A stretch of 48,635 nucleotides of DNA, taken from NCBI GenBank assembly GCA_903927345.1, contig CAIYMO010000001.1, positions 1 through 48,635 of the forward strand, written 5' to 3'. Below, one piece after another: positions 1 to 48,635 of this stretch (position 1 is its first letter; every line of letters begins with the position of its first letter). The position numbers were made by a program, and so were the translations under genes. A model generated the notes under the pieces. The model worked only from the letters and a program-made list of their open reading frames with translations, was not told where the DNA came from and did not search any database. Source of the DNA: an uncultured Armatimonadota bacterium. Lineage in GTDB: Bacteria > Armatimonadota > Fimbriimonadia > Fimbriimonadales > Fimbriimonadaceae.

Positions 1-60
1 CCACCAGTTGTTGCGCCACCAGTTGTTGCGCCACCAGTTGTTGCACCGCCAGTGGTCAGG
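1..60. repeat. 15-bp tandem repeat at left edge
   Basis: The unit ccaccagttgttgcg is present three times in a row (third copy differs in the last base), followed by a degenerate fourth copy. It lies inside the minus-strand coding frame and encodes Ala-Thr-Thr-Gly-Gly units. The array runs off the window, so its copy number is unknown. Confidence 0.9.
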
Positions 61-1415
61 CCACCGCCGGTCGTTGCACCGTTTCCGCCGCCAGACGAAC
101 CACCTGGAAGGTCACTCTGAGTCATCGAGAAGACGAGTGACACAGCGTACTGATATGGTCGACCTGGAGTAACACCCGAGATGTTCGATGCCGTCGTCGT
201 TGAGTTACCCGAACAGACGTTGAAGTCTGGAGGGCTAGTCAAGGTCGAGTAGGTCACCGTTCCAACTGGAGTGGTGTTATCGAGTGCAGTGGTGTTGCCA
301 CCGATTGCAATTCGAACAGGCACGTCGAAGAAGTCATTTCGGAAGATCTGCCAGAACTGTCGCATCTGGTTACCCTTTGCGAAGGCGTTTGGCATCCACG
401 AAACTCGGACCGAAGGACCGTTGGTTGGATCCGAATAGGCTTCAGCAGTTACGTCCTGAAGGACTTCTCCGCCACGGCCACCTGAACCACCGACCAAGAA
501 GGCAACGAGACCGAGAACCAACAAGGTGGTAACAAGGTTGCTCGAAACACCCTTAGACTTGGTGCGCGCAACGGAAGGAGTTCCGTCGGCATTCCACTTA
601 GGAGTAATGTCTGGGACTTGGAAGATCGCTCGGACCTTGTCTCCAGGCTGAATACCCTTGAAGCTTCGCTTAACACGAATATAAGACTTGTCTGCGCTCA
701 GATCAAATACGACACCAGAAGCAACCTGCTCTCGGCCTCGCGAAATGATGACCTCTTGACCGTCCTTGAATCCTGTTCGCGAACCTTGGTTAAGAAGTGC
801 AACATCTGCACCAGTGTTGAGAATCGTTCCCGTAGGAAGCGATTGTTGGTTGATCTTGTCAACAGCGAGCGTTGCAGCTTGTGCAATTGCATCGTTGATG
901 AGCACGTCAGAAGCAACGTCTCGACCGCGAACGGTTGAGAAAGCAGCAACTGCAGCACCATTAACTGGCTCTTGTGCAGCGACATCGTAAGCGATGACCT
1001 TCATCGAGACTCGAGCCTGCTTACCAGCAGCGCTTTCATCGACTCGGTAGTCAATGATCTCTCCGCTGACGATCGTCGAGACTTTAAGCTCTCGACCGAC
1101 TGCCATCAAGTTGGTTCGACCTTCCAGTGGCTGGGTTAGACCGACACCTTCTGCGACTCGTGCAACCGTTTCTTGCGGCTGAACATCGTACTTGCCAGTC
1201 TTACCGAGGCTGTTGGCAACCGCTTTCGCTGCCTCTGCCCCGAAGGCTGTCTTTCCTTTCTTATCGACGAAGTCGGCGACGGCCCAGCTTGGAAGTTGCT
1301 TAACTTGAGCAACACTCCTCGTGGCAAGACCGAGCGCGACGTACGGCACCATAAGTGCCGTGATTACGACGTGACTGAGCACCTTGCCGGGCAGAGATGC
1401 AATGAAACGCCTCAT
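1..1415 (-). CDS. Secreted/anchored CsgG-like protein with Gly/Thr repeat tail (3' end outside window)
   Basis: The frame is open from an ATG at 1415 to the left edge, so the C-terminus is missing. The start is supported by a GGAGG about 12 nt upstream. Order of parts: a hydrophobic N-terminal segment (about residues 12-30, signal or anchor); a region resembling CsgG/LpoB-type periplasmic domains (VADF, later IVSGEIIDYR); a segment resembling the FlgT C-terminal type (LNQGSRTGFKDGQEV, IQPGDKVRAIF); a second hydrophobic helix (VTTLLVLGLVAFLVGG) followed by GSGGRGG; a beta-rich, fibronectin-III-like stretch; then a Gly/Ser/Thr-rich tail made of GGATT repeats. The family match is by eye and weak. 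I infer an envelope protein with a flexible surface tail. It is followed on its 5' side by about 190 bp of non-coding DNA before coaE. Confidence 0.75.
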   Translation of the reverse strand, partial: MRRFIASLPGKVLSHVVITALMVPYVALGLATRSVAQVKQLPSWAVADFVDKKGKTAFGAEAAKAVANSLGKTGKYDVQPQETVARVAEGVGLTQPLEGRTNLMAVGRELKVSTIVSGEIIDYRVDESAAGKQARVSMKVIAYDVAAQEPVNGAAVAAFSTVRGRDVASDVLINDAIAQAATLAVDKINQQSLPTGTILNTGADVALLNQGSRTGFKDGQEVIISRGREQVASGVVFDLSADKSYIRVKRSFKGIQPGDKVRAIFQVPDITPKWNADGTPSVARTKSKGVSSNLVTTLLVLGLVAFLVGGSGGRGGEVLQDVTAEAYSDPTNGPSVRVSWMPNAFAKGNQMRQFWQIFRNDFFDVPVRIAIGGNTTALDNTTPVGTVTYSTLTSPPDFNVCSGNSTTTASNISGVTPGRPYQYAVSLVFSMTQSDLPGGSSGGGNGATTGGGLTTGGATTGGATTGGATTG

Positions 1416-1607
1416 ATTGACGTGTCCTCCATAGTTGAACTGAACATGTGGGTTAATCGCATATTGGTTCCGTTTTCAGTATAAGCCGAAACTGCTTGGA
1501 CTTGTAACATCTCCAATCGAATCAACCTTAATCCCTCTTTAAGTTTCCCGTCCAAGTCATGCGCACAAGTGCCCATTCCTTACACAGGTCGGTGGAGTAT
1601 AGCACGA

Positions 1608-2168
1608 TCACTCGGTGGAAACAACAAGGGAAAAGCCGTAACTTTTCACCTCTTTTTTCAAATGCTCCGCCGTCTGGGAAATCGGGAGATCGGTGTCGTA
1701 CACGCAATCAGCAAAAGCGAGCCTCGCTTCAAGCTCAAATTGAACCTGAGAGAAGCGATTCGAGGGTTCTTTGATACCCCTTTCCATAAGGCGTGCGATC
1801 TTGGTTTCCGGGAGGCATCGTGTCACCCAAATTGCGTCAAATTTTGACTGCATACACGTTTCGATCAGAAGCGGAACCTCGTAGAACGATGCCCTTTGCT
1901 CTAAGAGCAGATCGATGATCCGCGGATGAAGGAGCTCATTCACCTCCCGACGGAGGGCGTGGTCGTTCGATATGGCAGCACGCAGGTCAGCTGGCGAGAC
2001 AGGAACGTCCTGCCCTAACATCGACCGGAGCTCCGCTTGGATGGACGCGTCGAAGAAGACATCCCTGGCCGCTGCGTCCGCACTGGCGCACTCGAAACCC
2101 ATCCCAGCAAGGAGCTTAAGCAGGGTCGACTTGCCTTCTGCAATTCCGCCCGTAATTGCAATTCTCAT
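1608..2168 (-). CDS. coaE: Dephospho-CoA kinase
   Basis: Cytoplasmic enzyme of the last step of coenzyme A synthesis, ATP-dependent phosphorylation of the ribose 3'-OH of dephospho-CoA. The N-terminus MRIAITGGIAEGKST is a P-loop typical of the family (residues 7-15), followed by a SADAAARDVF segment at the expected substrate-binding place and a lid-like region with LLEQRASFYEVPLLIE and VTRCLPETKIARLMERG. At 186 residues it is slightly shorter than the usual 195-210. It lies just downstream of the rpsA terminator and a TATAGT hexamer sits 8 nt before the ATG, so it probably has its own promoter. Confident assignment. Confidence 0.93.
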   Translation of the reverse strand: MRIAITGGIAEGKSTLLKLLAGMGFECASADAAARDVFFDASIQAELRSMLGQDVPVSPADLRAAISNDHALRREVNELLHPRIIDLLLEQRASFYEVPLLIETCMQSKFDAIWVTRCLPETKIARLMERGIKEPSNRFSQVQFELEARLAFADCVYDTDLPISQTAEHLKKEVKSYGFSLVVSTE

Positions 2169-2182
2169 TTTTGATGACTATA
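2166..2182 (-). promoter_or_regulatory. Putative -10 element of coaE, near-leaderless
   Basis: TATAGT (2177-2182 on the minus strand) is followed by 8 nt and then the ATG. No Shine-Dalgarno is visible. It lies between the rpsA terminator and coaE, so coaE transcription would restart here. Confidence 0.45.
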
Positions 2183-2190
2183 GCCCAAAC

Positions 2191-2222
2191 AAAAAAAGGG
2201 GGAGCAATCTGCTCCCCCTTTT
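2191..2222 (-). terminator. Rho-independent terminator of rpsA
   Basis: Perfect 8-bp stem GGGGGAGC/GCTCCCCC with a 5-nt loop (2198-2218). On the minus strand it is followed by seven T residues and sits 17-48 nt after the rpsA stop. There is also a short T run on the plus strand, but no plus-strand gene ends here. Confidence 0.92.
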
Positions 2223-2238
2223 AACCGATTCGAGCGAA

Positions 2239-3816
2239 TTACTCGCCGGATTCTGCGGAATCGTCCCCAGACTTGAGGAGACCCTTGAGCATGCCGAGTC
2301 GCTCGCCGATGGTTGCACCGCCGGTTGCGATTCCACGTCGGGAATCGTCGTCTCCGCCACCACGACCGCCACGACCGCCGCCTCGAGGCCCACCAGGACC
2401 CGTGCGTGGCTTGCGATACTCTTCGTCCATTCCAGCGCCAGGGCGAAGCTCGCCGCCGCCACCAAGAGCTCGCATGGAAAGAACCATTCGTCGCTCGTCT
2501 GCACGGAGATCGATGACCTGAACTTCGACTTCCTGATTTTCTTCAACCACGTCTTGTGGTCGCTTCAGTCGTCGGTAGCTCATTTCGCTCAGTGGCAAGA
2601 ATGCCTCTGCACCCTCTTCAAGCTTTACAAATGCACCGCTGGTTACCAGTCGGCCAACGTTGACCTTGAGGGTCTGACCGATCTTGTAGTTCTGCTTGAT
2701 CAACTGCCAAGGATCTGGGAGCACTTGTCGGTGTCCGAGAGAAATCTTTCCTACACCTGGATCAAGTCGGAGAACCATGACCTTGATGTCCTGACCTTCC
2801 TTGAACATTTCCTTTGGATGGCTGATTCGAGCCCAGCTCATTTCGGAAATGTGGAGGAGACCATCGACGCCACCGAGATCGACAAACGCACCGTAATCGG
2901 CTAGTCGTCGGACTGTACCGTCAAGGACGTCGCCGACCTTGATGTTCTTGAAGACTTCATCCTTGGCTGCGCCTCGAGTCTCTTCTTCCGCCATTCGGTT
3001 CGAAAGAACAACTTTCTTGCGCTCTCGCTCAAGCTCGATGACCTTCAGCTTAAGAGGCTGACCGACATACTTGTCGATGTTGCGGAGCTTGCCGTTGCCG
3101 ACGTGGGTCGCGGGAACGAATCCTCGAACTCCGATGTCAACCACCAGTCCACCCTTTACTCGGTCGATGACCGGAGCCTCGATGGTGGTGCCTTCTTCGT
3201 GGGCCTTGATGATTCGTGCCCATTGCTCTTCAAACTCAGCTCGCTTTCGCGAAACGGTTGGGTTTCCATCGGAGCCGGTTGGGTTAAGAACAACGACGTT
3301 AAGCTTGTCATCAACGTTGACATAGCCGATTGCCGAGGAAAGATTTTGCTCTGAAAGCTCAGCGAGAGGAATAACGCCCTCCGCCTTGGTTCCGAGGTTA
3401 ACGAAAACTCGATCATTGTCGACCTGAATAACCGTTGCCTCAATGAGATCACCCTTGCTCAGTCGCTTGTAAGTTGTGTCTCCTGCCGCTTCAGCTTCGC
3501 CCGAATCGAGCGCGTTCATGTATTGCTCAAACAGGTCGGAGTCATCCTTCGTTGTGACACCTTCGGACACTGGCGCTTCAACGACAGCGGGGGCCGGGGT
3601 CTCGGCAACGACAGGGGCTGGGGTTGCTTCAACAACAGGTTCGGATGGAGCGGCTGCTTCAGTAGCAGTCTCCACAACCTCGGTTGCAGCTGGTTCAGCT
3701 TCGGTAGGGGCGACTTCGGCAGTCGCAGGCTCGGTCAGGGACGCTTCAACAACGGCTTCCACCGAGGCGGTTGCCTCAGATTCAGCGGCGGGCGTCAAAT
3801 TCTCATCGACAGTCAT
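2239..3816 (-). CDS. rpsA: 30S ribosomal protein S1 with acidic N-terminal extension and RGG tail
   Basis: Binds mRNA on the small ribosomal subunit and helps start translation. Four S1 RNA-binding domains can be read in order: one starting at [10 protein letters not shown] (near residue 122), [36 protein letters not shown] and [21 protein letters not shown]. The third is followed by the typical [11 protein letters not shown]. Before them lie roughly 95 low-complexity residues rich in Ala, Glu, Pro, Thr and Val. After them comes a Gly/Arg-rich tail ([13 protein letters not shown]) and an acidic end. The 525-residue length compares with about 557 for six-domain E. coli S1; here domains are fewer and tails longer. 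The gene is monocistronic, with a strong terminator downstream and about 70 bp upstream holding a TATATT hexamer. Assignment is firm; the role of the tails is unknown. Confidence 0.93.
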
Positions 3817-3888
3817 GGGTACTCAGAAATCTGCGCAGGATACGCAGACGTTAAAATATACCCTATCAGGTTCTATGGAAGTTAAGCT

Positions 3889-5325
3889 CTAAGCGCGATT
3901 CCAGGCTTTTAGGGCAGGGTAAAGACTTGAGTACCGATCAAAGGAAGCGGAGTAGTCCGTGTCCCCGGGGGCTATTGATCCCGCAACCTTAACAACGGCT
4001 TTACATGCGGTTTCCACGTTGGGCCAAATACCGATGCCGACTCCGGCGAGGATTGCGGCCCCCATTGCGGGTCCTTCGTCTACGCTGAGTCGTACGCACG
4101 GTGCCCCAAAACAGTCGGCAAGCATCTGCACCCAGAAGTCGCTTTTGCTGCCTCCGCTTGTCACTCGGATTTCGGTTGCAGTAGCTCCGAGCCCCTTGAG
4201 CAAGTTGAACGCACCAAGAAGACCGAAGCTCAGCCCTTCAAAGACAGCGCGATCGAAGTCGGCTTGGGTCGATTCGAGTCCAAATCCGGCAAATCCAGCT
4301 CGCGCGGCGGGATCAATGTGGGGACATCGTTCGCCGGTGAGATAAGGCAAGAATGTCATTCCCGAATCCGTTGTTGCCGACGCTGCACTCGCCGCGATTT
4401 GGTCGTAGGTTCGGCCTCCGCCTAGAGTGTCGCGGTACCAGCGCAGTGCTCCGCCGCAGCTGAGCATGACACCCATCGCGTGCCATCCGCGGTTTGCGTG
4501 GCAGAAGGTGTGTGCGGCTCCGCTTGGGTCGTGTTCGTTGCTGGGAATCGACGTGAACACGACGCCGCTAGTCCCTAGACTCACCGAGATGATTCCCGGC
4601 TCAACCGCGCCAGTGCCGACGGCGGCTGCGGCTTGGTCCCCACCGCCGCCAACGACAGGAATCCCTGCGTTTAGACTTGGTTGCTGGGTTGTGGGGGCGG
4701 TGATTTGATCTGACTCGAACACTTGGGGAAACAGATCCAAACTAATTCCTAGTGCCAAGGCAACAGGCTCGGACCAAGTGCGGTTTTTCACATCAAAGAT
4801 TCCCGTGCCGCTCGCATCGCTGACTTCGGTGGCATAGGCGCCGGTGAGTTTGAATCGGATGTAGTCCTTGGGCAAAAGCACTTGGCGGACTTGGGCAAAG
4901 TTTTGGGGTTCGTTATTGCGCAGCCAAAGCAGCTTTGGAAGCTGGAATCCGGTGAGGGCGGGGTTGCAGGTGAGTTCTTTGAGCCGCTCACTGCCGACGG
5001 TTTGTTCGATCTGCTCGCATTCGAGAACGGTGCGCTGATCGTTCCAGAGAAGTGCAGGGCGGACCACTTCACCTTGGGCGTCAAGGAATACGGAACCGTG
5101 CATCTGGCCGGTTACTCCGATGGCGTCCGGTGCGGGTTCGTTGATCTCGGCGAGACAGCTTTCGACTCCAGTCCACCAGTCTTGAGGGTTTTGTTCGGTC
5201 CAGCCGGCTTGGGGAACGCTGATTGGGTACTCGGCTGAAGCTTGGCGGAGAATCGTTCCAGCCTCGTCGATGAGGATTACCTTGCATCCCGAAGTGCCGA
5301 TATCGATGCCCAGAAGCCTTGCCAT
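3889..5325 (-). CDS. xylB: Xylulokinase (FGGY family)
   Basis: Phosphorylates D-xylulose to xylulose 5-phosphate with ATP, feeding the pentose phosphate pathway. The N-terminal actin-fold phosphate loop reads LLGIDIGTSGCKVILID, followed by AGWTEQNPQDWW and GQMHGSVFLD, the region expected to hold the sugar-binding residues of xylulokinases. The C-terminal domain carries GGGDQAAAAVGTGAVEPG and VTSGGSKSDFWVQMLADCFG. The length (478) is normal. No xylose isomerase, transporter or regulator lies in the window, so the gene is an orphan of its pathway here. It is divergent from the ppx-like gene with only 39 bp between the two starts. Other FGGY sugar specificities cannot be excluded from sequence alone. 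Confidence 0.88.
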   Translation of the reverse strand: MARLLGIDIGTSGCKVILIDEAGTILRQASAEYPISVPQAGWTEQNPQDWWTGVESCLAEINEPAPDAIGVTGQMHGSVFLDAQGEVVRPALLWNDQRTVLECEQIEQTVGSERLKELTCNPALTGFQLPKLLWLRNNEPQNFAQVRQVLLPKDYIRFKLTGAYATEVSDASGTGIFDVKNRTWSEPVALALGISLDLFPQVFESDQITAPTTQQPSLNAGIPVVGGGGDQAAAAVGTGAVEPGIISVSLGTSGVVFTSIPSNEHDPSGAAHTFCHANRGWHAMGVMLSCGGALRWYRDTLGGGRTYDQIAASAASATTDSGMTFLPYLTGERCPHIDPAARAGFAGFGLESTQADFDRAVFEGLSFGLLGAFNLLKGLGATATEIRVTSGGSKSDFWVQMLADCFGAPCVRLSVDEGPAMGAAILAGVGIGIWPNVETACKAVVKVAGSIAPGDTDYSASFDRYSSLYPALKAWNRA

Positions 5326-5352
5326 GAGCAGAAAGCATATCTCCTAAACGCC

Positions 5353-5367
5353 TATACTTTCCTGGTG
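5353..5367 (+). promoter_or_regulatory. TATACT -10 element, leaderless start of ppx
   Basis: TATACT, then 6 nt (ttcctg), then the GTG. There is no Shine-Dalgarno. With this spacing the transcript would begin at or next to the start codon. Confidence 0.65.
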
Positions 5368-6291
5368 CGACGCGCGGTCATTGATGTTGGTTCAAATTCG
5401 GTTCTCCTGCTCGTCAGCGAACTACGAGGTGGCGAGTGGGTCGCGGTTGCCGAAGACACGGCAATCACCGCTCTGGGGGCGGGAACAAAGCAGACGAAGC
5501 TGCTCTCGGAACGAGGAATGTCGGACACCTTGGCGGCGCTTGCCAAGTTTTGGCGGATTGCCAAAGAAAATGGCGCAACAGACATCCTTGCCGGAGCGAC
5601 GATGGCGGCGCGAATCGCGACGAACGCAGCGGAGTTTTTAGAGCGGGCTCAAGCGCAGTCAACCCCCGTGGTCATCCTCACCGGAGAGCAAGAGGCGCAA
5701 CTTGGCTTCGAGGCAATCATCGGCGACCCAATGTTTTCGGATACCGATCGCATTTCAATCGTTGATCCGGGTGGACAAAGCACTGAGATGGTGACCGCAA
5801 GCCGGGTTGATGGTCAGTGGGTTGTCGACTTTCGGCGGAGTTATCCGGTTGGTACGCTCGGGCTGAAGTCAACTCATTTTCCCGAAGAACGGGTCGATGG
5901 GCTGACGTTGCTTCGGGCGACAGGAGCACTTGACGACCAGATCGGCGTTTGCTATCGACCTGGACAGTGCGGGGAGGTCGTTGTGCTCGGGGCGGCGGGG
6001 ACGAACTTGGTCTCGGTGAGGGATGTCCTGACGAGCTGGCAACCCGAGGTTGTTCATGGGGCGCGGTTGGAGTACGAGGAAATCAGCAAGGCAGTCGGTT
6101 GGATGATGCCGCTTTCGGACGCTGAACGACGTGAGATTCCTGGAGTGGAACTGGGGCGCGAGAATACAATTCACCTTGGTGCGTTTATTCTCGAGCGCTT
6201 CTTATTTGCCCTTCGAGCCGAGTATTGCCGAGTGAGCGTGCGTGGTTGGCGGTATGCGCTACTAGCTAATCTCGATGCGTTCCCGCTATAA
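5365..6291 (+). CDS. ppx: Ppx/GppA-family phosphatase (exopolyphosphatase-like)
   Basis: Ppx/GppA proteins hydrolyse polyphosphate or pppGpp and use the actin-like ATPase fold. The N-terminus VRRAVIDVGSNSVLLLVSEL is the standard first phosphate loop (DxGSNS). The second appears as ISIVDPGGQSTEM, followed by YPVGTLGLKSTHF; a further glycine-rich loop is VVLGAAGTNLVSV. The frame extends upstream into the xylB start, but the GTG at 5365 begins right at the conserved domain and is exactly placed behind a TATACT hexamer, so I chose it. The 308-residue form is the short, single-module type without the C-terminal HD-like domain of E. coli Ppx. Polyphosphate versus pppGpp preference cannot be told from the sequence. 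Confidence 0.85.
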   Translation: MRRAVIDVGSNSVLLLVSELRGGEWVAVAEDTAITALGAGTKQTKLLSERGMSDTLAALAKFWRIAKENGATDILAGATMAARIATNAAEFLERAQAQSTPVVILTGEQEAQLGFEAIIGDPMFSDTDRISIVDPGGQSTEMVTASRVDGQWVVDFRRSYPVGTLGLKSTHFPEERVDGLTLLRATGALDDQIGVCYRPGQCGEVVVLGAAGTNLVSVRDVLTSWQPEVVHGARLEYEEISKAVGWMMPLSDAERREIPGVELGRENTIHLGAFILERFLFALRAEYCRVSVRGWRYALLANLDAFPL

Positions 6292-6301
6292 ACAAGTCAT
6301 G
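6287..6301 (+). promoter_or_regulatory. TATAAA -10 element overlapping the ppx stop; leaderless start of comEA
   Basis: TATAAA (6287-6292) contains the ppx stop codon TAA (6289-6291). It is followed by 6 nt and the ATG at 6299. No Shine-Dalgarno is seen. Confidence 0.6.
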
Positions 6302-6976
6302 GAGAATCCGAACTGGCGCCAGGTCTTGGCCAGCATTTTGGGAATCTCCGTGCTTGGGGTCATTGGTTACCTTGGTGGAGCCCGGACGAAGAGCCCTGCA
6401 CCGGCGGAACCGCCAAAGAAGATCCAACAGGTTGCGGCTCCGGTGACGACCCCTGAAGTCGAATCTGCAAACAAACCAACCGAGGAAAAGAAGATCATCT
6501 TGGACATCGGTGGGGCGGTGGCGAAGCCTGGCGTTTATTGGATTTATGAGGGCGCCCGATTGGATGAGTTGGTCGTTCTGGCTGGAGGGCTTCTGCCTAC
6601 CGCAGATCGTGATCGGATCAATATGGCGACAGTACTTCGGGATGGATCGAAGGTGTCGATTCCCTACCGGCAAGACGTGGCCGCAGGATCGACTCCGCCT
6701 CCTGTGTCGAACATCCAATCAGAACCTGATCCGAATGTGACTGCGCCTGAAACTCCGAGTGGGAAGCCCCAGGTCGAGACTCCAAGAGTTTTGAATGTCA
6801 ACACAGCGTCCGGACAAGACTTTCAGTCGTTGCCTGGCATCGGTCAGGAGCTGGCGGGACGCATTGTGAAGTATCGGGAAGGAGTCGGAGGCTTTAAGTC
6901 GGTAGATGAGCTGAAACAGGTTCGGGGAATTGGCGATAAGCTCTTTGATCGTATTCGGGGATATCTGACCCTATGA
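6299..6976 (+). CDS. comEA: ComEA-like DNA-binding protein (SLBB plus helix-hairpin-helix)
   Basis: ComEA proteins sit outside the inner membrane and bind incoming DNA during natural transformation. Parts in order: a transmembrane anchor (about residues 8-24, VLASILGISVLGVIGYLGG), a Pro-rich linker, an SLBB-like domain (ILDIGGAVAKPGVYWI ... LAGGLLPTADRDRINMA ... GSKVSIPY), a second Pro-rich linker, and a C-terminal double HhH domain (VLNVNTASGQDFQSLPGIG ... VDELKQVRGIGDKLFDRI). That is the full ComEA arrangement at 225 residues. An ATG 24 nt further upstream is possible, but the one chosen starts exactly 6 nt after a TATAAA hexamer. Its stop overlaps the next start (ATGA), so it leads the operon to deoB. 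No comEC is present here. Confidence 0.85.
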   Translation: MENPNWRQVLASILGISVLGVIGYLGGARTKSPAPAEPPKKIQQVAAPVTTPEVESANKPTEEKKIILDIGGAVAKPGVYWIYEGARLDELVVLAGGLLPTADRDRINMATVLRDGSKVSIPYRQDVAAGSTPPPVSNIQSEPDPNVTAPETPSGKPQVETPRVLNVNTASGQDFQSLPGIGQELAGRIVKYREGVGGFKSVDELKQVRGIGDKLFDRIRGYLTL

Positions 6977-7797
6977 GGATTCTGACAGTTCCGAATTGGA
7001 GCTTTTGCGATCCTGAGCTTTGCCGAAATGCGGTTTCGGAGGCCTGCAACAGTGTCACGTTGCACTACGCTCAAGGCGATATTGATCATGCGCGCACGGT
7101 AACCGGATTCTCAGGGGAATCGGTTGACGTTTTTGAGGCGATGGATCGACTTTGCGAGCGGCTCCTTCCTTTAATCAACCTCGGCAAGGGTGGAGTTCAT
7201 CCGTTTGCGGGGGCGTTAGATGTTTGTCCGTTTGTACAGCTTGATGGAGACCTGAACGAGCTGATTGGGTTAGTGAGGGGCTGGGCTCGGGAGTTTTCCA
7301 GTCGCTACTCGATTCCCGTCCACCTCTATGAGAGGGCGGCTCAGGAAGGCGCAGAGTTTCGGCTTCCGGTGTTGCGTGGACAACTTGGACCCACATCGAA
7401 GCCGTTTGATTTCGGTATTGGGTCAAATCCCAATTGGGGTTACTCGGTGATCGGAGTGCGAGACTTTCTTCTTGCCGTTAATCTGAACTTTGCGGAATCT
7501 GAGATTAAGCTGATTCGGCATCTGGCGAGAAGTGTCCGTGACCTGCGCGAGAGCGGGGATCAGGCGTTTGTCGGAGTTCGGGCACTTGCGTTTCACTTGG
7601 AGCAGCAGCAGATTGCTCAGCTCAGCCTGAATCTGACACGTCCTGATGAGACCAGCGTGGATAAGATTTGTGCATGGGTTTCGGACCAGACTGACTGTAC
7701 GTTTTCGACCGAATTGATCGGGGTGATTCGAGATGTTGACTTGCCGCGAGCCACGCTACTGGAGCCCTTGCCAGCCCAGATTGTGCCAACCTTATAG
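6973..7797 (+). CDS. ftcD: Glutamate formimidoyltransferase
   Basis: Transfers the formimino group of N-formimino-L-glutamate (histidine degradation) to tetrahydrofolate. The protein begins with MRILTVPNWSFCDPE, comparable to the VPNFSEG start of the family, and has GGVHPFAGALDVCPFVQLDG (family: RGEHPRMGALDVCPF), a VHLYERAA segment, PNWGYSVIGVRDFLLAVNLNF and a C-terminal QIAQLSLNLTRP (family QVS.NL). At 274 residues it is the transferase part only; the cyclodeaminase domain of the mammalian fused enzyme is absent. The start overlaps the comEA stop by 4 nt and purK begins 3 nt after its end, so it is in a tight operon. No other hut genes are in the window. Confidence 0.8.
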   Translation: MRILTVPNWSFCDPELCRNAVSEACNSVTLHYAQGDIDHARTVTGFSGESVDVFEAMDRLCERLLPLINLGKGGVHPFAGALDVCPFVQLDGDLNELIGLVRGWAREFSSRYSIPVHLYERAAQEGAEFRLPVLRGQLGPTSKPFDFGIGSNPNWGYSVIGVRDFLLAVNLNFAESEIKLIRHLARSVRDLRESGDQAFVGVRALAFHLEQQQIAQLSLNLTRPDETSVDKICAWVSDQTDCTFSTELIGVIRDVDLPRATLLEPLPAQIVPTL

Positions 7798-7799
7798 GC

Positions 7800-8915
7800 A
7801 TGCCAGCGGAATATCAAGTCGGGATTCTTGGTGGGGGTCAACTTGCCCGGATGTCGATGATTGCGGCTCATCAGCTTGGGGTTAAGGCGATTACACTCGA
7901 CACCGATCCTCAGTCGCCGGCCGCCCAGGTTGGTCCGGCAATTGTTGGCTCGATTAGCGTCGCGGCGGATATCGCAAAAGTGATGGCCTGCTGCGAGTAT
8001 GTGACTTTCGAAAATGAGTTCATTCCCGCGAATACCTTGCGTGAAGCATGCGAGCTGGCAGGATTCGATCCCGAACGAGTTACACCGCGAATTGACACTT
8101 TGGAGACCATCCAAGACAAGCTTTCACAGCGGAATGCATTGATCGCCGCTGGAGTTCATTCTCCTCGTGCAGTCCCGGCCGTAAACGCGGCCGAGCTCGG
8201 ATTCCCTTGCGTTCTCAAGTCGCGCTTTGGCGGATACGATGGAAAGGGTACGCGCTATGCTCGAACCGAATCGGACTACCAAGCGATCATGGCGGAGATT
8301 GATGCTGACGGTTGGTTGGCGGAAGAGTTTGTCGCCTTCAAGCGAGAGCTTTCGGTCATGGTATGTGCTGGGGAAACCACAAGTTGCTTTCCCGCAATGG
8401 TAACGGAACAGACCAACCATGTCTGCGATTTGGTCTATGAAGTTGAAGATGCCAGTGTTGCCGAGCGAGCCGTGGACGTCGCATTTGCGGCAATTCGGGC
8501 GGTTAATGGTCAGGGACTCTTTGGGGTTGAGCTGTTCGAACACTCAGACGGCTCGATCAGTGTTAATGAGATCGCTCCTCGTCCGCATAACTCGGGACAC
8601 TACACTTTGGATTGGGGCGGAACCTCACAGTTTGAGGCGCACGTGCTGCTTACGATCGGCTCATTTTATGGACCTCGACGAGGGGAGCTGACTTGCATGG
8701 CGAACCTGCTTGGTCAGGAGGGCGCTAAGGATTATTTGGTCGCGTTGAGAGAACTCGCCAAGAAGCATCCTGAAGCGAGGATGCACTGGTACGGGAAAGC
8801 TGAGGCAAAGCCCGGACGCAAGATGGGACATATCAATGTTTGCGGTGAGACGAACAGCGTGAAGTGGGCGTCGGATGCCAGAGTGACTTTCTACAAGGCA
8901 TGGGTGAACCAATGA
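7800..8915 (+). CDS. purK: N5-carboxyaminoimidazole ribonucleotide synthase
   Basis: ATP-dependent carboxylation of AIR to N5-CAIR in purine synthesis. The N-terminus has the family signature VGILGGGQLARMSMIAAHQLG, then VTFENEFIP, and an ATP-grasp core with FPCVLKSRFGGYDGKGT, WLAEEFVAFKRELSVMV, and VNEIAPRPHNSGHYT with metal-binding Glu/Asn. The length of 371 is normal. It lies 3 nt after ftcD and its last bases overlap the deoB start (ATGA), so it is co-translated with nucleotide-salvage deoB. No purE is visible in the window. Confident assignment. Confidence 0.95.
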   Translation: MPAEYQVGILGGGQLARMSMIAAHQLGVKAITLDTDPQSPAAQVGPAIVGSISVAADIAKVMACCEYVTFENEFIPANTLREACELAGFDPERVTPRIDTLETIQDKLSQRNALIAAGVHSPRAVPAVNAAELGFPCVLKSRFGGYDGKGTRYARTESDYQAIMAEIDADGWLAEEFVAFKRELSVMVCAGETTSCFPAMVTEQTNHVCDLVYEVEDASVAERAVDVAFAAIRAVNGQGLFGVELFEHSDGSISVNEIAPRPHNSGHYTLDWGGTSQFEAHVLLTIGSFYGPRRGELTCMANLLGQEGAKDYLVALRELAKKHPEARMHWYGKAEAKPGRKMGHINVCGETNSVKWASDARVTFYKAWVNQ

Positions 8916-10030
8916 AGCGGGCGATCGTTCTTGTTTTGGACGGGTGCGGGGCTGGCGAGGCACCTGATGCGGCGCTCTTTAATGACCTCGACCACCCTTC
9001 GACTTTGAAGCACGTGTGGGATCATTGTGGCGGGCTGAATGCTCCGACTCTCGCTGGTGCGGGCTTCTTTGCCGCGGGCGGAGTGGAAACGGAAGTCGGA
9101 CTGAAAGGATTCCGAGTTGAATTTGGTCGTCTTCAAGAGCAATCCATGGGCAAGGATTCGGTGACGGGTCATTGGGAGATGATGGGAATTCACACGGAAG
9201 TTGCTTTCCCCACCTACCCGGACGGATTTCCTGCCGACCTAGTTGCCGAGTTCGAACGCCGGATCGGACGCCCCGTGCTCGGCAATAAGCCTGCAAGTGG
9301 AACGGCGATCTTGAGCGAGCTTGGGCCAGAGCATGTGCGTACTGGTCACCCGATTTTGTACACCAGTGCGGATAGCGTTTTTCAGGTTGCTTGCCACGAA
9401 GACGTCGTTCCTATTGAGCAGCTCTACGAGTTCTGCCGTATCGGTCGCGAACTCTGCTCCGCACCGAACAATGTGCAACGCGTGATTGCTCGTCCGTTTT
9501 TGGGCTCAGCAGATCCTGGATACATCCGCACAGAACGCCGAAAAGACTTTCCAATCACGGCCCCCAAGAACTTGATCGATGATGTCCTGGATGTTTTTGG
9601 GATTGGCGTGATCCCCGAACTATTTGATGGAAGAGGGTTCCGGTCCGTTCGAAGAACGCAAAACAATGCGGAGCATGCTGAGATGCTTTGGACGGCCCTT
9701 GAATCGGACGCACGATTCATCTTCGCAAACTTTGAGGACTTCGACATGCTTTACGGCCATCGCAATGACCCAACCGGGTTCGGGCGGGCACTGGAGACGT
9801 TTGATGCGACTTTGATCTCGATTCTCAGCAAGCTGACTTCAGATGATCTGTTGATCCTTACTGCCGACCACGGAAATGATCCGACCAGCAAATCGACGGA
9901 CCACTCGAGGGAGTACGTTCCTTGTTGCTGGGTTTGTAAAGGGGATGGGGTGGCTAATTTTGGGACAAAGCAGGGGCTTTGGCAGGTCGGCAACTTTGTC
10001 AAAGCGTGGCTGGGAATCGAACCCCAGTAA
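8912..10030 (+). CDS. deoB: Phosphopentomutase
   Basis: Interconverts ribose/deoxyribose 1- and 5-phosphates; an alkaline-phosphatase-superfamily metalloenzyme. The first metal site is VLDGCGAGEAPDA at residues 7-19. The phosphorylated-Thr region is GKDSVTGHWEMMG. The C-terminal metal site is LTADHGNDPTSKSTDHSREYVP. I chose the ATG at 8912, which overlaps the purK stop as ATGA. A longer frame starting at 8864 would add 16 residues that do not fit the family. The 372-residue product is slightly short but complete. It is the last gene of the comEA-ftcD-purK-deoB run; about 140 bp of mostly non-coding DNA follow. Confidence 0.94.
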   Translation: MKRAIVLVLDGCGAGEAPDAALFNDLDHPSTLKHVWDHCGGLNAPTLAGAGFFAAGGVETEVGLKGFRVEFGRLQEQSMGKDSVTGHWEMMGIHTEVAFPTYPDGFPADLVAEFERRIGRPVLGNKPASGTAILSELGPEHVRTGHPILYTSADSVFQVACHEDVVPIEQLYEFCRIGRELCSAPNNVQRVIARPFLGSADPGYIRTERRKDFPITAPKNLIDDVLDVFGIGVIPELFDGRGFRSVRRTQNNAEHAEMLWTALESDARFIFANFEDFDMLYGHRNDPTGFGRALETFDATLISILSKLTSDDLLILTADHGNDPTSKSTDHSREYVPCCWVCKGDGVANFGTKQGLWQVGNFVKAWLGIEPQ

Positions 10031-10171
10031 ATCTTCTTGATTGATTACTAGTTTTTTGCTTTGTAGGCAGAAAGGCACTCTTAATGTGCCGACTTGTAAT
10101 TACCGTGTAAAATGAATACTTGGGACGCAAAGTCGCGACCCTCGCTTACATTTTATTGCTGGGAACTGAGG
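10031..10171. other. Gap before the polysaccharide locus
   Basis: About 140 bp with AT-rich patches. It holds a weak hairpin GGCAC/GTGCC (10074-10090) without a T run and a TAAAAT at 10108-10113 that may be a -10 element for the epimerase gene, giving a leader of about 50 nt to the ATG at 10172. No -35 is obvious. Confidence 0.35.
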
Positions 10172-11707
10172 ATGAAAAAATCAACTGAAATTGCGTTTCG
10201 CTTGTTTGCGGACGGCGTCCTGCTCGTACTGTCGTCCGTGTTTGGAATGCTGGTCGGGTTTGCATTTGGAGCCGAACCTGGAAAGACATTTGGTGCTTAC
10301 GCCGCAGAAAATGTCGTTTCGCCGATTTCACTTCTGGCGATCTGCCTTCCAGTTTTCTACTTTGTTGGATTCTATACGAAGGGTCGCGCTTATTCAACAA
10401 GCTACAAGCCATTCTTTGTTGCTCAAGTTTCCGCGCTAGCCGTTCTCGGCTGGGGCTTCTTGTTGTTCATGCTCGGTCGAAATGTTGAATCAAGCCGCAG
10501 TTTGGTGATGAGCACTGGCGTGATGTCGGTGTTGCTGACAGTTGGAGCACGCATTTGGAGCATGGTCTGGGTTAAGGTCAACCAAAAGAGCATGGTCCGT
10601 TCTACTGCAAGCGCAGGAGCGTTTGATGAATACCGACCAAAGAGCGTTTTGGTGATCGGCGGTGCGGGCTATATCGGTTCGGGCTTGCTGAAGAAGTTGC
10701 TTGATAAGGGCTACCGTGTCCGCTTGGTTGATGCCTTTATGTTCGGCGAGGAGCCAATTGCTCAGGTTGCTGGTCACGAGAATCTTGAAGTCGTACGCGC
10801 TGATTTCCGGCAGATCGACAAGATTGTCGAGTCAATGCGCGGCATGGATGCGGTTGTTCACCTTGGTGCCATCGTTGGAGACCCAGCATGTGCTCTTGAT
10901 GAAGATTTCACCATCGAAGTGAACTTGATGGCGACCCAGATGATTGCGGAGTGCGCAAAGGGATTTGGAATTCAGAAGTTCATCTTTGCTTCCACGTGTT
11001 CGGTCTACGGTGCTTCGGATGAAGTGCTTAATGAGAAGTCACAATTGAATCCAGTGTCGCTGTACGCTCGATCGAAGATTGCGTGCGAACGAGTGTTGCT
11101 CGAGATGCAGGACGAGAAGTTCCGACCAACCATTCTTCGGTTTGGTACGGTCTTCGGATTGAGCGGACGAACACGATTTGACCTCGTTGTGAACCTGTTG
11201 ACCGCGAAAGCGATTGTTGACGGAAAGATCACGGTTTTCGGAGAGGATCAGTGGCGACCGTTTGTCCATGTTGACGACGCATCCCTGGCGGTTGCGACCG
11301 CTCTTGAGGCACCTCTCGAGGTGATCGGAGGGCAAACATTTAACGTCGGCGCAGATGAAGGCAACTACACGCTTGGCCAAGTTGGTCGACTGATTCAGAA
11401 GTTCGTTCCTACCGCTGAACTCATTGCGAGTGGCAGCGACGGTGACCGACGCAACTACCGAGTTGATTTCTCGAAGATTCGTAACTTGATCGGTTTCAAA
11501 ACCCAGTGGACCCTTGAGATGGGCGTGAAACAGGTTATCGAAGCGTTCGAAGCAGGCAAGGTCACGGACTACAACGCGCCACAGTACTCGAACGTTAAGC
11601 TTCTGAGCGAGGAGGCTTCATCGAAGGGACTTCAAACCGAAGCACAGCGATTGCGCAATATGGTCGAAGAAGCTGCGTACGATCAGGGCATTCTTCGGAC
11701 AAACTGA
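10172..11707 (+). CDS. Membrane-anchored NAD-dependent sugar epimerase/dehydratase
   Basis: The first ~150 residues hold about four transmembrane helices (for example LFADGVLLVLSSVFGMLVGFAF, ISLLAICLPVFYFVGFY, ALAVLGWGFLLFMLG, MSVLLTVGARIWSMVWV), as in the N-terminal part of CapD/WbpM-type dehydratases. The remaining ~350 residues are an extended SDR with the NAD loop VLVIGGAGYIGSG, FIFASTCSVYG and the catalytic YARSK. The SDR part resembles the cluster's separate gene at 25066-25998 more than classical CapD (shared PACxxD and DxDxRNY patterns). Product sugar is unknown. I chose the ATG at 10172 (MKKSTEIAF); an ATG at 10112 in the same frame is possible. It opens the polysaccharide locus and is followed 4 nt later by the lhgO-like gene. 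Confidence 0.75.
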   Translation: MKKSTEIAFRLFADGVLLVLSSVFGMLVGFAFGAEPGKTFGAYAAENVVSPISLLAICLPVFYFVGFYTKGRAYSTSYKPFFVAQVSALAVLGWGFLLFMLGRNVESSRSLVMSTGVMSVLLTVGARIWSMVWVKVNQKSMVRSTASAGAFDEYRPKSVLVIGGAGYIGSGLLKKLLDKGYRVRLVDAFMFGEEPIAQVAGHENLEVVRADFRQIDKIVESMRGMDAVVHLGAIVGDPACALDEDFTIEVNLMATQMIAECAKGFGIQKFIFASTCSVYGASDEVLNEKSQLNPVSLYARSKIACERVLLEMQDEKFRPTILRFGTVFGLSGRTRFDLVVNLLTAKAIVDGKITVFGEDQWRPFVHVDDASLAVATALEAPLEVIGGQTFNVGADEGNYTLGQVGRLIQKFVPTAELIASGSDGDRRNYRVDFSKIRNLIGFKTQWTLEMGVKQVIEAFEAGKVTDYNAPQYSNVKLLSEEASSKGLQTEAQRLRNMVEEAAYDQGILRTN

Positions 11708-11711
11708 TAGG

Positions 11712-12917
11712 ATGAGTCAGATTCGGATCGGAATCGTTGGTGGTGGAATTGTCGGCCTTTCTGTGGCCTACAAGATCTCACTTAGGTTCCCTCAGGCCAA
11801 GATCATCCTGTTCGAGAAGGAAGCAAAGCTGGCTGAGCACCAGACGGGCCGTAATTCCGGAGTGATTCACTCCGGAATTTACTATAAGCCAGGCTCAATG
11901 AAGGCTCTCACTTGTCGCGATGGCAAGGCTCAGCTGGAAGCATTCTGCGACGAACATGGCGTGCACTGGGAGCGTTGTGGCAAGGTTGTCGTCGCCCTCA
12001 ATGAAGCTGAATTGCCTGCTCTGGATCGGATCTATGAGCGCGGGCAGCAAAATGGCGTGGAATGCCGCTATATCACGGTTGAAGAGCTTAAGGAGCTCGA
12101 ACCGCATGTTGCAGGTATCAAGGCCCTGCACGTTCCCGAGACTGGCATAGTCGACTATGTTGGATTTTGCAACAAGCTCGGCGAGCTCCTTGAGGCGCGT
12201 GGCCATGAGATTCGACTGAATTCGAAAATCATCAACATCATCAAGACCACCGACGGCGTCACGATCGGTACCGAGGACAAGAACGGCGAGCACCTGGACT
12301 TCCTCGTTAACTGCGCCGGGCTTTATTCGGACAAGGTCGCCCAGATGGCGGGGTTCAAGCCGTCAATTAAGATCATTCCGTTCCGTGGCGAGTACTACGA
12401 GCTCAAAGAAGACGTCCATCACCTCTGCAAGAACTTGATTTATCCCGTGCCTGATCCAGCGTTCCCCTTCCTGGGTGTCCACTTCACCCGGATGGTAATG
12501 GGCGGCGTTGAGTGTGGTCCCAATGCAGTCTTGGCATTCGCTCGCGAGGGCTATACCAACCGCCAAGTGAAGCCAGGAGAACTGTTTGAGTCGCTGACTT
12601 ACGGCGGATTCATTAAGCTCGCTTCCAAGTTCTGGAAGACAGGTGCGGGCGAGATGCATCGTTCATTTAGTAAGAAGGCGTTCGTTAAGGCGCTGTCTCG
12701 ACTGATCCCTGAGATCAAAGAGGAGCACCTTGTTGCGGCTCCTGCAGGTGTCAGGGCGCAGGCGATCAGTCCTCAAGGATCTCCGGTTGATGATTTCGTG
12801 ATTGAGCATGACGATCGTGCTGTCCATGTGATTAACGCGGTGTCTCCTGCGGCAACTGCTTGTTTGGCGATCGCGGACCATATTGTTACGGTTCTAGAGC
12901 CTAAACTGGTGGGCTGA
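11712..12917 (+). CDS. lhgO: L-2-hydroxyglutarate oxidase-like FAD oxidoreductase
   Basis: LhgO oxidises L-2-hydroxyglutarate to 2-oxoglutarate with FAD, at the membrane face in E. coli. The FAD dinucleotide loop is IGIVGGGIVGLSVAYKI (residues 5-21), followed by the highly typical HQTGRNSGVIHSGIYYKPGS. Further DAO-superfamily segments include ELEPHVAGIKALHVPETGIVD, FLVNCAGLYSDKVA, IIPFRGEYYEL, and C-terminal AGVRAQAISPQG. The length of 401 matches the family. It is placed between two sugar epimerases and its stop overlaps the next start, so it is part of the polysaccharide operon. This context is odd for LhgO and could mean a different 2-hydroxy acid or recycling of 2-hydroxyglutarate made by a sugar dehydrogenase. 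Confidence 0.8.
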   Translation: MSQIRIGIVGGGIVGLSVAYKISLRFPQAKIILFEKEAKLAEHQTGRNSGVIHSGIYYKPGSMKALTCRDGKAQLEAFCDEHGVHWERCGKVVVALNEAELPALDRIYERGQQNGVECRYITVEELKELEPHVAGIKALHVPETGIVDYVGFCNKLGELLEARGHEIRLNSKIINIIKTTDGVTIGTEDKNGEHLDFLVNCAGLYSDKVAQMAGFKPSIKIIPFRGEYYELKEDVHHLCKNLIYPVPDPAFPFLGVHFTRMVMGGVECGPNAVLAFAREGYTNRQVKPGELFESLTYGGFIKLASKFWKTGAGEMHRSFSKKAFVKALSRLIPEIKEEHLVAAPAGVRAQAISPQGSPVDDFVIEHDDRAVHVINAVSPAATACLAIADHIVTVLEPKLVG

Positions 12918-13762
12918 TGCGCATCGGGGTCACCGGTGGCGGCGGCTTCGTAGGTAGATCGCTCGTAGCAGAGCTCGTATCACGGGGACACGAGGTTGTC
13001 GTCGTCGATGAGCGCCCGGTTGGCTGTTCTGAGCGGCACTCGGGGCGTGCATCTTCTCCGGACCTTGCCCGGTGGCTTGCAGGTTGTGAGCGAATCTATC
13101 ATCTCGAGTGGAGCGGCTCTTTTCGTCAGGCCGTTGATGACCCTGAGGGGACGCGAAAACGGAATCTGTCTAGTCTTCAAAACGTGTTGGCGGTCGGGAT
13201 TCCCGTTGTGTTTTCCAGCACCAGCCTCGTCTACGGCGGAAACCTGAGCCACCCTTGCCGAGAGGATCAGGACGTGGCCCCACGGGCTCCATACGGGCGC
13301 CAGAAGCTAGAGGCGGAGGAATTGGTGAGGGCGGCGGGCGGTTGTGCCGTTCGGGTCTTCAATATCTACGGCACGGGTTCAACAGACTCGGCTCAGATCA
13401 TTCCGCGCCTGCTTGCTTCAGTTTCAAGCGATCAAGTTGTCCGGCTGAACGGTGATGGGCTCCAACAGCGGGACTTTGTACATGTTGAGGATGCGGCACG
13501 GGCTCTCGCTGGTTTGGTTGATTGTGACTGTGCTGGGGGCGTTATGAATCTCAGTTCGGGAGTGGGGACCACGATGCTGGAACTCGTCCAGTTAGTCTTT
13601 GGCGCAGCGGGGGTTGAGCCGCAGATCGAGTGGAAGCCAGCAGTCGCTGGCGAAGCGCGCGTGATCTGTGGTGATCCAGGCGCACTCGAAGCCCTCACTG
13701 GCTGGCGACCCGACTATTCTTTGCGCGAAGGAATCCAAACCCTTCTAACAGAACGTCCGTAA
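12917..13762 (+). CDS. NAD-dependent epimerase/dehydratase (extended SDR)
   Basis: Predicted cytoplasmic sugar-nucleotide epimerase, reductase or dehydratase. The Rossmann loop is IGVTGGGGFVGRSL at residues 3-16, the catalytic Ser lies in VVFSSTSLVYGG, and the Tyr/Lys pair is in APYGRQKLEAEE. The C-terminal part has QQRDFVHVEDAARAL, standard for nucleotide-sugar SDRs. At 281 residues it is on the short side. It shares one base with the end of the lhgO-like gene, so translation is coupled. Sugar specificity cannot be assigned. Confidence 0.8.
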   Translation: MRIGVTGGGGFVGRSLVAELVSRGHEVVVVDERPVGCSERHSGRASSPDLARWLAGCERIYHLEWSGSFRQAVDDPEGTRKRNLSSLQNVLAVGIPVVFSSTSLVYGGNLSHPCREDQDVAPRAPYGRQKLEAEELVRAAGGCAVRVFNIYGTGSTDSAQIIPRLLASVSSDQVVRLNGDGLQQRDFVHVEDAARALAGLVDCDCAGGVMNLSSGVGTTMLELVQLVFGAAGVEPQIEWKPAVAGEARVICGDPGALEALTGWRPDYSLREGIQTLLTERP

Positions 13763-13775
13763 TCCAAGAATAGCG

Positions 13776-14525
13776 GTGAATTTAGTCAAAGAGATTCAGC
13801 ATTTGGGAGTTGAGGGGAGAGTTGTCCTTGTGCACACTGGTCTGCGTTCTGTTGGAGATGTGGATGCCAAAAACTATGTGAACGACTGGCGGGATGCAGT
13901 TACTGACGATGGGTTGCTCTTGATTCCAACGTTCACTGGGAAACCCACCGACTTGCCAGAGCGACCTCCGACTTTTGATGTTTCGACTTCAAAGCCGGTG
14001 AATATTGGCATTGTTCCGGTTATTGCAAGCCAAATGGAAGGAGGCTTCAGGTCGGTCCATGCAACGCACTCGGTGAAGGGCTTCGGGAATTCGGCAGCTG
14101 ACTTCTTGAACGATCACTTTGACAGCTATACGCCGTGTGATGAACACAGTCCGTTTCGGAAGTTAGCGGAGCATGAGGGACTGATTGCGCTGGTTGGATG
14201 CACCCACACCTCGAATACGACAATTCATGCCGCTGAGGAGCAAGCAAACGTGCCTTATCATCTGATTCCGGGTGAAGGGACGAGCATTGTTATTGATCGT
14301 GAAGGAAACCGGCTGGAGCAACGCACACGGTTCCACTCTTGGGCCACGGAGCGCGACTTTATGCGAATCGACAAGGACCTTGGCGCACTGGGAATTCAGA
14401 CGTACCACAGCCTTGGGGATGCGATCGTGCGGTTGATTGACGCGAAGTTGATGATGGACTGGCTCGTTCAGAGACTGCGGGCGTACCCATATTTGCTCTG
14501 CAAACCAAAAGGAAGGGGTAGTTAG
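13776..14525 (+). CDS. AAC(3)/YokD-family N-acetyltransferase
   Basis: The sequence matches the aminoglycoside 3-N-acetyltransferase fold: [14 protein letters not shown] at residues 16-29 (family V.vHsSlrsiG), [12 protein letters not shown], a central [31 protein letters not shown], and [14 protein letters not shown]. The length (249) is close to the family's 260-280. The start is GTG, 14 nt after the preceding epimerase. In this setting, at the end of a surface-sugar operon, transfer of an acyl group to an amino sugar is more likely than antibiotic resistance, but that is inference. It ends 1 bp before a convergent tRNA gene. Confidence 0.75.
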
Positions 14526-14526
14526 C

Positions 14527-14603
14527 TGGTCGGGGCGACACGATTCGAACGTGCGACCTTTTCCACCCCATGGAAACGCGCTACCAAACTGCGCCACGCC
14601 CCG
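14527..14603 (-). tRNA. tRNA-Pro(GGG)
   Basis: 77-nt cloverleaf with CCA encoded. The 7-bp acceptor is CGGGGCG/CGCCCCG with discriminator A, the anticodon stem TTTCC/GGAAA encloses loop ATGGGGT (anticodon GGG), and the T arm contains GTTCGAATC. It starts immediately downstream of the TPR gene's terminator. Confidence 0.95.
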
Positions 14604-14608
14604 AACGG

Positions 14609-14646
14609 AAACAAAATGATACCCCGAGCGAGACGCTCGGGGTATC
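14609..14646 (-). terminator. Terminator of the TPR gene
   Basis: A perfect 13-bp stem (14618-14630 with 14634-14646, 3-nt loop) lies 10 bp after the TPR stop. On the minus strand the tail is ATTTTGTTT. The tail ends 5 nt before tRNA-Pro(GGG), so the tRNA needs either read-through or a promoter overlapping this hairpin. Confidence 0.8.
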
Positions 14647-14656
14647 GGGTGCAACC

Positions 14657-16453
14657 TTAGCCGCGTGATGGGGTTGAGATCACTGGCGTTCGGCCAGTGG
14701 TGTTGAAGTACTTGAACACGTTGTCCGTCGTTGGCATTGATCGGCCGCGGAGGTTGCGTGCGTCCAACCCTTCGGCTCGGAGCATCGCGTTGGTTCGGTT
14801 CTTCAGCAAGGTTGGTCGAAGAGCTTCGATCGCGGCCCGCTGGGTGCGGTAGGCGTCGTTGCCTGGGTCCTTCGTTTGCGCGTTGACCACGGCGGTGTAG
14901 GTCTTTGCCAGTTCACCGTCTTTTGCGGCGAGCGCAGCGGCGAAGGCGTAGAAGCCAGCTGCGTAGTTGGGGCTCGCCTTGGTTGCGGCCTCGGTGAACT
15001 TCACGGCATCATCGAATTTTTTCTGATATAGCGAAGCGATTCCGATTCCGGCGAGAGCTTGACCCGAGCTTGGTCGGCACTCAAGAGCGGTGGCATACAT
15101 CGCTTTGGCGAACTCGAACTGATAGTCCTTGTCTGCTGCGGCGAGGTTTGGAGTGAGTGCCAGTGAGATCGCCTCATTGCCCTGCTCGATGTACATGTCG
15201 TGGTCGGCCGCGTCGGCTTTGATTGCCTTTTCGAAGTTAGATCGTCCCTTGTTGATCTGGTTTTGCTTGTTGGCAAGAGCAGCCGCGAAGTAGAACGCTT
15301 CACTTCGGACTTCAGTATCTCGAAGGAGAGACGTTGCAGCGTCTCCCAGAGCTTTGGTTCGGTCTCGCTTGATCGCGATGTAGGCTTGAGCGGTCTTCAC
15401 GCCGAGCGAATCAGGCGAGTTCAAGATTGCTTCCTTGATCGCATCATCGGAACCGGTGTCATCACCAAGTTCTGCTTGGTTGATCGCAAGCAGAGCGAAG
15501 GAGTACGCATCGTACTCACCGAACTTCTTCAGGTTCTTGAGAAGCGCATCAGCTTGCTGTACTCGGCTGAGCATCAGGTAGCTGAATGCAAGTCGGTTGA
15601 CCAAGTCGGTCCGCTTGTACTGATTCGGAATTTCCTTTTCGAGGACATCGACGACCAAGCTGTACCGGCGCGCCTTGATGGCTGCGTCGAGGAACTCGAC
15701 TGAGGTTGCGTCTCGCTTCATTCCCTCAAGGTCTTCGTCTCGGATTGCGGATCGCATCTTTGCTGCGCTCATGAGCGACTTCTTGATGGTATCGACCACT
15801 TCGCGGCGGTCTGAAGTTGCCTTTGAGGTTGCGGAGAATGCTCGTTGAACGTTGAGAGAGATCAGAAGCTCGCGAGCATCTCGATTCTTCTTGTCGACTT
15901 CCAGGACGTCTTCGGCGTATTTCTGTGCCTTGTCGTAAGCGCCTTTCGCGAACTGAGCACGGCCGAGGAGGAGGCGTGCGCCTTTTGAGTCTTTGTCGGC
16001 TTTGAGCGCGATTCGACCTTCGGTGATTGCCTCATCGAACTTACTTTCGGCAATAAAGGCATTACCCTTTGCGACGTGGGCATCTGCACCGAGCGACACA
16101 CCGTTGTCCACATTGACCGTGAAGACTTTCTCGGCGTTTTCGCCTTCGGAGGTGAAGCCCTTAAACCGGAGCTTAATTGGACCATCTTCTTCGGCAAGCG
16201 AGTCGAGTTTGAACTCGTATGGCGTTGATCCGTCGGTTTCTCGGAGGTCGTCGCCGACGTAGAGTTCAATCGCTTGGATCGGATTCGTTGTGACTGGTTT
16301 GACTACAAATGTGACTTCGCCAGTTACGGATTCGCCACCTTTGACAGCCACCTGATTCTTGCCTTGCTGCAAGAATACGTCGATGGAAAATTTGGACTTA
16401 GCCGCTCCTCCTTGGAGGGCTAAAAATGCAGTGAGAAGTGGAAGTACGCTCAT
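14657..16453 (-). CDS. Secreted TPR-repeat protein with Ig-like N-terminal domain
   Basis: A 598-residue predicted exported protein. The first ~18 residues (MSVLPLLTAFLALQGGAA) form a signal peptide. Residues ~25-115 look like an all-beta domain (GESVTGEVTFVVKPV ... IELYVGDDLRETDGSTPYEFKLDSL), as in Ig-like/Big domains. From ~120 onwards TPR-type helical pairs follow, e.g. NAFIAESKFDEAITEGRIALKAD, AQFAKGAYDKAQKYAEDVLEVD, ASLYQKKFDDAVKFTEAATKASPNYAAGFYAFA. The C-terminus ends in a Thr/Ser-rich stretch. TPR proteins act as protein-binding scaffolds; the partner is unknown. It is a single-gene unit with its own terminator and a CATACT hexamer upstream of the start. Confidence 0.8.
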   Translation of the reverse strand: MSVLPLLTAFLALQGGAAKSKFSIDVFLQQGKNQVAVKGGESVTGEVTFVVKPVTTNPIQAIELYVGDDLRETDGSTPYEFKLDSLAEEDGPIKLRFKGFTSEGENAEKVFTVNVDNGVSLGADAHVAKGNAFIAESKFDEAITEGRIALKADKDSKGARLLLGRAQFAKGAYDKAQKYAEDVLEVDKKNRDARELLISLNVQRAFSATSKATSDRREVVDTIKKSLMSAAKMRSAIRDEDLEGMKRDATSVEFLDAAIKARRYSLVVDVLEKEIPNQYKRTDLVNRLAFSYLMLSRVQQADALLKNLKKFGEYDAYSFALLAINQAELGDDTGSDDAIKEAILNSPDSLGVKTAQAYIAIKRDRTKALGDAATSLLRDTEVRSEAFYFAAALANKQNQINKGRSNFEKAIKADAADHDMYIEQGNEAISLALTPNLAAADKDYQFEFAKAMYATALECRPSSGQALAGIGIASLYQKKFDDAVKFTEAATKASPNYAAGFYAFAAALAAKDGELAKTYTAVVNAQTKDPGNDAYRTQRAAIEALRPTLLKNRTNAMLRAEGLDARNLRGRSMPTTDNVFKYFNTTGRTPVISTPSRG

Positions 16454-16530
16454 TCGTCCGACCTACAGACGGTAAGTATGACGAATCTATGCCCCTTTCG
16501 TATCTGTTTCGGTGTGATTCTCCGATGTGT

Positions 16531-17256
16531 TTAGTCTTCTAGCCAGTTCCTGAACGGCAACTCAAACGAGAGATCGTTAAGGATTCGGTGTCGGTGCCAA
16601 TGCATGATGACTCTCGGCACCCAGCCAAACAGGTTGAAAACATCCCGGAACAGATCAACGGTGGCGGCGGTGATTTCGCCCACTTTACGCCGGCACATGA
16701 GTGATGCTAGGTCGTAAACCAAGTAGAAGAGCACTCCGGCGTTCCAGAGGATGGCTTGTTGACTTTGGATACTCGTCAGACCTTCTTCGATCATCACGAA
16801 CGAGATAACGGTACTACTGGCAATGAGAGCGAGCACGTAGCCACCAACGTAGCTAAAGTCGCGGCCGCAGAACATTGCATACAGGACAAAGCAGCCAATT
16901 CCGACAAGGATCGACCAAACGGGAAAGCTTGCAAAGCTCATCGCTCGAGTAGCGAGTGCCGTGGATACAATGGCAATAACTGCTTGGATTGGAGCAGTCG
17001 AAACTTCCCAGGACCTGCCACGACCAGCTGTGCGAACTAGGCTCAAGGCGGCAAGGGTAACAGCCCACGCAGGAATGAGTCGCACGTCTATGGCATAGCC
17101 TTTAGGGATTACATAGGCGAGTACAGCGATGAGGAGCACCCATAGGGTGAATCGGTAGAGGGTTTGACGGATAAAGCGCAGGCGAGCGGCGTAGGGCTCC
17201 TGGGTTACATTTCCCGGCATCGCTTCCGGCTCTGGCACGTAGTTGGGGACGTACAT
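16531..17256 (-). CDS. Integral membrane protein, BI-1/YccA-like
   Basis: About seven transmembrane helices can be read across 241 residues (e.g. LWVLLIAVLAYVIP, IPAWAVTLAALSLV, VWSILVGIGCFVLYAMFCG, YVGGYVLALIASSTVISFVMI, AILWNAGVLFYLVYDLASLM). The last part, VYDLASLMCRRK followed by ATVDLFRDVFNLFGW, resembles the C-terminal end of Bax-inhibitor-1/YccA proteins (VYDTQ ... AALSLYLDFINLF). The match is partial, so the family is tentative. The gene starts directly after the stop of the putative outer-membrane protein gene, so both form a two-gene operon. Confidence 0.55.
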   Translation of the reverse strand: MYVPNYVPEPEAMPGNVTQEPYAARLRFIRQTLYRFTLWVLLIAVLAYVIPKGYAIDVRLIPAWAVTLAALSLVRTAGRGRSWEVSTAPIQAVIAIVSTALATRAMSFASFPVWSILVGIGCFVLYAMFCGRDFSYVGGYVLALIASSTVISFVMIEEGLTSIQSQQAILWNAGVLFYLVYDLASLMCRRKVGEITAATVDLFRDVFNLFGWVPRVIMHWHRHRILNDLSFELPFRNWLED

Positions 17257-18039
17257 TTAGAAAACCCAATTCAGCGACCAAGTCGCGAGGTCACCTCGGA
17301 CCAATCCCATCTGCAGGAAGGCCTGCTTTCCTAACAAACGCAGTTCGGTCAAGGCTCCGAAGTTCCAATTGAAGGTGTCGAATTCGCCGTAGGCTCTCCA
17401 TTGGGAGTTCAGCATTTTTGAGTAGGAACCGAAAAAGCCTCGGTAGCGAGTATCGCCTAGCCCGACTGTTAGGTAGGCATCTTCGGGGAGCTCCTTTGTC
17501 CCGACAACGAAGAACGACCTGCTGAGACGGGAATCCTCGACCGGATTATCGTCGCCATTTGCGGCTGGGCGGTCGGTGACGTTGTGGCAACCGATTGAGA
17601 ACGTCCAGTTGTTGGTCTTGGATTCTGGAAGGCGAAGCTGATACTGGAGATGCTGGACGCTATCGTTTGCGGGACTGACGATCATGTGGGTGATCGCGAT
17701 CCGGGAGCCGAGCGAGTCGAGCGAGAAGATGCCTTGCAGTGTGCCGTCGCTCTTTTCCTGGTTTGAGGCAAACGAGGTGTTGACCCAGCGGAAGCTTCGA
17801 TCAAAGCTCCGTGAGGATGCACCCAAAACGAGTTGCTTGGTACTGAGCACGTAGCCAATTGGCGTTGAAAGCGACAGCGCTCCGGCGAGACCTAACTCTC
17901 CAGTTCGCTTCACTGGGAAACCATTTCCGCTCAGACCCGCCATATCTCGGAACTGCGGATAAGTCCGGGGTCCTCCGATGGACTGCGCATTCACTACCGC
18001 GGAGGCAAGAATGAGAAATACCGCTGTGGCGAAGCGCAT
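17257..18039 (-). CDS. Putative outer-membrane beta-barrel protein
   Basis: No family recognised. The chosen ATG at 18039 gives a clean signal peptide (MRFATAVFLILASAVVNAQ) and is preceded by GATAAT at 7 nt; a frame extending to 18126 adds 29 unlikely residues. The 260-residue product is rich in alternating polar and hydrophobic strands with many aromatic residues (e.g. WTFSIGCHNV, LTVGLGDTRYRGFFGSY, WRAYGEFDTFNWNFGALTELRLL) and ends in TWSLNWVF. A C-terminal Phe after alternating residues is the classic signal for outer-membrane barrel insertion. This suggests a diderm cell. Start region is divergent from, and overlaps the promoter of, the polymerase-like gene. Confidence 0.55.
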   Translation of the reverse strand: MRFATAVFLILASAVVNAQSIGGPRTYPQFRDMAGLSGNGFPVKRTGELGLAGALSLSTPIGYVLSTKQLVLGASSRSFDRSFRWVNTSFASNQEKSDGTLQGIFSLDSLGSRIAITHMIVSPANDSVQHLQYQLRLPESKTNNWTFSIGCHNVTDRPAANGDDNPVEDSRLSRSFFVVGTKELPEDAYLTVGLGDTRYRGFFGSYSKMLNSQWRAYGEFDTFNWNFGALTELRLLGKQAFLQMGLVRGDLATWSLNWVF

Positions 18040-18052
18040 AGACACTATTATC
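18037..18052 (-). promoter_or_regulatory. GATAAT -10 element, near-leaderless start
   Basis: GATAAT (18047-18052, minus strand), 7 nt, then the ATG of the barrel protein. Only 3 bp separate it from the opposing TAAAAT element of the plus-strand gene. Confidence 0.55.
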
Positions 18053-18055
18053 TCG

Positions 18056-18070
18056 TAAAATTCAGGGATC
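18056..18070 (+). promoter_or_regulatory. TAAAAT -10 element 6 nt before a possible ATC start
   Basis: TAAAAT (18056-18061), then tcaggg, then ATC at 18068, in frame with the polymerase-like gene. The in-frame stop TAA is part of the hexamer. The geometry equals that of the other leaderless starts in the window. Confidence 0.4.
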
Positions 18071-19342
18071 GACCGCGTTGCCCCTTCCGAATCGTTTAAC
18101 GAATCGCTCGCGCGGGTCGTTGCCAATCTATTTCTACTGGCAACTCTGTTCCCTTATTTATCACCGTTGCCACTGGATACCGACGTCCAGATGATCAGTT
18201 TTCTGTTCGGGCTGGTGTTTCTCGGGGTGTATTGGTTCGCGCTTCGAAAGCCGATCAAGTTAGACCGAAGTGATTGGTTACTCGTTCTAGCTGGGACGGT
18301 CTACCTGCTTTATGTGAACCCATCACAGTGGTCTGAGTTTGGGACTGTGGTGCGGAAGACTTCGGCGTTGCTTCTGGGCTGTTCGGCGTTTCTTGCCGCC
18401 AGGCGCGCGGCACCCTATTTCTCGCTAAAGATCGTGTGCGGAGCTGCAGTCACTCACCTACTCGCGGCGATCTGGCAATCGGTTTCTCCCGATACCCATC
18501 TGGCGGTGTTCAAGAGCCTGATGGGCGAGATTCGGACCAGTACAGATCGAGGCGTGGGAGGGGCAAATAACGAGCCCAGTTTTCTTGCGAACATTGCGAT
18601 TCTCTTCCCTATTCTCGCTTGGATGTTGAGCATCAATGTCGCGCCGGCGGTGAGGAGGCAAGCTCTCGTTATCTGCGGAGTGTGCTCGGTGGGAATGCTT
18701 GTCTTATCTCAGGCTGGAACAGGGTTCTTCTACGGGCTGATGGTCTTGGTGGCGTTCGGGCTCTCGCGCGGTGCGCGGAGTGCGGCAATAACGGTGGTCC
18801 TGGTTACATTGACGATCGTTGGAGTTTCCAACTTCGCTTCGAGTCTTCCTGAATCACGAGCAACCGAGCTAATGGCGGCGGCGGCGAAGGATCCTAAGCT
18901 GATCATTGAGGACCCGTCCGCAAGCATGCGGTTGGTGGGACACTACTTAGCCGGGCCTTCCCTTCTTGAGCGGCCCTTTGGGACAGGAGAGACCACGCTG
19001 GACTCGACGTACTTCTGGTTCCTATGGAACCGCTACAACATCGAATCTTGGTATGAGATTGAGGTTTCTCGACTATCCGGGCAGTACTACGCGCTTGGAT
19101 ATGGGCTTACGGACGTCGGGGCAAATACGTTGCGCATGGGTTGGGTATTCCCTCTCATTCTGCTGACTTGGCTATCTCGGTATCGCGGGACCAAGTACTC
19201 CCCAACAGTGATCGCGTATGTTTCGCTCGGGGTGCTGAGCTCGATACCGCTAGTGTTTCCGGCTTACTGGCTGTTGCTTGGGGTTTTGCGAAGTGAGCGA
19301 AGCCGAGAGAGCATCGGCCTGGCAACGACTTCGAACTCCTGA
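18068..19342 (+). CDS. O-antigen polymerase/ligase-like membrane protein
   Basis: Polytopic membrane protein of about ten helices, likely Wzy-type polymerisation of lipid-linked repeat units. The motif GGANNEPSFLANIAILFP resembles the EPS-containing loop typical of exopolysaccharide polymerases. The first accepted start codon in frame is TTG at 18167, but the 33 codons upstream also read as convincing membrane protein (VVANLFLLATLFPYLSPL), and no ATG, GTG or TTG lies between the stop at 18056 and 18167. An ATC at 18068, 6 nt after TAAAAT, is my candidate start; if wrong, the gene begins at 18167 (391 residues) or at an in-frame CTG. The 3' end overlaps the convergent flippase gene by 79 bp. 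Confidence 0.65.
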   Translation: MDRVAPSESFNESLARVVANLFLLATLFPYLSPLPLDTDVQMISFLFGLVFLGVYWFALRKPIKLDRSDWLLVLAGTVYLLYVNPSQWSEFGTVVRKTSALLLGCSAFLAARRAAPYFSLKIVCGAAVTHLLAAIWQSVSPDTHLAVFKSLMGEIRTSTDRGVGGANNEPSFLANIAILFPILAWMLSINVAPAVRRQALVICGVCSVGMLVLSQAGTGFFYGLMVLVAFGLSRGARSAAITVVLVTLTIVGVSNFASSLPESRATELMAAAAKDPKLIIEDPSASMRLVGHYLAGPSLLERPFGTGETTLDSTYFWFLWNRYNIESWYEIEVSRLSGQYYALGYGLTDVGANTLRMGWVFPLILLTWLSRYRGTKYSPTVIAYVSLGVLSSIPLVFPAYWLLLGVLRSERSRESIGLATTSNS

Positions 19343-20781
19343 AGACCGCTCAGCTTGGCGTAAAGACCGAAACCGATCGCGCTGAGGAAGAGCCCCAGAA
19401 TGGGACTGATTAGGGTCTGCATCGGTACAAGCTGGCTGCTAAGGAAGCTAAGCCCAAATGAGATCAAAAAGCCTCCGAGGAGCTTGGTGCCAAACCGAAT
19501 GTTATCGGACATGGAAAAGAAGGCTCGATGAGGGTGCACGAAGAGAGCGAAGATCGCAACGAAGTAGATCAACCACGCCAAGCCGTTGGCGAGGCCAATT
19601 CCGGATTCCCCATAGCGACTCAAACCCGCGAATCCTACTGCATAAACCAACACGCCGAGCAGACCTGTCTTTGCAGCGGTAGAGAGCCGGCCATCGGCGG
19701 CAAGTAGCCGCACCAGAAGCATGCTGCAGATCATGAAAAACGCACCAGGGATGGTGCACTTCATGAGATCGGAAAGCTGGGCGGTGCTTTGGGGTGTAAA
19801 CCGTCCGCGTTCGAAGAGAAGTTGGATGATGGGAGTGCGCAGAGCTACGAGCCATCCAGTTATTAGGGCGAGCACTGTCATGGCGACTCGGAGATAGCGC
19901 AGAGAGCGGGTGATGAATTCCTCGGGCTTTCCGTCGCGGCTCAGCTCTGACAGTGCAGGAATCGCAACTCCGAAGGGACCTAGTGCGATAATCACGCCCA
20001 AAGTGGATACCAGTCTGGCGGACATCCCGAGGATCGAGACGACACCTTCGCCTGCCGCCGGTCCGAGTATCGAATCTACAACTGGAAACGCATAAAGCGA
20101 GCTGACTGCGAGCAGCATGGTAGGGACTTGCTTGAGGGTTGACTTTGCGTATTCGAAATCGGGTTTGTCGCGGACTTCACTGATCTGATCGCTCAGTCGC
20201 TTTGGCCACATGACTAGGTAGCCGAGGAGGGTCGCAAGTGCCAAGGCAACTCCACCGTATTCACCACCAAAGGTGAGACAAGCCAGCGCGGTAAGGATGT
20301 AAGAAGGCAGGTATGCCAATACAGGAAACTGGAATTTGCCTGTCGCATTGTAGAGCGCGTCGGAGAGAGCGGTTAAGCAAAACACCCCTGCAGTTGCCCA
20401 TGCGATCGCTCCGCTTAGCTTCGCCTCACGTGCGTACGATCCGAACTGCTCCCAATATTGGCCTCCCAGCGAGGGAACCGACAGTCCGATCATCAGGAAG
20501 CCAACGGAGACGCATAAGAGGGAGAGGAGAAAGCCTGAGAGAAGGGACTTCCGGTTTTCCTTTTCCAGGCAGTTTCGGACCAAAGACGGCACGACGGCAT
20601 AGGTGAAGCAGGCACCAATGAGGTTACTGACGGCCAGGGGGATATTCGTCGCGGCGAAGTAGGCATCCAGTCGGACACCGGTACCAAACTTTTTGGCGAT
20701 GAGCAGTTGGTTTGTGAAGGAGATTAAGTAAACGAGCATCGAGCTCGCCATAACCACTATCGACGAACGTCGAACGCTCAT
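19264..20781 (-). CDS. MurJ/MVIN-type lipid flippase (Wzx role likely)
   Basis: About 13-14 transmembrane helices over 505 residues. The N-terminal SMLVYLISFTNQLLIAKKFGTGVRLDAYFAATNIP and the central LGPFGVAIPALSEL and RTPIIQLLFERGRFTPQST are characteristic of the MVIN/MurJ branch of the MOP flippase superfamily (family GaFT..dt). MurJ flips lipid II; relatives in polysaccharide clusters flip lipid-linked sugar repeats. Because it is co-translated with the chain-length gene (4-bp overlap, ATGA) and lies in the sugar locus, the Wzx role is inferred here. The last ~26 codons overlap antisense the end of the polymerase-like gene. Confidence 0.8.
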   Translation of the reverse strand: MSVRRSSIVVMASSMLVYLISFTNQLLIAKKFGTGVRLDAYFAATNIPLAVSNLIGACFTYAVVPSLVRNCLEKENRKSLLSGFLLSLLCVSVGFLMIGLSVPSLGGQYWEQFGSYAREAKLSGAIAWATAGVFCLTALSDALYNATGKFQFPVLAYLPSYILTALACLTFGGEYGGVALALATLLGYLVMWPKRLSDQISEVRDKPDFEYAKSTLKQVPTMLLAVSSLYAFPVVDSILGPAAGEGVVSILGMSARLVSTLGVIIALGPFGVAIPALSELSRDGKPEEFITRSLRYLRVAMTVLALITGWLVALRTPIIQLLFERGRFTPQSTAQLSDLMKCTIPGAFFMICSMLLVRLLAADGRLSTAAKTGLLGVLVYAVGFAGLSRYGESGIGLANGLAWLIYFVAIFALFVHPHRAFFSMSDNIRFGTKLLGGFLISFGLSFLSSQLVPMQTLISPILGLFLSAIGFGLYAKLSGLQEFEVVARPMLSRLRSLRKTPSNSQ

Positions 20782-22028
20782 TTCCTTCGTTTATCGAGAC
20801 TTGAAGCGACCATGAGTGAGACGCCGAGACCAAGAACGATTGCAAGCAAAACAGGGACCCGGAAGCTTTTATTGACCGGGATGCGCTCAATGTAGGGGTA
20901 GTCGAGAACGTTCCACCGGACTCGGCCGACTTCGGAATCAACTCGGGCTTGCTCATACTGGGCTCGCAGGGTGGCGAGGACAGATCGAAGCGTCATCACT
21001 TCCGAGACTTTTCTGGACAATTCAAGTGCCTCGTCAGGTGCGATTGCGGCTAGTCCTCTGGCTGTTTGAACTTGATACTCGAGAAGCACTTGCTTTGCTT
21101 GGAGCTCGGCAAGCTTGGGGTCAAGGCCCTGATTGATGGTCTTGAGATACTTTTCGACGATTTCTCGGAAGGAGTCTCGTGCGGCATTTAGGACACGGCG
21201 AGCTTGGACGACTTCTGGGTACTCGTCGGTGTACTTCTTGCGAAGGACGGCAAGTTCATTTTCGAGAATACTGATCTTAGCGATCCACTCCTTGCCTCCA
21301 GGGACATCCGCGGGGACCAGATTGTTCTTCGCAGAGGCGTTGAGCTGCTCTCGCAGCTTCTCGCTTTGGATTTTCGTGGATCCTAGTTCGAATTCGAGCG
21401 ACTGGAGTCGTTCTAGGTATGCGCCGGTTGATTTGGGATTCTGAGGGTCGCTCAGAGTCTTCATCTTCTTTTGAAACGCGAGCAAGCTTGCCTCCGCTTT
21501 TTCGACTTCGGCACTTTTGCTATCGACCGCAGTTTTGAGGGTTGCGGCCTGTCGCTTCCCAGTTGTGAAGCTGAGCGACTCGTCGAGCTCGCTCAACTTT
21601 TCTATGGCGAAGTGGAGGACTTCCGTGACTTGGTCCTTGTTGGTATCCGTGTATTCGATAATGAGCTGGTTTGTTTGGCTCTCGTCGGTTGCTTTGAAAC
21701 TGGCGTCAAACTTCTTCCAGTCCAGGTTGAACTTCTTGATGATTGCTTCGGTCTCGCGCTTGGAAAGTACGACACCCTTTATCGTGCGTAATGGAGTTGC
21801 AACGGTTTGGCTCAGTACAGCGAGCTGCGAAGTGCCCCGGGCGGCGTCGGGCGATACAACCAGGAGAGTCGTGACTCCCTTCCATTTGGGAGCAGAGAGA
21901 ACGACGAAGGCAACAGCGGCGAGGGCAAAAGCGACCGTGAAGCCGACGACGAGCTTCCAATACTTACTTAGAAGTTGGCGCAAATCTGCAGGTTCAGAAC
22001 CGATTTTAGCGTTACTCTTCTGCTCCAT
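20778..22028 (-). CDS. Wzz/GumC-like polysaccharide chain-length protein
   Basis: Polysaccharide co-polymerase of the inner membrane. It has a short cytoplasmic start, a transmembrane helix near residues 31-48 (LVVGFTVAFALAAVAFVVLS), then WKGVTTLLVVSP as in Wzz proteins, a long periplasmic coiled-coil region (residues ~150-340, e.g. LETAVDSKSAEVEKAEASLLAFQKK-type heptads), and a second helix near the end (VPVLLAIVLGLGVSLMVASSL) followed by a basic tail. No fused tyrosine kinase is present, and no separate one is in the window. The segment before the last helix contains the expected Pro-rich DYPYIERIPVNKSFRVPV. First gene of the two-gene minus operon with the flippase. Confidence 0.85.
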   Translation of the reverse strand: MEQKSNAKIGSEPADLRQLLSKYWKLVVGFTVAFALAAVAFVVLSAPKWKGVTTLLVVSPDAARGTSQLAVLSQTVATPLRTIKGVVLSKRETEAIIKKFNLDWKKFDASFKATDESQTNQLIIEYTDTNKDQVTEVLHFAIEKLSELDESLSFTTGKRQAATLKTAVDSKSAEVEKAEASLLAFQKKMKTLSDPQNPKSTGAYLERLQSLEFELGSTKIQSEKLREQLNASAKNNLVPADVPGGKEWIAKISILENELAVLRKKYTDEYPEVVQARRVLNAARDSFREIVEKYLKTINQGLDPKLAELQAKQVLLEYQVQTARGLAAIAPDEALELSRKVSEVMTLRSVLATLRAQYEQARVDSEVGRVRWNVLDYPYIERIPVNKSFRVPVLLAIVLGLGVSLMVASSLDKRRK

Positions 22029-22040
22029 ATCGTGTACCTA
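22026..22040 (-). promoter_or_regulatory. TAGGTA hexamer 6 nt before the chain-length gene
   Basis: TAGGTA (22035-22040, minus), 6 nt, then ATG. No Shine-Dalgarno. It is one arm of a divergent promoter pair with 22074-22088. Confidence 0.5.
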
Positions 22041-22073
22041 AACCAGGTTAAAGGAAAGATACCCCAGCATAGG

Positions 22074-22088
22074 TAAACTTGCGGGGTG
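22074..22088 (+). promoter_or_regulatory. TAAACT hexamer, leaderless start of the sugar operon
   Basis: TAAACT (22074-22079), tgcggg, then the GTG at 22086. It would drive the long plus-strand operon for sugar-nucleotide synthesis. Confidence 0.6.
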
Positions 22089-23033
22089 AGCCTATCTGGA
22101 AAGCGCATTTTGATTACTGGTGCAACAGGATTTCTTGGCACCCACTTACGTGAAGCTCTTAGCGATCAAGGACATACATTTACCGGACTAGGATCGCAAG
22201 ACTACGAACTCACAAATCAGCTTGCGGTTGAGAAGATGTTCGAGGAGCACAACCCCGAGGTGCTCTTCCACTTTGCAGGTTATAGCGGCGGAATTAAGAC
22301 CAACAAAGAGCGACCGGCTGAATTTTTCCAGCGCAACATTCTGATGAACACGCTGACGCTCGATGCGGCGCATCGTCATGGCGTCGAAAAGATGGTTTGC
22401 GTTATGGGTGGTTGCTCGTATCCGGCAACTGCGCCGAGCCCGATAAAAGAAGAAGAGATGTGGAACGGCTTCCCTCAGTTTGAGAGCGCGCCCTATTCCA
22501 CGGCGAAGAAGATGCTTTTGATCGCGTCTGAGTCGTACCGGCGGCAGTACGGATTCAACAGCATTGTCATGATCCCAGGGAACGTCTACGGTCCTTACGA
22601 CAATTACAATTTGAACGACTCGCACGTCATTCCTGCGCTGATTCGCAAGATTTACGAGGCGAAACTCAACAACACTCCCGAGCTTCGAATGTGGGGCACC
22701 GGCAAGCCAACTCGTGACTTCATCTACGCGCGGGACGCGGTTGACGGAGTCGTGAAGGCGGCTGAGATTTACGACTCCAGCGAGCCAATCAATATCTCGA
22801 CGGGTGGCACAGTTTCGATCCGCGAACTTGTCGAAACCACGGTTGAGCTCACCGGATTCGCAGGCGAGATTATCTGGGAGACCGATAAGCCAGACGGACA
22901 GATGTATAAGGGCTTTGCGGCGGATCGGATGCACGAGCGGCTTGGCTTCCACGCTGAGACCTCACTTCGTGACGGCCTAAACAAGACAATTGACTGGTTC
23001 AAAGCGAACTACCCTGACGGTATCCGACTTTAG
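22086..23033 (+). CDS. GDP-L-fucose synthase-like NAD(P)-dependent epimerase/reductase
   Basis: Extended SDR of the Fcl/WcaG branch, which epimerises and reduces a GDP-4-keto-6-deoxyhexose. Key parts: NADP loop ILITGATGFLGTHL at residues 8-21; the Fcl-type substrate signature HFAGYSGGIKTNKERPAEFFQRNILMN; VCVMGGCSYPATAPSPIKEEEMWNG; catalytic YSTAKK; PGNVYGPYDNYNLNDSHVIPALIRK; and WGTGKPTRDFIYARDAVDGV. Length 315 is typical. No GDP-mannose 4,6-dehydratase is present in the window, so with the four GDP-heptose genes downstream it may act on a GDP-heptose derivative. That is inference. The start GTG lies 6 nt after TAAACT; it is the first gene of the operon. Confidence 0.8.
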   Translation: MSLSGKRILITGATGFLGTHLREALSDQGHTFTGLGSQDYELTNQLAVEKMFEEHNPEVLFHFAGYSGGIKTNKERPAEFFQRNILMNTLTLDAAHRHGVEKMVCVMGGCSYPATAPSPIKEEEMWNGFPQFESAPYSTAKKMLLIASESYRRQYGFNSIVMIPGNVYGPYDNYNLNDSHVIPALIRKIYEAKLNNTPELRMWGTGKPTRDFIYARDAVDGVVKAAEIYDSSEPINISTGGTVSIRELVETTVELTGFAGEIIWETDKPDGQMYKGFAADRMHERLGFHAETSLRDGLNKTIDWFKANYPDGIRL

Positions 23034-23041
23034 GTTTCACC

Positions 23042-23818
23042 ATGCGAGTAGCCATCATTGGGGCGACAGGATTTGTTGGTCGTGCGCTGGCCGCACAGTT
23101 TGAGAGGGCTGGGCATGACGTTTCGGCGGTCGGTCGGCAAAACTACGAGGCACTGAAGGGTGATTACGACCTCGTTGTCAACTCAAGCAATAACTCCAAG
23201 AAGTACATTTCGGATCGTGATCCTGTACTTGATCTTGAGATCAGCGTAGCGAATCAGCTTCGCGTGATCCATGATTACCCAGCAGAAACCCACGTTTTGA
23301 TTTCGAGCGTTGACGTTTACGAGTCGTTGGACTCGCGTGAATCCACCAGGGAGGATCAGGGGATCAATCCTGAAAACGCTTCCAACTACGGATTACACAA
23401 GCACTTTGCTGAGCAGTTGGTGCGACACTACTGTCCGAACTGGTTGATCATCCGACTCGCGGGAATGGTGGGACCGGGTTTGATCAAAAATCCGGTTTTT
23501 GATATCCTGAATGACCAGCCACTGCGGATTCATCCGGAGTCGCAGTACCAGTTCATGAACACCGCTGACGTCGCTCGGATTGTCCGCGAACTCGTAGAGC
23601 GCGGGCATCGCAAAGACGTGTTCAACCTCTGCGCAGAAGGGCTGGTGTCTCCGTCGCAGATTGCGGAGCTTGCGCGAAAGACCATTAACTTGGAACAACT
23701 GGACCCAAATGTGCGACCAAGAATTGTTGACATCTCAACCGAAAAGCTAGCGAAGCTTTTCGATTTGCCTTCCAGCATTGAGACAGTAAAGGCGTTTATC
23801 GCCGCCGAACTCAAATGA
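23042..23818 (+). CDS. NAD-dependent SDR (sugar reductase/epimerase type)
   Basis: Rossmann loop VAIIGATGFVGRALAAQF at residues 3-20, Ser in HVLISSVDVYES, Tyr/Lys in NYGLHKHFAEQL, and MNTADVARIVREL in the substrate half. With 258 residues it is a compact extended SDR. The segment IIRLAGMVGPGLIKNPVFDI resembles dTDP-4-dehydrorhamnose reductase-like and related proteins, but I cannot assign a sugar. It follows the previous gene by 8 bp and overlaps the GT4 gene by 4 bp (ATGA). Confidence 0.75.
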   Translation: MRVAIIGATGFVGRALAAQFERAGHDVSAVGRQNYEALKGDYDLVVNSSNNSKKYISDRDPVLDLEISVANQLRVIHDYPAETHVLISSVDVYESLDSRESTREDQGINPENASNYGLHKHFAEQLVRHYCPNWLIIRLAGMVGPGLIKNPVFDILNDQPLRIHPESQYQFMNTADVARIVRELVERGHRKDVFNLCAEGLVSPSQIAELARKTINLEQLDPNVRPRIVDISTEKLAKLFDLPSSIETVKAFIAAELK

Positions 23819-25035
23819 AGATTCTCATTGTCACCCCGTATTTCTGGCCGGAACAAGTCGGCGCAGGAGTTAGCATGGGTGAGCTTGCTACGTTCCTGCA
23901 CGATCAGGGTCATTCGGTTCAGGTGATCACGGGGCTCCCAAATTACCCCTCCGGCAAGGTGGCAAGCGAATATGCGGACCAGACCTCAATGGTTGAGGAC
24001 TGGAACGGGGTCAAAGTTTTTCGCGAGCGTTCGAAATACGCCGGCCGTGAGGATTCGGTGATCACAAAAGGCTTAGCGGCTTTGAGCTTTTACTTCGCGG
24101 CAAAGCGAGCCGCCCGGAATGCGGAGCCAACAGAAGTTATCTTCACAATTTCACCGCCACCGTTTGCTCTGCTTGCTAGCTCGAGTATCGGTCGTAAGTG
24201 GGGTTCCAAGGTTTACGTCCGGGTGACGGACCTTGGGTGGCTTGCTCTGCGTTCCGTGTCGGGAGTTTCTCAAGTGATTGGCTCGATGTTTAAGCTCATC
24301 GAGGTCAGCGCACTCAAACGGGCTCACCGCATTGGTCCGAATTCTCCCGCGTTTCTGAGGCCACTCAAAGAAGTGGGGCTCAAGGTAGAAGAACCAGATG
24401 TGATTGCAGACTGGGTTGATGGTCGGGCATTGAGTCCGATCGCGGATGAGGAGTCGCGCAAGGCGGAGTGGGGGCTTGAAGGCAAGTTTCTGGTCATGTA
24501 CTCGGGCAGTCTTGGCTATAGCTCTGACTTGGCGCCGATGATCCATGCTGCTAAAACTCTCGAGTCCGAAACTCGCACTGCTTTTCTGATCATCGGCGCG
24601 GGTCCCAAAGAGGCTGAGTACAAGGCACTCGCTGCTGAGCTTGGTGTTACAAACCTCCAGTTCTTGCCTTTCCAGCCGCGCGAGGTTCTTCGCGAGACAC
24701 TCGGTTCGGCAGATGTGCATGTTGTCTCGCTGACTCAGGAAGCGGCACACAGTTCGACTCAGGGCAAGAGTCGATCGATTATGGCGACTGGGCGCCCGAT
24801 GATCGGGATTATGCCGACTGACTGTGCCGAGGCCAAGCTGCTTACCGAGAATAGTGTCGGGTGGGTTATCGACAATCATAACGTCGAAGGTTTGGTCGAT
24901 CTGATTAGAGTTCTGGGCCAGGATTCTGATCAACTCCGAAGCAGTGGAATCAAAGCTCGTGAGCTCTATGAGCAGAGCTTTGCGCTGGAAACGGGGTGTG
25001 CCGCCGTGCTAAAGTCCCTCGGCTATATGGCATGA
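23815..25035 (+). CDS. GT4-family glycosyltransferase (WbuB-like)
   Basis: Predicted retaining, GT-B fold transferase adding a sugar to the growing lipid-linked repeat on the cytoplasmic side. The N-terminus MKILIVTPYFWPEQVGAGVSMGELATFL followed by GHSVQVITGLPNYPSGKV is typical of WbuB/WcaI-like GT4 proteins. The C-terminal half has FLVMYSGSLGYSSDLAPMIHA, FLIIGAGPKEAEYKAL, LQFLPFQPREVLRETLGSADVHVVSL and SIMATGRPMIGIMP, where the E-x7-E motif of the family is poorly kept (the second region reads PTDCAEAKLL). It is the only clear classical glycosyltransferase in the window, which is few for a repeat unit with several sugars. Confidence 0.85.
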   Translation: MKILIVTPYFWPEQVGAGVSMGELATFLHDQGHSVQVITGLPNYPSGKVASEYADQTSMVEDWNGVKVFRERSKYAGREDSVITKGLAALSFYFAAKRAARNAEPTEVIFTISPPPFALLASSSIGRKWGSKVYVRVTDLGWLALRSVSGVSQVIGSMFKLIEVSALKRAHRIGPNSPAFLRPLKEVGLKVEEPDVIADWVDGRALSPIADEESRKAEWGLEGKFLVMYSGSLGYSSDLAPMIHAAKTLESETRTAFLIIGAGPKEAEYKALAAELGVTNLQFLPFQPREVLRETLGSADVHVVSLTQEAAHSSTQGKSRSIMATGRPMIGIMPTDCAEAKLLTENSVGWVIDNHNVEGLVDLIRVLGQDSDQLRSSGIKARELYEQSFALETGCAAVLKSLGYMA

Positions 25036-25052
25036 CAAGGTCGCAGGTATTC

Positions 25053-25068
25053 TAGCTAGGTTGCAATG
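25053..25068 (+). promoter_or_regulatory. TAGCTA hexamer before the epimerase start (weak)
   Basis: TAGCTA (25053-25058), 7 nt, ATG. No Shine-Dalgarno in the 30-bp gap after the GT4 gene. Weaker than the 6-nt cases because the spacing differs. Confidence 0.3.
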
Positions 25069-25998
25069 CGAGTTTTAATTCCCGGTGGAGCGGGCTATAT
25101 CGGATCAGTTCTTACTGGTCACCTCCTCAATCTTGGCCATCAGGTAACTGTCCTCGACAATCTGTACTTCCAACAAAAGAGTCTCTTCGGATACGCATCA
25201 AATCCGAATTTTGACTTCGTTTACGGCGATACACGCGATCGGGCTACCCTTGAGCCTTTGATGGCGAAAAACGACGTCATTATCCACTTGGCGGCAGTTG
25301 TAGGAATGCCGGCATGTAAGAAGGACCCTGAGTACTCACAATCGCTTAACTACGGATCAGCAAAGCTTGTTGCAGATTTGGCGAGCAAGGACCAGCGAAT
25401 CATTTACCCTTGCACCAACAGTGGATATGGAACCCAAAGCGGTGACCTCCATTGCGACGAAAACACTCCCCTTGCTCCGATTTCTTTGTACGGTACGAGT
25501 AAGGCGGAAGGTGAGAAGGCAATTCTGGACAGCGGAAAAGGCATGGCATTCCGTCTGGCGACAGTTTTCGGTGCTTCACCTCGAATGAGAATTGACCTTC
25601 TGGTTAACGACTTCACTCACAAGGCATATTCGCAGGGCGCGATTGTGATTTACGAGGGACACTTCATGCGCAACTTTGTTGGCATCCAGGATGTTGCTCG
25701 GGCGATGATCTTTGCGATGGACAACTTTGAGTCGATGCGCGGCGAAGTTTACAACCTTGGCCTTGACTCTGCGAACATGTCCAAGATCGATCTTTGCAAC
25801 AAGGTTAAAGAACACGTTCCTCACTTCTATTTCACAGAAGCGACGGTTGGCTCCGACCCTGACAAGCGCAACTATATCGTTTCGAACGAGAAGCTCCGCC
25901 AGGCAGGGTTTGAGGCGAGCCAGACAATTGATGACGGCATCCGAGAACTTCTGAAGGTTTACAAGATGTTCGGTCGAAACGAATACGGAAACGTCTAA
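25066..25998 (+). CDS. NAD-dependent sugar-nucleotide epimerase/dehydratase
   Basis: Extended SDR of 310 residues: NAD loop VLIPGGAGYIGSVLTGHLL at residues 3-21, HLAAVVGMPACKKDPEYS, catalytic YGTSKAEGEKAI, and NFVGIQDVARAMIFAMDN. It is clearly related to the SDR half of the membrane-anchored protein at 10172-11707: both share the PAC-x-x-D/E stretch, RFGTVFG or RLATVFG, RIDLLVND or RFDLVVNL, and DPDKRNY or DGDRRNY near the end. In databases such proteins often sit beside GDP-heptose genes, and here it directly precedes hddA (1-bp overlap, TAATG). A role in modifying GDP-heptose is a guess. Confidence 0.8.
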   Translation: MRVLIPGGAGYIGSVLTGHLLNLGHQVTVLDNLYFQQKSLFGYASNPNFDFVYGDTRDRATLEPLMAKNDVIIHLAAVVGMPACKKDPEYSQSLNYGSAKLVADLASKDQRIIYPCTNSGYGTQSGDLHCDENTPLAPISLYGTSKAEGEKAILDSGKGMAFRLATVFGASPRMRIDLLVNDFTHKAYSQGAIVIYEGHFMRNFVGIQDVARAMIFAMDNFESMRGEVYNLGLDSANMSKIDLCNKVKEHVPHFYFTEATVGSDPDKRNYIVSNEKLRQAGFEASQTIDDGIRELLKVYKMFGRNEYGNV

Positions 25999-26984
25999 TG
26001 GTTATTGCCCGCACGCCAATGCGAATCAGTTTCCTGGGTGGAGGCACTGACTACCCGGACTATTATCGCCGTCACGGCGGGCAAACTTTGGCGACAAGCA
26101 TCGACAAGTACACCTATGTCACAGTCAAGCGACTTCCGGGATACTTCGATCACAAGATCAAAGTGCACTACTCAGTGCTCGAAAGGTGCGACACTCTTGA
26201 AGAGCTGAAACACACTTCGGTTCGAGAGTGTTTGCGCTTCCTTGGCATTGACAAGGAGATCGAGATTCACTACGCAGGCGACCTACCGGCAAGGACCGGT
26301 ATGGGATCGTCCTCGTCATTCACAGTGTGCTTGCTCCACGCTCTCCACGCGCTTCAGGGGAAATACGTTTCGAATCCGGCGCTGGCCGCGATGGCTGTTG
26401 AGCTTGAGCAAAACGTGATGAATGAACGGGTCGGATCTCAGGATCAGTACTCGGCGGCTTTGGGCGGTCTGAGGCACCTTAAATTCAATCGAGATGGGAG
26501 TATTGAATACCACCCGGTGATCATGTGTCCAGCCCGGATGAATCTATTGCAGAACAACCTGATGATGTTCTACACGGGGATTCAACGGACGGCTCACGAG
26601 GTTCTTGATGAGCAGCTCACGAAGACCAAGTCGGGCTCAATTGACACGGACCTATCGAAACTGGGTGACCTTGTTGATAAAGCAATGCATGTGCTTTCGA
26701 GCGATTCATCTTTGGACGAGTTTGGTCAGTTGCTCCATGAAGGCTGGGTTCTCAAACGGGGACTATCTTCGGCCATTGCAAACGACGAGATCGGTGAGTG
26801 GTACGACCGGGCTCTGAAGGCAGGTGCGATCGGTGGGAAATTGCTCGGGGCAGGCGGAGGCGGTTGCTTGTTGTTCTACGTTCCCCAGGAAAAGCAGCCC
26901 GCTGTGGCGGAGGCTCTGTCCGAACTCAGTCAGATTGATTTCGCCTTTGACTTCGTCGGATCACAGATCGTCTACGCTAGGTGA
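25998..26984 (+). CDS. hddA: D-glycero-alpha-D-manno-heptose 7-phosphate kinase
   Basis: GHMP-family kinase that phosphorylates heptose 7-phosphate at C1 to give the alpha-1,7-bisphosphate of the GDP-heptose pathway. The start MVIARTPMRISFLGGGTDYPDYYRRHGG is diagnostic of HddA/GHMP sugar kinases. The phosphate loop is LPARTGMGSSSSFTVCLLHAL (near residue 100), and the C-terminal GHMP motif is GGKLLGAGGGGCLLFY. Length 328 agrees with the family (about 330-340). It is followed by hddC, gmhB and gmhA, so the full route from sedoheptulose 7-phosphate to GDP-D-glycero-alpha-D-manno-heptose is present. Confidence 0.92.
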   Translation: MVIARTPMRISFLGGGTDYPDYYRRHGGQTLATSIDKYTYVTVKRLPGYFDHKIKVHYSVLERCDTLEELKHTSVRECLRFLGIDKEIEIHYAGDLPARTGMGSSSSFTVCLLHALHALQGKYVSNPALAAMAVELEQNVMNERVGSQDQYSAALGGLRHLKFNRDGSIEYHPVIMCPARMNLLQNNLMMFYTGIQRTAHEVLDEQLTKTKSGSIDTDLSKLGDLVDKAMHVLSSDSSLDEFGQLLHEGWVLKRGLSSAIANDEIGEWYDRALKAGAIGGKLLGAGGGGCLLFYVPQEKQPAVAEALSELSQIDFAFDFVGSQIVYAR

Positions 26985-26994
26985 AACTGAATCA

Positions 26995-27717
26995 ATGAAA
27001 ACTCTGACTGACGTCACTGCGTTTGTTTTGGTTGGTGGTCTAGGGACGCGACTGCGCGCGGTCATCGGGGAGGAAACGCCTAAGCCGCTCGCGAAGATCG
27101 GTGATCAGCCGTTTTTGAGGCTGCTGCTTGAGTGGTTGGGACAGCAAGGCATACGCAAAGTTGTGCTTGGTACGGGGCACCTTGCAACCGAATTCGCGAC
27201 GCTACTCACCAGCTATTGTCCGGCGGGAATGACGGTTTCGTTTTCACTTGAGCTGGAGCCGCTTGGTACCGGAGGAGCCATCCGCAACGGGCTTCCTTTG
27301 TTGAGTTCGGACCCGGTCCTGGTTTTGAACGGCGACTCGATCGCAAACATCGATTTGAATAGGATGCTTGATGAGCACCTATCGAAGGGTGCATTGGTTA
27401 CTGTCGGCGTGGTGCAGGTTCCCGATTCAAGTCGCTTTGGGACAGTCAGAGTTACGGATCAAGGTGTGCTTAGCGAGTTCTTGGAAAAAACGGGGGATGC
27501 TCAGCCCGCGCTCATCAATGCGGGCATGTACTTAATCTCGGGTGAGGCACTTTCGCTTCTGCCCGAAGGTCGGTCGTCACTGGAGAAAGACTTCTTAGAG
27601 CCTAAGGCAGCGGAGGGAATCGTAAGAGGATTTGTTGCTGATTCCGACTTCATCGACATCGGCACTCCTGAGTCGTATGCTCAAGCAGAGGCGTTTTTTG
27701 CGAGGTTCTTGAAGTGA
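26995..27717 (+). CDS. hddC: D-glycero-alpha-D-manno-heptose 1-phosphate guanylyltransferase
   Basis: Nucleotidyltransferase joining GTP and heptose 1-phosphate to GDP-heptose. The nucleotide-binding signature is FVLVGGLGTRLRAVIGEETPKPLAKI (family GGxGTRL...PKP), followed by LGTGGAIRNGL, VLVLNGDSIAN with the metal-binding Asp, LINAGMYLIS, SLEKDFLEP and DIGTPESYAQAEAFF. The open frame runs on upstream, inside hddA, but the ATG at 26995 begins at the domain and lies 10 nt after the hddA stop. The product has 240 residues, as usual. GDP rather than another nucleotide is inferred from hddA next door. Confidence 0.88.
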   Translation: MKTLTDVTAFVLVGGLGTRLRAVIGEETPKPLAKIGDQPFLRLLLEWLGQQGIRKVVLGTGHLATEFATLLTSYCPAGMTVSFSLELEPLGTGGAIRNGLPLLSSDPVLVLNGDSIANIDLNRMLDEHLSKGALVTVGVVQVPDSSRFGTVRVTDQGVLSEFLEKTGDAQPALINAGMYLISGEALSLLPEGRSSLEKDFLEPKAAEGIVRGFVADSDFIDIGTPESYAQAEAFFARFLK

Positions 27718-28250
27718 GCCGGTTTGTTCTGGCAGACAGGGACGGCACTCTGATCGTTGAGAAGCACTATCTGCACAACCCGGACGAGGTAGAGCTAATT
27801 CCCGGAACCGGTTTGGCGATCAATTGGCTGAACACAAACGGCTGGGAAGTGATTTGCGTTTCCAACCAAGCCGGGGTTGGGCGAGGCTACTTCGAGGCAA
27901 GCGCAGTCGTGGCGGTCAACGACCGAGTCGAGAGTTTGCTGAATGCAGATGGGGCGAAGGTCCTCGACTACTACTTCTGCCCGGACCATCCAGATGCCGA
28001 CTCAACACATCGAAAGCCTGCTCCAGGCATGGCTTTGGATGCGGCTCAGAAGCATGGATTTGACCTGAAAAGTGTGGTTGTCGTCGGTGATAAGCCCTGT
28101 GATATTGATCTGGGCAAGAATATCGGGGCAACTACGGTTCTGGTTCGCACGGGATACGGGGCAAAACACGAAGCTGCAGGGGATTGTGAGCCCGACTATG
28201 TGATCGACAGCTTCGCTGACCTCCCTGCCATAATAACCAGACTAGGGTGA
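27714..28250 (+). CDS. gmhB: D-glycero-D-manno-heptose 1,7-bisphosphate 7-phosphatase
   Basis: HAD-superfamily phosphatase removing the C7 phosphate. The catalytic Asp pair is in FVLADRDGTL (D8 and D10), the second motif is VICVSNQAGVGRGYF, and the Lys/Asp motifs are HRKPAPGM and VVVVGDKPCDIDLGKNIG. Length 178 is normal. In E. coli GmhB a structural zinc is held by a C-x-H ... C-x-C loop. Here the loop reads FCPDHPDADSTHRKP, with the first Cys and a His kept but no C-x-C, so zinc may be lost or held differently. Its start overlaps the hddC stop by 4 bp. Confidence 0.9.
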   Translation: MSRFVLADRDGTLIVEKHYLHNPDEVELIPGTGLAINWLNTNGWEVICVSNQAGVGRGYFEASAVVAVNDRVESLLNADGAKVLDYYFCPDHPDADSTHRKPAPGMALDAAQKHGFDLKSVVVVGDKPCDIDLGKNIGATTVLVRTGYGAKHEAAGDCEPDYVIDSFADLPAIITRLG

Positions 28251-28257
28251 AACAATG
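28243..28257 (+). promoter_or_regulatory. TAGGGT hexamer 6 nt before gmhA (weak)
   Basis: TAGGGT (28243-28248), gaaaca, ATG at 28255. It fits the 6-nt spacing, but lies inside an operon and departs from TATAAT at three positions, so it may be chance. Confidence 0.25.
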
Positions 28258-28872
28258 AGGGATTGGCAACAGGTAGCAAAGGAGCATTTGGAAGAGAGCA
28301 TTCGCGTCAAGCAAGCGACGATTGCATCTTGTATCCCGGCACTCATGGAAGCCGTTGATCTCGTTGTTGAGGCGTTCCAAAACGGCAACAAACTGCTGAT
28401 CTGTGGAAACGGCGGTAGTGCGGCTGACTCGCAGCACCTGGCGGCCGAGTTCATTTCAACTCTTTCGCAAGCGTTCCACCGCAAGGCGCTTCCGGCGATC
28501 GCCTTGACCACTGACAGTTCGACTCTTACTGCAAGAGCGAATGATTACGGATTCGACGAAGTCTTCTCCCGACAGGTTGAGGCGTTTGGTAAGCCAGGCG
28601 ATATCTTGATTTCGATCTCCACCAGCGGGGGTTCGAAAAACTGTGTCGCGGCGATCAAGGCTGCCAAGGAACTTGGGGTTCTGAACATTGTTCTGGTGGG
28701 AGGCACTGGCGGAGTTATGGCGGATCTTGCCGACGTCGCGCTTATCGTCCCGAGTTCGAAGACCATGCACGTCCAAGAGTCTCATCTTGCGCTGTATCAC
28801 ATCCTTTGTTACGTTGTTGAGCGGAAGCTCAACCCAGAGATGGCAGCGAAAGAACTAGCAGACTCGAAATGA
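28255..28872 (+). CDS. gmhA: Sedoheptulose 7-phosphate isomerase
   Basis: SIS-domain isomerase making D-glycero-D-manno-heptose 7-phosphate, first step of the heptose route. Recognisable segments: LLICGNGGSAADSQHLAAEFI (near residue 45), ALTTDSSTLTARANDYGFDEVFSRQV, ILISISTSGGSKNCVAAIKAA and a C-terminal HVQESHLALYHILCYVVE with the catalytic/metal Glu and His region. Length 205 is normal. Located 4 bp after gmhB and overlapping the next gene by 4 bp. Confidence 0.93.
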   Translation: MRDWQQVAKEHLEESIRVKQATIASCIPALMEAVDLVVEAFQNGNKLLICGNGGSAADSQHLAAEFISTLSQAFHRKALPAIALTTDSSTLTARANDYGFDEVFSRQVEAFGKPGDILISISTSGGSKNCVAAIKAAKELGVLNIVLVGGTGGVMADLADVALIVPSSKTMHVQESHLALYHILCYVVERKLNPEMAAKELADSK

Positions 28873-29453
28873 AACGACTGATTGACTTGGTCGGCGCCCT
28901 GGTTGCGCTAGCAATCTTTGGCATTCCGATGCTGGTCGTTGCCTTACTGATCAAGATCCTCGATCCTGGTCCGGTGTTTTTCCGCCAGGCTAGGCTAGGA
29001 AAAGATGGAGCTGCTTTTCGCATTTTCAAGTTCCGTTCGATGAAGGTGAACGCTCCGGATATCCGCAACGAGGACGGTTCCGCTTTTAGCGGTGACAATG
29101 ATCCACGTGTCACCCCGATTGGCAGATTTATCAGAAAGACCAGCATTGATGAGCTTCCCCAATTCCTCAATGTGCTGTTCGGTGAGATGAGTCTGGTAGG
29201 ACCAAGACCGGACCAGGTAGACCAGATCCAGTACTACACCGACGAGGAAAAGCAAAAGCTGCTCGTCAAGCCCGGAATCACCGGGCTTGCCCAGATCAGT
29301 GGGCGCAACTCAATTAGCTGGGACCAAAGGAAGAAACTCGACGTTGAATACGCGCAAAATCACTCGATTTTTGGCGATTTGTTGATATTGGCACGAACGA
29401 TCCCATATGTTGTATTGAGAAAGGACGTCAACGCGGAGGTGCCCAAGAAATGA
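28869..29453 (+). CDS. Phosphoglycosyl transferase (initiating sugar transferase, PglC-type)
   Basis: Monotopic membrane enzyme that transfers a sugar phosphate from a UDP-sugar to undecaprenyl phosphate, starting the repeat unit. The N-terminal MKRLIDLVGALVALAIFGIPMLVVALLIK is the re-entrant membrane helix, followed by the family block PGPVFFRQARLGKDGAAFRIFKFRSM, then TPIGRFIRKTSIDELPQFLNVLFGEMSLVGPRPD and KPGITGLAQISGRNSISW. With 194 residues it is the small PglC type rather than the large WbaP type with extra helices. Together with the GNAT and DegT genes that follow it resembles pgl/wee-like amino-sugar initiation modules. Confidence 0.9.
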   Translation: MKRLIDLVGALVALAIFGIPMLVVALLIKILDPGPVFFRQARLGKDGAAFRIFKFRSMKVNAPDIRNEDGSAFSGDNDPRVTPIGRFIRKTSIDELPQFLNVLFGEMSLVGPRPDQVDQIQYYTDEEKQKLLVKPGITGLAQISGRNSISWDQRKKLDVEYAQNHSIFGDLLILARTIPYVVLRKDVNAEVPKK

Positions 29454-30397
29454 GCTGGAAAGAACGAATCATCAATGGCTCATCTCCGCGTTTCCGAAAT
29501 CATCCTGGGGTGGCTGCGGAAGCAGCGAAGCGTTTCGCGGAGAAGAACCTAACGGCAACAGATCATGTGGTTGCGGGAAGTACTGGCGGCGCCGTCGTCG
29601 TCAAGCTGGCTTTCGACACTGAGCACCTTGGGGTGGCTTGCGGTCGAATCGGGGCGATCGGGGCTACGAATGACCTTGATGCGCTAAACGTTTCTCAATT
29701 GGCGCTCGAACTGGCACAGAAGCTTGAGATTGCTCATCTTTCGGTCCGATGCGACGGCACAGATGAGCTGTTGATCAATGCTCTTCAGGCATGCGGATTT
29801 GAGCAAGTTGATGCCATTTTGACCTTCACTCGGTCACTTCACAACTACGAGCCAGTCGACAGTGAGGATCAGATCAGGCTGGCACGATTTGAAGACGCGG
29901 AGGCAGTTGGTGAGATTGCCCGTACAGCTTTTAAGGTGGATCGGTTCCATGCTGATCCGATGATTGATCCCAAAAGGGCCGATGAGTTGCACTATCAATG
30001 GGGCAAAAACTCGGTGCTCGGAATTGCGGCAGATGCTGTGATCGTCGCGGTTGATGACCACGATCAGCCGATTGGATTTGTGACCTGCAAGCTGAACCAT
30101 GGCACCTTTGAAACCCTTGGCCGGTTTATCGGAACCATTGTGCTTGTTGCGACTTCGGACGCGGCGCGAGGCAACGGATTTGGGCGAAGAATGACGGCCC
30201 AGGCGCTGAACTGGTTCCTCCAGAGCGGGTGCGATATTGTCGAGGTCGGAACTCAAGCGACCAACAAGCCAGCGGCCGGACTGTATGAGGCTTCGGGCTT
30301 CCAGGTCTCGGATCACTCCGTTTCATTACGAAAATGGTTAGGAACCGCCACATCAGTCGTGGAGACTGAGACCGAATCTGCCAAAATCCTTTTATAA
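29450..30397 (+). CDS. GNAT acetyltransferase, WecD/RffC-like
   Basis: A ~130-residue N-terminal part of unclear fold precedes a C-terminal GNAT domain. The acetyl-CoA-binding block is VLVATSDAARGNGFGRRMTAQALNWF (family V...RGxGxGxxL), followed by VEVGTQATNKPAAGLYEASGFQVSDHSVSLRKWL, close to WecD (dTDP-fucosamine acetyltransferase), in which a similar N-terminal part exists. Placed 4 bp overlapping the sugar transferase and just before the DegT aminotransferase, it likely N-acetylates the 4-amino sugar made by that enzyme. Substrate is inferred from order only. Confidence 0.75.
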   Translation: MSWKERIINGSSPRFRNHPGVAAEAAKRFAEKNLTATDHVVAGSTGGAVVVKLAFDTEHLGVACGRIGAIGATNDLDALNVSQLALELAQKLEIAHLSVRCDGTDELLINALQACGFEQVDAILTFTRSLHNYEPVDSEDQIRLARFEDAEAVGEIARTAFKVDRFHADPMIDPKRADELHYQWGKNSVLGIAADAVIVAVDDHDQPIGFVTCKLNHGTFETLGRFIGTIVLVATSDAARGNGFGRRMTAQALNWFLQSGCDIVEVGTQATNKPAAGLYEASGFQVSDHSVSLRKWLGTATSVVETETESAKILL

Positions 30398-30410
30398 GGA
30401 CCCCGCATTA

Positions 30411-31589
30411 ATGCCAGCAAATACATTTACCGTTCGAGACGAGTTCATTCCGTTTTCCCCTCCGCTGATTGAAGCTGACGATATTGCAGGAGTAGTAGAC
30501 ACCCTCAGCACCGACTGGATCACGACGGGTCCGAAGACCCGCCGCTTCCAAGAGGTGTTCTGCGAGACCTATGGGTCGCCGGCAGCACTCGCCGTGAATT
30601 CCTGTACCGCAGGTCTGCACGTTGCTCTGGTCGTCCTGGGAATTGGACCAGGCGACGAAGTGATTACGGTTTCACACACATTCTGTGCGACCGCCAACGT
30701 AATTGAGCATGTCGGCGCAAAGCCTGTCCTGGTCGATATCGAACCAGAGACGATGAACATGGACCCTGCCGCTTTTGAAGCGGCGATCACGCCTCGGACC
30801 AAGGCGGTCATCCCAGTTCACTACGCTGGTCACGCTGCCGAGATGGACACGATCAACGCCATCGCGAAGAAGCACGGTATCCACGTGATTGAGGATGCGG
30901 CGCACCCGATTTCGGGCAAGTACAAAGGCGCGTTCGTCGGATCCTCAGAGAATCCAACTTCGTTTAGCTTCTACGCAACGAAGAACCTCACTACCGCAGA
31001 AGGTGGCATGCTCACGGGCACGCCAGAATTCATCGAAAAGGCTCGCGTGGTGCACCTTCATGGCATGAGCAAGGACGCCCTCAAGCGTTACGAGAAGGGT
31101 GGCTCTTGGAAGTATGAAGTTGTTCTGCCTGGCTTCAAGTACAACATGACCGACCTACAGGCCGCTCTAGGATTGTCTCAGCTTGCAAAGCTTGATCGCT
31201 TCCAGGCGCGTCGACGTGAGGTCGTCCAGCAGTACAGCAAGGCCCTTGGCGGTCATCCAGCTTTCACGGTGCCCGTCGAGCGCCCAGAAGTCGAGTCATC
31301 GTGGCACCTTTATGTGCTTCGGCTCAACCTTGATCAGCTCACGATCGATCGAGATCAGTTCATTGACGAGTTGAAGGAACGAAACATCGGCACTTCGGTG
31401 CACTACATTTCAGTTCACCTGCACCCGTTCTATGCGCAGAAGTACAATTTCGCACCTGACTCGTTGCCAGTGACCTGGGATACATACAACCGAATCATCA
31501 GTCTTCCGCTCAACGTTCGGATTTCGGACGAGGAAGTTGCATATGTTTGCGATGCGCTTTTTGACATCGCGGCGAAGTACGCTCGATAA
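30411..31589 (+). CDS. DegT/DnrJ/EryC1/StrS-family sugar aminotransferase
   Basis: PLP-dependent transamination of a keto-sugar nucleotide. Start region FIPFSPPLIEADDIAGVVDTL, AVNSCTAGLHVALVVLGIGPGDEVITVSHTFCATANVIEHVGAKPVLVDI, IEDAAHPISGKYKG, and the PLP lysine in FYATKNLTTAEGGM (about K191). FKYNMTDLQAALGLSQL and SWHLYVLRL complete the family pattern. Length 392 is typical. An AAGGA lies upstream of the ATG, one of few good ribosome sites here. The preceding GNAT suggests an N-acetylated 4-amino-6-deoxy sugar; the matching 4,6-dehydratase could be the membrane-anchored SDR at 10172. Confidence 0.9.
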   Translation: MPANTFTVRDEFIPFSPPLIEADDIAGVVDTLSTDWITTGPKTRRFQEVFCETYGSPAALAVNSCTAGLHVALVVLGIGPGDEVITVSHTFCATANVIEHVGAKPVLVDIEPETMNMDPAAFEAAITPRTKAVIPVHYAGHAAEMDTINAIAKKHGIHVIEDAAHPISGKYKGAFVGSSENPTSFSFYATKNLTTAEGGMLTGTPEFIEKARVVHLHGMSKDALKRYEKGGSWKYEVVLPGFKYNMTDLQAALGLSQLAKLDRFQARRREVVQQYSKALGGHPAFTVPVERPEVESSWHLYVLRLNLDQLTIDRDQFIDELKERNIGTSVHYISVHLHPFYAQKYNFAPDSLPVTWDTYNRIISLPLNVRISDEEVAYVCDALFDIAAKYAR

Positions 31590-32690
31590 ATGAGTAAGCC
31601 ACGCGTTGTGTTGGTGGTTGGCACTCGGCCGGATGCGATTAAGACGCTTCCGGTCGTGATTGCACTGCGCAACGATCCTTCATTCGAGACGATTTTGGTT
31701 TCGACGGGGCAGCACCGCGAAATGCTTCAACAGGTGTTTGACACCTTCGGCGTACAGCCGGATCGTGATCTCGAGCTGATGAAGCACGGGCAATCCTTGG
31801 GTGAGCTGACCGGCCGCATGTCACTGGCTCTAGATGAGCTCTTTAAGGAGCTCAAGCCACAGTTTGTGTTGGCTCAAGGCGATACGACGACGACATTTGT
31901 TGCAGGTCTGTCGGCGTTTTATCACCAGATTCCCTTTGGGCACGTGGAAGCAGGACTTCGAACCCACAACGTGTTCGATCCTTTCCCGGAAGAGTTTAAC
32001 CGGCAGGCGGTTGGGCTTTTCGCGACCCACCATTACGCGCCTACGGAGCTTTCCGCCTCGAACCTGAGACGCGAGCACGTCTCCGACGAGAAGATTTTCA
32101 TCACTGGCAACACTGGAATCGACGCGGTGTTGATGGTTGCAGAGCGTGAACCACAGACCTGGTTCCCTGATCATAAGGGTCGGGTCGTGTTAATGACGAT
32201 GCACCGGCGCGAGAACTGGGGTGAGCCGATGACAGCATGCGCGAAGGCGGCTCGTCAGTTGATTGATGAGCACGAGGATACGCTGTTGGCAGTTCCGATG
32301 CATCGAAATCCGATTGTTCGCGAAGTGCTTGAGAAGGAGTTGGGAAATCACCCTCGAATCCACTTGATTGAGCCCCCTGAATATGCCCGGTTCACCAAGT
32401 TGATTCAGCGATCCAACTTGATTCTTACGGACTCCGGTGGAGTGCAAGAGGAGGCTCCGTCGTTTGGGATTCCGATTCTCGTGCTACGGAACACGACAGA
32501 GCGCCCAGAGGGCGTTGACGCCGGCTGTGCGACGTTGATCGGTACAGACCCGGCGGCGTTGCTAACGCACGGCAGAGAGCTCTTGAATGACCCATCACGC
32601 TATGCGGCGATGAGCCAGGTGAAGAGTCCGTACGGCGAAGGCAAAGCCTCTCAACAAATTGTTGAGGCTATTCGAAACTACTTCGCCTGA
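31590..32690 (+). CDS. wecB: UDP-N-acetylglucosamine 2-epimerase (non-hydrolysing)
   Basis: Converts UDP-GlcNAc to UDP-ManNAc. Diagnostic segments are VVLVVGTRPDAIKTLPVV at residues 6-23 (the usual residue pair PEAIK is PDAIK here), VSTGQHREMLQQVFDTFG, FVLAQGDTTTTFVAGLSAFY, GHVEAGLRTHNVFDPFPEEFNRQ, VLMTMHRRENWGEPM, and LILTDSGGVQEEAPSFGIPILVLRNTTERPEGV. The length of 366 is normal. It begins directly after the previous stop. No wecC dehydrogenase is present, so UDP-ManNAc may be used as such. Its end overlaps the convergent DinB-like gene by 13 bp. Confidence 0.95.
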   Translation: MSKPRVVLVVGTRPDAIKTLPVVIALRNDPSFETILVSTGQHREMLQQVFDTFGVQPDRDLELMKHGQSLGELTGRMSLALDELFKELKPQFVLAQGDTTTTFVAGLSAFYHQIPFGHVEAGLRTHNVFDPFPEEFNRQAVGLFATHHYAPTELSASNLRREHVSDEKIFITGNTGIDAVLMVAEREPQTWFPDHKGRVVLMTMHRRENWGEPMTACAKAARQLIDEHEDTLLAVPMHRNPIVREVLEKELGNHPRIHLIEPPEYARFTKLIQRSNLILTDSGGVQEEAPSFGIPILVLRNTTERPEGVDAGCATLIGTDPAALLTHGRELLNDPSRYAAMSQVKSPYGEGKASQQIVEAIRNYFA

Positions 32691-33196
32691 GTCTTCTTCC
32701 AGAGTTCGTGCAGGAGGACACATTGTCCGCCATGGTAGCTATCGTGCTCAACGAGGTGCGCCACGATCCACTTGAACGTTAGGGCACCCCAAGTTCGCTG
32801 GAATTCTTGGTTCGGCTCTGGATGACTCAGAATCTGTTCGACAACGGGACCTCTGACCGACTGAAGTTGGTTGAGATACCACGCGAAGGGCTCTGCTGGA
32901 GGAGTTGGCCAGCTCACGCTGTCTTGGTCAACCTTGTTGTTGTACTGCAACGCAGGGTTCTCGGGGTCCTGGGGCCGGTTGTTAACGAATTCAGAAATCC
33001 AATAGTGGTCACAACCCGCCATATGGAGCATGATGCCGCCAATGCTTGGGCCTCCCTCGAACGGCTGCCATGTCAAGGCTTCTGCGGTTGGCTCACCGAG
33101 GTTGTCGAGCCATTCTCGCGTGCCATCTTGCCAGGTGGCGAGGAGGACCCCGATTTCACGTTCCGTGCCCGGGGCTGGGGCCACGTCGTATCTCAT
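32678..33196 (-). CDS. DinB-like protein
   Basis: A 172-residue four-helix-bundle protein of the DinB/YfiT type. Signs are TWQDGTREWLDNL, GGIMLHMAGCDHYWISEFV with the first metal His (near H60), and VAHLVEHDSYHGGQCVLLHELW, the conserved H-x3-H pair near the end. These three His commonly bind a metal; many members act as thiol transferases (e.g. with bacillithiol), but none of that can be shown here. The start overlaps the stop of the ATPase gene by one base, so both are co-transcribed on the minus strand. Confidence 0.8.
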   Translation of the reverse strand: MRYDVAPAPGTEREIGVLLATWQDGTREWLDNLGEPTAEALTWQPFEGGPSIGGIMLHMAGCDHYWISEFVNNRPQDPENPALQYNNKVDQDSVSWPTPPAEPFAWYLNQLQSVRGPVVEQILSHPEPNQEFQRTWGALTFKWIVAHLVEHDSYHGGQCVLLHELWKKTQAK

Positions 33197-34686
33197 TATC
33201 GCCGTCTCCGGCTAGATCCGCCGAGAATTCCGCCCATGATGCTTCCGAGCACGCCACGAACGATTTGACGGCCCAATTGACTACCTGCCGCACGCAAGGT
33301 TGACTTCACGACCGACTCAAGGACGGAGTCTGTTCTTCTGGCAGGAGCTTCTCTCAGTTCAGGAATCTGCTGCTCAGCCTCAAGTTCAGTTTCTTGGGCC
33401 CGTCGGGACAGCTCTTCGTAGGCACTATCTCGGTCAATGCTCTGCGAATAGCGGCCGTGAAGGAATGCTCCGGCGATTACTCGGTCGCGCTCTGCATCGT
33501 CGATTGCTCCCAGGTGGCTGAGTGGGGGCTTGATGAAGACGCGCTCGACCACGTTTGGCGTTCCGTCTGCGGCCAGGGTACTCACGAGTGCCTCGCCGAT
33601 TCCGAGTTCCGTGATGACTTCACCGGTGTCGAAGTCAGGGTTCTGGCGGAACGTTTCGGCGGCGGTGCGCACGGCCTTTTGATCACGAGGCGTGAACGCC
33701 CGAAGGGCGTGCTGGAATCGGTTACTGAGCTGGCTCAGGACCGAATCGGGAATGTCGAGAGGGTGCTGGGTGACGAAAAAGATTCCGACTCCCTTGGAAC
33801 GGATAAGACGTACGACTTGCTCGACTTTAGTGAGAAGCTCGGCCGGTGCATCTGTGAAGAGGAGGTGGGCTTCGTCGAAGAAAAACACAAGCTTCGGCTG
33901 GTCGAGATCGCCTGCTTCAGGCAGGTTTTCGAACAGCTCGCTGAGGAGCCAAAGCAGGAACGAAGCGTAGAGCTTCGGCGACAGCATGAGCTTGTCAGCG
34001 GCGAGGATGTTGATGACTCCACGACCATCAGGACCACGCTGGATGAGGTCGTTGACGTTGAGGGCCGGTTCGCCGAAGAAGATGTCGCCGCCCTGCTCTT
34101 CGAGCACCAACAACTCTCGCTGAATAGCGCCAACGGATGTGGTGGTTACGTTACCGTAGTCACCGCGAATAGCTTCGGTGTTATCCGCCATCCAACTGAG
34201 CATTGCCTTGAGATCCTTCAGGTCGAGGAGGAGTAACCCACGGTCATCGGCGAGCTTAAATGCGATGTTGAGAATGCCTTCTTGGGTGTCGTTGAGACCG
34301 AGCATTCGGCTGATGAGCAACGGACCCATCTCGCTGATCGTTGCGCGAATTGGAGTTCCCTTTTGACCGAAGACGTCCCAAAAGGCAACTGGGGAAGATT
34401 GATAGTTGAGTAGGGCTAACCCCAACTGCTCGGCGCGGGCTTCAATTTTTGCGTTGCCTCCGCCGACTTGCGATAGGCCCGCGAGGTCGCCTTTGACGTC
34501 GGCCATGAACACTGGAACGCCCAAGCTGGACAAGCCTTCTGCGATCGATTGGAGGGTGACGGTTTTCCCTGTACCGGTTGCACCGGCGATTAGTCCGTGC
34601 CGATTACAGAACTTTGGAAGGATGAAAGATTCTGCCTGCTTCTTATCCGAGGTCTTTCCAACGAGGATGCCGGGAATGTTCGCCAC
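33196..34686 (-). CDS. HerA-like ATPase, DUF853 (YjgR) family
   Basis: P-loop ATPase of the FtsK/HerA superfamily with unknown role. Walker A is HGLIAGATGTGKTVTLQSIAEGL (near residue 30), followed by VPVFMADVKGDLAGLSQVGG, and Walker B is LVFFFDEAHLLF. Later family segments are GVGIFFVTQHPLDIPDSVLSQLSNRFQHALRAFTPRD and TELGIGEALVSTL. The C-terminus ends in Gly/Arg-rich IMGGILGGSSRRRR, known from DUF853. Length 496 fits. The GTG start lies exactly 6 nt after TAAACT. DUF853 proteins are often annotated as a putative DNA helicase; I would not claim that activity. Confidence 0.9.
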   Translation of the reverse strand: MANIPGILVGKTSDKKQAESFILPKFCNRHGLIAGATGTGKTVTLQSIAEGLSSLGVPVFMADVKGDLAGLSQVGGGNAKIEARAEQLGLALLNYQSSPVAFWDVFGQKGTPIRATISEMGPLLISRMLGLNDTQEGILNIAFKLADDRGLLLLDLKDLKAMLSWMADNTEAIRGDYGNVTTTSVGAIQRELLVLEEQGGDIFFGEPALNVNDLIQRGPDGRGVINILAADKLMLSPKLYASFLLWLLSELFENLPEAGDLDQPKLVFFFDEAHLLFTDAPAELLTKVEQVVRLIRSKGVGIFFVTQHPLDIPDSVLSQLSNRFQHALRAFTPRDQKAVRTAAETFRQNPDFDTGEVITELGIGEALVSTLAADGTPNVVERVFIKPPLSHLGAIDDAERDRVIAGAFLHGRYSQSIDRDSAYEELSRRAQETELEAEQQIPELREAPARRTDSVLESVVKSTLRAAGSQLGRQIVRGVLGSIMGGILGGSSRRRR

Positions 34687-34698
34687 TACGGCAGTTTA
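34684..34698 (-). promoter_or_regulatory. TAAACT hexamer, leaderless start of the DUF853 gene
   Basis: TAAACT (34693-34698, minus), gccgta, GTG. Lies 18 bp downstream of tRNA-Pro(CGG) on the same strand. No Shine-Dalgarno. Confidence 0.6.
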
Positions 34699-34715
34699 CT
34701 GGATTAGTGGCTGTT

Positions 34716-34792
34716 TGGTCGGGATGGCGGGATTCGAACCCACGACCTCGTCGTCCCGAACGACGCGCTCTACCAAGCTGAGCCACATCCCG
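34716..34792 (-). tRNA. tRNA-Pro(CGG)
   Basis: 77 nt with CCA encoded. Acceptor CGGGATG/CATCCCG, discriminator A, anticodon stem CGTCG/CGACG with loop TTCGGGA (anticodon CGG), T arm GTGGG-TTCGAAT-CCCGC. It lies 7 bp downstream of tRNA-Thr on the same strand. Confidence 0.96.
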
Positions 34793-34799
34793 GAAAGGC

Positions 34800-34874
34800 T
34801 GGAGCCTCAGACGGGAATCGAACCCGTGACCTCTTCATTACCAATGAAGTGCTCTACCGCTGAGCTACTGAGGC
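34800..34874 (-). tRNA. tRNA-Thr(GGT)
   Basis: 75 nt with CCA encoded. Acceptor GCCTCAG/CTGAGGC, discriminator T, anticodon stem CTTCA/TGAAG with loop TTGGTAA (anticodon GGT), T arm ACGGG-TTCGATT-CCCGT. First gene of the two-tRNA unit. Confidence 0.96.
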
Positions 34875-34913
34875 GTGAGGTCAGAGAGTATACCCGTGAT
34901 ATCCGTTCTCATA

Positions 34914-34928
34914 TACAATAGCTAAATG
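34914..34928 (+). promoter_or_regulatory. TACAAT -10 element, leaderless start
   Basis: TACAAT (34914-34919), agctaa, ATG at 34926. The region between here and tRNA-Thr (divergent) is only about 50 bp. Confidence 0.65.
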
Positions 34929-35549
34929 TTGACTTCATTCATTGCAGGATTCATCCTGGGCCAAGACCCAAAGCCACCTACAAAACAGCTTTGGTTCATG
35001 TTCTTTTTGAAGGGTGATGGTCCTCGACCAGCAGATCCCAAAGAACTTACGAAGATGCAGGAAGGGCACATCAAGAATCTCCAAACGCAAGGTCAGGCGG
35101 GACATCTTCTCGCAGCAGGACCGTTGACTGACCCAACCCAACAGCGACGAGGCATCACTGTCGCTTTGGCCAGCGAGCGACCGGACGTTGACGCCTTGTT
35201 CACGACTGATCCCTTTGTGAAGAGCAAGATCATGTATGTGACGGCGGCCAGATGGGAGGCTGAGTTTGGTGGATTCCGCGCTGATTACGACAAGGAAAAC
35301 ATGGATGAGTATGAGTTGCTGATTACGACCCAAAACTTGCTGCGCCGGACGCGTACATCGCTAAGAAACTTTGCCGTAGGAGGCAGAACCACTTACTCAG
35401 TCTCAGAAAAGTATCCGTTCTCAGGCGAAGTCTGGATTTCTAGAAAGTCCGATCACGAGAAGCTCGTTGCCGCCATGGGCGACGTAGCGGCTCCTCGTGA
35501 AATCATTCCGTTATGGATGGCGAAAGGACTGCTTAAACCAGCGGGTTAA
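34926..35549 (+). CDS. Exported YCII-domain protein
   Basis: The first ~14 residues (MLTSFIAGFILGQD) form a short export signal. Residues ~22-110 match a YCII/YciI-related domain (WFMFFLKGDGPRPAD ... EGHIKNLQTQGQAGHLLAAGPLTD ... RGITVALASERPDVDALFTTDPFVKSKIMYVTAARWEAEFGGF), where the His in EGHI and the Asp of TTDPF are the family's typical polar residues. A further ~90 residues have no recognised domain. Role unknown. The 3' end overlaps the PhyH-like gene by 17 bp tail to tail. Confidence 0.7.
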   Translation: MLTSFIAGFILGQDPKPPTKQLWFMFFLKGDGPRPADPKELTKMQEGHIKNLQTQGQAGHLLAAGPLTDPTQQRRGITVALASERPDVDALFTTDPFVKSKIMYVTAARWEAEFGGFRADYDKENMDEYELLITTQNLLRRTRTSLRNFAVGGRTTYSVSEKYPFSGEVWISRKSDHEKLVAAMGDVAAPREIIPLWMAKGLLKPAG

Positions 35550-36348
35550 TCTCGCTTGCGGCTTTGTCTCCGGCAACGAGCCCTGGGAACCAGGTTGCCA
35601 AATCGTTCTCACGCTGGGGAGAGTCTGGTGCGCTGATCACAGCTCCTTCCTCGAAGTAGATGATGGTCATCACTTCGCGGGTGGTTGTGTTGGAGGCATT
35701 ACCCGGGGCGCCGTGGATGCACCAGCCGTTATGGAACGTTGCGTCACCCGCTTTCATGTCGCCCGCCGAGACGACTGGGAAGCCATTATCACGGATCTGA
35801 TTTTCGAGTTGGGCATCGCTATCGTCCGAGATATTGAGGGGTCCTAGATACCCGAGGGATTGGGAGCCGCTGGCGAAGTTCAGAGTCCCCATTTCTTGGG
35901 TTGCGTCTACGAGGGGCATCCACAGCGTGACGCATTTGACGCCGTCGAGAGGCCAATACTGCTGGTCCTGGTGCCAAGGAGTGGGGCCACCGAGTGGCTC
36001 TTTGTAGAGGGCTTGGTCGTGATAGATTCGCACTCGCTCGACTCCCATAAGTTTTGCGGCAACGCCGGCGAATCGCTTCGCTAATGTAAATTTGCGGACA
36101 TCTTCATCCATCAACCATAGGTTCATATGTTGTATGAAAGCCTTGCCATAGGTGTCCCTTTCCTCGATTGGCTTGTAGTTTTTGGCATGTTCAGTGGTCA
36201 GGTTCGTGATTGGTGTTCGGTAGGCGGCGACTTCGTCTTCGGAAGCGAGACCTCGAACGAGAGCCCACCCATTTTGTTGGTACTGCTGCACGAGAACGGG
36301 GTCAAGGTTGTACTCACCTGACAGGTCGGGAAGCGGATTAGAATTCAT
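35533..36348 (-). CDS. Phytanoyl-CoA dioxygenase (PhyH) family protein
   Basis: Fe(II)/2-oxoglutarate-dependent oxygenase of the PhyH family. The iron triad is visible: H126-x-D128 in GPTPWHQDQQYWPLDG and a distal H212 in NGWCIHGAPGN, with R224 in TTTREVMTIIY for 2-oxoglutarate. The length (271) is typical. I prefer the ATG at 36348; a GTG at 36354 in the same frame adds two residues. It is divergent from an AraC-family regulator, with a palindrome between them, which suggests that it is the regulator's target. In many bacteria such PhyH proteins act on unusual small molecules, so no substrate is proposed. Confidence 0.85.
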   Translation of the reverse strand: MNSNPLPDLSGEYNLDPVLVQQYQQNGWALVRGLASEDEVAAYRTPITNLTTEHAKNYKPIEERDTYGKAFIQHMNLWLMDEDVRKFTLAKRFAGVAAKLMGVERVRIYHDQALYKEPLGGPTPWHQDQQYWPLDGVKCVTLWMPLVDATQEMGTLNFASGSQSLGYLGPLNISDDSDAQLENQIRDNGFPVVSAGDMKAGDATFHNGWCIHGAPGNASNTTTREVMTIIYFEEGAVISAPDSPQRENDLATWFPGLVAGDKAASEINPLV

Positions 36349-36371
36349 CTTCACTAGTGTTTCGCACGGAT

Positions 36372-36386
36372 ATGGACTCAGTCCAT
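36372..36386. promoter_or_regulatory. Perfect palindrome between phyH-like and araC-like genes
   Basis: ATGGACT-C-AGTCCAT: 7-nt arms around one base, placed 3 bp upstream of TATAAT (36390-36395) of the regulator gene. It is well placed for a repressor or autoregulator operator covering both divergent promoters. Confidence 0.5.
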
Positions 36387-36389
36387 TGC

Positions 36390-36408
36390 TATAATGGTAT
36401 CAATCATG
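36390..36408 (+). promoter_or_regulatory. TATAAT -10 element of the araC-like gene
   Basis: Consensus TATAAT (36390-36395), 10 nt, ATG at 36406. An ATG at 36394 overlaps the hexamer and would lie upstream of the expected transcription start, so the later ATG is preferred. Confidence 0.6.
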
Positions 36409-37251
36409 TCTGAAATGGGAAGTTTGGAACGGCACCATCGTCTTGTGACCTCACCGGTTCAAACCCCAATCGGGTCGCTCTTGCTCGGGGGGCTTTGGCT
36501 ATTTGGGCACGGTGTGAATCAGACGGGCCGACTTCGAAGCTACGATGGAGCCGCACTTGTTCTGGTCACGCGCGGTCAAGGCGTGTATAAAGATGGATCT
36601 CGAAAGAAGCAAACCGTTTCGCAAGGCGATGCCATTCTTGTATTCCCTGGCACTCCTCACTGGTATGGACCCCAGAAGGGTCAGATCTGGGACGAGGTTT
36701 ACGTAGCGGTTGACGGCCCCATCTTCGATGCGTGGTTCCGAACTGGACTGCTCTCCCCGGAGAACCCGATTCGGCACCTGGGAGCGGCAATTGACGACAA
36801 GGCGTCTTGGTTGATTCTATGGACCGAACGATTCGTCGTGATGAAGGAGCAGAAGCAGCAGCTCCAGGCATTGGTTGCACTCATGGGCTTCATCTCGGAG
36901 ATTGCCCTTGGCGAGGGTCTCCGACCTTCGGAGCAAAACACTTGGCTCGGCCGAGCACAGGGACTGTTGTGCCAGGACTTGCGCGGCGAGGTTGACCTTG
37001 CTAAGGTTGCACAAGACATGGATATGAGTTATGAGGCATTCCGCAAACGCTTCCTTGCGTATGCGGGGGTTTCCCCGTTGCGCTACCGAAACAGTCGCAA
37101 AATCGAGGCTGCCAAGCAGCTCATTCGTTATTCCCCGCAGACATCAAACAAAGAGATTGCTGACGCTCTAGGCTTCAGCGACGAGTTCCATTTCAGCAAG
37201 AGATTCCGGCAGATCGCCGGCTTGACTCCGCAAGCGTTTAGACGGAGCTGA
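36406..37251 (+). CDS. AraC-family transcriptional regulator
   Basis: A ~170-residue cupin-like sensor part (VLVTRGQGVYKDGSRKKQTVSQGDAILVFPGTPHWYGPQ) is followed by a C-terminal double helix-turn-helix: VDLAKVAQDMDMSYEAFRKRFLAYAGVSPLRYRNSRKIEAAKQLI and TSNKEIADALGFSDEFHFSKRFRQIAGLTPQAFRR, the latter being the AraC signature. At 281 residues it has the usual size for sugar-sensing members. Neighbours are a divergent PhyH gene and, convergent on the other side, a glycosidase-like protein; it likely controls PhyH. The effector is unknown. Confidence 0.9.
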   Translation: MSEMGSLERHHRLVTSPVQTPIGSLLLGGLWLFGHGVNQTGRLRSYDGAALVLVTRGQGVYKDGSRKKQTVSQGDAILVFPGTPHWYGPQKGQIWDEVYVAVDGPIFDAWFRTGLLSPENPIRHLGAAIDDKASWLILWTERFVVMKEQKQQLQALVALMGFISEIALGEGLRPSEQNTWLGRAQGLLCQDLRGEVDLAKVAQDMDMSYEAFRKRFLAYAGVSPLRYRNSRKIEAAKQLIRYSPQTSNKEIADALGFSDEFHFSKRFRQIAGLTPQAFRRS

Positions 37252-38209
37252 CAAACTCCCTGAACACCTGCCAATAGTCTTCACCAACCGCGTCAAACAG
37301 CGAGACGCCGGCGCCACCTCGCTCTTTAACAATTTGTAGCCCTTGGGCGAATTCGGCTGGGCTTTTGAAGGCTGGCATGTACAGACCAGCACAAATGGGC
37401 ACAGTTGTCGCCGCGATGTTCTCGAGCATACACTTACTGATCCATTCGACCGGCTCATTGTAGAAGCTGTGGTAGATCATGGGGCAGAAGAGGTCGAGCG
37501 ACCACTTGTCCCAGTCCTGACGACAGATCTTGCGCGCCATTGACGGTGTGGGGAAGACCGCTGCGGTGATCTGCTTGTTGCAGTCGTGTACAGCCTGCGT
37601 GATTTGATCAACCAGAGTTGTTACCGACTGGTAGCGGAAGTGGAGCCAGTCCTGATGGTGGGCAGGATCGGTGATTTCTAAAGGGTCTCTTCCGATCTGC
37701 TGTTGGGCAATTTCGCGAACCCGTTCTGAGTAATCGAAGTCGAAGTCAGGCAACTCTTCACTTTGATCCAGTCCGTACTGCTCCCAAAGGCCGATGGGCA
37801 GAATCACATCGGGATAGCGGACGTAGTCGAGGTGAACCCCTTGGATTAGGGGATGTGCGGCAAGTTTCTTCGCACGTTGAGTAATGTGGTCACGAACTTC
37901 TGGCAGTACGGGCGAAAGCCACCGGTAATAGTGGACGTAGGGTGGGTCCGTTAGCGACGACTTGCCGGATCGGGACACCATGTACCAATCTGGGTGCGCA
38001 TCCCGAATCTCTGGCTCACGGCAGTTGGTCGTGATCATCCACGAGTGCAGCTCGAGCCCTTGCGCACGAATAATTTCAAACTCTCGGTCATCAATTCCGT
38101 CTGCGAGGAATATGCCGGTGATGCCGTTGGAACGCAGAGCGGAATACTTTGCGATGAGGGCTTCGTCGGTTGCCGAGCGATCGATACTTGTCCAGACCCA
38201 GAACTTCAT
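37238..38209 (-). CDS. Glycosyl hydrolase-like protein (GHL10/DUF187-like TIM barrel)
   Basis: A 323-residue (beta/alpha)8-barrel-like protein with segments typical of the glycosyl-hydrolase-like 10 group: FWVWTSIDRSATDEALIAKY at the start, HPDWYMVSRSGKSSLTDPPYVHYYRWLSPVLPEVRDHI, then GVHLDYVRYPDVILP with the conserved Asp, and WDKWSLDLFCPMIYHSFY. No signal peptide is seen, so it would be cytoplasmic. The start ATG lies 6 nt after CATAAT. Activity of this group is poorly known. Its 3' end overlaps the araC-like gene by 14 bp. Confidence 0.7.
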   Translation of the reverse strand: MKFWVWTSIDRSATDEALIAKYSALRSNGITGIFLADGIDDREFEIIRAQGLELHSWMITTNCREPEIRDAHPDWYMVSRSGKSSLTDPPYVHYYRWLSPVLPEVRDHITQRAKKLAAHPLIQGVHLDYVRYPDVILPIGLWEQYGLDQSEELPDFDFDYSERVREIAQQQIGRDPLEITDPAHHQDWLHFRYQSVTTLVDQITQAVHDCNKQITAAVFPTPSMARKICRQDWDKWSLDLFCPMIYHSFYNEPVEWISKCMLENIAATTVPICAGLYMPAFKSPAEFAQGLQIVKERGGAGVSLFDAVGEDYWQVFREFVSSV

Positions 38210-38221
38210 GGGCTGATTATG
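38207..38221 (-). promoter_or_regulatory. CATAAT -10 element, leaderless start
   Basis: CATAAT (38216-38221, minus), cagccc, ATG. No Shine-Dalgarno. The opposing ABC transporter gene starts 36 bp away. Confidence 0.6.
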
Positions 38222-38256
38222 AGCAATCGGAGGGTGACTAGGAGTAAAAGATTAGG

Positions 38257-40113
38257 GTGAGTTCCCCACAGACCAAGGCAGAGGCTAAAGCTGAGCAAAA
38301 AAAGATCGATAAGCTGACAATGAAGAGAGTCTTCGGTCTCTACAATCCGCACAAGGCCGAGACCGCGGTGATGCTGGTCACGGTTGCGATAGGCACCCTT
38401 CTTGGACTGGTTTCCCCCTTCTTCGTCAAGATCATTATCGACCAGGGGCTCCAGAAGAAGGATCTCGGCGTCATCACCACTTACTCAGTTCTCACGATCT
38501 TGGTTACGTTGCTCGCCGCGGGAGTGACCATGCTTTACGGCTATCAGAGCGTGGTTATCGGACAGAAGATCATGCGCCAGCTGCGTAACGACCTGTTTAC
38601 CCACTTGCAGGGAATGTCCCTCCGCTTCTTCACCTCGGCACGAACAGGCGACATTCAGACTCGCTTGATCTCCGACGTCGGTGGAGTTCAGAACGTCGTG
38701 TCGAACACCTTCGTCGACGCTTTGAGCAATATTGCGATCGTTGTTTCATCGCTGATTACGATGTTCTGGCTCGACTGGCGGCTTACACTGCTCGCCATCT
38801 CTCTCATTCCGGTGATCGGCTTCTTTGGAAAGATGGTCGGCGAGATGTCTCGCGACATTCGAAAGGGGGTTCAAGAGAAGACAAGCGACTTAAACTCGAT
38901 GATGCAGGAGAACTTGTCGGTCAGCGGTGCTCTCTTGGGGAAGACCATCGGACGAGCTGATGTTCTCGCTGACAAGTTTGACGCCGAAAACCAGCAGCTC
39001 GCAGGCTGGCAGGTGAAGGCTTCGGTTCTACAGTACGCCTTCTTTGGAATGTTCCGAATTATCACTCAGATCATTCCTGCCCTGATCTTCTGGCTTGCTG
39101 GATGGCTCTTGACCCGAGGTGATCAGAACATCTCCGTCGGTCTCCTTGTTGCGTTCTCTGGCCTTCAGACAAGAATGTTCTTCCCTCTCACTGGCCTCAT
39201 GAGCCTTCAGGCGGAGCTGATCGGTTCGTTTGCGCTGTTCGATCGCATCTTTGAATACTTGGACATGAAACACGATATCCAAGAGAAGACGGGTGCGACG
39301 GCGCTTCCCAAGGCTTCTATTGCCGGAAAGGTGACGTTCGAAGGGGTCGGATTCAAGTACGACCAAGAGAGTACGGATTGGACTCTGGAAGGCATCACTT
39401 TTGAGGCCGAGGCAGGGCAGTTGATCGCGCTCGTTGGACCGTCTGGCGCGGGAAAGACCACGGTGACCTACATGATCCCACGTTTGTACGATGTGGATGC
39501 CGGATCGGTGAAGATCGACGGTGTTGATGTACGAGATATCGCATTAGAAGACCTGAAGGCGGCTGTGGGAATGGTCACGCAGGAAACCTACCTGGTGCAC
39601 ACCACGGTCAAGGAAAACCTACGAATCGCGAAGCCAGATGCCACCGATCAGGAATTGATCGATGCGTGTAAATTGGCCGCGATTCACGATCATATCGACT
39701 CACTCGATCAGAAATACGACACAATCGTCGGCGAGCGGGGCTACAAGCTGAGCGGCGGCGAAAAGCAGCGATTGGCGATCGCACGGGCAATCCTGAAGAA
39801 TCCGCCTATTCTGATTCTTGACGAGGCTACCAGCGCGCTCGACACCACTTCCGAACGCCTAATCCAGAACTCGCTCAACACCCTTATGAAAGGTCGAACG
39901 ACGTTTGCGATTGCTCACCGCTTGAGCACGATTCTCAGCGCCGACCAGATTCTGGTGATCCAGGATGGACGGATCGTTGAAAGCGGAAAGCACGCTGAGC
40001 TCCTTGCGAAGAAGGGACTCTACGAAACCCTTTACACCGAGCAGTTCAACCACGAAAATGAGGGACGGATCGCCGAAGCGTCTGAAGCAGTTGCAACGTC
40101 AGATAGAGCATGA
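38257..40113 (+). CDS. ABC transporter, fused permease/ATPase (exporter type)
   Basis: Half-transporter that would dimerise in the inner membrane. Six helices lie in residues ~30-330 (e.g. AVMLVTVAIGTLLGLVSPFFVKIII, TYSVLTILVTLLAAGVTML, ALSNIAIVVSSLITMFWL, LTLLAISLIPVIGFF, IIPALIFWLAGWLL). The nucleotide-binding part has Walker A VGPSGAGKTT (near residue 395), Q-loop VTQETYLVH, signature LSGGEKQR (near 497), Walker B ILILDEATSALD and the H-loop AIAHRLS. Length 618 is normal. The substrate cannot be told; it resembles MsbA/lipid or multidrug exporters. The GTG start lies near TAAAAG at 6 nt. It overlaps the next gene by 4 bp. Confidence 0.92.
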   Translation: MSSPQTKAEAKAEQKKIDKLTMKRVFGLYNPHKAETAVMLVTVAIGTLLGLVSPFFVKIIIDQGLQKKDLGVITTYSVLTILVTLLAAGVTMLYGYQSVVIGQKIMRQLRNDLFTHLQGMSLRFFTSARTGDIQTRLISDVGGVQNVVSNTFVDALSNIAIVVSSLITMFWLDWRLTLLAISLIPVIGFFGKMVGEMSRDIRKGVQEKTSDLNSMMQENLSVSGALLGKTIGRADVLADKFDAENQQLAGWQVKASVLQYAFFGMFRIITQIIPALIFWLAGWLLTRGDQNISVGLLVAFSGLQTRMFFPLTGLMSLQAELIGSFALFDRIFEYLDMKHDIQEKTGATALPKASIAGKVTFEGVGFKYDQESTDWTLEGITFEAEAGQLIALVGPSGAGKTTVTYMIPRLYDVDAGSVKIDGVDVRDIALEDLKAAVGMVTQETYLVHTTVKENLRIAKPDATDQELIDACKLAAIHDHIDSLDQKYDTIVGERGYKLSGGEKQRLAIARAILKNPPILILDEATSALDTTSERLIQNSLNTLMKGRTTFAIAHRLSTILSADQILVIQDGRIVESGKHAELLAKKGLYETLYTEQFNHENEGRIAEASEAVATSDRA

Positions 40114-40598
40114 AACGCCTTCTTTTTGCTCCGCTTGCCCTCGCGGTAGTCCTGAGTACGGGGTTCGTAACGTCTGGGTTTGCCGGTGCTCAAGGTGAAG
40201 AGTATGCCCGCCTTTCATCAGAAGACCTCAAGAACACCCTGACCGGGATGGGCTATGAACTGAAGCAGATTGGGAAGGAACCTGGCAAAGAAAAGTGGGA
40301 GTTCTCGGTTAAGACGACGAGCTTCAACATTCCAATTGGCGCAGAGGTTTCCGGCAGCAAGCATTTCATTTGGCTGACGGTGAGCCTTGGGCAGATTTCG
40401 GATAAACATGATCCGAAGGAGCTCTTACGGCTAGGAGCAAAGGTTCAACCGACCCAGATTTATCTCTCGTCGAAGGATAACTTAATGATGGCTTTTGCGG
40501 TTGACAACCGATCCGTTAGTCCTGCCCTGTTGAAAGTTCGAATCGAGAAGCTCACCCAGGACGTTGAGAATGCTGCCTCCGTTTGGAATAAGGGTTAA
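40110..40598 (+). CDS. Exported small protein, YbjN-like fold possible
   Basis: A 162-residue protein with a signal peptide (MKRLLFAPLALAVVLSTGFVTSGFAGAQG). The mature part, EEYARLSSEDLKNTLTGMGYELKQIGK followed by beta strands (KWEFSVKT, IPIGAEVS, HFIWLTVSLG) and a helix with AFAVDNRSVSPALLKVRIEKLTQDVENAASVW, resembles the YbjN/chaperone-like fold where a helix precedes a small sheet. The family call is weak. It is translationally coupled to the ABC exporter (ATGA overlap). Its stop codon lies within the -10-like hexamer of hisC. Confidence 0.6.
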   Translation: MKRLLFAPLALAVVLSTGFVTSGFAGAQGEEYARLSSEDLKNTLTGMGYELKQIGKEPGKEKWEFSVKTTSFNIPIGAEVSGSKHFIWLTVSLGQISDKHDPKELLRLGAKVQPTQIYLSSKDNLMMAFAVDNRSVSPALLKVRIEKLTQDVENAASVWNKG

Positions 40599-40610
40599 AC
40601 TCGCCCGGTG
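40596..40610 (+). promoter_or_regulatory. TAAACT hexamer overlapping upstream stop; leaderless start of hisC
   Basis: TAAACT (40596-40601) starts with the stop codon TAA of the preceding gene (40596-40598). Then cgcccg and GTG at 40608. Same hexamer as upstream of 22086 and 34686. Confidence 0.6.
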
Positions 40611-41678
40611 ACTTACTCGAAGATCGTTGAGTCAATTCCTACGGTGGTGCCTTTTATCGCGCCCGAAGAACTTGAGGAGCGTCTTGGAAGTCCGTTTCTG
40701 CTGCGGTTGGGAGCAAACGAGAGTCCGTTTGGGAGTTCTAGCTTCGGCGTAAAAGGGGCAAAGGCTGCCCTAGATTCGCTTCAAAACTACGCCGACCCTC
40801 GGGCTCTGGAACTGAGGGGTGTGCTCGGCAAAAAACTCTCGGTTCCGATTGAATCCACTGTCCTTGCTGGCGGAATCGATGAGCTGCTTTCCTTGTTCTG
40901 CAGATTGTTCTTGAGTCCCGGCGATCACGTTGTTACAACACTCGGCAGCTACCCCACCTTTGACTTCGCGGCGATGGGAACCGGGGCAACCATCATAAAG
41001 GTTCCCTACAAGGATCTTCGACCTGATCTTGATTCATTGGCCGAGGCAGCGCAGAATGCAAAGGTTGTCTATCTCGCAAACCCAGATAACCCTTCCGGCT
41101 GGTACCACGAGGCAGAGGCGTTAAAGAAGTTTATCGAGGGAATACCGTCCTCTTGTGTACTACTCCTTGACGAAGCCTACATCGAATTCTTGACTACTCA
41201 GGTGCCGTTAGCTTTCGATTGTGAATCCCCGAATGTTATCCGGCTCCGAACGTTTAGCAAGATCTTTGGACTAGCCGGGCTAAGGCTGGGTTATGCCGTT
41301 GCGCATCCTGATCACATTGAGGCATTGGATAAGATTCGGCTCCACTTTGGAGTGAGTTCCGTGGCGCAGGCCGCGGGAATTCTAGCGGTGCAGCACTTCG
41401 GACATACGATTTTGGTGCGTGAACGCAATGCTAAAGCACGTGAACTCTTGTCGCAAATGGGCGTCCGCCGTGGGTTAGCGCCGCTCCCGAGCTGGACAAA
41501 TTTTGTGACGTTCGATTGTGGCTCGAAGGAAGTAGCAGAGAGTCAATTGGAGCAACTTTTGCAGGCGAGAGTCTTTATCCGCAAGCCCTCCCAGCCTCCG
41601 CTGGATCGCTGCATCCGGATTACGGTTGGCACCCCGGAAGAACTTGAGTTACTAGACCAACTATGGGATACCGAGTAG
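40608..41678 (+). CDS. hisC: Histidinol-phosphate aminotransferase-like
   Basis: Class I/II PLP aminotransferase transaminating imidazole-acetol phosphate in histidine synthesis. The N-terminal LLRLGANESPFGSS, NYADPRALELRGVL, AGGIDELLSLFCRLFLSPGDHVVTTLGSYPTF, LANPDNPSGWYHE, LLLDEAYIEFL and the PLP lysine in RTFSKIFGLAGLRLGYAVA (about K219) follow the HisC pattern, ending with FIRKPSQPPLDRCIRITVGTPEE. Length 356 is normal. It is not next to other his genes, and some HisC-like proteins act on tyrosine/phenylalanine. Its 3' end overlaps the GH99-like gene by 18 bp. Confidence 0.85.
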   Translation: MTYSKIVESIPTVVPFIAPEELEERLGSPFLLRLGANESPFGSSSFGVKGAKAALDSLQNYADPRALELRGVLGKKLSVPIESTVLAGGIDELLSLFCRLFLSPGDHVVTTLGSYPTFDFAAMGTGATIIKVPYKDLRPDLDSLAEAAQNAKVVYLANPDNPSGWYHEAEALKKFIEGIPSSCVLLLDEAYIEFLTTQVPLAFDCESPNVIRLRTFSKIFGLAGLRLGYAVAHPDHIEALDKIRLHFGVSSVAQAAGILAVQHFGHTILVRERNAKARELLSQMGVRRGLAPLPSWTNFVTFDCGSKEVAESQLEQLLQARVFIRKPSQPPLDRCIRITVGTPEELELLDQLWDTE

Positions 41679-42737
41679 GCGTTCCGCTCCTTTAACATCG
41701 CCGTTCAGCAACCTAAGACTCGCGGCACGAAGCCGGTCAGAATCTTGAACTTTTCGGCGATCGTAAAGTTTGAACGCCACTGAGAAATCTGACTTGGAAA
41801 ACGCAAATGCGGAGTCAATTTTCCGCCGAGCGGCTTGGGTTGCTATCAAATCTCGGATTCCGAATTCCCCGGAAGGTTCGATCTGGGTTCCCTCCCCCCA
41901 ATCATTCCAAGTTACGACTTGAACGGCATCGGCTCCTGATTCAATTCCCTTAGCCAAAGTGTCCGAATAGGTTTTCCCATCATTGTCCGGCAGATCTCCG
42001 TATCCGGCTCCCGCGTTGCCTTGCTTGTAGTAATCCTTGAATCTAGGGAATGCGCTTGCCACTTTGATTCCCCAGTTGGTGGCCCGTGAGGGATAGTCCC
42101 AGGTGAACTTCATTCCCTCTGAAGGAACTGGCCAATCGAATGCTCCGCCGGCAGAATCAACTTGCCGGTGTTCGCTGAGGAGAACGGGGGAACCCGCTGC
42201 AGTGAGGAATGCATCCCAGTGGGGCTTTTCGAAGAACTGCGGGCCAAACACGAAGGCGACGGGCTTACCTTTTAGCTTGAGCCACGAATCCTTATTGACC
42301 CACGGTTGCAACCAGGCGCCATCTGCCTTTGCATAGTCAAGCGCCTTTGTTGGGTCAGCGAGGTGGCCTTTGATCGCATTCTTCACGGTCTGATCCTCAT
42401 ACATCACGCACAGCTTTAGACCCGCTTGTTCAGCGACCTCAAAAAGGAGCTGCGTCCGCTTGTGGATCACGGGATAGTCGTACCAGGGATGAGTTCCGTA
42501 CCAGTCGGCGATGATTCCGTCAAAACCGGCGAGCTTCATGAGTTGGACTTGGAGTTCGACAACGGCCCGATCTGCTGAATCGTACGCCCCGATCAGCGGT
42601 AGAAAGTGTGATGCAACACGCCCTTCAGGCAAAGGGCTGTTCATCTTCCAATGCCAACCATTCTTCTCAAACCAGGGCATCACGTGGGAGAGAAGGAGGG
42701 GGCGGTTGAGTGTGATTAATAATCCGGCGAGGATCAC
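41661..42737 (-). CDS. Glycoside hydrolase family 99/71-like protein
   Basis: TIM-barrel protein of 358 residues. Distinctive segments: LLSHVMPWFEKNGWHWKM (family: YYPWFG..W), DSADRAVVELQVQLMKLAGFDGIIADWYG, KLCVMYEDQTVKNAIK, PVAFVFGPQFFEK and VVTWNDWGEGTQIEPSGEFG, the last one being the hallmark W-N-E/D-W-x-E-G motif of GH99, GH71 and WbsX-like proteins. The start is GTG; its first residues VILAGLLITLNRPLLL are hydrophobic and may be a weak signal. Possible substrates are mannan or heteroglycans, not deducible here. It is divergent from the small Cys-rich protein gene. Confidence 0.75.
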   Translation of the reverse strand: MILAGLLITLNRPLLLSHVMPWFEKNGWHWKMNSPLPEGRVASHFLPLIGAYDSADRAVVELQVQLMKLAGFDGIIADWYGTHPWYDYPVIHKRTQLLFEVAEQAGLKLCVMYEDQTVKNAIKGHLADPTKALDYAKADGAWLQPWVNKDSWLKLKGKPVAFVFGPQFFEKPHWDAFLTAAGSPVLLSEHRQVDSAGGAFDWPVPSEGMKFTWDYPSRATNWGIKVASAFPRFKDYYKQGNAGAGYGDLPDNDGKTYSDTLAKGIESGADAVQVVTWNDWGEGTQIEPSGEFGIRDLIATQAARRKIDSAFAFSKSDFSVAFKLYDRRKVQDSDRLRAASLRLLNGDVKGAERLLGIP

Positions 42738-42816
42738 GATGAGTTCATTGTGGAACGAAATAACTCAAATCAAGATTTCTTTTGAACGATCTGACCCTGC
42801 AAGACCACAAACCAAT

Positions 42817-43251
42817 ATGAAAAACCATCGTGTTGTCACCTTGCCGGTTATTAACATTGCCGCTCCTTGTTCTGAGGATTGGAATGCTATGGATGGTGAC
42901 CAGCGGAGTCGGTTTTGTTTGAAGTGCCAGCATGACGTATTCAGTAGTGAGGAGCTTTCGGCGGGGGAGTTGGATCGGATGTCGGCTTCTGGCGAACGTG
43001 TTTGTATGCGACTGACGGTTCATCCGAAGAAGGGAGTCTTGACGAAAGAAGGTTGGCTTCCCCGGATGGTGACCGTTGGGATTGCGGCGGTGGCGCTTTC
43101 AGGTTGTTCGCAGGAAGTTGTCGGCGAGACGATGGCGGTTGAGCCGCCGGCTAAGGCAGTTGCTGACAAGCCTACGAGCGATACGAATAGGACGATTGGC
43201 AAAGTGGCGATACCGAAACAACACATTACCGGCACGCCTGCGGCGAAGTAG
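42817..43251 (+). CDS. Small protein with N-terminal C/FC..C motif and internal lipobox-like segment
   Basis: A 144-residue protein (ATG at 42817 chosen; an in-frame upstream ATG at 42739 exists). Residues ~9-66 hold a recurrent motif I recall from Bacteroidetes and other phyla: PCSEDWNAMDGDQRSRFCLKCQ, H-D-V-F-S-S-E-E-L, then a final GERVCMRL. The four Cys could bind a metal. Then follows a hydrophobic stretch MVTVGIAAVALSGCSQE with the lipobox-like LSGC, and a Pro/Ala/Thr-rich tail. The unusual order, Cys domain first and lipobox second, suggests either a membrane-anchored N-in protein or a coincidence. Function unknown. Confidence 0.6.
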   Translation: MKNHRVVTLPVINIAAPCSEDWNAMDGDQRSRFCLKCQHDVFSSEELSAGELDRMSASGERVCMRLTVHPKKGVLTKEGWLPRMVTVGIAAVALSGCSQEVVGETMAVEPPAKAVADKPTSDTNRTIGKVAIPKQHITGTPAAK

Positions 43252-43293
43252 CACCGTCGGTTTGCGACTCAGTCTGGATAGAATGAGTCTGGA

Positions 43294-44379
43294 ATGCTTC
43301 GTTTCTTAACTGCTTTTTTGCTCTCGATTAGCTTGTTTGTTCAGGCTGATGCAGCTGAGACACTGACGGTGGCGAACGCGGTTCGGCGGATGTCGCCGGG
43401 GATTAATGTTGGAAACACACTTGAAGCGATTCCATCTGAAACTTCTTGGGGAAACCCGGTCCCGAACCAGCAGTATTTCAATTCGATTCGGAAGGCGGGT
43501 TTCCGGAGCGTTCGGTTACCAGTGGCTTGGTCGCAGTATGCCGATGCAAAGAACTTGATCTCGGCGAAGTGGATGAACCACGTTGCCGATGTTGTTCGGA
43601 TGGCTCAGAAGGCTGATCTTTATGTGTTGCTCAACGTTCATTGGGACGGCGGTTGGATGGACCCGACGTTTAAGAGTCGGGCGGCGGTGAATGCGAAGTT
43701 TGAGTCGTTTTGGACGCAGATCGCGAAGAAGTTTCGGGACTTCGACGATCGACTGCTCTTTGCAGGCACCAACGAGATTCATGTTAAGGACAACTATGAT
43801 GCTCCGACTTCCGAGAACGCTGAGGTTCAGAATGGGTTTAACCAGTTGTTTGTGAAGACGGTTCGAGCGACCGGCCGGAAGAATGCTCAGCGATTTTTAG
43901 TTGTGCAGAGTTACAACACCAACATCGGCCACGCGGTGAAGTTCAACGCGAAGATGCCGGTGGATTCGGCTAAAGGAAAGTTGATGATGGAGGTTCATTA
44001 TTACGATCCTTATAACTTCACTTTGAATGAGAAGAGTTCGATTTGGCAGTGGGGTGCCGGGGCGACGGATGCGAAGTCTACGGAGACTTGGGCGAATGAG
44101 TCGTTCGTTGACCAGCAGTTTCAGATGATGAAGACTCACTTTGTCGACAAAGGAGTTCCGGTGATTCTGGGCGAGTATGCGGCGATGTCGAAGAAGAATT
44201 TTCCGGGGCATTCAAAGTTTCAGATTGACTGGACTCGATACGTGACTCGGTCGGCTTATCGGCACGGCGCGGTTCCGATGCTTTGGGATATTGGCATCGA
44301 TGTCGGATTGTTTAACCGGAAGTCGGGGGCGACTCAGCTGCCTGATTTACTGCGGGCAGTTGTGTCGGCGACGAAGTAG
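43294..44379 (+). CDS. Secreted glycoside hydrolase family 5 (cellulase-like)
   Basis: Signal peptide MLRFLTAFLLSISLFVQADA, then a GH5 barrel starting with MSPGINVGNTLEAIPSETSWGNP, SIRKAGFRSVRLPVAWSQY, LYVLLNVHWDGGWM. The acid/base Glu is in LLFAGTNEIHV (E161) and the nucleophile Glu in VPVILGEYAAMSKK (E294), 133 residues apart as expected for GH5. The length of 361 is a single catalytic domain without a binding module. Family members cleave beta-1,4-glucans or mannans; the N-terminal GINVGNTLEA is typical for endoglucanases. TAGAAT lies 9 nt before the ATG. Next to a cyclophilin gene. Confidence 0.9.
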   Translation: MLRFLTAFLLSISLFVQADAAETLTVANAVRRMSPGINVGNTLEAIPSETSWGNPVPNQQYFNSIRKAGFRSVRLPVAWSQYADAKNLISAKWMNHVADVVRMAQKADLYVLLNVHWDGGWMDPTFKSRAAVNAKFESFWTQIAKKFRDFDDRLLFAGTNEIHVKDNYDAPTSENAEVQNGFNQLFVKTVRATGRKNAQRFLVVQSYNTNIGHAVKFNAKMPVDSAKGKLMMEVHYYDPYNFTLNEKSSIWQWGAGATDAKSTETWANESFVDQQFQMMKTHFVDKGVPVILGEYAAMSKKNFPGHSKFQIDWTRYVTRSAYRHGAVPMLWDIGIDVGLFNRKSGATQLPDLLRAVVSATK

Positions 44380-44413
44380 CGGACGAAGCTGGGCGGCATT
44401 GCGATCGTGGTGC

Positions 44414-44428
44414 TAAGATAGTCTTATG
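44414..44428 (+). promoter_or_regulatory. TAAGAT -10 element, leaderless start of the cyclophilin gene
   Basis: TAAGAT (44414-44419), agtctt, ATG at 44426. No Shine-Dalgarno. Confidence 0.6.
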
Positions 44429-44971
44429 GTCTCCGTTCTGGTTGCGTCGTTGCTTTTGCAGGGTGGTGCAGAGGCACCTCAAGTTGTTAAGAAGCCGATT
44501 GCGGTGATGAAGACGACGCTCGGGACGATCGAGCTGGAGTTCTTCCCTGACAAAGCGCCGAAGCATGTCGAGAACTTTATTGCGCTTGCGAAGAAGGGTT
44601 TTTACGATAAGAGCGCATTTCACCGCGTGATTCCGGGGTTCATGGTTCAGGGTGGTTGCCCGAATTCGAAGCCTGGTGCTAAAGGCGTTCCTGGGACCGG
44701 TGGTCCGGGTTACTCGGTCAAGGCTGAGTTTAACGACACCAAGCACGTTCGCGGGATTTTGAGCATGGCTCGCGCTTCGGATCCGGATTCGGCGGGGTCT
44801 CAGTTCTTTATCATGGTTGCGGATTCTCCGCATCTTGACGGCCAGTATTCGGCGTTTGGTCGGGTGATTAAGGGAATGGATGTTGTCGACAAGATTGTGA
44901 ACTCGGATCGAGACCAGCGCGATAATCCAAAGAAGCGGGTTGAGATGACGGTCACGATCGAAGAACGGTAA
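44426..44971 (+). CDS. Peptidyl-prolyl cis-trans isomerase, cyclophilin type
   Basis: Catalyses proline isomerisation during folding. The cyclophilin core runs from VMKTTLGTIELEFFPDKAPKHVENFIALAKKGFYD through FHRVIPGFMVQGGCP (catalytic Arg in FHR) to MARASDPDSAGSQFFIMVADSPHLDGQYSAFGRVIKGMDVVDKI. The first ~18 residues (VSVLVASLLLQGGAEA) are hydrophobic and could act as a signal sequence, suggesting export. Length 181 is typical for bacterial PpiA/PpiB. A stem-loop terminator follows about 90 bp after the stop. Confidence 0.93.
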   Translation: MVSVLVASLLLQGGAEAPQVVKKPIAVMKTTLGTIELEFFPDKAPKHVENFIALAKKGFYDKSAFHRVIPGFMVQGGCPNSKPGAKGVPGTGGPGYSVKAEFNDTKHVRGILSMARASDPDSAGSQFFIMVADSPHLDGQYSAFGRVIKGMDVVDKIVNSDRDQRDNPKKRVEMTVTIEER

Positions 44972-45292
44972 GTCGGTTTTCTGCACTCGGTGCATTGCTG
45001 ACGCGTGTGTGGGGCGTAAGGGGCGCTTTAGATTCAACTTTTCACAAAATTGGTCATTTAATGGGCGCTGAAGGGCGCCTTTTTGAACCAACGCACCCAA
45101 GCGAGGGGCGGTCGGATTTGGGCTCTGTGTCTTCGTTTTCCGCATCACTTACTAGGTGATGAGCGGGAGTGATTGTCAACCACCGTTCTGATTGGATCTG
45201 AGCCTCGATTGCGCCTTGCCTCTCGTTGTATGAGTTTCGTTCAATCGCTCGGGACGATCAAATACGGCTGGGCGATCAGAGTAGCAAGAGAG
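44972..45292. other. Non-coding gap with terminator, before the CsbD gene
   Basis: About 320 bp without a convincing gene. It holds the terminator at 45064-45084 and repeated gggcgc words. A possible longer form of the CsbD frame reaches back to 45173, but its extra residues do not look like CsbD. No tRNA or riboswitch pattern was noticed. Confidence 0.5.
45064..45084 (+). terminator. Rho-independent terminator of the cyclophilin gene
   Basis: GGCGC stem (45064-45068) with GCGCC (45075-45079), loop tgaagg, followed by five T residues. Confidence 0.7.
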
Positions 45293-45586
45293 GTGAGTAA
45301 GGATAACAAGAACAAACCCATCCTCGACAAAGTTGCCGGAGCCGGCACGAGTGACAAGCTAGCAGGCAAGACAAAGGAAGCGGTCGGTAACGCGAAGCAG
45401 GCGGTCGGCAAGGCGACTGACAATCCGAAACTGAAGGCGGAGGGAGTCTCCGAAGAGATTGAAGGCAAACAGCAGAAGGTCTTAGGCGGCATCAAAGAAG
45501 TTGCCGAAAACGTTGCGGACGCCGTCGCGGAGGGTGTTGAGTGCGTTAAGGACGCGATGAAGAACGCCCAGAAGAGGAACGATTAG
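45293..45586 (+). CDS. CsbD-family stress protein
   Basis: 97-residue hydrophilic, Lys/Glu-rich protein (GTG at 45293 chosen). The part DKLAGKTKEAVGNAKQAVGKATDNPKLKAEGVSEEIEGKQQKVLGGIKE matches the CsbD repeat (kgKaKEavGklTgn..leaEGkadqakGk.q). A further helix, VAENVADAVAEGVECVKDAMKN, lies at the end. CsbD proteins are induced by general stress in Bacillus; their biochemical role is unknown. Starts further upstream (45173, 45230) remain possible since the frame is open, and AGAGAGG just before the GTG may be the ribosome site. Confidence 0.75.
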   Translation: MSKDNKNKPILDKVAGAGTSDKLAGKTKEAVGNAKQAVGKATDNPKLKAEGVSEEIEGKQQKVLGGIKEVAENVADAVAEGVECVKDAMKNAQKRND

Positions 45587-45654
45587 TCCGATGGCGGTTC
45601 GCACCTTGCGGTTGATCGTTGTATCTTGATAGTTGTTAGCTGGAGAAACATTGC

Positions 45655-46122
45655 ATGAATAGTCTTGCCCTCGCGTTGTTCGTTGGGGTGACGATGGCGG
45701 TGGGAGCGTTGGGAGGGATGGCGACGAGTTCCTCGGTGAACACGTGGTACCAGGGGTTGGTTAAGCCCGCTTGGAATCCGCCGTCCTGGTTGTTCGCACC
45801 GGTTTGGACGGTGCTTTATGTTTTGATGGGAGTTGCCGCTTGGAAGGTGTGGCAGGAAGGCAAATTCTGGGGAGTTCCGGGGGCACTATTTGCTTTGCAA
45901 CTGGCGCTGAACTTTGGATGGTCGTGGCTGTTCTTTGGTCAGCGGCGGCCGGACTTGGCGCTGGTCGAGATTGTGGTGTTGTGGGTTTCGATCCTTGCCA
46001 TGATCCTCTCGTTCCGACAGGTGAGCGGGGTGACGCAGTGGTTGCTCTTGCCTTACATCCTTTGGGTGACATTCGCTGGCTATCTGAACTTCACTCTTTG
46101 GTCGCTGAATCGCGGTCTTTAG
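45655..46122 (+). CDS. tspO: TspO/MBR-family tryptophan-rich sensory protein
   Basis: Five-helix membrane protein of 155 residues. The family pattern is clear: WYQGLVKPAWNPPSWLFAPVWTVLYVLMGVAAWKVW (residues ~33-67), ALFALQLALNFGWSWLFFGQRRPDLALVEIVVLW, LLLPYILWVTFAGYLNFTLWSLN. TspO binds porphyrins and takes part in tetrapyrrole/stress regulation. It has one of the few normal ribosome sites in the window (GGAG, about 9 nt before ATG). Probably a single-gene unit. Confidence 0.94.
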   Translation: MNSLALALFVGVTMAVGALGGMATSSSVNTWYQGLVKPAWNPPSWLFAPVWTVLYVLMGVAAWKVWQEGKFWGVPGALFALQLALNFGWSWLFFGQRRPDLALVEIVVLWVSILAMILSFRQVSGVTQWLLLPYILWVTFAGYLNFTLWSLNRGL

Positions 46123-46152
46123 GCGGAGTTCTCGGTTTGAGATCGTGTAGCC

Positions 46153-46167
46153 TAAGCTTTCGAGATG
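46153..46167 (+). promoter_or_regulatory. TAAGCT hexamer, leaderless start
   Basis: TAAGCT (46153-46158), ttcgag, ATG at 46165. No Shine-Dalgarno. Confidence 0.5.
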
Positions 46168-46923
46168 AAATTTGGGCAAATCCAAGGCGTGATTCGAAGG
46201 CGGTTGTTGATCAACTTTCGAGTTGACGCTGAAACTGCCACAAGGATGGTCCCAGCCCCGTTTACTCCGAAGTTTCATGACGGTTCTGCCATAGCTGGAA
46301 TCTGCCTCATTCGGCTTGAGCAGGTTCGTCCTGGCGGACTACCCCGTTGGCTTGGGTTCTCGAGTGAGAATGCTGCTCATCGCATCGCAGTTCTTTGGAA
46401 TGATGGCGACGGAACTCAACGAGAGGGCGTCTATATCCCCCGCCGAGACAGCAACTTCTGGTTATCCCAACTGGCAGGAGGAAGACTTTTTCCAGGAGAA
46501 CAGCATCCAGCAGATTTCAAGGTTACCGACGGTGGGGCTGCGGTTTCGCTGTCGGCTCGCAGCCGCGATGGAGCAATGACGCTTAGCGTGGAAGGGTGCA
46601 CATCTGATACCTTCCCGAGCAATTCGTGCTTTGACTCACTCGCATCATCCTCAGCATTCTTTGAGGCGGGAAGCGTGGGGTATTCGGATACAGCCCGATG
46701 CGATCGTTTCGACGGAATTCAACTTGCGGCTAGTCGTTGGGAAGTCAGACCTTTTGAAGTTAAGCACGTCGAATCTTCGTTTTTTGAGGATGAATCAGTG
46801 TTCCCGAGGGGTTCGGTCGAATTCGACCATGCACTTGTTATGCGCGACTTGGAGCATCGTTGGCTTTCGCAGCCCGATTTGGTTGCAGCTATCGATTCGA
46901 GTAGTAGTCGCGGATCGTTCTAA
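46165..46923 (+). CDS. DUF2071 (YqjF-like) protein
   Basis: 252-residue protein. The start RRRLLINFRVDAETATRMVPAPFTPKFHDGSAIAGICLIRLEQVRPGGLPRWLG and the following NAAHRIAVLWNDGDGTQREGVYIPRRDSNFWLSQLAGGRLFPGEQH fit the acetoacetate-decarboxylase-like fold of DUF2071 (family: ...vp..L.pd..dG.A.v....r...vRp..lP). No enzymatic function is established for the family. It ends just before a terminator shared with the convergent peroxiredoxin gene. Confidence 0.75.
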   Translation: MKFGQIQGVIRRRLLINFRVDAETATRMVPAPFTPKFHDGSAIAGICLIRLEQVRPGGLPRWLGFSSENAAHRIAVLWNDGDGTQREGVYIPRRDSNFWLSQLAGGRLFPGEQHPADFKVTDGGAAVSLSARSRDGAMTLSVEGCTSDTFPSNSCFDSLASSSAFFEAGSVGYSDTARCDRFDGIQLAASRWEVRPFEVKHVESSFFEDESVFPRGSVEFDHALVMRDLEHRWLSQPDLVAAIDSSSSRGSF

Positions 46924-46933
46924 AAACGCCACA

Positions 46934-46970
46934 CCTGATTGCACTTATAGTTTGTGCAATCAGGTTATTT
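46934..46970 (+). terminator. Terminator between DUF2071 and peroxiredoxin genes
   Basis: Perfect 11-bp stem CCTGATTGCAC/GTGCAATCAGG (46934-46964) with a 9-nt loop, followed by TTATTT on the plus strand. On the minus strand a T run is 7-12 nt away, so it may serve both convergent genes; it directly abuts the peroxiredoxin stop. Confidence 0.85.
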
Positions 46971-47549
46971 CTCGCGTTGTGCGAGCAACTTCAAGACGTC
47001 GCTCGCACTTTGATCTGGAGGGAAGACCGGGTAGAAGACGTGATCGATTTTGCCGTTGACGATGATGAATGTGCACCTCTTGAGGAGCTTCATGCCACCT
47101 GCCTCAAATGTTGGGAGGTTGAGCGACTTGGTGAGGCTGAGGTGTTCGTCAGACAGGATTGGGAATGGCAGGTGGAGGCGTTCGGCGGCTTCGCGCTGGT
47201 AGTCGGCGGTTTGAGTCGAGAGTCCGTAAAGATGGTTGACTCCGAGGGCTTTTAGATCTGCGAAGTGGTCGCGGAATGAGCATGATTGGGGAGTGCAGCC
47301 TCGGGCTCCGGGGATGAAGTCCCATCCATCTGGGTTTTCGACGCCGGGTTGTCCGGTTCGGGGATAGGCGTATACGACGGTCAGACCTTGGAGAGTGGAG
47401 AGGTCGTGCAGTTGTCCGTCGGTTCCTTCGAGGCTCACGGGTGGCCAGTTGACGCCGGGGAGATGGCTGGTGGCTCCGTCGTCGCATGGCGCGGGGATGG
47501 TTGACCAGTCGGGAGCGGCTCCCCAGTCGAGGGGTGAAGGGTTTTCCAC
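46965..47549 (-). CDS. Peroxiredoxin-like protein (AhpC/TSA superfamily)
   Basis: Thioredoxin-fold peroxidase-like protein. The chosen GTG at 47549 gives 194 residues. The fold is visible as VSLEGTDGQLHDLSTLQGLTVVYAYPRTG, then GWDFIPGARGCTPQSCSFRDHFADL, with the peroxidatic Cys environment altered: the usual PxxxTxxC becomes GARGCTPQSCSFRD, giving two Cys five apart. The C-terminal part has LPFPILSDEHLSLTKSLNLPTF and KRCTFIIVNGKIDHVFYPVFPPD (conserved Arg, R-C-T-F). This resembles the Prx branch with CTPQSCSFRD known from other bacteria. The start is uncertain since the frame is open upstream to beyond 47900. Confidence 0.75.
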   Translation of the reverse strand: MENPSPLDWGAAPDWSTIPAPCDDGATSHLPGVNWPPVSLEGTDGQLHDLSTLQGLTVVYAYPRTGQPGVENPDGWDFIPGARGCTPQSCSFRDHFADLKALGVNHLYGLSTQTADYQREAAERLHLPFPILSDEHLSLTKSLNLPTFEAGGMKLLKRCTFIIVNGKIDHVFYPVFPPDQSASDVLKLLAQREK

Positions 47550-47618
47550 GGGTTTGGGAAGTTGTACCAGAGGCGCTAGATGTGCGAAGTCGTTCTCCCA
47601 TGTCCATAATAGAAGCCA

Positions 47619-47981
47619 ATGGCCCCAATCATCATTGATGTGAGTGGACGTCCTAGCCCATGGGCTAATGAACCCCATGAGGGCGCCTGGCGGCAAGCTA
47701 TCGCGACTCGTGCAAGAGAAGTCATCTCTGAACCTTACGAAGAAAACGTTCGACCTTCGCGGGTTGTCGTTGAGTTTAGATTGACGCCGCGAAGAAGAGG
47801 AGATTTGGACAATCTTGCTAAGCCAGTCCTTGACACACTTTTTAGGCAGTCTCGAAACTCGAAACATCCAGTGGCCTGCGTATTTACTTGCGATGACTTT
47901 CACTTGAGTGAACTAATACTCAGGAGATTTGAAGTCCCTGGTTTAGAGGAAGAGGGCGCAACTATCATCATCGAGTTCTGA
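47619..47981 (+). CDS. RusA-family Holliday-junction resolvase-like nuclease
   Basis: 120-residue protein matching the RusA fold. The metal/catalytic residues align with the family: D62-x-D64-N-x2-K68 in RRGDLDNLAKPVLDTLF (family D-x-D-N-xx-K), and D92-D93 in CDDFHLSELI, where RusA has the third Asp. RusA cleaves four-way DNA junctions symmetrically and is usually found in prophages. No other phage genes are nearby. The start lies 6 nt after TAATAG and 8 nt after CATAAT. It is divergent from the peroxiredoxin gene and points at the RNA with tRNA-like end. Confidence 0.75.
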   Translation: MAPIIIDVSGRPSPWANEPHEGAWRQAIATRAREVISEPYEENVRPSRVVVEFRLTPRRRGDLDNLAKPVLDTLFRQSRNSKHPVACVFTCDDFHLSELILRRFEVPGLEEEGATIIIEF

Positions 47982-48008
47982 GTAGAACCGTCCACTTCGC
48001 AAAAAAAT

Positions 48009-48265
48009 TGGTGGACCAGACGGGACTCGAACCCGCATGGCTTGGCCGATGACTCTTCGGAAAACTCGCTTCCCTACAGGATTTCACTGGGCGGAACTTC
48101 CCCGCCCTCGGCCCATACGGTGCCTTTCGGTGCTTCTGAAACCGGTCATCCACTCTTGTTTCGGGGAACGCCGCAACGCGGCTTTTGACCTTACTCCTCC
48201 AGCGCCAAGCTCTCTCGAACGCGCTCCACAGTTTTGCGTTGCCTATCCGTTTCGGCCACTGGCCC
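48009..48265 (-). ncRNA. RNA with tRNA-like 3' end and encoded CCA, unidentified (interrupted tRNA, divergent tmRNA or att remnant)
   Basis: On the minus strand the 3' end is a T arm GCGGG-TTCGAGT-CCCGT, then CTGGTCC, discriminator A and CCA, then a T7 run. A matching 5' half, GGGCCAG-TG-GCCGAAACGGATAGGC, lies ~230 nt upstream and pairs with CTGGTCC (one G-T pair); its D-arm-like part resembles tRNA-Ser/Leu. Between them are ~190 nt containing hairpins (GCCGC-GTT-GCGGC, GGGCGG ... CCGCCC). ATaGGC near the 5' side can pair with GCCAT directly before the T arm, as in tmRNA P2, but no tag ending in Ala-Leu-Ala-Ala is found. Identity is open. Confidence 0.35.
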
Positions 48266-48315
48266 ACTCAGACTTTGTAGGACGACCTGAGTGGCAGATT
48301 GTTCGCTCTGTAAGC

Positions 48316-48635
48316 TTAGGACTTCGGGAAGGCGACTCGCACGGCTTTTGTGCGCTGGACGAGGACGAGGATTTCTTTGCCGTGTTGGGTGAGGGCGCTG
48401 GCTTGGGTGAAGCCGTCGCCGAGGACTTTTGCGATGGCTTTGTCGCCGTCGATTGTGATCTCGGTGAGCCGGCCAGAGCCTTCGATTTGGAGCATGGTCT
48501 TCGCTCCGGAGGTGCGGAGGCCGTCGGGACGGGTGAACTTGACCGATGTCTCGAGGTCGACGATTGGTCCCGCGGTTCCGTCGCGTTGCACTCGGACTCG
48601 GGAGAACTTTCCGTTGAAGTAGTTGTTGAAGTACA
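48316..48635 (-). CDS. C-terminal part of a larger protein, cut by the right edge
   Basis: The frame is open to the window's right end, so the start is missing; at least 105 residues are present. The visible part is beta-rich with short repeats of Gly/Asp turns (YFNNYFNGKFSRVRVQRDG, PDGLRTSGAKTMLQIEGSG, ITIDGDKAIAKVLGDGFTQASALTQHGKEILVL), as in beta-propeller (SMP-30/NHL-like) secreted proteins, and ends in VAFPKS. The assignment to a propeller family is a guess. Confidence 0.5.
   Translation of the reverse strand, partial: YFNNYFNGKFSRVRVQRDGTAGPIVDLETSVKFTRPDGLRTSGAKTMLQIEGSGRLTEITIDGDKAIAKVLGDGFTQASALTQHGKEILVLVQRTKAVRVAFPKS

Follow-up and report, generated by a model that had tools for sequence, protein, structure and literature searches.

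Several described RNAs resemble, each in part, the RNA reported here. Transfer-messenger RNA (tmRNA, RF00023), the product of a stand-alone, single-copy gene, joins acceptor and T-arm ends to a large internal structured domain. YrlA, a bacterial Y RNA (RF02553), is a tRNA mimic associated with Ro60, and in the rsr-yrlBA-rtcBA operon of Salmonella a second RNA, YrlB, belongs to the Ro60 operon (PMC7790460). Class II tRNAs (RF00005) have the acceptor stem, U8, D-loop GG and T loop that are also present in our RNA, and some members likewise have a short hairpin preceding the T stem. Group I introns in tRNA genes form an insert between two tRNA halves.

The locus analyzed here, in an uncultured Armatimonadota bacterium, shares these features but matches none of the described systems as a whole. 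Unlike tmRNA, its RNA has a normal D arm and a hairpin at the anticodon position, contains no tag frame that we could find, has no match to the tmRNA model and coexists with canonical tmRNA in the same genomes. It shares some loci with Ro60 (L123, L104 and L153), as YrlA does, but its own ends form an acceptor stem, it has no YrlA match and no evident conserved Ro-binding motif, and it occurs in Bacilli, where Ro60 was not found. It may resemble YrlB as a second RNA beside Ro60. It differs from tRNA in having no 7-nt anticodon loop and an insert of ~80-180 nt, and from a tRNA with a group I intron in that there is no match to the intron core, splice geometry is unsupported and a conserved pairing holds the insert to the loop.

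The window, that is, the whole 48,635-nt stretch of DNA analyzed, is contig C1 of a genome of 3.1 Mb. Its RNA gene is made up as follows, with the basis of each assignment given in brackets where it is not evident.

48009-48265, minus strand: RNA gene of 257 nt with tRNA-like ends and an inserted domain (homology and covariation)
48259-48265, minus strand: P1, the 5' strand of the acceptor stem, GGGCCAG (7 of 7 pairs with 48013-48019)
48241-48256, minus strand: D arm with a GCC/GGC stem; the GG of its loop corresponds to tRNA positions 18-19 (sequence)
48236-48240, minus strand: 5' strand of P2, AACGC, at the position of the anticodon stem (pairs with 48218-48222)
48223-48235, minus strand: loop of P2, AAAACTGTGGAGC, 13 nt; AACT at 48230-48233 is the 5' strand of the pseudoknot (AACN/NGTT complementarity)
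48218-48222, minus strand: 3' strand of P2, GCGTT (permutation tests)
48152-48217, minus strand: accessory region with a GC hairpin, GCCGCGTTGCGGC, at 48170-48182 (comparison of homologues)
48142-48150, minus strand: 5' strand of P3, GATGAC (48145-48150) plus CGG (48142-48144) (long-range helix)
48122-48143, minus strand: core block 1, GGTTTCAGAAGCACCGAAAGGC (conservation)
48089-48107, minus strand: hairpin GGGCGG-GGAAGTT-CCGCCC (3 of 6 pairs doubly changed)
48059-48077, minus strand: core block 2, GTAGGGAAGCGAGTTTTCC; AGTT at 48063-48066 is the 3' strand of the pseudoknot (conservation and complementarity)
48048-48060, minus strand: 3' strand of P3, CCG (48058-48060) plus GTCATC (48048-48053) (helix with the 5' strand of P3)
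48020-48036, minus strand: T arm, GCGGG-TTCGAGT-CCCGT (sequence)
48009-48019, minus strand: 3' strand of the acceptor stem, CTGGTCC, then discriminator A and encoded CCA (sequence)
48001-48007, minus strand: run of seven T 3' of the acceptor end, a possible termination signal (sequence only)

An earlier note on this DNA had singled out an RNA of about 257 nt with tRNA-like ends. All the features that it named were found on the minus strand, where the RNA occupies 48009-48265, and the T arm, acceptor, CCA and T run, as well as the distant 5' half with its D arm, had been correctly placed. The 8-bp hairpin that it put at the 5' boundary, CCACTCAG/CTGAGTGG, does exist in the sequence (48264-48271 with 48287-48294) but, being absent from the sister genome, is not part of the RNA. 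The RNA has U8, and its CCA is followed by an A and then by the seven T, at which no terminator was called.

The accessory region (48152-48217) is found in Armatimonadota copies and is missing from Bacillota and most phage copies; the hairpin at 48089-48107 is missing from the short phage form. Within core block 1, GCACCGAA is present in 70 of the 72 members compared, and the T loop reads TTCGAAT or TTCGAGT in 67 of the 72.

Thermodynamic folding of the single sequence is unremarkable (z = -1.15, not significant); the evidence for the fold is comparative. For the acceptor stem, the 5' end of each homologue was located from the D-arm and loop motifs without the use of pairing; U8 and the D-loop GG were conditions for finding members, whereas acceptor pairing was not. 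All seven pairs form in 71 of the 72 unique homologues, across 24 different 5' strands, compared with full pairing in 4.7% of cases when acceptor strands are swapped among members. In its acceptor stem, D arm and T arm, and in U8 and the D-loop GG, the RNA conforms to a tRNA. Permutation tests on 21 non-redundant members support the remaining helices: none of 2000 permutations was as good as P3 family-wide, one of 5000 was as good as P2 (9 of 2000 with a slightly shifted strand window), and none of 5000 equaled the pairing of AACN in the P2 loop with NGTT in the core. The last of these reads AACT/AGTT in the window RNA and AACC/GGTT, AACA/TGTT or AACG/CGTT elsewhere, with a double change to AGCG/CGCT in member L180 and violations in three members (L046, L094 and L150).

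Applied to seven copies from Armatimonadota, the full structure is paired in 94.5% of cells. Compensatory changes on both sides affect 15 of its 47 pairs (no more than 3 once the structure is slid), and covariation is 0.381, against 0.151 after shuffling. Within Armatimonadota alone, double changes affect 3 of 7 pairs in P1 and 4 pairs in P3. A hairpin first considered for core block 1, GGT..ACC, gave way to GG..CC pairs that extend P3, which RNAalifold and covariation favor. The comparative data show a composite fold that consists of the acceptor stem, the D arm, P2, a pseudoknot between the P2 loop and the core, the long-range helix P3 and the T arm, with P3 closing the inserted domain.

This fold bears directly on the readings that the earlier note had proposed. 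A tRNA gene interrupted by a group I-like intron would account for the tRNA halves at either end, and ARAGORN, when introns are allowed, reports a tRNA-Pro(tgg). We nonetheless consider an intron highly improbable: splicing needs a 3' anticodon strand before the T stem, and the P2 hairpin already uses the partner of such a strand. Re-pairing of the anticodon stem at that place is no better than chance (2599/5000 permutations), and the hairpin at the P2 position has, across members, a loop of 8-15 nt with a conserved AAAAC and not the 7-nt loop of a 5-bp anticodon stem. The loop-core pairing joins both parts of the molecule, and the genome already has tRNA-Pro genes with anticodons GGG, CGG and TGG as well as tRNAs for all amino acids. 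The note had itself recognized no intron core elements, and Rfam 15 gave no group I or group II match at E<=10.

The tRNA-like ends would likewise fit a divergent tmRNA acting in trans-translation. G3-U70, a feature of alanine acceptors, is present in six members but missing in the other 66 of the 72. No tmRNA model matches over the gene, the sole trace among members being a 17-nt T-arm fragment in L078, and the insert varies in length, with no conserved frame seen by inspection. Moreover, a canonical tmRNA is encoded elsewhere in the genome (C19:18112-18464, 156.6 bits, tag ANNNFAFAA), and phage Comrade also holds one. A role in trans-translation is hardly credible on these data.

The remaining suggestion, a 3' tRNA fragment left as an att site, was rejected, the gene being complete with both tRNA ends, which co-vary. 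Similarity to other loci extends over no more than 32-33 nt, at 91% identity. A comparison with G005 and G010 as empty sites was not informative, as homology ends before the RNA site; no tRNA is called nearby. Two fragments at other loci do have the look of att sites. At C55:10502-10533 (L003:1501-1532) lies a tRNA-Lys(CTT)-like 3' fragment without a 5' half, which resembles the att site of an integrated element; at C19:54086-54190 (L009:1501-1605), far from the true tmRNA, lies a fragment like a tmRNA 3' end, possibly also an att site.

The earlier note would have regarded the RNA as ordinary had it clearly matched a described RNA family; covariance-model scans with Rfam 15 gave no such match. 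At gathering thresholds no family was assigned. At E<=10 the window RNA had only unrelated chance matches, and the members scanned had only such matches and T-arm fragments; ARAGORN in normal mode and the tRNA model (RF00005) did not call the gene either. Rli28, considered on account of Listeria plasmids (PMC9484302), was dismissed, as the Metabacillus copy, ~92% identical to the Listeria copies, has no match to RF01492. The genome, plasmid and phage records inspected carry no RNA feature annotated over the RNA. The searchable literature holds no description of it; subscription papers and preprints, which may contain one, lay outside that search. We are confident that the RNA represents a new family of conserved, structured, non-coding RNAs.

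The family is widely disseminated. A DNA search of 100 related genomes reached several genera, with homologues 72-93% identical to the window RNA. In the sister genome the RNA is 93% identical and its flanks 81-83%; in other genera the RNA is still 78-80% identical, whereas the flanks fall to only 20-42%. Named homologue-bearing contigs of the same genus are labeled Fimbriimonas (Armatimonadota). Among public genomes, 70 stretches contained the exact core pattern GTAGGGAAGCGNGTTNTCC, as did 12 stretches of viral contigs. Part of the genome matches are due to chance; the remainder, mostly from Bacillaceae with additional ones from Oscillospiraceae, Acetivibrio and Armatimonadota, display the whole architecture of tRNA 5' half, core, T arm and matching acceptor. 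Genomes were scanned with a covariance model (R1) that spans the core and the 3' half of the RNA; matches below ~40 bits, most of which are ordinary tRNAs, were set aside. Of 291 genomes from Armatimonadota, 10 had clear matches, above 45 bits, and of 80 genomes from Bacillaceae, 22 had matches at E<=1e-8. The two Clostridia with the RNA are an Oscillospiraceae and an Acetivibrio genome.

The RNA is also carried by 18 plasmid records (Listeria, Cytobacillus, Peribacillus, Bacillus and Priestia), by 22 Streptomyces phage records and by further IMG/VR viruses; in Streptomyces phages it is located inside tRNA arrays. There is one copy per bacterial genome, and two copies are present in one phage contig. 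Members range from ~150 to 260 nt, with the insertions and deletions in the insert, and CCA is encoded in the Armatimonadota and Clostridia copies and absent in those of Bacilli and phages.

No protein neighbor is common to the whole family, which points to a trans-acting gene; synteny is conserved at the clade level only, for example, chromosomally among eight Bacillus genomes that are related. In Bacillaceae, the occurrence of RtcB shows no link to that of the RNA (4/33 vs 3/27). Downstream of the RNA in the window, a small ORF (47619-47981) has a weak RusA match below the cut-off (E 0.0098), and its DNA is conserved in G018.

Association with Ro60 is apparent in some lineages. Ro60 is present in 8 of 10 RNA-positive and 9 of 28 RNA-negative Armatimonadota (Fisher p = 0.012, with no correction for kinship). 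In Armatimonadetes 55-13 (L123), the RNA lies between YrlA-like RNAs and Ro60, ~25 nt downstream of one of the former and ~0.5 kb upstream of the latter, and in Acetivibrio alkalicellulosi (L104) it lies 2.3 kb downstream of YrlA-Ro60. The distance is ~3 kb in phage Alone3, a few kb in the phage contig L153 and at most 4 kb in several actinophages, and all five named RNA-positive phages tested encode Ro60, which occurs in 344 of 50,697 phage records overall. The genome of the window encodes Ro60 and a YrlA-like RNA on C15, not adjoining the RNA gene. Conversely, none of 26 RNA-positive Bacillaceae tested has Ro60, ten Ro60-bearing phages do not contain the RNA, and of 84 viral Ro60 loci just one has the RNA within 10 kb. 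The Bacilli and the viral loci rule out Ro60 as an obligatory partner; it is an associate of the RNA in Armatimonadota, one Clostridium relative and actinophages.

Conceivably, the RNA is a second, non-canonical, Y-RNA-like ligand of Ro60, which would bind the RNA and deliver it, or the targets of the RNA, to a nuclease or repair enzyme, with another protein taking this part in Bacilli. The proximity in L123, L104 and Alone3 and the five Ro60-encoding phages would fit, but on balance we regard such a ligand as unlikely. YrlA (RF02553) matched no member tested, although YrlA-like RNAs were detected nearby, and the ends of the RNA make an acceptor stem, not a Y-RNA stem. In Y RNAs, the Ro-binding motif in the terminal stem is of the GNCGAAN0-1G type; this type was seen in 3 of 72 members and GGNCCGANG in 2 of 72. 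Furthermore, the tested Bacilli have no Ro60 and most viruses with Ro60 do not carry this RNA.

The reading that we prefer, and in which we have moderate confidence, is that of a stand-alone, trans-acting, non-coding tRNA mimic whose conserved inserted domain separates the anticodon-arm position from the T arm, and which would act on the tRNA-handling machinery. By analogy with established tRNA biology, its ends are probably matured as those of tRNAs are, by RNase P, 3' processing and CCA addition, for which the acceptor stem, T loop and D-loop GG would make it a suitable substrate. The RNA could show a tRNA-shaped surface to the tRNA-handling machinery. In the surveillance or repair of tRNAs it might serve as a decoy, a competitor or a sensor, together with Ro60 and Y RNA in some lineages. 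The action on this machinery itself, suggested by the shape of the RNA and a partial gene association, we propose tentatively. Decoding of codons does not seem to be involved, since the core ties up the anticodon-type loop and acceptor identity varies freely; this variation also makes it improbable that one particular amino acid is of importance.

More specifically, a decoy could shield real tRNAs against anticodon nucleases or other defenses that cleave tRNAs, which would explain the location on plasmids and inside the tRNA arrays of Streptomyces phages; the pseudoknot, which ties up the anticodon-type loop, is compatible with this. We doubt such a shielding role, however, because synteny is also chromosomal in the eight related Bacillus genomes, the loop is conserved rather than diverse and there is no linked nuclease. 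The compact invariant core blocks GCACCGAA and GTAGGGAAGC, together with the pseudoknot, might alternatively belong to a novel ribozyme or self-processing element in a tRNA scaffold. This is very unlikely, given that the group I, group II, RNase P and other ribozyme families of Rfam were all without a match, that the splicing prediction fails and that no reaction site is known.

If the tRNA mimic is the correct interpretation, the family might constitute a novel class of RNA in bacteria and phages, in which the tRNA body would give entry to tRNA-handling pathways and the pseudoknotted insert would be the effector, with Ro60 as the partner in some lineages and a different one in Bacilli; this generalization is a tentative one. 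It is rare for a structured RNA to be well conserved over two phyla, plasmids and phages and yet stand outside Rfam 15 and the inspected annotations. Culturable carriers, namely, Bacillus groups and Streptomyces phages, make the function directly testable, and if the RNA indeed works with or beside Ro60, it would provide a handle on the role of bacterial Ro60 and of its tRNA-like RNAs.

Y-RNA-like sequences were observed at several Ro60 loci. Just upstream of the Ro60 gene of the window's genome, C15:18334-18464 (L074:85-215) is a sub-threshold YrlA-like RNA of 39.5 bits. Several such sequences with common GGGCCGA..CTTGCCC ends precede Ro60 at L123:3700-5030; two from this array score 49 and 29 bits with the YrlA model, below its gathering threshold of 69, which indicates that the Rfam model misses Y RNAs of Armatimonadota at threshold. 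In Rhodococcus phage Trina, a pseudo 'tRNA-OTHER' annotated at 84277-84485 (L289:1-148), directly upstream of Ro60, has two T-arm-like stretches and is probably Y-RNA-like.
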